Part shown: positions 1-31,576 of the stretch, piece after piece | How positions within the stretch are numbered: position 1 is the stretch's first letter | Layout: each line of letters begins with the position of its first letter | Assembly (NCBI RefSeq): GCF_000003605.2 | Contig: NW_003120435.1 | Location: forward strand, 18,189-49,764 | Direction: 5' to 3' | From: Saccoglossus kowalevskii | Lineage: Eukaryota > Hemichordata > Enteropneusta > Harrimaniidae | DNA: 31,576 bases | Notes under the pieces: generated by a model | Seen by the model: only the letters and a program-made list of their open reading frames with translations | The model's database searches: none | What the model was told of the DNA's origin: nothing | Position numbers and translations under genes: made by a program

Positions 1-1010
1 AAGGATGCTTTTGACAGCATCACATTTTGACATTTTGACATTATGCGAGGTTCAACCCTAGCTGAAAATGTCCCAATACTGAGACAATTGATGTTCTTTC
101 CCAAAGTTGGGATGGGAAACAAGCACTCAAAAATGGCTTTACAAAATTAATGAACAAGGTATATGCGAAGTTGAGATGAGACCAAGCTCGTGGCACATTA
201 TTCATTCCCATGTGGCAGTCGGCCTCTTTCGGACAGTGATATGCCCAGCTGACAATATATATGCAATTAAGTGGAACGAATGGTAAGATTAATACTTGTA
301 TGCGACCATGGCGTATTTAATGAAACTTTCAATTTCTATCCGGTGGCGTTACACATTTGTTTTGCTGAAAACGTTTTGGCATGAGAAGCCATGATGTAAG
401 AGTTATTAACAGAGTGTTTTTTGTTTCAGGTCTGAGCCTGGACGACGTCCTATTAGGCTGACGAAGTATTACTTTGTGAATCGCGCAGCGAAAATACTAC
501 GGTAACAATCAAGAACTTCGCGTACATCAATAATGGAAACACTATTATCGGCAAGGAAGGGTCACTTTTGTATTTTATTTCTTATTTGTTTGAATGTTTG
601 CTTAGTCTCCAACAGTCATGTTTACACAATTACCTATTACAGCTGGTTACAGTTATCCAACCATCCATCTTTTCACTGATAGTCTATCCCAGCATATATA
701 GCATAAGACTCTGTATCTGCGGAAATATTTTGAAGTCGCTTTTGTTAATTTGAAGTTAATTTGAGTTTTTATTTTGCTATGTTATTTAGGAAAACCACAA
801 GTCCTTTTTTATTTTCTCAGTTAAAGCTGAGCAGTGCAAACAGGGGTAATACAGTCGTTATTTCTAGACTCGATTGAGTTGTGTGCCGTTATGTTACACC
901 AGAGCGAAGGAGACGATTGTCAAACGTCTTGGGCAGTGCATGGTGATGATGCTTTAGATTTGGCATTCATTCTTTGCGGGCAGGAGGTGCAACTGCTGCA
1001 TCTAATGCAC
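1..1010. other. Noncoding flank, nothing recognised
   Basis: AT-rich sequence with only short open frames in either strand, none with a recognisable motif. No tRNA, tandem array or inverted repeat was found by eye. The left terminus of the THAP/YqaJ transposon relic could lie here, but I could not find a terminal repeat. Confidence 0.4.
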
Positions 1011-1017
1011 GTTTACG

Positions 1018-1163
1018 GCCAGGGCCAATCAGATACCGCCAAGATGGCGACGCTGTTGACTCGCTGGCTAGTCATTTGTCAATTTCGCAAACTTTTTAGG
1101 TGTACGTACGGGCCCGTTCTTTTTTTAATCTACGTGGCCGAACCTGGCATGAAACTTACCTTA
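1018..1163 (+). promoter_or_regulatory. CCAAT/YY1-type promoter and possible untranslated first exon
   Basis: A CCAAT box (GGCCAATCAGA, from 1022) is followed about 20 bases later by CCAAGATGGCGAC, a YY1-type core-promoter motif. Downstream, TTAT|GTAAGTGT near 1163 is a good splice donor, and TATTTATATTGCAG near 1665 is a good acceptor just before the THAP start codon. This suggests a 5' UTR exon and an intron of about 0.5 kb leading into the THAP transposase. The motifs are visible; their use as a promoter is inferred. Confidence 0.35.
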
Positions 1164-1684
1164 TGTAAGTGTGTGTTGTACATTGTCGAATGTGACGAGT
1201 CTAGTAAAGACTCATTACCACCGCGGGTACTTTGAAAGTTTTATAGTTAAAGTACCTGGAGGTCTCTTTTCGCATTTTTTCCGGAAGCCGCTGTATTTTG
1301 CTGATAGTTTTCACAAAAACGGTTAAGATTATTATTTGTTTACTGTTAATGCCTTTGTCTTTCTATGGGCAATGGTTTTCGTTGTCAAAATGCTAGAAAG
1401 TCGGTCATCTGCCACGACTCCCAAGTAGTTAACTTAGTTACACACACAGATCTTAGGTCCGCGTTACAACCATCCATTTAGTTTAATCCCTGCAGCCCAT
1501 TACGCATAAAAAATGATTCCATGGCTTGATTTATATTACAAAGTGATATCACCGGCCTCACATCGTCCTTGTACGCTTACCCATGTATAACACGATATAC
1601 ATGGAGTTACTAATACGCTGTTGATTATTTCTATGTTTAACTACAACATTTGTATTTATATTGCAGTGCATATTTGGGTAGAAC

Positions 1685-2813
1685 ATGCCCACAGTTTGCT
1701 GTGTACCGTGCTGTGAAGGTATAGGGTACCGTTTGGTTGATGGACATAACGTTACATTTTTTAGTTTCCCTAAAAATAAAAATATTTTAAAGCAATGGAT
1801 CTACGCAATAAAAAGAGATCCCGGCAAGAACTTTAAAATGAACAGTTCAACGGAAATATGCTCCCAGCATTTCACAGAAAAAAGACTTTGAGTATCCCCC
1901 GCCAAGAAGAGAAGATTTTAGTACATAATGCAGTGCCATCATCTTTTAAGTGGACTGGATCAAAGACACCTAGAATAAATCCAAGGGATGAAGCACGCAA
2001 ACGTATCGGTAGTCAAAACGACGTTGCAGTTACCAAAACAACCACTATCAACGAAACTGGTGAAAATATTGAAAAATGTGAAAAAGAACGACTTGACAAA
2101 ATAAGACAACTCGAAAGAAGTAAAAATAGTACAATATGAAGTCAAGGAGCTTAATAAATCAAAAATGAACGTTATGAATATAAATCAAATACTTAAAAAT
2201 GAAATTAAGAGTTTAAATAGTTAATTAGGAACTTTAGAAACATATGCAGACAGAATGAGTTTAGTGTAAGAAGATTTTTAAATTCAGATAAGAGTTTACA
2301 ATTTTATACTGGGTTTCCATGTACTTCTTTGTTTTAAAATTTATTTGAATTTTTAGATACAGGAGAGAATGCAGAAAATTTTATTTATTGGAAGCGTAGT
2401 AATCAAACACGTGGATTGCAATATGATTTATGTGGTCACAATGACAACAACAACAACAATTATTATAATAAGTTGGGAAGACCAAGGGAATTGGAGCCTC
2501 TTGATGCATTCTTTCTTGTTATGTGTTGGTGACTCTGTGATGGCAATATCTGATATACTTGCTGAGAAGGGGGTCTCACTCAATATTCCACCATTTCTAG
2601 AAAAGAGGGGGCAACTAGGGGCAGATGAGATCACTGAAACTCAAGAAATTGCACCAGAGAGAATTCATGTAGAAAGGGCAAAAATTAAAAAAAGTTAAAA
2701 AATTTCATATTTGGGATAGATTGTTTCCATTGTGTATGTTTGGTAGTGTGAACCAAATATATACAGTATGTGCATTATTGTGTAATTTCCATGACCCTAT
2801 TATTAGTGCATAG
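1685..2813 (+). pseudogene. THAP-domain DDE transposase relic, ISL2EU/IS4EU-like, internally deleted
   Basis: The first frame opens at ATG 1685 and gives a THAP zinc finger: paired cysteines CCVPCC, a conserved W in KQWIYAIKRDP, then C-S-Q-H. Two small indels follow within the finger, one in the A-run near 1880 and one near 1918, before the THAP-type box AVPSSFKWTGSK. A Lys/Glu-rich coiled-coil segment and a broken stretch reading FYTGFP and WKRSNQTRGLQYDLCG lead into GRPRELEPLDAFFLVMCW, typical of the helix-turn-helix part of these transposases. The sequence then jumps at about 2530 to the C-terminal end of the nuclease fold (GVSLNIPPFLEKRGQLGADE, then RIHVERA with the likely final Glu). The middle, which should carry the first two catalytic acids, is missing. 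A further frameshift near 2690 precedes the tail VNQIYTVCALLCNFHDPIIS and a stop at 2811. Family assignment is from memory of the motifs. Clearly non-functional. Confidence 0.8.
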
Positions 2814-3418
2814 AAATAAGTTTAATTATTATTATATGTCAGTATAATTTGTTAAATGTTACATGCCATAGTTTTGCAAAGTGGTGCACATTATTTTCTC
2901 TTTGGGTACAACCAGTCACTGTGCAGTCATGACTACATTTTTATAGTGCAATAAAGTAAATAGAATAAAAATACACAAGCTTTTAACTTGACATGTACAA
3001 TACTTCTAGTAATAAGTTATTAAATATTCTTACATAGTATATGAAAATTGAAAGTACATATTACATATAGTTAAAAATAAATATATGAAAAGTGTATGGC
3101 AGTGCATGATACTATATATTTGTTTGTATTAATATAATAAAAGTATTTGTAATAAAATTTCTTTAGATAATATTGTAATAAAATACAAAACATGTTGTAG
3201 AAAATTTTACACTTGAATTAAATATGCCTTGGTATGACTATCAGAAAACACTCTTTTTGAATAATTTATCAATTTAAATCAACCTCTGACTTTCTAATGT
3301 TCAAATTCCAAGCAGGCCAACTATATACATTTAATAAACAAGCAATACTAATTTAGCAGCTGGGTTTGTAAACCATTTTGGTGGCAGAATTGAACATATT
3401 TGCCTTGCAGCAGTTGTT
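2814..3418. other. AT-rich spacer between convergent relic genes
   Basis: Lies between the 3' ends of the THAP transposase and the YqaJ nuclease. Very AT-rich, with several AATAAA motifs on + (for example near 2950 and 3075) suited to 3' UTRs. No coding potential is seen on either strand. Confidence 0.5.
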
Positions 3419-5850
3419 TCAGTCACTGGAAGGATGTATTTTGTTATCATTAATTACACAAGGGCCATAGTAATTATTGAAAAATAATGATAGTTTGCAC
3501 ATCATGTCATGCCAAAAAGAGTGTTGAAAGAATTATATTTGAAGCCCTGAGTCCCTTGTGTGTGTATACAATAAAATCACACCATTTGGCATCAGTTATG
3601 TTTATTTGACCCTGAACTTGGTAAAAATACCTATGTAACCATTTTAGTTTTGGTTTATTACCAATATTCTCACAACAGAACTTTGGATCAAAACATGCAT
3701 CCAAAGGAGTGATGTTTTTCTTTGTTTCTGGACATTTGACCTCACAAATTCCAAATGCAGGCTGTACACCTTTGTCGATGACCTTTCCATCAGGGGTGGC
3801 AGCAAGGTGGCTAACAACTGATTCACACTTAAAAACTGATATATATATCTTAATTGAGACTATGCATTTGTAAGCTCTATTTTCAAATGTGTGTCCATGT
3901 TCTGTATATGTAGACTTGAAAAAAAATGGCTTATACAATCTCTGTATCAAAATTATGTTGACGATTACAAATATCATAAAATGTAGATGCAGTTAACCTT
4001 GGTTTGTGGTGCTTCCACCACTCACTGCAATCTGCTTGTTGTCGTGTATTAGCCTCTATGTTTGAGGCAGTTGGCTCATCAACTTCAAGGGATAAGAGCA
4101 ATTGTTTTAAGTCATTAGAAGAGTTCATCGAAATATTTGATAAAGGAAATTTTAAAAAATTTAAAGGAGTGAACGTGTAAGCATGAATTCTTGCAAGAGT
4201 ATCAACTGATGTGTCTGCAGAAAAATTTGCCTCGGTAAAAGCAAGTTGATAACTTACAACTGAGCCTCGTGGCATTTCCCCAACTCTAGTATCACACATA
4301 TCAGTATTATCACCTAAAGGTGTTACCAAAGTAGCACCACCCATTTTTGGATTTGGATTTCTCTCTGTACATTTGGATTTAAGTGTAATCTCATTGTTGA
4401 CATGTATGATATCACCCTTTACTGCTTTGTACAATGGACTGAATTATCACTGCAGTTACTACCAACCTTTAACTTTTTCACATATACTTCCATAGACGGC
4501 TGAAGATCAATACCATCAGTTCTTCGTCTGTTCCATCTTTGCAGCTTAGATGTTATTGGTAAATCATAAGAATAATTATTTGAATCATCAGTGGTGTTCT
4601 TAAAATTATACAAAGAATATTCACATATACGACACATAAGACCAATCAAATGATTACAATGACCTGATTTACCAGCTACACATGTACCATGTACCACTTC
4701 CCCTGTAATTAAATGTAAACAAAGAGTAATTGATGTGGCTTCTTGGATTTACTATAACTAGGACTACACTTAGTTTTAAACAAAAAATGAAGTCCAGAAA
4801 CAATATCAAATAAATATTTGTCGTGATTGAAAATGTTCCCACGCTGAAAAGCTGTTGGTTCTGCTTGGTCTTTTTTTTCTTTATGCAAGGTCTTACCCCC
4901 AGTGGCAACTTTTACATCCATCTGTGCACAAGAGAAAAGGGGTAGGTTTTCAAGAGATGTACCCCATCCAGTCTGAGGGTAAGAAACTGCAGCAGTCGTT
5001 GAGGTTGAGGTTGATCAGTTTGTCCAATTTTCTGCTTAGTGTACACATTATTTAGGTCTTGATCCACAATCTTTTTGTCAAATTTATTTACCATGAAGTG
5101 AATTACCCTGTTAAAAAATCAAACAATTCAATTGTTTAATGCTTTGTTTCTTGAAACAGGTAAAGAAATACATTAAATTTAAAAAATGAATTTTGTCCTA
5201 AAGACAACTTATGGTTTACTGGATATATTATATTTAATGGATAATGAAATAATAGTACAGATGTGTGTAATACGAATATTTAGCAAAGGTAATGCAGGTA
5301 ATAACATCACATTCTACAAATTACAAATATTTCCAGAACTTACCGAGCAACAAGCTCTGTTTTGGTCGGTCCCCACGACACAGCAACCAAAACCTCAATT
5401 CATCGTTGCAAAGCCTTGCAGGGTTCCTACCATTCAATGACGCACCTGGAATATCATTTTCAGGTCCAAGGCCATATTTGTTGCTAGGTCTACAAGCATA
5501 AAATAAAATTTTATACACAACCTTTTCTGAATTTTAAATTGAAGCTCTGAAAAAATTAACTATATTATTCTCATTTACACATTTTTGAAAAAATGATATG
5601 TCCGTCAGTACATCACGTCCATACATCATACGTGAACGTTCATCTCGTATACTTTTGCCAACTTGCGCCACCGGGCGTCACTTCACGGAAACAATGCTTG
5701 ATAATAAGTTGTAATTGCACACACTCAGTAAAACAAATACATAAGCAAAACGAAATAAATCAATTTCTTACCATTAAAACATCAGTCTTGAAGCTGTCAA
5801 TGTTTACATTTAGAAAATCCCGGGCAACCCTGGTTGCTAAACTCACTAGC
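3419..5850 (-). pseudogene. SWIM zinc-finger + YqaJ (lambda-exonuclease-fold) nuclease relic
   Basis: Read from high to low coordinates. A short exon ends at donor 5772 (...SFKTDVLM). The exon 5483-5344 reads NKYGLGPENDIPGAS then NDELRFWLLCRGD, a SAP-like segment usual at the N terminus of these proteins. An exon beginning near 5108 runs on to a SWIM-like finger, HGTCVAGKSGHCNHLIGLM, in which the first Cys of the C-x-C pair is absent. The YqaJ domain follows: PRLTAS, then ATPDG (Asp near 3790), EVKCP (Glu near 3743, Lys near 3737) and YQVQGQ near 3615, the D...E-x-K nuclease signature. Frameshifts near 4712, 4425, 3930 and 3520 each require a change of frame to recover the next conserved block. 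YqaJ nucleases accompany THAP transposases in ISL2EU-type elements, which fits the convergent neighbour. The role of the nuclease in transposition is unknown to me. Non-functional here. Confidence 0.8.
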
Positions 5851-5872
5851 CTCGATTTCGATCGCAAAATAG

Positions 5873-5878
5873 CACGTG
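5873..5878. promoter_or_regulatory. CACGTG E-box between divergent genes
   Basis: A perfect palindromic E-box (CACGTGAC context) lies 26 bases before the ATG at 5904 and just upstream of the first recognised minus-strand YqaJ exon. It could belong to a compact bidirectional promoter. Function is inferred from position only. Confidence 0.3.
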
Positions 5879-5903
5879 ACTGGATTTGCATTCACCAATA
5901 CCG

Positions 5904-6503
5904 ATGGTGGAGATTGTTCGGGGTATGAAGAAGAAAACTGTTTGGTGTTCTTGTGCTTGGTGTCCTGTAAATGAACCTTCCTTGAAGGCTACTGAACGCA
6001 TCTGTTGTAGAAGCACAGAATATTGGAGTGAGAGGTTATTCGAAAATGAAAATAGCGCTTGTATTGTGCAGCACCCCGACTTCGAAGTAATTTGCACCCA
6101 TTGCGGTGTATTGGCAATGGCGTATGTAAGGAATCAATTGGACAGGAAAAAAACACCAATGTTGGGACAAGCACAATATTTGTGTATACCTACGTTCACT
6201 TGCTGTCTATTCCATGTCGGCCTTTCGAACGTGAACAATTTCGGTACTTGTGAACGATGTCTGGCATATCGGAAGACAATAACGAAAGTGTATTGTAAAC
6301 ATTTTACTGTTGCGTCACTGAAATCGACACCCTTTGACAAACCCATTAACACATATGCTGGCCGAGTACGGTCACTGGCCGTGATCGGTCACTGGCCGAG
6401 TAGAATTCTGGCCGAGTTCGGTGGTCACCAACACCGTCCTTGGTCGTTTTTTTTTTTTTTTTTTTTTTTGCCGTTGACCCTGTTGCCCCGGTCTGATCTA
6501 TAA
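5904..6503 (+). CDS. P2X7 'ballast'-type cysteine domain protein, degenerate C terminus
   Basis: The frame has a stop at 5877, so ATG 5904 is the first usable start. The first 75 residues read MVEIVRGMKKKTVWCSCAWC, then ERICCRS and CIVQHPDFEVIC with a following hydrophobic helix. This C-x-C-x2-C ... CC ... C-x3-HPDF-x3-C pattern matches the zinc-binding cytoplasmic domain of vertebrate P2X7 receptors, which also occurs as stand-alone proteins in invertebrates. No P2X channel segment is present. After about residue 90 the expected tail is not recognisable, and the frame runs into a tandem GGCCG-containing repeat and a poly-T run, so the 3' part is probably not genuine protein. It lies head-to-head with the YqaJ gene. 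The N-terminal domain is fairly sure; completeness is doubtful. Confidence 0.55.
   Translation: MVEIVRGMKKKTVWCSCAWCPVNEPSLKATERICCRSTEYWSERLFENENSACIVQHPDFEVICTHCGVLAMAYVRNQLDRKKTPMLGQAQYLCIPTFTCCLFHVGLSNVNNFGTCERCLAYRKTITKVYCKHFTVASLKSTPFDKPINTYAGRVRSLAVIGHWPSRILAEFGGHQHRPWSFFFFFFFLPLTLLPRSDL
6356..6426. repeat. Short imperfect tandem repeat (CGGTCACTGGCCG)
   Basis: CGGTCACTGGCCG occurs twice in close succession, and CTGGCCGAGT three times. It follows the P2X7-like domain and is followed by about 22 consecutive T at 6447-6468. It may mark the decayed edge of a mobile element. Confidence 0.5.
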
Positions 6504-7300
6504 ACTTGTTTAGTCGGCTATCACTCGACTTGAAATATCATTACAAGACGAAGTTTGTTTGATCGATAGTAACGGAGTGTGAATGGTCGATACTGCGTTG
6601 GCAAAACGGCTCGTCACTGATGCTGTGTTTCGTAGCAGGGCGCGAACGCGCGCACGGATTGATCTACATTCTTAAATTTGATTGGTTAATAATTATCACC
6701 ATGCATAACTACAGAGAGTGTATTTTCTGGTTAGCAGCGGTTGTGTTAGATTGGAATAGATTCCGGGAATAGATTTATGCTTGTGGCCTGTTAGTTCTTT
6801 ACGCGTCTCATTCTCCGCTGCCACAAGCTAATCTGATTGGAATTGTTTATTAATAAATAGTTGTGTTTCAGATAACGATATATCATCAGCTTGAAACACA
6901 TTATATATACAAGTCAGCATGTAGTTTGAGAGTTGTGCGGTATATCGTTTGAATCAATAAATCCAAAAAATACCCCATTGACACAAAGCACCGCCATCAT
7001 GTGTCAATAACTTGTTTTCAACACCCTGCAAGTACAACATGGTGTATGTTAAATATTTTAAAAAGCAGTAATGTAATAATGTTAGGTGGTTTTGCTCAGT
7101 TCGTGACCTTAACTAGCTGCTAAAACACGCAACGACTATTATTTGTCTGAATGTCGAGAAAATAACCTTGTTTAGGAAAAGAAATGTAATATCTTAGCCA
7201 ACCTAAACATGGCATAGGCAATATAATGTCCGTAAAATTGAAAGATACGTGACTTTCGTTTTGTTTTTAAATTCAAAGTACATTCGTATATACAACTAAC
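6504..7300. other. Noncoding, nothing recognised
   Basis: No frame with recognisable protein on either strand. A GC-richer patch at 6635-6655 (GGGCGCGAACGCGCGCACGG) stands out from AT-rich surroundings. The missing 3' exons of the DUF7869-like gene would be expected here but were not found. Confidence 0.4.
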
Positions 7301-7301
7301 T

Positions 7302-7476
7302 ATATGTTAAATCGGGGAGGGTCGTCACCTGCGCATGCGGAAGACAGCCATGGCGTTTCGTTGTTTACAAACAAAGTTCTACCCACGAGCCATTGCGTTT
7401 TTAGCGTGTGTTGTTATCATCGATTGAAACCTCAATTACCGCACGTGCGCAGGTGACAACCCCTCTGCTTTAACAT
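7302..7476. mobile_element. Fold-back (MITE-like) element with about 25-bp inverted ends
   Basis: The left end, ATGTTAAATCGGGGAGGGTC followed by GTCACCTGCGCATGCGG, pairs with the reverse complement of the right end, ATGTTAAAGCAGAGGGGTTG followed by TCACCTGCGCACGTGCGG. A few mismatches and an indel separate the arms. About 100 bp lies between the arms, which contain an NRF1-like GCGCATGCG. It abuts the last detectable exon of the DUF7869-like gene. No target-site duplication was identified. Confidence 0.5.
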
Positions 7477-7498
7477 CGTATGGAAGATCATTTATTAC

Positions 7499-9232
7499 CT
7501 TTGGATCATCCCAAAATTTGAAGTGTGGCACATTTGTTTTTTTGTTGTCCATACTGTCGAAAATAATATTTAATAACTTTTTGGGGGTTTCTTGCAGCCT
7601 CTGCCCGACGGTGACCATATCCCTGCCGCAGTGATCTAAATAATACAAACCAAAATAATACATGTACATTATTAAAATACATTTTAGTGTCTTTAACTAT
7701 CATCACGTGATTGATTTTTAAACGGTTTGATTAATGAATGACATTCAGTAATTAATGTTATTTCCAACGGCCATAATGGAAATGATTCATTCATGCGAGT
7801 CATTAAAACATTTCATAAACTTCGGACCTATATTAGGAACATAAATGAAAAGAACATAATCTATATACTATAAAACTATAATCAACAAATAAGACAAAGA
7901 AACAAATGTAATTACTTACGAAGACGTTCTAAGATGATCCGTTTTTTTGGGCAAGAAGAGTTTCCCTGACTTCTTCATTTCGCTGAGGTGTCTTTTAATG
8001 CCGTACATTCATCACACTTCGTCATTCTACACACCTATAGATAATTGAAAACAGTCATTTAATTGAATTGGTCACATTAATCAATTTGAATTTAGTAGAG
8101 GCCAAACTGTGTATTGCGTAATACAAAAAGCAGACATACGTAAACTTAGGTATCCCCATTTGATACATTATATTGCTCGAATTATACATGTATATGTACC
8201 ACAGTTTAAGACTAAGATACGCGCACGCATGCAGGTGTATAAATTAACACCGCTTCTGGTTTAGTTTATTAACACCATATAAAATACGTACCTTTGGAAT
8301 GATATTAAGCCTTTGCACTCCTCAGCCCAAATAGCGTAAAATCTTTTATCGCCAACAATGTCCATGTCGGGATATAATATTTAGTATTTTTTAAAAGCAT
8401 ATTTAAATTGTTGAACATACTGGTAACATTGTCTTTTCACTATCAGGTGTTTTATCGCCATATTTGTTAATAAAATATCCTATGTGTGCTCTAGGCAAGC
8501 CATCCTAAAATTTGACACGCACACAAAAACATAACAAAATGAAATAACCAGGTTACAGCGCAACAAATGAATATTCGACATAGCAATGAGTCAATTGTAG
8601 TATAGCCTTAATATAAATTTACTTTCTTATCTCGTATTTTCACTGTGTGGTGTCAATGGAGGAGATATAATGTACATTCATCGCTATAATGTAGTTCTGT
8701 TCTGAATTAAATTATAGAAATCAATGTACATTATAACCCCCAATTGACAATATTCTTGGTAATGTTATATACTACCTCTTTCACCATGAACGACATTTGG
8801 CAGACCTTCTATTCATACATAACCTTTACGTATTTCTTCTTTATACCGATGATAAGTCCTTAATGGAATTCCTAACAGTGTACACAAATCAGTACTGTGA
8901 ATACAAATGAATATGTTTACTTGCTGCTTTAAATTTCAATAATCAGTTTTCAAATGGGCACAAGAAATCGTCATGTGTGTGTCAGAGAAACTTACCTGCA
9001 AACAATTATTCCCTCTATTAAAAATATGTTGCATTTGTTGTGGGTACACGATGTCAAATTGTACAGGTCAAGCAGGCGATTTCTTGTTTGTGCAGAATGC
9101 AGTTTCTTTTGCCACTCCTTGATAACATCACCAGTTACAGTTTGGCAATACGGTTTTTATTGCAACAATGTTTAAAGGCTGCATTAGCAATATTGCATTC
9201 ATCCAAAGCTCTGTCAGTCGTTTTTCGTTTTG
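7499..9232 (-). pseudogene. DUF7869-like (putative TE-derived) protein, six exon fragments
   Basis: Six splice-bounded pieces read in order. 9232-8996: RALDECNIANAAFKHC, then VTGDVIKEWQKKL (frameshift between). 8894-8776: LCTLLGIPLRTYHRYKEEIR, an in-frame stop, then LPNVVHGERG. 8504-8421: GYFINKYGDKTPDSEKTMLP. About 8365-8292: GDKRFYAIWAEECKGL. About 8034-7920: MTKCDECTALK, then after a shift SEMKKSGKLFLPKKTDHLR. 7635-7499: LLNIIFDSMDNKKTNVPHF. The order of a helix-turn-helix-like block with HGxxG, 'GD+xPD', 'F..IW..EC', 'KC.EC..LK' and 'I.DxMDxxKTxxPHF' is that of the DUF7869 family as I remember it. Five of the six have clear GT donors; the fourth lacks an obvious AG acceptor. The downstream half of the family is absent. 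The stop, two frameshifts and the lost acceptor indicate a dead copy. The family's role is uncertain; a transposase-like origin is an inference. Confidence 0.6.
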
Positions 9233-10169
9233 CTGCAAAATTTAATAGAGTTGAATTAATGTTGGGTTATGATGGATAAGTTTTTAAATGCGATATGGCG
9301 GAAACTGCAGCAGGAAATATTTGTACTAGACGTCCCCATTCAGTACTATGTATATCTAAACTTTCAGTTGTATTGGTTGAAATCTCAAAATTGGGTGCCA
9401 ATGTGTTAACTTTTCAGAAATAAAAATTGTCCAGATATGCCTTGTAGGTAGTTGTGAGAACCATTAATGAACCTCACTGAGACACTGAGAGTCGTGTGCA
9501 AATACATTGCTTACAATTTCGATCACACGGAAAGACTTTCTGTCACGTTGTGTAGCCATAATGCGTAAAACAGATTTTTATAACTTGAATACAACTGACA
9601 AACTTCCTTGCCGTTGTGTTGGGTGTTTGCTAGACGCAGGGGGATTCAGCTTTCCTTTTCTCTGCCCGTGTGTCACGATAGCAGTGAAGGTCAGTAATGG
9701 ATGGAACGCCAACCATGATCACTATAATTTGACTGATCGTAAATAATTTTTGAACCCAATAGTATTGATCAAGATTAGCAGAAAGTTACACGGGACCGGA
9801 TTCTGCCTTAGATTTCGATTCTGCCTGGCTTTGTCTATGGATGAATATGATGCACAAAGATAAATTGAACTTGCATTTATAAAAATCAGAAAGGGTCCTG
9901 TTTTTCCGACAAACTGAAAAAATGGCTGCACCACTCTTGTAACTGGGCATGTGTACTCGCCACACTGATAAAACCACATACATTTGATGTTTTTAGTCGC
10001 TGTATCACGACATATTAAATCTTTATATACTAAAACTCGCAAATATTCAGAACTTCCAATGAAATATTACCAGTATTTTTATGACAGAATACGTTATACA
10101 CAATATGCAGTTTAAGCCACTCACCAAAGTCAAATATTTGTTATAAATTAATTAATGCAATAATTAGCT
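9233..10169. other. Noncoding, nothing recognised
   Basis: Short open frames on both strands (for example 9507-9746 on + and 10042-9722 on -) contain no family motif and no splice-site support, so I do not call them genes. Confidence 0.35.
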
Positions 10170-11330
10170 AATTGTCATGCATGGAATGAAAATCTAATCA
10201 GCACATCTACTCGTCATATATTAGCTGTGTGCCTAATTTCATTTGAATTGAAATCTTGAGGATCTTGAGTTATCAGTGGAACAAATTTTAATCACAGCGC
10301 CACAGACACCGGAACCATATAAGCTCAGTTTCACAAACAGGAGCTAAAAATGTCATCATGGACATGCATAATGTTTGGGTTCAAATTTGAAGAAAACTGA
10401 CAAATCCTGTTTTGCCATTCGGCCAACTTTGATCTGATCAGCGACAAACTAACATAAACAAGTATGTGCCAAAATATGAATAACAAGTCATTGTCAATGA
10501 CATAGCTCCCGTCATGTGACTTTGTCAAACAATGAAAAGCAGTCAGTTTATGTTTGAATACAATGTATTGGAATAGTGATTAGCATATTAACTACAAATG
10601 TGCATGAAACAGGTATAAAGACTAAGTTTGAATGAAATTGCTCAATGCATGCTCCAGAAACTTCAAATGACATGTCCATATGTTGATTTTTAAGACATTT
10701 ATTGTCTGTCAGTTGGTCAACAAAATAAAACAAAGCGATATCTTGCCTTCGTACCAAATTTAACCCAAATCTGTACAATCATCTTTGTAAAATGAGCATA
10801 ACACTCACAAAAGGGCCACCAGTCCGCCATTTTGAATTGCATCACCAAAAAAATGACGTACATCAGTAATATACTATGACTGATGTCGATTCGAAGTTTG
10901 AATGAAATTGGGGAAGGCATGTCCAAGAAACGGTTGATGACATGTCCAAATGTTGAATGTTGGTGTTTTCTTGGACGAAAATGGCAGTCAGTTGATCACA
11001 GTCAACCAAATCAAAAACAAATCGATGTGCACATGTCTCCCATAATGACTTGTCTTTCCATGCGTCTTTGAGAAATGACGACGAACGGAACCCAAAACAC
11101 GGCAGGTATGGACTGGCCGGATTGAGTTGAAAAAGATGAACTTCAGTAAGCCCATTTGAATTTGATTGTGTCGAAAATGAACGTGCATTTGCCTGATATG
11201 ATGTCCGATGTATTTTTGTAGTTTGAACATAATCGGTCAAAGCATGTGTGAGATACGGCTAGATATGCATGCATGTGGAGAGGAACCTATATGCTTCTGT
11301 TGTAGACTACGTGTGAACGGTCATTAATAA
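10170..11330. repeat. Diverged dispersed/tandem repeat block
   Basis: Two related blocks about 265 bp apart share the same order of words: AAGTTTGAATGAAATTG (10624 and 10894), ATGACATGTCCA with ATGTTGA just after, CAGTCAGTTG, and a CAA-rich AACAAA stretch. The segment also contains sequence resembling dispersed invertebrate repeats (GATCTTGAGTTATCAGTGGA; GCCACCAGTCCGCCATTTTG). The latter has a weaker inverted counterpart near 23136-23160. All open frames inside are short and unrecognised. Confidence 0.5.
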
Positions 11331-12868
11331 AGCCTTCATAAAAACATTTCCTAGAATCATTTTCATTCTTCCTTGCTATCATTCCAGGTACAACCTAGAA
11401 AATGGCGCTATTGCTATGGGCAAACAAAGCTCCACCCTCTGAATTACTCGAGCAATGTACCAAACATGAGTAGTAATTATGCCAATACAAATGCAATAAT
11501 GAGAAGACGGGTAATATTAGGTCACTGGTGTTGTGTGAGATTAGTTCTGGTTACTCCAACAACTAACATGCAAATAGCCGTCCACCCACACTCAACCCCG
11601 TGGGAAGGGAACATCATAATATTGACCTATTTACCTAAATAAATTAGTGAGTTACTTGACTTACTCTTCTATATATTGAAACCCGAACCAATGAAATGTA
11701 AGTACTGGATCATCTCAATGCGAAATGTTTCTGACCAGAATTTTTTTTTGTATAAAGTCAAACTTAGTACACTGTTGAACAATATCAATTCTTAAGCTAA
11801 AGCGGCATACTTCCATGTCCTTGAGTGGTGTCGATTTCGAATGTCACTCAAATGCAAACCATTTAGTTTTATTGTATGAAAAGTTAATTGTATTCCAGTT
11901 TTTTTTTCTTTTGTGACGACAATTATAAAATAGGAAATTGTTTTTTAATAATTATCAATAAATATGGTAATTAGCCCAATGTATAAAATAGACCTGGAAA
12001 TAGTTTTGTAGGCAGTTTATTTTTAACTGCACACGACCGAGTATTGGGAATTTTTGAGCAATTCAGGTAAGAATACATTTTACTACTACTTTATAACAAA
12101 TACTCCTCGAACTGTCACATATGTGGCGTTAATAAATTATATTTTATTACGCAGCATTGAAAATGTTTAAAAGATGAAATGAAGTTAGTCACTATCAAAA
12201 CAATACGTTCTGGTAAAATTCAATAGCATGTAGTGTGTTTTTTTTTAAGATCGCTGTTCTCTCTAATCTGACATTGAGTTGTATATCTGTGTGTCTCTCG
12301 TTTAACATGTTTGAAGCGTTACCATTGTGATCATAATAATAATTAATATCAATATGCCCTATTGTGATTAATGTAGTGCTAGTGTTTTATTCAATGGTAG
12401 CATTGTAATATGCATGCACACAATCGTGCTAGTGTAGAGTGAAAGCACGCATTTATGGCAATGTAATACGAGTAAACTCATAACAACACACATATCACAC
12501 TATATAATACGTTGAATTAGAAATATTATTGATTTATATTATCAGTGTTCGAATGTTCAGTAATTAAGTGTTGGGAACTGCATAATGGTATTAGTTATGA
12601 TACTAACCCAAACGATAGAATGTGCATCGGAAATGTATGCGATCTGGAATATTACTCATAAGTAACAAACATATAGTGCTATAGTTTCTATCCATAAACG
12701 TGGTTGGTTTTACAGATGAATTTTATGTATATATTTATGCAATATTATTATCACCAGTTGATGAATATTCATGAGGCTCTAGGTCTTAACCAACCATATT
12801 TGTCATGACCTTGCTATGTAAACTCATTCTGTAATGTTCACTCACTTATGTCATGTTGTTTTATAGCC
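11331..12868. other. Noncoding upstream region of the Frizzled-CRD gene
   Basis: AT-rich with no convincing coding frame. The sequence just before the Frizzled-CRD start, TGTTGTTTTATAG|CCATGAC (12854-12872), looks like a splice acceptor. A 5' UTR exon and the promoter may therefore lie in this stretch. Confidence 0.4.
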
Positions 12869-13390
12869 ATGACTGCAATCAGAGTTTTATTGCCCATCTT
12901 CGTGGTATGCATCTTTTACGGTGTGTTCATTGCTGGGAAAAAATGTGAGCGAGTCAGATTGGCAATGTGCCAGGATATGCCATACAGACGCACCCAACTT
13001 CCGAACAGATTCAACCAGTCCAACCAAGATGAAATCAGTTTGGAAATGCGTCAGTTTTGGCCGCTAGTCGAAATTGAGTGTTCACCTTACTTGAGTCAAT
13101 TTCTGTGTTCATTGTATTTACCACCATGCAGAACTGCACTTCCTTGTCGATCACTGTGCGAGTCAACCCGACGAGGATGCGCTCCAGTCATGGCTGGGTT
13201 TGGATTTCAATGGCCGGAGAACTTTGATTGTCAATATTTTCCAGAAGATGATGCAGACTGTATAGCCCCGGCGATTGAAGACGTGACTGTACTACCAACA
13301 CCAGCAACAAAGACAGAGACGACACTCAGTATTGAAGAATCCGGTGAAGGACGAAATTTGCAATGTCAGTGTCAATGTGTTGAGCACTAA
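12869..13390 (+). CDS. Secreted Frizzled cysteine-rich-domain protein (sFRP-like)
   Basis: 173 aa from ATG 12869. An in-frame ATG seven codons earlier (12848) lies in what looks like the polypyrimidine tract of a splice acceptor, so I prefer the later one. Residues 1-22 (MTAIRVLLPIFVVCIFYGVF) form a signal peptide. A complete Frizzled CRD follows with all ten cysteines: KCERV, MCQDMPYRRTQLPN, IECSPYLSQFLCSLYLPPC, LPCRSLCE, RRGCAPVMAGFGFQWPE, FDCQYFP and DADC. Frizzled CRDs bind Wnt lipid. No transmembrane segment follows. After a Thr/Ser/Glu linker the frame ends with QCQCQCVEH, recalling the C-x-C start of the netrin-like domain of sFRPs, but no such domain was found downstream. It is therefore either a CRD-only secreted Wnt modulator or the first coding exon of a longer sFRP. 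This looks like a functional host gene. Confidence 0.85.
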   Translation: MTAIRVLLPIFVVCIFYGVFIAGKKCERVRLAMCQDMPYRRTQLPNRFNQSNQDEISLEMRQFWPLVEIECSPYLSQFLCSLYLPPCRTALPCRSLCESTRRGCAPVMAGFGFQWPENFDCQYFPEDDADCIAPAIEDVTVLPTPATKTETTLSIEESGEGRNLQCQCQCVEH

Positions 13391-14738
13391 AAATCAATAA
13401 TCTCAGTAATTTTTGTAGGTAAATGATAGTAGCATTATTAGTGCAATGTAGACGTAGTATATTATTGTTTAGACATTTTACTGGACATTAGGCAAGTTTG
13501 TGAATGTTTACACTCCTGTAGACATCGGCTCAACGTTTTATTGTTTCCTATAGAACGCCGACAATCTTTAGAGCAGCGTTATTTACATATTACATTTGTT
13601 TTTCTTGTCTCCCTTTGTAATTTTAATCATATAAGTAATATACTAGTTATGTTCGTGAAATTGCATTCATTCAAATCAAATATTTGAGACCAAGTACAAG
13701 CTCACGAATGCGCAATCTATTTAGACGACATTTACTTTGATTTCAAGTCCACGTATTATGACAGTGTGATTATAGTAAGTCTATACATTCTATGAAGTGG
13801 TTTTAAGGGCTAGAGTAACATGTGTATAGTTATTACCTCAGAATACATTTATTGTAGTTCAATTTCAATTAATTATTAATAAATTATCACCATACTGTAA
13901 TTGGTAATCTCCTGGCATTAGCTAATTAATAAACTGTTGTTATTTATGACAATAATTGAATGAATGTGATAACCAGTTGGACGATTGAAATTGTGTAGTG
14001 ACCTAAATTGCAACTGATGGATTTTAAATTAAAGCATACTTTACATCAGTAAAGTCGGGAGAATAATATCTCTAATTTGTGATAATTAATTTAATCATAT
14101 TTGTTTTACCACCAGCACAACATGCCCCAATATAGACTTACTGTTGTTATCTGTGGGATTCCCAGTATCTGCATTCAATAACTATGCGCAAATCAAATCA
14201 TATGCAAATTAAAAATGTTAATAGATTTCACTTGACCTCATCAGCAATTCAACCAAGTTAACTTCAATCGGACAAGATTTTTTAGTAATTAAAATAAAAT
14301 ATGAACGATTCAAAATGTTGCTGACTTATGTAACTTCGTATAAACAAGATGACTTCGGCAGTGGTTATGTTAAAGAAGCAGGATTATGGCCGGTGATGTT
14401 CAAAGTGAAAGCATCTTGCGGTCTCAACTACATAAATATAAATAAAAAGTTGTTGAAGATATTCGTGACTCTAACATTCAAAATAAATGAAACAAAGTTT
14501 GAAAAATTGCGGCCAATGGTTCACAGATTTGCCCGGGTAAATCAAGGGTTCATGAAAAAATAACAAATAATTACCATTGTTATGAAATGACCAAATCTAT
14601 CACGAGTGATAATCAGCTAACAAACTCAACTACCGTGATACATTAGACCAGAGGATGTATTCCATTTTTATATACGGTAAAATCTGGTTGGAGAACACAG
14701 TCACTTGGAGGCTTAAATTCAATAAATACTATCTTTTT
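13391..14738. other. 3' flank of the Frizzled-CRD gene, no further gene recognised
   Basis: AATAAA-type signals near 13880 and 13928 could end the Frizzled-CRD transcript. A frame at 14315-14563 has no recognisable motif. No netrin-like exon could be identified. Confidence 0.4.
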
Positions 14739-14849
14739 AAGGGGTATTCGCACAGAGTTATGGGAAATACTCGCTGTTACGCCTCGCCTGATTGGCTGAA
14801 AATGAGTCTGCGAACTTGATTTACTCATACCTCTGTGCGGATCCCCCTT
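14739..14849. mobile_element. 111-bp fold-back MITE
   Basis: The left arm AAGGGGTATTCGCACAGAG and its extension TTATG pair with the reverse complement of the right arm, AAGGGGGATCCGCACAGAG and GTATG. There are few mismatches over about 30 bp. The left flank reads TTAA overlapping the first bases and the right flank TTGA, possibly a decayed TTAA target duplication. It is too short to encode protein. Confidence 0.6.
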
Positions 14850-15128
14850 GATTCTGGCTGTTGGCTATTTTTGTTCATGAAATCGTCGGATATCAGAAAA
14901 TTGTGCACTTTTGAATAAAATCAAGTAAGAAATTATGAACAATTGTTATTAACGGAACACATTGTATTTTTCAACACCCGATAACAAGTAATTTGTTCCT
15001 GGTAGCACAAAATAAAAGTCGAACTAGATATTATTATCAGCACTAGATCTTGGCTCTAACTGATGGGATTTTACTAATCAGTATTCATATCTCTTTCTTT
15101 AGTGCGACACGAGATGCTGATATTTTAC

Positions 15129-15305
15129 TTTTATAAATGCAAGATCAGGTGTGTGGCTTGACATGGAGATGCAAATGCTTGGGAAAGCGAAGTTTATTTT
15201 CAGCTTCATTTCGAGCTGGTTGTCTTGCCGCATACACACGTATTCATTCTGGCTAAATGCCGAGATTTTATTGTTCAGCAATGCCGCAGTCACATTGATC
15301 ATAAG
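15129..15305 (-). CDS. Candidate exon of an unidentified minus-strand gene
   Basis: On -, a pyrimidine-rich tract ending CTTCCAG at 15306 precedes 177 bases (59 codons, phase 0 to phase 0) beginning LMINVTAALLNNKISAFSQN and ending SHTPDLAFIK, then GTAAAATA. The segment is GC-richer than its surroundings and codon-like. No domain is recognised. Its phases are compatible with the minus-strand exons beyond the transposon, so it may be a downstream exon of that gene. This is tentative. Confidence 0.35.
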
Positions 15306-15488
15306 CTGGAAGGTTTTTTTTTTAGTTATATCAAGAAATTTTATTTTGCCGAGATTTTTTTTCCGTCACTGGTCGTATTTACTCACACATTGATAGTGGC
15401 TAATATATCTTTGTACATATACATGTGTATATTAAATTCCAATTTGCATTTATTGAACAGTTCATACAAGATATAAAACATCACGCTG

Positions 15489-15497
15489 AGAATCATA
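15489..15497 (+). repeat. Left target-site duplication, AGAATCATA
   Basis: The 9-bp sequence ends directly where the left terminal inverted repeat begins and is repeated exactly at 26402-26410 directly after the right terminus. Confidence 0.95.
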
Positions 15498-15602
15498 TAG
15501 TCTCGCTTGCCAGACCTCTGGTCTGACTGAGTTTTACGAAAGGGCGCCTCTCGCGGCGAAGCCGCGAAAGCGAGGTCGTCAGACCGAGGTCTGGCTGGAA
15601 GC
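15498..15602 (+). repeat. Left terminal inverted repeat (105 bp)
   Basis: Exact reverse complement of 26297-26401. It is much more GC-rich than the host DNA. Internally it is nearly self-complementary: CCAGACCTCTGGTCTGAC near the outer end pairs with GTCAGACCGAGGTCTGG near the inner end. At the centre TCGCGGC-GAA-GCCGCGA (15551-15567) forms a short hairpin. Each terminus could therefore extrude as a cruciform. Confidence 0.96.
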
Positions 15603-15810
15603 GGCTCCCGCATTCCAAAACAAAAATAGCAACCAATAGAATGGTACTATTCCCGTCTTCTTCGTACTCAAGACCTAATGAATATTTAATGAGAAGGCGG
15701 CGATAATTATAAATAACTGCCAATGAGACTTCGATTACTGCTGTCAATTTTTAAACGAACAGCTGTCCCGCCATTTTCAATTTGCTTCTGCTAGAAAAAA
15801 AAATGTCAAC
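15603..15810 (+). promoter_or_regulatory. Leader between left TIR and helicase start
   Basis: 208 bp between the TIR and the helicase ATG. It contains CCCGCCATTTTCAA near 15767, a YY1-type motif in reverse, and an A-run just before the start codon context AACATGGCC. It presumably carries the helicase promoter; no TATA box at a convincing distance was recognised. Confidence 0.35.
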
Positions 15811-18323
15811 ATGGCCGACGAGAAACTTGCTGCAGCCGAGAAAATAGAGTATTCTATTGCTTGTGGTATGAAAGAACTATCATTAGCTCAGCTGAAACAA
15901 AGGCAACGTGAAGCATTGAGTGCTTTCCTTAGTGGCCATGACGTAATGGTAAATCTGCCTACAGGATACGGGAAGTCTGCAGTTTATCAACTCGCACCAT
16001 TCTGCTATGATATTTTCCATAACCGTACCAAATCAGTAGCTCTTGTCATCTCACCTTTAGTCGCATTGATGAAAGACCAAGTGCAGGTTTTATATGGAAA
16101 AAATATTGAGGCGGTATATTTGTCAGAGGTTGGCGTTTCCGGGTTAAGAGATCGACTTAAAAATGGAAATTTGAGGGTCGTCTTTGCTAGTCCCGAATCC
16201 GTCCTGGAAAATCAATCTGTTAGAGAACTTTTTCAGAATAGATGTTACAGAGAGTTGATATGTGATGTATTCATTGATGAAGCACACTGTGTAGCTAAGT
16301 GGTAAGTATTTATTGGTACTGTAAAATACTTTATTTTCACTGAAAAAAGTTTTCAGGCATTTTGTCTGGATCTAATAGCGAAAATAAAATTCCAGTAAAA
16401 ATAAAGTATTCCTGGGTATTCAGTGTATTTTTTGCCTAACTGGCCTGAGTTAAATAACACATGTAGACCTAATATAAAGGGGTATTAACTAAGTACATGT
16501 ATATCGTTATCATGCGATGAAGCATATAATCCTAGAAAAGTATACTAGTATACAGTAAACAACATTTGGACTGTATTATTTTGACATGTTGCGTTATTAC
16601 ACAAGAAAATGTGTAATAGTGCAGCAGCTGCAGAAATGTTTTTTTTTTTTTTATTATTTCATTTTTATTTTGTGTGTGAATCTTATTTGCTGCGTTGTAT
16701 ACAATAATTGATACCATGGAGGTAAAAACGTTTTGGACTGTATTATTAAAAATCTGGTTTTACCTCCATGTTGATACCAAGTAAAAAATATTCTTGTCAC
16801 AAACCAAATAAATTTGGATATACAAATGTACTAGTACTTTTCTGAGGACACCATATGCCCAACAAGCAAAATAAAATTTAACATTTATGTCAGTATAATT
16901 TCTAGTCTTTAAAATTCAGCACCTAATAAAAGTTGTGTAAGATATAGTATATTTTATAATTTTAGGGGTTTAGGTGACAAGAAAGTTTTCAGAATATGGT
17001 ATGGCAGACTATCTGAGCTGAGGTCATTACTACCAAAAGACATTCATATGGTTGCTCTAACAGCTACTGCTACAAGTTCTATACAGAAAATAATTATTGA
17101 ATAAACCAACATGATGGATTGCATTATAGTAGCAGAGTCTCCAGACAGGCCTAATATCAAATATAGTGTAATAAAAGTTGAAAATGATTTAACAAAGAAT
17201 TTCACATGGTTGATTGAAGACCTGTTAGCTAATGGTATAAACACTGACAGAGTAATAATATTTTGCAGATCTCTAAAGTACTGTCGCTTGCTCTATCTTT
17301 TATTCCGAAAACAACTTGGAAACAATGGCTATGATTATTCACATGGTGAATCATATAATGATGACAGAAATCGTCTTCATGCTATGTTTCATTCACAAAC
17401 ACCCGATATAGTAAAAGAAAGTGTTTTGGATTCTTTTAGAAAGGAAGATGGTCATGTCAGAGTAGTGTTTGCCAGTATTGCATTTGGCATGGGGATAGAT
17501 GTCAAAGGTGTGTATACAGTCATCAATTATGGTCCATCTAATGACATTGATGATTACTTTCAGGAAAGTGGTAGATGTGGTAGGGATGGCAAACAAAGCT
17601 ATAGTTTGTTATTAGTTTATAAGCAATCCATGTCAAAGCGTGTCAGTAAAGAAATGAAATTGTATGTATCTACAACAAAGTGCAGGCGAGAAACCTTGCT
17701 ATCCCATTTTCCTGGGCAGCCATCTCCTTTTAGTGGAGCATTGCATAATTGCTGTGATATATGTACTATGAAATGTAATTGTTTTCTTTGTTCTGCTGAA
17801 CAATATCTAGTCCATGCATCATGTAAGGCAGAAATTGAAATACATGAACAATACAAAAAAGATATCGAGAAAAGTAAGAAAGAAACTGAGACTATAACTA
17901 AACCATACAAACAAGAATTGCACTGTGAGTTACTACGGTTACGTAGCAAACGTTTAGATGAAGCCCATGATGCAGATGGAAATTTAAATCCATTGTACAG
18001 TGGTGCTGATTTAACTAGTGGTATTTCATTGCCAATGATAAATAATATTGTTAAAAGTGACCATGATATAATTAATTTATCTAGTTTGGTTGACAAATTT
18101 GGTATACATGACAAAGAAGAAGCAAATGAGATTTGGTCATGCATACAAAATGTCAGAGAGGCCAGCAACTCAGGTTTTGTTGTTATTCATGGTTATAGAG
18201 TCTAGTAACAGTGATTTCGAGAATAGCTCAGATATATATACGTCAAGTGATTCATCAGATAGTGATGTAGAATCCAGAATTAGACAGAAAGTTCATCTTC
18301 CAATTTTATCTGATGACGACTAG
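15811..18323 (+). CDS. RecQ-like SF2 DNA helicase of the transposon, interrupted by one stop codon
   Basis: Exon 1 (15811-16301) starts MADEKLAAAEKIEYSIACGM and has motif 0 (LKQRQREAL), Walker A LPTGYGKS (residues 49-56), SPLVALMKDQV and the DEAHC box (157-161). The donor GTAAGT at 16302 and acceptor TTTTAG at 16965 join within a Trp codon, as in the RecQ 'DEAHC..WG' region. Exon 2 continues to LTATAT (motif III), then an in-frame TAA at 17102-17104. The same frame carries on with SPDRPNIKYS, IIFCRS, VVFASIAFGMGIDVKG, QESGRCGRDG (arginine-finger motif VI) and a RecQ zinc module, CRRETLLSHF then CCDIC. No RQC winged-helix or HRDC domain is recognised. The main frame ends at 18205. A neighbouring frame continues as an acidic Ser/Asp-rich tail to 18323, suggesting a second, small frameshift near 18170. 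RecQ enzymes unwind DNA 3'-5'; a role in transposition is inferred. A functional product is unlikely unless the stop is a sequence error. Confidence 0.88.
16302..16965 (+). other. Helicase intron with two small inverted repeats
   Basis: 664-bp GT-AG intron. AATACTTTATTTTCACT (from 16328) has an inverted counterpart, AGTAAAAATAAAGTATT (from 16394). CATGGAGGTAAAA (from 16717) pairs with TTTTACCTCCATG (from 16759). TTGGACTGTATTATT occurs twice in direct orientation (16566 and 16733). These look like decayed MITE ends. Confidence 0.55.
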
Positions 18324-19815
18324 AAGCAGTATTAGGTGCAAATGAATTTGTGTTTAGTCTTGCCAGGGATAAACTTTGTGGTTCTTTTATGCAAGTCAGT
18401 GCTATGGTATAGCATGATTGCCAATGTGTAAATTTGAGTGTTTTGGAAAGATTGAATGTAAAGATCCTCTCATAATTTTACCAAATTGGCAACATATTGT
18501 TTTGTGTATGAAATCATAAATTCTTGTCAATATATTTGCCTAATTATTGCCACAAGAGACTGACATAAAGTTTGTTACTGCACTTTGCAAAATATGGAAA
18601 AAAAATGTCATTTATTTATACTGCAAGAACAAAGCATTGATTTTGCCAATATATCCAACTTTTGAAAACAGTATTGTATTAACCATTTCACTGCCACTAT
18701 TTTTGTTCAGAAATTCTTGAATTTTCTTTATTTTCTTAGAGTCCTATTTACTTTGGATGAAAACAATGCAGGATAGTTTAGTCTTAATCAGAATTTGAGA
18801 AATTAGTAGATTTATAACAAATCTATTTGTGGGAAGTGACAAAGGTGGTGAAAGGATTAAGCACTTCTAATAGAAGAAATATGGTTCACAGACTATTCTA
18901 TGTATATTCTTATTTCAATTTTGTGGACATTCATGCAAGGTAAATAATGTACCAGGGTTGCAGTAAAATTATGAAAGTGTCTGATTTATAGGTGTGTAAA
19001 CACTAAAATTACCATTTCAGTATTTCTTAATTATTCCTTGTCACATAGACTAGGTTAATTCAAATGCTGTAAAACATATATGTAGTTCTTATAGGAGAGA
19101 CATGGGGGAAGGAGGCGGGTCTGGCTGCTTTTCTTGCATTGTCTGAGTTGATCAAGTGAAAAATGTCGCCAGCCAGCTACTTTTTTTCTGAAATAGCATA
19201 TACATCTCCCTGTGTGTTTTGTTTGTATTGTAAATAAATCTAGAGTGCTGTGAAAATAAAACAGACTTTAATAAATAATCATGAGTTTATTGTACATCTT
19301 TCTTTTATTGTCACATTTCACACAGTACATGTTACCATGGGTCATCCATTCATATGTGATTATAAAATGTCAATATGTACAGAACATAAAAAAAGTGATT
19401 TCTTTCCAAATAAGGCTTCAGTTTACCTGCCATAACCCACCTTATATCTACATGTGTTATCAGTGCACATTTGCCAATGCTAATTGATACCCAGTGGGGC
19501 TAATACAATTTGCTGATTTGAACAATTATTCTTGTTTCCCAAACACCTTTCCTTAAAATACCATACAACTAAATTTGAAAGAAAATGTACTGAATTCACA
19601 AATATGGTATACACTGAAAATTACTTGTACATGTATCTGTCTCCCTGTGGGTATTAAATGTTTTTCAAAACAGAGTGCTAACATTGTGTATGGTTAATAA
19701 TACTTGCTTGTGATGTGTGATGATATTAAAGTCCCCCTTCCTCCTAATTACAGTGCAGCAAAATTAATTTTTATACAGTTTTTATACAATACAAAATTTG
19801 ATTCAATAAAGTAAA
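18324..19815. other. Convergent 3' regions of the two transposon genes
   Basis: No coding potential beyond short spurious frames. AATAAA on + (about 19231 and 19255) and TTTATT (AATAAA on -, about 19285) lie within about 60 bp of each other. The helicase and transposase transcripts may therefore terminate in overlapping positions. Confidence 0.45.
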
Positions 19816-22800
19816 CTAGGCAAACGAGTACATGTCTTCAAAATGACTCAAGTGTTTGGATATCCATTTTCTCACCTTTGTAACATCCTGGTATCTAAAT
19901 GGATCTCTATCAAAATCTGGATAGGCACAGTGAAAACGACCAGGTATAAACTCAAATACTTTTCCATTATTATTTAAGTGATCCAGAATAATGTTAAGAT
20001 CTTTATCAGTTGATGTTGTCGTATGCTTATACCCAGGTCTAATAACAGCGATTTGACTATCTAAATTCTTTAGAATTTGTTCATTTGAGTGCACTGCTCT
20101 ACTGACTCTATTTACAGCGCGTTCAGTTAATTTACCACCAAATGACTTAGCATCTTCCTTGAAGTACTTGTTTTGATGCTCTAAATGTAAATCTAACGGA
20201 ATGTTATTACCAGCTCCACCTTTCACATTTACAAATCTCTCCCATTTCAAAAGGTGTGCTTCTTTGGGAGGCAGAATAGCAGCAATCTGCACTAATAAAT
20301 ACAATGATTCCAATGCATATTTATGTCTACCATCAGCTTTATAATGTAACATCAAAAACTTGTACAATCTGATTACTCTCTCCCCATCCCCTTCTTTAAT
20401 GGCATCTTGAAAATTTCTTACCAATAAACCCATACTAATACTGACACAGGCATAGTTAAAAATACCATCTTGGTTTTCATATTCTGGTGACTGCCTTGGA
20501 AGTTCACCGATAAAATTATGACCATGCTTAAGTTTCTCATGTCTTTTGAGATAACCTGCTACCTTGTACAGTTTGCCACAATATCTACATGTAAGGGAAC
20601 TAGTAGCTTCATCTGAACCAACCACTGGCAGCTGATCCATTATAAACATGTCTACAAAATTGCCTAATACCTCAAACAAATAATTTGGGTTAGAGCTACT
20701 GTGCATTTTATTTTCATCAAAATTTGAAGTTGGTTTGCCATCTATGGAATCCATAGAAAAATAATGCATCAATGCACTGATGATATGGGCTTCTGTGTAA
20801 ATGTGTCAAAAAAGTCTTTGGATGCGTTGAAGTCAGAACCTGGATCAATACAGACATTTCTTCTGTTAACTGCATTTCTAAGCTGGTTCATAGTTCCAAT
20901 ATCAAAAGAGGACTGAGTTGAATAAAGTTTGTGCCAACACACCTGTTGAAATGCAACACATGGTAAAGAATTATAACACATTTGTACTGTACCGTGATTG
21001 GTCAAAAACATGTCACATGATGTTTATGATGTCACATGATGTCACATGATGTCTCTACTGCTCTGGCTAGNNNNNNNNNNNNNNNNNNNNNNNNNNNNNN
21101 NNNNNNNNNNNNNNNNNNNNNNNNNNNNNNNNNNNNNNNNNNNNNNNNNNNNNNNNNNNNNNNNNNNNNNNNNNNNNNNNNNNNNNNNNNNNNNNNNNNN
21201 NNNNNNNNNNNNNNNNNNNNNNNNNNNNNNNNNNNNNNNNNNNNNNNNNNNNNNNNNNNNNNNNNNNNNNNNNNNNNNNNNNNNNNNNNNNNNNNNNNNN
21301 NNNNNNNNNNNNNNNNNNNNNNNNNNNNNNNNNNNNNNNNNNNNNNNNNNNNNNNNNNNNNNNNNNNNNNNNNNNNNNNNNNNNNNNNNNNNNNNNNNNN
21401 NNNNNNNNNNNNNNNNNNNNNNNNNNNNNNNNNNNNNNNNNNNNNNNNNNNNNNNNNNNNNNNNNNNNNNNNNNNNNNNNNNNNNNNNNNNNNNNNNNNN
21501 NNNNNNNNNNNNNNNNNNNNNNNNNNNNNNAATCCCACTAACCTGTTGTTAACCTATTGTTTTTAATATTCAGTATACCGAACACCTCACTATAACAAAC
21601 TTTTATCATGTTCTCCAATGACTTCTTTGTAGGCAAGGACGCAATCAGGTTTGCCAAAAAATGTTTTGCAAAAAAATATGTACATCGCCAGCCCACAGGT
21701 AACATCACCACAACCATAACTACATGTACTGAATATGCATAAATAAACATCTTTTATATGAAAACACTAAAGTTAGCATATTTGTGTTAAAATATGCTTC
21801 ATACTACAGTAAAACCTGTCTATACCAAACCATGTCTAAACCTGAAAACATTATAAACTGAACAGTTTTAGAATTCCCTTCTTAATAGACATGCTCGTTT
21901 AAAAAAATAATATAAACCGAGCACTTCTGTAAACTGGTGTTCGGTTTAGACATGTTTCACTGTATATTGTACATTTTAGTAAATGGAAAATTTTCCCCAG
22001 TAAGGGAAGTTGAACACTTTCTTTCTAGTAAAACTGGTATACTCTGCATGTGTACTATTTTACAAAATAAGTCTATTAAAAATGTATACATACTCTGTAA
22101 AATGCAACAAGTGCATGCCAATCTGCCAATTTGGGATAAATTCCTTCCAGTCGCTGAGTAGGTGTCCTTCCATCACACACAGAGTCCAGAGATTCTCTTA
22201 ATCGTTCAACAGTAAGCTGACCCCCAACAAATGGCACTTTACACAATGGTGCTTTGTCATCTTCCAATGTATCAGTATGACCTTTGGAGAGATAATACAT
22301 ATAATTTATTTCTGTAAATATTTACCATAACAGTTTACAGTGTTGAAAATACAAAACTGTTTTCTGATTTTTCTAAAATACTGCTAAATTCAAATATAAA
22401 CAAAAATTATATTTATTTGAATATACAAGTGAACATGGTATATGAAACAAAACAAAAAAAACATCCATTCCATCACAATTCAAAATTGAGTTGAGTTCGG
22501 GTAACCCCCCCCCCCCAAATAAAATGCACCACTATTAACTTGTAGCATGTTCATGGGAAACTGTCAATGAACAAATATCATTCTAACACTACAGTGAATA
22601 ATTTGAACAAACTTATTTATTATTATTACAGTGTCATCAATGTATTACCTGGGACAAACTGGTGAGCATATTTTGCAATTTCTATCATTTCTTCAGTGTA
22701 CTGTTCGTTTTTCTGTAGAACACCTAACATAACCTAACAGAAGATAAATAAGACAATATTTAATGAACTGAATAAATGCATATTATCATGTTATGCTACC

Positions 22801-25800
22801 AACTTTTGTCTTTAATATTAAATAAAATTAAAACTGGCATACAAGAAATTTATTGTAGAGCCCCATCTCCACCCTCACCCCCACAAAAAAAATTTAGTGA
22901 GACTTGACAAGACAGAGCCATGAAGTACTTGCACATTTGGTTCAAAGACCATTGTTTAAGTCTAAGCTATAAAAATAATTTTGACATTAGGAAGTGTAAA
23001 AATCAGTCCTACTTTCATTAGCTGTGCCCACTTCATAAATTAAATAAAAAGCCCAATAAGATATAATTTTAATCAGATTGTCTATGTACCATGTCTCAAC
23101 AAAATGACTATGAACACATCATGACTGAATTTAAAATGGCCGCCAGTCAGCCATATTTGGTTGATTGAAAAAAATCACTTTGTCTTTGTACCAAGTCTGG
23201 GGCTAGAAGGGATACCAACCAATTATTTTTTTATTTGCCCTAACTTTTATGGTTAATAATTCTGTTTTATTAGACACTGAATTTCACTGTGCCTACATAT
23301 ATTGTAGCAATTAAATTTACAGCACTGTAAATACATACATACGTAAAAATGGTTGTGATAATCAGCAGAGTGCTTAATCACAAAGTTCCATTAGCTATTT
23401 TGGCTAATGAATTCAGAAAAAATATTAGCTACATTGAATTTTAATTTGCTAATCTGGTCAATTTACAGGGCTACCAGGAATGCATACTTACATATTCAGA
23501 CGGTATCTTGGCTTCATTTTGGTACTTGTGTGGAATATGCTCTGGAAATGTTTGTTTCTGGTCCTTAAATACACCAAATCTGCTGGTCAAAACTCTACCA
23601 ACAAGGAAAATAAATTCTTCTTTCAGTGCCAGATTATCTTGTATTGTTGGGAGTATTTCCGTAATGGGAACATCTTGCAATTTATGTTGGAATGAAAAAT
23701 CTTCGCTATCTGGCATAATCCTGTTTTTCACAGCCATTAGCTGGAACATATGATAGTCACGATTTTGATGATCAACAGTCATATGTCTCACCTTTTCCCT
23801 CATATCTACATTATCACCAACAATCTGAAAACCTACTGCTGGGCTATCAACTAAATCTTGTAATTTCTGTTGGCTGGATATTTTCTGTTGTCTGATATGT
23901 TGCCCTGGACTTGAACATGTGACACAAGGTATATGTGAGTCCATATTTTCTTCAAATTCTTCTAAAAGAGTAACTGAATGATGGGTTTCTTTCTTGACTT
24001 TGGCTGAAATTTTCATTTTTAATGCGAGCAGAGTGTCTTGTTTTGCAGGAAGATTAGTAGTAAAACTACCAGTACTAGGCTGTGAAACAGTGGTATTGAT
24101 AGATGTTGGTTTTTGTGTGCAATTACTTGAGGCATCAGAACTGCTAACCGAGACTTCTTTTACAAGCATCTCCAGTGCAGCAATGTCACGTACCAATTTA
24201 TTCTTTTTTTCGACATCATCTTCAATACATTCTTTCCAACCCTTAACTTTCTGGTCAAAATCCACTCCAAGTTTCTTTTGAATACTTTTGACAGTTGTTT
24301 CCGATATACAAACATTTAGTTTGTTTAGTCTATGAAAAGCCTGTAACAAAAAATCAAGTTATTTAATTAATTAATATAGTAGACATTATATACAGTCAAA
24401 CCTGTGTTAGTGACCACCTCTGTATAAAGACCACATGTCTAATGTGACCACCTTTCAACAATTTTTTTTGCTGATTTGGCTTTGTTTAGAAATAACATTT
24501 CACATTCCTATTTTCAATTTTCACAAGCAAAATTTACCTCATTTTTATTTTGGTGACTCGTGCAAACATGTCTTTGTTGCAGTCGTACTATCTCATTATG
24601 TTTTTGAAAATATTGTGTCAAATGTACAAGTTGCACATTCATAATAGGAACAAACCAACCTCCATATAAAGAACATTGTCTATAAAGGACGTCTTGATGA
24701 AGTCCCTTGGGCCTGGGTGGTCACTATACACAGGTTTGACTGTATTGTTATGCTCAATTAATTTTGCCATTTACCACTAGCCTACAGTAATTTTGACATA
24801 CATTTACTAGTTCCTTTGAATTTTTTATATTACACCATTTATTTTTATAACTAATTTCACTTACCATTCTCCCTGCATGAGCACGCTGTAGTACAAGGCC
24901 AATAATTGTTTGTAGTGCTGTCATGTCTTTATTTCTTTGCTTCAGCAACACTGCAGCTGCCATACAAACTCCTGGAATACAATCAGATTCAGCTTTGTTC
25001 TTTGACCTGGATGCTTGTTTTAGAAAACTTGTGAATACTGGTGCTCTGTCCTGTAGTTCACCATAAGCCTCACTAAAACTGAACACCTCTAAATCATTCT
25101 TCTCTGTTCTTCTGAAAACACATTTCTCTCTTATAGTACATAAATTCTGGCACTCCTTAGCAACCTTCTTCATGATCCTATCACAGACAACTTCTGAAAA
25201 TCTTTCACTGCTCATCATAATATCAGCTAGTTTCTGTATAGTTGAGGTATCAGTCGTTGACAGCACTCTTTTTAGTTTAGTAAGTTCTTTCTCAGATAGC
25301 ACAGAATCATTGTCTACAGTCTAAAATTAATTTCAGAAAAAATAATTGTTTACATTTATGAACAAAAATATGGACCAAATGTTCAAGTTCAACTATTTTT
25401 TTTCTATGTGTGTTTTAATGAACTGTTTAGGCCATCCAAAATGAATTAGTTGGTTAGCATCCTCATTACCAACTCATTAGAACATGCATACTAAGATAGA
25501 AATAGAATCAATTCTGCATTGTTAGACAGAGCTTAAAAAAAATCAGTGGCATTTTTTGGGGGGCGGACGGGGATGCTAATCAACTAAGTTTTATAGGGAA
25601 TATGGGATAACTGACTGAAGTGTGCAGTGCTTTTCAACAGCATCTACGGTATGTATGTTAGTTATTGGATTGAAATAAAATAATTGTTCAGTGCTTGACA
25701 ATCCGATAATTTGAACAGAATACACAGCATCTGAATACGTGTTTATAATTTATTTTGATAATAAATCTGACGAATCGTTTACATTGTATTTTGAATACAC

Positions 25801-26147
25801 TGACACACTGCTAGCTCAGCTGTCAATGGAAACATCTTACATCCCGGTTTTGCATATTATCACTATAATATTAAGAAAATAATATAGGGTCTACATACCA
25901 ATAACTCGAACTCCTTTGGTGCAGGTACATCATTTACTACATTAAATGCAGCGGCAGAGGTTGAATAGTCGAGATACGGTAACTCGCAGTGCACATCGTC
26001 GTGAATTGGCGCCGAGTTCAAACGACATTCTTCCGAAGGAAATTGAAGTCTTTTTACACTAGAGAATCGCGAATGAATGGGAGAAACGCATCCTCTCTTA
26101 GTGCGATCTCCACCGCTGTAAATCTTCACTGGTGTGCGAACTTGCAT
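19816..26147 (-). CDS. DUF6589-like putative transposase, six exons, frameshifted in the last
   Basis: Exons on -: 26147-25899 (MQVRTPVKIYSGG...), 25320-24865, 24340-23492, 22733-22649, 22281-22094 and 20942-19816. All have GT-AG borders and agreeing phases (0,0,0,1,0), giving about 984 aa. Exon 3 holds VGFQIVGDNVDMREKVRHMT and HQNRDYHMFQ, the start of the conserved region I know as DUF6589. Exons 4-5 give MIEIAKYAHQFVPG, VPFVGGQLTVERLRES and KLADWHALVAFYR. The last exon gives VCWHKLY, RNAVNRRN and, after a one-base shift near 20795-20815, TEAHIISALMHYFSMDSIDG. A C2H2 finger follows, then a Trp/His-rich C terminus. GGQLT lacks an acid where I would expect G-D-Q-L-T, possibly a lost catalytic Asp. 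Exon 1 starts 149 bp from the right TIR. The protein is the only candidate for the DNA-cutting enzyme of the element. Role inferred; gene structure strong. Confidence 0.85.
20524..20589 (-). other. C2H2 zinc finger inside the transposase-like protein
   Basis: CRYCGKLYKVAGYLKRHEKLKH fits C-x2-C-x12-H-x4-H with the usual aromatic and Leu spacing. It lies in the C-terminal third of the DUF6589-like protein, between the TEAHIISALMHYF block and the final conserved segment. It may contribute DNA binding. Confidence 0.8.
21010..21053. repeat. Short tandem repeat GATGTCACAT next to the assembly gap
   Basis: Three to four imperfect copies of GATGTCACAT end about 18 bases before the run of N. They lie in the intron between transposase exons 5 and 6 and may have caused the assembly break. 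Confidence 0.75.
21071..21530. other. Assembly gap (460 N)
   Basis: 460 unresolved bases inside the last transposase intron. Flanking exons are in phase without it, so no coding sequence needs to be missing, but the stated length of the element depends on the gap estimate. Confidence 0.99.
21807..21962. mobile_element. 156-bp MITE with TA target, in a transposase intron
   Basis: Left end CAGTAAAACCTGTCTATACC and right end (reverse complement) CAGTGAAACATGTCTAAACC form imperfect inverted repeats, flanked by TA on both sides. The CAGT.AAACCTGTCTATA ends are typical of pogo/Tc1-mariner-type MITEs. No coding capacity. Confidence 0.75.
22282..22648. other. Transposase intron 4 with poly-C run
   Basis: 367-bp intron containing an uninterrupted run of about 13 C near 22507-22519 and otherwise AT-rich sequence. 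No further feature seen. Confidence 0.5.
22734..23491. other. Transposase intron 3 with dispersed-repeat fragment
   Basis: 758-bp intron. Around 23090-23210 it contains TAAAATGGCCGCCAGTCAGC and nearby words. These resemble, in inverted orientation, the repeat at 10800-10840. No coding sequence. Confidence 0.45.
24393..24742. mobile_element. 350-bp pogo/Tc1-type MITE in transposase intron 2
   Basis: The left end CAGTCAAACCTGTGT, followed by TAGTGACCACC, matches the reverse complement of the right end over about 26 bp with a single indel. TA flanks both sides (24391-24392, 24743-24744). It is a second, larger member of the same type of MITE as the one at 21807. Confidence 0.85.
25321..25898. 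other. Transposase intron 1
   Basis: 578-bp GT-AG intron between exons 1 and 2. Contains a G-run (GGGGGGCGGACGGGG near 25558); otherwise AT-rich with nothing recognised. Confidence 0.5.
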
Positions 26148-26296
26148 TTAGAATTAATTTAAGACGACTTTGACCAATATGCATACAGACGACGGACATA
26201 GATCGTTTACCCAGGCTTCTAAAATTCCACAGTGCAAAGGTCACATTAGCATGTTTAGCCACACCTCTTTGAAATGTCATCAAAATGGAATTCATT

Positions 26297-26401
26297 GCTT
26301 CCAGCCAGACCTCGGTCTGACGACCTCGCTTTCGCGGCTTCGCCGCGAGAGGCGCCCTTTCGTAAAACTCAGTCAGACCAGAGGTCTGGCAAGCGAGACT
26401 A
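26297..26401 (-). repeat. Right terminal inverted repeat (105 bp)
   Basis: Matches the reverse complement of 15498-15602 at every one of 105 positions when compared by eye, including the internal self-complementary arms and the GC-rich central hairpin. Confidence 0.96.
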
Positions 26402-26410
26402 AGAATCATA
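26402..26410 (+). repeat. Right target-site duplication, AGAATCATA
   Basis: Exact copy of 15489-15497, directly abutting the right terminus. The bases beyond differ on both sides, fixing the length at nine. Confidence 0.95.
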
Positions 26411-26779
26411 CTGCTACTCCTCTTCCTCAATATTATGATAATTTATTAATTAATAAATGATATTCTAAAACAATATTTAAATCTAGATTATTTCCAACTG
26501 CTTCATACCAGGCGGTGTACATTAGCCAAACGCCCTTTCTCTCTGGTTATTCTTCTCTCTTGAATTTTCTCTGTCAATGAAAAAAAAAAATGTTTTTAAC
26601 GTCAAGCCAATATGCGTCAACGTCATTTGAGTGGTGTACAGTTTGGATCATTAAAACAACGGATTTCAGCGTTTTCATTCCGGCTTTGTACAATTTGCCC
26701 ATTAAAAGTACAGTTGTGAAATAAACCAGTTTTGTGACTCATCATACTACTTGTAACTGTGGATATTTGACGTTCAGCG

Positions 26780-27200
26780 GTACTTTGTTCGACCGAAATG
26801 AGACACGGGAGGACGCGGTTGTGTATGGTGAGCGGCACGGCGACCTCAGTGCCAACATCTGATCTGGGTACATTTTTGGTACAACCAAAGTTTTGTGACA
26901 GTATGCCTGACAAGTTTTGTCGTTGTCCCGGGGAAGTTTGTCGGTGTAAGATCGAATTCTCGCATCGTTTTTGTGACATGTATATGATATGCCTTGTCCT
27001 AACTCCAGCCGAATGAAGGACTTTGCACGCCGGAGTTCTGTACATTGGTTGGTGTACACTCGGCACAAATCTGCAGCTTTCGAAATTAACTTCATCATCT
27101 TCTCTAATTTATGCAGCCCCAGTAGAGAATTACAATACCATATATCGTCGTCGAATTCTGCGTTGTCCAGTGTTTTTGAAACAGATGGAAATTTCACCAG
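26780..27200 (-). CDS. Exon 3 (provisional 3' border) of an unidentified minus-strand gene
   Basis: After acceptor CAAATTCTAG, a frame in phase 0 reads LVKFPSVSKTLDNAEFDDD, then LLGLHKLEKMMKLISKAADL and CRVYTNQCTELRRAKSF. It joins in phase with the exon at 27754-27558. Possible donors are AAA|GTACCG near 26790 and CAA|GTAGTA near 26745; the true 3' border is unknown. A second overlapping frame is open as well but lacks phase support. No domain recognised. Confidence 0.5.
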
Positions 27201-27410
27201 CTAGAATTTGAACGCTGCTACGGGGACACCGGTTGTTATTGATGGCAAACATTTTTGCCTGTGACTTGTAGTTTCTTACATTTTTTTGTCTTTCAATCCC
27301 TCAATCTCATCTAGTTAGTCACCAGTTAAACTTAAAGATCATGCTTCTTTGTTGGAGGTTCGCAATCTATTTCTAAGTCAGAACACGGAGAACGTTTTTT
27401 GCGTTCCCTT

Positions 27411-27453
27411 AGGTACCGTCCCTCACGGTGTTGAGGGACAGTCGTTTAGGTTT
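27411..27453. repeat. Short hairpin
   Basis: GTCCCTCA-CGGTGT-TGAGGGAC near 27419-27440 is a perfect 8-bp stem with a 6-base loop, within the intron between exons 2 and 3 of the minus-strand gene. Possibly the centre of a decayed MITE. Confidence 0.4.
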
Positions 27454-27557
27454 TTATGGCAAACGACCATCACCTAACGATCAAAGCTCACGACTTGGAT
27501 CCCAACAAATCTAATTATAAATACTGACTAAAATAAATATTAAACAGGAATACTCAC

Positions 27558-27754
27558 ATATTCAGCATAACCCTTCTGTTCTTTAAGGTCTTTTATATTC
27601 CTTTTATTCATTGTTCCCACCATTGACTGTAACACCAATACTTTCTTTTTTATCTGTTGTTGCTCATTAACAGGTAAGTCTGTTTGTTTACTTTGTTCAT
27701 CTATCTTCTCATGCAAATATTTTAACAAAAGAAGCAAAGACGAGGTTGCAGCTG
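27558..27754 (-). CDS. Exon 2 of the unidentified minus-strand gene
   Basis: Acceptor CTTCGTCACAG at 27755 and donor TAT|GTGAGT at 27557. With the upstream ATG exon it gives an Ala/Leu-rich stretch (AAAATSSLLLLLKYLHEKID), then a Lys/Gln-rich, probably coiled-coil segment (NEQQQIKKKVLVLQSMVG) ending KEQKGYAEY. An alternative acceptor at 27775 keeps the same frame but does not match the phase of the ATG exon. Confidence 0.55.
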
Positions 27755-27955
27755 CTGTGACGAAGGTACAATTTCTATATAAAAAAATGTAATAAATTAC
27801 ATGATTTTATTCGTAATAATACTGATACATGTATTTTTAGACTAACTGTTACTTGTGAAACAAAAAAAATGGTAAATGTAAATTATTATTTCCCTTTTTT
27901 GAGATATTTAGTCAAGGCAAAGTTCCACAACAAACTGGTTCAGGACTTTGGAAAC

Positions 27956-28073
27956 CTGCCGGTAGTGCTGTTAAAGTGAACGTCGGACTCCTTTGGTTAT
28001 GGTCACTATGACCTCTACTGTCATGTCTTTCGTTTACAAAACGTTTGTAAATGGGAATATTCCTTGACGCCAT
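27956..28073 (-). CDS. First coding exon of the unidentified minus-strand gene
   Basis: ATG at 28073 opens MASRNIPIYKRFVNERHDSR and runs to ...FTLTALPA followed by GCAG|GTTTCC (donor at 27955, somewhat weak). The exon ends in phase 1, exactly what the acceptor at 27755 requires. The joined protein reads smoothly but matches no family I know. Further 5' UTR exons are possible. Confidence 0.5.
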
Positions 28074-28323
28074 GTTTCAGCTAAAACGACCAACTATGAA
28101 CTGAATATGTCGTCTGCATCAAAATGTAAATTAAACGACTAGACGTCATTCAATATGCACATTTTATATATATTTCAATAAAAATGCAATTTGCTAATGA
28201 AGTTTCTTGTCAATTAAATCCAGTTATTGCGTCTTTAGGGTGTTGCTTCTGTAAATTGATTTTATTTTCCAAACTCCGCGAAAACGAGTGTTAACATTCT
28301 TGCGAGACAAATGCCACCCAAAT

Positions 28324-28337
28324 GTGACAGCTGTCAC
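28324..28337. promoter_or_regulatory. Perfect palindrome GTGACAGCTGTCAC
   Basis: Fourteen-base perfect palindrome containing TGACAGCTGTCA, which is the known paired site for TALE homeodomain factors (TGIF/MEIS) and also contains a CAGCTG E-box. It lies about 250 bp upstream of the ATG of the minus-strand gene. Regulatory use is inferred. Confidence 0.35.
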
Positions 28338-29819
28338 GATAGGTCAGCTTTACAGTATCATAACATTATTTTATTATAACAAGACACTTCGCGATGGGCG
28401 TCTTTGGCAGTCAGTAATATTTACGAAATTTTTGTTCACTATTTTATAAACTGGCTTGGCAATTCCCATCACCAACTAGACAATGTCACATCATTTTGGC
28501 AACTTTCCCAACAAATCCAAAATCATTCAATAATTTTGTTTACATTTGTAATATAATAATTACATTTATAGTTTTGATAATTTTAATGCATACATGTACA
28601 CTCACAAAAATACCCCCAAAATAAGAGAATTTAGTATATAGCCTTGACAAAAAAGCATAATTTTTATTGTCTTAATATTGCTTTTTTTTCTATTTGTGTA
28701 ACTTCATGTGGAAATCCTGATGAGATTTAAAGTTCAGTTCACAACAATATTAGAGGCTGTGAACTTGTCCACGAAAGCTGCAAATTAATAAATGTCAGTG
28801 AATAGAATATTTATTTTGTATTTACATTTGTAATGATGTAACGCTTGGAATATATGACACATAGACAATGGGTATAGAGTCCAATCACATATTCGGTTCT
28901 TTTTATTTCCTAATTCTGTGTGTATATAACAAAGATATACTACAGAAACCTGCATACAGAAGTATAGAAAACACTGTTAAAAATAAATAATATCAGTTGG
29001 CCCTAAAATGATGACATCATGTGTGGGATACAAAATACATTTCTATTAATAACTGAAACATTTCGAGTTAACAGTTAAATACACTCAAACAACCTTAACT
29101 GCACATTATTATTGTCAAAATATACAAAATCAATACAATGTCATATCAGACAGATAAAATACTGAAATAATGCATAAACAAGGTGTTTATATACACTACA
29201 GTATGAAGAAACATTTGCAAAGATTTGTTGTATTATATAATAAATCAAGCAATTTAAACACTATTTTACAGGCTCATGTACTATAAATGTATGACACAAA
29301 GACAATTTCTGTCCTAAATTCACGATTTCTAGCTTCAAAATATCAGAACATATCAGATCTTAACACCTGTTTAGTAATAAAGGAGTAGTGTAAGAATTTT
29401 AGTGAATTGCAAACTTGAGTGCAGATAAATACGACTTTTACAGATAAACAGTGCATAAAATGAAATAAGTGAAAATACTTCTTTAGAATTTGCAGAATGC
29501 CACGAAAATATCACACACAGAATCACTATGACAGGGTATCACTTCATGAGCATTCGACTCAATTTTTTGTAAGCAGTAACGCACAAAATACCGAACAAAG
29601 AAATTTGTGATCACAAATACAGTTCTGCTCAATACACGAAATACAAAAATGTATAAAAAGAAGTTAAAACATCTTCAAAAACACTAACAAAATGGCAAAT
29701 AAACTTAATATACAAAATAATCAAATCTTATCAGATACAAATTCAACAATAATACGCCTGGATGACAATCAGATTACAACGGATAGAATCTTGCAATAAA
29801 GTTGGTAAAATCTTTTGGT
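28338..29819. other. AT-rich noncoding stretch
   Basis: No coding frame, inverted repeat or tandem array recognised. Low-complexity AT-rich sequence from about 28540 to 29800, compatible with a long 3' UTR or intergenic DNA. Confidence 0.45.
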
Positions 29820-29824
29820 AAACA

Positions 29825-30021
29825 AATATGGCGGAAAACAAATGAAGTGCGCATGCGCGGAGACTAATGGTTATAACACAGAATTGCGCCCTCACAATGA
29901 GTTCCACAGTATCTTTTTTCTAACTGGTGTTACTACAGTGACTGTAGTGTTTTTGTTTTGTTGATTGTTGTCAGTTTTGTGTTTTTGGAACTTTGTACAA
30001 AAATCAGCAACGGTTAAATAG
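29825..30021 (+). promoter_or_regulatory. NRF1/YY1-type promoter with possible untranslated exon
   Basis: AATATGGCGG (29826) and TGCGCATGCGC (29848-29858, a consensus NRF1 palindrome) occur together in otherwise AT-rich DNA. AATAG|GTATGT at 30021 could be the donor of a noncoding first exon on +. No coding exon was identified downstream within the window. Confidence 0.3.
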
Positions 30022-31576
30022 GTATGTTATTTCCATTTTGCAGTATATCGTAGATAGTACTTGTATACTTTGTTATCCATCATAAATATCGGATTGTTTG
30101 GAAGCATGAGATTGTAATGTAAATTTCGTTCATTAATGTACGATGACGCTGTCTCCGGGGCCTTCAGAGTCCCATGTTGACTATGTCCCTGCCCGTTTAC
30201 TTACTTGTTGTCAGTGTCTGAGTGGTAAATACAAAATACGTAAAAAGTAAACGTCAGAATATTAAAAATCAGTTGCCCATGCCAAGAGAGCCGCAGAACC
30301 AAAACAATCTGTCAGCCGTTGCCGTCCAAAGCAGCGATAGGATTTTACACATCGAAATTGAGAATCGCAGATGTAGACATATTGCATAGAAATGAACACC
30401 AAATACATCTATCCCAGCCAGCAATCGAATCACCAAACTTTATGAGTGATGTAACTGGTATTTCCATCTATTTGCTTCTATTCCCACTATCTTAAAACGC
30501 TTAAGCGAATGTTATCAACTTCGCAAGTTTGCGTATTTTAGTACAGTGGCGTAAACATTGCTACAATCAAAGACGCGCTGAACAGAAAGTCAATTCTGGG
30601 CTAGTACCATTGTCATATCAACTTCCTGCATTGAAACAGAACATATTCTGTATTCACTATAAAACAACGTTGTTATGTTTCTAGACTTACAACAAACTCG
30701 AAACAAAAGAAATAGTCTGATCCAAACAACCTGCGTCCTTGAAAATGGAGTCTTATCGCCCTTGCGTTTCGGAGCGAAAATACATCGATGCCAAAAACGA
30801 CCGATTTTTGCCAAATCTTCTATGATTTTTTTATATCGTTAAATCAGTCCGGCGGTTAGATAGTAGATTTATTAGAGACGCTCGGGTACCCAAACGTTAC
30901 GGTGTAAATCACTCCAGCGACGAAAAATCGGCGATAATAGCCAAGGGTGTAAGGAACTGAATTTATATATAGGGTATATAACCAATGAAAACACAGACTT
31001 CGCTGTCATGACTTGTTTTTGACTAATTTCGCATGACGACTAGACAATACTCTATGTCTTGTTTCAAATACTGATGTTTAGTATCCTCGTTTGTGAATTT
31101 CAACGTTAAGTGTTTTTATCTGTATTTAAATATTCCTAGATTTGGTTATTTGTCAAACCAACAAATGAATGAGACGCTGTGACGTACTTAGTATGTCTCG
31201 GTCGGCTGCTGCGCTGATAATGCTCAAAACCAACAACTTGTTTCGCCAAGTCTTGGATTTAAATTCAGACAACAGTCTCTCAGATGGGGGGGGGGGTGTT
31301 CAGACCAAGGCTTTGAATATTCCTGGCCTTGTAACTTGTTTTGTACACTACGAACAGATATTACATGTACCAGTTAGTTGGTCCCACTGTTCAGTTTCAA
31401 TGATCAATCAAGATCAGCGATCTCCATTTATACAATTCAAATTTACTCCATTCTTAATAAAGTTGATTTTGTAAGTTTCAAACAGCACTTTCCTCCAGCT
31501 GATTTGAAAAATTAACAGTTCGAACGACCCTTACCAAACATGTAGAGCCTACATAAGACGAAGTTATATGTACTTT
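30022..31576. other. Noncoding, nothing firmly recognised
   Basis: A + frame at 31169-31474 contains a run of ten or more G and no known motif, and a - frame at 30814-30590 likewise. Neither has splice or homology support, so neither is called a gene. Confidence 0.35.

What the first reader, a model, noticed from the sequence alone, without database searches (positions are those of the whole stretch)
15489..26410. Intact-ended 10.9-kb transposon pairing a RecQ-like helicase with a DUF6589-like transposase
Seen directly: 105-bp perfect terminal inverted repeats, a perfect 9-bp target duplication, and two convergent multi-exon genes. From memory, an Academ lineage carries a helicase; whether that family makes 9-bp duplications and uses a RecQ-type enzyme with this partner I cannot confirm. 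If this exact combination is not catalogued, it is a new family or lineage. A RecQ-type helicase as a dedicated transposon partner raises the question of a replicative or repair-coupled mechanism.
Basis: partly seen in the sequence, partly recalled or inferred. Interest (0 to 1): 0.88.

Follow-up and report, generated by a model that had tools for sequence, protein, structure and literature searches.

The report
Helicase-carrying jumping gene in acorn worm
This is a recently inserted but damaged DNA transposon in what is very probably an acorn-worm genome; it carries a RecQ-like helicase beside its transposase, and it fits an already described lineage (AcademH) rather than a new kind of element.

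Summary
Perfect 105-bp terminal inverted repeats (15498-15602 / 26297-26401) lie inside a perfect 9-bp duplication, AGAATCATA. Two convergent spliced genes lie between: a 2-exon RecQ-like helicase (+) and a 6-exon DUF6589 protein (-). The copy is intact only at its ends: the helicase has a premature stop, the DUF6589 gene a frameshift, and 460 N sit in an intron.

The host is very probably Saccoglossus kowalevskii (99% protein match). Its genome holds an 80-bp mini-element with the same termini and a perfect 9-bp duplication. The convergent DUF6589/RecQ pair recurs at 5 of 7 other DUF6589 loci fetched (10 found). One, on C14, is an 11.8-kb element with different termini and a 9-bp duplication. 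In its family, 6 of 7 two-ended copies tested have 9-bp duplications with at most one mismatch.

AcademH is described as Academ transposons that encode a helicase and make 9-10 bp duplications (passage of PMC10045372). RecQ is also reported in KolobokH. Verdict: new member of a known kind. Not shown: homology to reference Academ transposases, the DDD/E fold, any function of the helicase.

The parts
15489..15497 (.). left target site duplication AGAATCATA
   Evidence: identical 9 bp at both flanks
15498..15602 (+). left terminal inverted repeat, 105 bp, begins TAGTCTCGCTTGCCAGACC; can fold back on itself
   Evidence: DNA fold z -5.49
15811..16301 (+). helicase exon 1 (DEAD domain)
   Evidence: spliced model; Pfam DEAD 1e-17
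16966..18205 (+). helicase exon 2 (Helicase_C, RecQ_Zn_bind), with a premature TAA at 17102
25899..26147 (-). DUF6589 (presumed transposase) gene exon 1
24865..25320 (-). DUF6589 gene exon 2
   Evidence: no Pfam match of its own
23492..24340 (-). DUF6589 gene exon 3, includes a GDN motif shared with relatives
   Evidence: no Pfam match of its own
22649..22733 (-). DUF6589 gene exon 4
22094..22281 (-). DUF6589 gene exon 5; the Asp of the G-D-x-L-T motif seen in some relatives is Gly here
19816..20942 (-). DUF6589 gene exon 6 (Pfam DUF6589 3.9e-29, profile positions 203-410; one weak C2H2-like motif), frameshifted near 20788-20807
21071..21530 (.). assembly gap, 460 N, inside intron 5 of the DUF6589 gene
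26297..26401 (-). right terminal inverted repeat, 105 bp, 100% identical to the left one
26402..26410 (.). right target site duplication AGAATCATA

Best explanation
It is a 10.9-kb DNA transposon of the AcademH type in an acorn worm, very probably Saccoglossus kowalevskii. The DUF6589 protein is the presumed DDD/E transposase: it would bind the TIRs, cut the element out or join its ends to new DNA, and attack the target with a 9-bp stagger that becomes the duplication after repair. The RecQ-like helicase is a standing partner encoded by the element; most likely it opens DNA at transposon ends or at the joined intermediate so that the 9-nt gaps can be filled, but this step is inference. Shown: ends, duplication, gene models, recurrence of the pair, 9-bp duplications in two families. 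Inferred: catalysis by DUF6589, cut-and-paste, role of the helicase. This copy inserted recently (identical TIRs) but, as assembled, no longer encodes either protein intact.
For: TIR 105/105 and TSD 9/9. Pfam DEAD, Helicase_C, RecQ_Zn_bind and DUF6589. An 80-bp mini-element with the same ends and perfect 9-bp TSD on C201. The convergent DUF6589/RecQ pair at 5 of the 7 other DUF6589 contigs fetched, out of 10 found. The C14 element has a perfect 9-bp TSD, the only exact fit among lengths 8-11. Six further two-ended copies of its family were tested: 3 perfect 9-bp TSDs, 2 with one mismatch, 1 without; in those five no fit at 3, 4, 7, 8, 10 or 11 bp. AcademH makes 9 or 10 bp TSDs and encodes a helicase (PMC10045372 passage).
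Against: No Academ reference protein was available, so homology of DUF6589 to Academ transposases was not tested. The AlphaFold model of the DUF6589 protein failed (mean pLDDT 34), so no RNase-H/DDE fold was shown. The Pfam match was seen in the last exon only; two other exon pieces scanned gave none. C641 and C1796 showed no helicase in the 15-20 kb fetched; 6,800 of C1796's 20,000 bases are N. The remaining 3 of 10 loci, seen only as about 3.4-kb pieces, showed none either. C3357 in the C14 family shows no 9-bp TSD. No TIR/TSD was found at C808, C1561, C3659, C1075, C641 or C1796, some of which are gapped or cut by contig ends.
Confidence: 0.88

Rival explanations
1. A new transposon superfamily that converged on the AcademH layout: DUF6589 transposase plus RecQ helicase with 9-bp duplications, unrelated to Academ transposases.
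For: DUF6589 carries no functional name in Pfam. No paper in the held library (open licences only) has both 'DUF6589' and 'transpos'. Homology to Academ was not tested.
Against: Both reported AcademH hallmarks, helicase and 9-10 bp TSD, are met. The lineage is described from animals and fungi (title in reference lists).
Confidence: 0.07
2. A Kolobok-type element (KolobokH, or the Kolobok-1_CCri layout with RecQ on the complementary strand).
For: Kolobok-1_CCri encodes RecQ on the complementary strand and KolobokH carries RecQ (PMC9587614 passage).
Against: The duplication here is 9 bp and 4 bp does not fit the C14-family copies tested; Kolobok's 4-bp TTAA duplication is recalled, not looked up. 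KolobokH is reported only from fungi, with RecQ downstream of the transposase domain.
Confidence: 0.02
3. The helicase is passenger cargo, or a captured host gene, and plays no part in transposition.
For: No functional test exists. 2 of 7 other DUF6589 contigs fetched show no helicase, nor do short pieces of the other 3. Most helicase matches in the genome are on contigs without a listed DUF6589 match (32 of 38); these were not examined and may include ordinary host RecQ genes.
Against: The pair recurs convergently at 5 of 7 loci, with tblastn identities to the query proteins of roughly 20-48%. The helicases fall with other animal sequences in one branch (100/100) apart from the 8 bacterial, archaeal and plant RecQs sampled (no known animal housekeeping RecQ was put in).
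Confidence: 0.15

Closest known systems
AcademH lineage of Academ DNA transposons (Kojima 2020, Mob DNA 11:15)
   Same: Encodes a helicase, makes 9 or 10 bp target duplications (PMC10045372 passage), found in animals and fungi (title). The paper itself is not held.
   Different: No difference shown. Family-level identity with a Repbase entry could not be tested, nor the helicase type or gene order given in the original paper.
AcademX lineage
   Same: Same superfamily as AcademH in the literature.
   Different: AcademX encodes a nuclease and makes 3 or 4 bp duplications; here a helicase and 9 bp.
KolobokH / Kolobok-1_CCri
   Same: DDD/E transposon with a RecQ helicase, in one case on the complementary strand (PMC9587614 passage).
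   Different: Different superfamily. KolobokH only from fungi. Duplication length differs (the Kolobok TTAA is recalled).

Membership tests
AcademH | element encodes a helicase besides the transposase | tested here: met
   DEAD, Helicase_C, RecQ_Zn_bind between the TIRs
AcademH | 9 or 10 bp target site duplication | tested here: met
   9/9 here, 9/9 for the C201 mini-element, 9 bp with at most one mismatch in 6 of 7 two-ended C14-family copies
AcademH | terminal inverted repeats (recalled as a general feature of the superfamily) | tested here: met
   105 bp perfect; C14 about 190 bp, with one mismatch and a 12-base gap
AcademH | transposase homologous to Academ transposases | not testable with these tools
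   no Repbase or Academ reference sequences available; the protein matches Pfam DUF6589
AcademH | DDD/E catalytic triad on an RNase H-like fold | tested here: inconclusive
   structure model failed, mean pLDDT 34. A GDN Asp (P0121-P0123, C3659, C1075, C14), a G-D-x-L-T Asp (P0122, P0123, C1075, C1796) and a Glu (4 aligned proteins, C14) recur, but the motif scan missed one or more of them at every one of the 7 loci, and the middle Asp is Gly in the window and P0121
AcademX | 3 or 4 bp duplication | tested here: not met
   9 bp
KolobokH | Kolobok transposase and 4-bp TTAA duplication (recalled) | tested here: not met
   9-bp duplication; of the three transposase-gene pieces scanned one matches DUF6589 and two match nothing

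The most novel reading that the evidence does not exclude
The RecQ partner is an obligate part of the transposition machinery and sets or permits the long 9-bp stagger, so that the same transposase superfamily makes 9-bp or 3-bp duplications according to whether it pairs with a helicase or a nuclease (a link already suggested in PMC10045372), possibly through a replicative or repair-coupled pathway. DUF6589 would be the so far unnamed Pfam face of this transposase.
Probability: 0.15. Interest if true: 0.6.

Novelty: new member of a known kind. Interest (0 to 1): 0.32.

Why it matters
It supplies an annotated hemichordate example of a helicase-carrying transposon lineage, with 9-bp duplications seen in two divergent families of one genome. 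It ties the unnamed Pfam family DUF6589 to transposon ends, which would help re-label 'uncharacterized' animal proteins. The co-inherited RecQ helicase offers a place to test whether accessory enzymes decide duplication length.

Tried and rejected
AlphaFold2 on P0121 with 4 sequences gave mean pLDDT 34 and pTM 0.20, so no fold search was made. Two viral-contig scans for the DUF6589 protein gave no relative. A third protein search with alignment A1 listed only P0121 and P0122. The idea that the helicase exists to unwind hairpin-forming TIRs: the window TIR folds well (z -5.49) but the C14 TIR does not (z 0.10), so it is not general. TIR/TSD search at C808, C1561, C3659, C1075, C641 and C1796 found none. 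C290 holds only 91 bp of the left end; no right end was found in the 20 kb fetched. A count of contigs with both genes gave 6 of 11 DUF6589 contigs against 38 helicase contigs (hypergeometric 7e-11); it ignores contig length and is not relied on. Paper searches gave no further source on AcademH than those.
Full report
Observation. The window contains inverted repeats of 105 bp, 100% identical, at 15498-15602 and 26297-26401. Immediately outside both is AGAATCATA, a 9/9 duplication whose chance by composition is about 8e-6. The element is 10,904 bp.

Gene content. On the + strand a 2-exon gene (15811-16301, 16966-18205) encodes a RecQ-like helicase: DEAD 1e-17, Helicase_C 7.6e-17, RecQ_Zn_bind 1.2e-5. 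Its C-terminal part matches WRN, BLM and RECQ1 chains by sequence, best 1.5e-13. On the - strand a 6-exon gene (26147 down to 19816) with GT-AG introns and compatible phases encodes a DUF6589 protein, Pfam 3.9e-29 in the last exon; two other exon pieces scanned gave no Pfam match. The genes are convergent. Exon limits are my own reading of splice sites, supported for most of exons 2-6 by agreement with the annotated protein P0121.

State of the copy. Helicase exon 2 has a TAA at 17102; the last DUF6589 exon is frameshifted near 20788-20807; a 460-N gap lies in the preceding intron. In the motif G-D-x-L-T of relatives P0122, P0123, C1075 and C1796, the Asp is Gly in the window and in P0121. Whether this is a catalytic residue is inferred, not shown. 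Identical TIRs indicate a recent insertion; as assembled the copy is probably non-autonomous.

Host. The best protein match is 99% identical, 'LOW QUALITY PROTEIN: uncharacterized protein LOC144349697 [Saccoglossus kowalevskii]'. P0121 may be the same locus in another assembly. As I recall, NCBI gives the LOW QUALITY label to models corrected against their genome, so P0121 is not evidence that an intact copy exists, nor an independent witness of the Gly. Other DUF6589 relatives listed: Ptychodera flava 61%, Clytia 37%, one unnamed 35% over 42% of the query (4 hits in all). Helicase relatives among the best 120 of 7,999 hits are named from brittle stars, a sea cucumber, corals, a hydrozoan, sponges, amphioxus, bivalves and an acorn worm; the lower rows are mostly bacterial RecQ.

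Other copies. In the window's own genome (572 Mb, 4,830 contigs) the TIR matches 4 places: the two own ends, a 91-bp left end on C290, and C201. The C201 match is an 80-bp mini-element with both ends and a perfect 9-bp duplication GCTATCTAC. No other two-ended copy was found, so 2 of 2 two-ended copies of this family have a 9-bp duplication.

Other families in the same genome. P0121 matches 18 places, on the window's contig and 10 others. I fetched 15-20 kb (11.6 kb for the short contig C1075) around 7 of these 10. Five (C14, C1075, C1561, C3659, C808) carry a RecQ-like helicase convergent to the DUF6589 gene; C641 and C1796 do not (6,800 of C1796's 20,000 bases are N). About 3.4-kb pieces of the other three showed no helicase. 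C14 is a complete element, 262794-274593, with a TIR of about 190 bp and a perfect 9-bp duplication CATTCCGCT; its terminus CAATCTGATTAAAATC differs from the window's. No TIR/TSD was recognised at the other six.

Duplication length in the C14 family. A 100-bp TIR query gave 46 matches, 40 of 143 candidates being scored. Of 12 loci held, two are C14's own ends, one (C1465) shows both ends, and nine show one end only within about 1.5 kb. From the match list I fetched five more apparent pairs and the two flanks of C1648, 2.8 kb apart. C1517 had no recognisable right end and was dropped before the count. That leaves 7 two-ended copies, C14 included: C14, C1465, C3327 and C1648 have perfect 9-bp duplications, C1211 and C2351 have one mismatch, C3357 has none. 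For the six besides C14, no length among 3, 4, 7, 8, 10 and 11 gave a match; C14 was tested for 8-11.

Helicase relationships. In a 31-row tree the animal helicases, including all six from this genome, form a branch of 23 (100/100) apart from 8 bacterial, archaeal and plant RecQs; no known animal housekeeping RecQ was put in, two rows were under half filled, Mya and Clytia had long branches, and 8 of 28 inner branches were open. A helicase search of the genome gave 46 matches (71 of 81 candidates scored) on 38 contigs, six of them among the 11 DUF6589 contigs; the other 32 were not examined and may include host RecQ genes.

Mechanism. Academ is one of the superfamilies described as having a DDD/E transposase (PMC9587614 passage). 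A 9-nt staggered attack with gap repair explains the duplications. What the helicase does is inference: opening of ends or of the joined intermediate is my best guess. A special role at hairpin TIRs is not general.

Comparison. PMC10045372 (passages read) states that AcademH generates 9 or 10 bp TSDs, AcademX 3 or 4 bp, and that the difference seems related to the helicase and nuclease they encode. PMC10799480 (passages read) names AcademH, KolobokH and Helitron as sources of helicase domains such as DEAD and Helicase_C. PMC9587614 (passages read) reports RecQ in KolobokH and Kolobok-1_CCri. Kojima 2020 itself is not held; I know it through its citations and from recall. Repbase listed 105 S. 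kowalevskii families in 2015 (PMC4455052 passage); whether this one is among them is untested. A text search for DUF6589 with 'transpos' returned 0 papers in the held library.

Verdict.

Noticed in passing
window 12809-13390 (+): Single open frame with a Frizzled cysteine-rich domain (Fz, 4.1e-30), about 2 kb from the left end of the element.
   Followed up: partly
window 3507-3992 (-): ORF with weak YqaJ-like viral recombinase similarity (6.7e-4, below Pfam's cut-off), perhaps part of another mobile element.
   Followed up: partly
window 15498-15602: The TIR is itself nearly self-complementary (DNA fold z -5.49, 0 of 200 shuffles as good), unlike the C14 TIR.
   Followed up: yes
window 26623-27200 (-): Two overlapping open frames of about 150-160 aa just right of the element; the one scanned (26742-27200) has no Pfam match.
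   Followed up: partly
L031/L032 (G000 C14:262794-274593): A second complete helicase-DUF6589 element with short internally deleted copies (46 TIR matches).
   Followed up: partly
G000 C352:243788-244267 and 245824-245933: A helicase match about 1.6 kb from a C14-family terminus, perhaps a decayed copy of that family.
   Followed up: no
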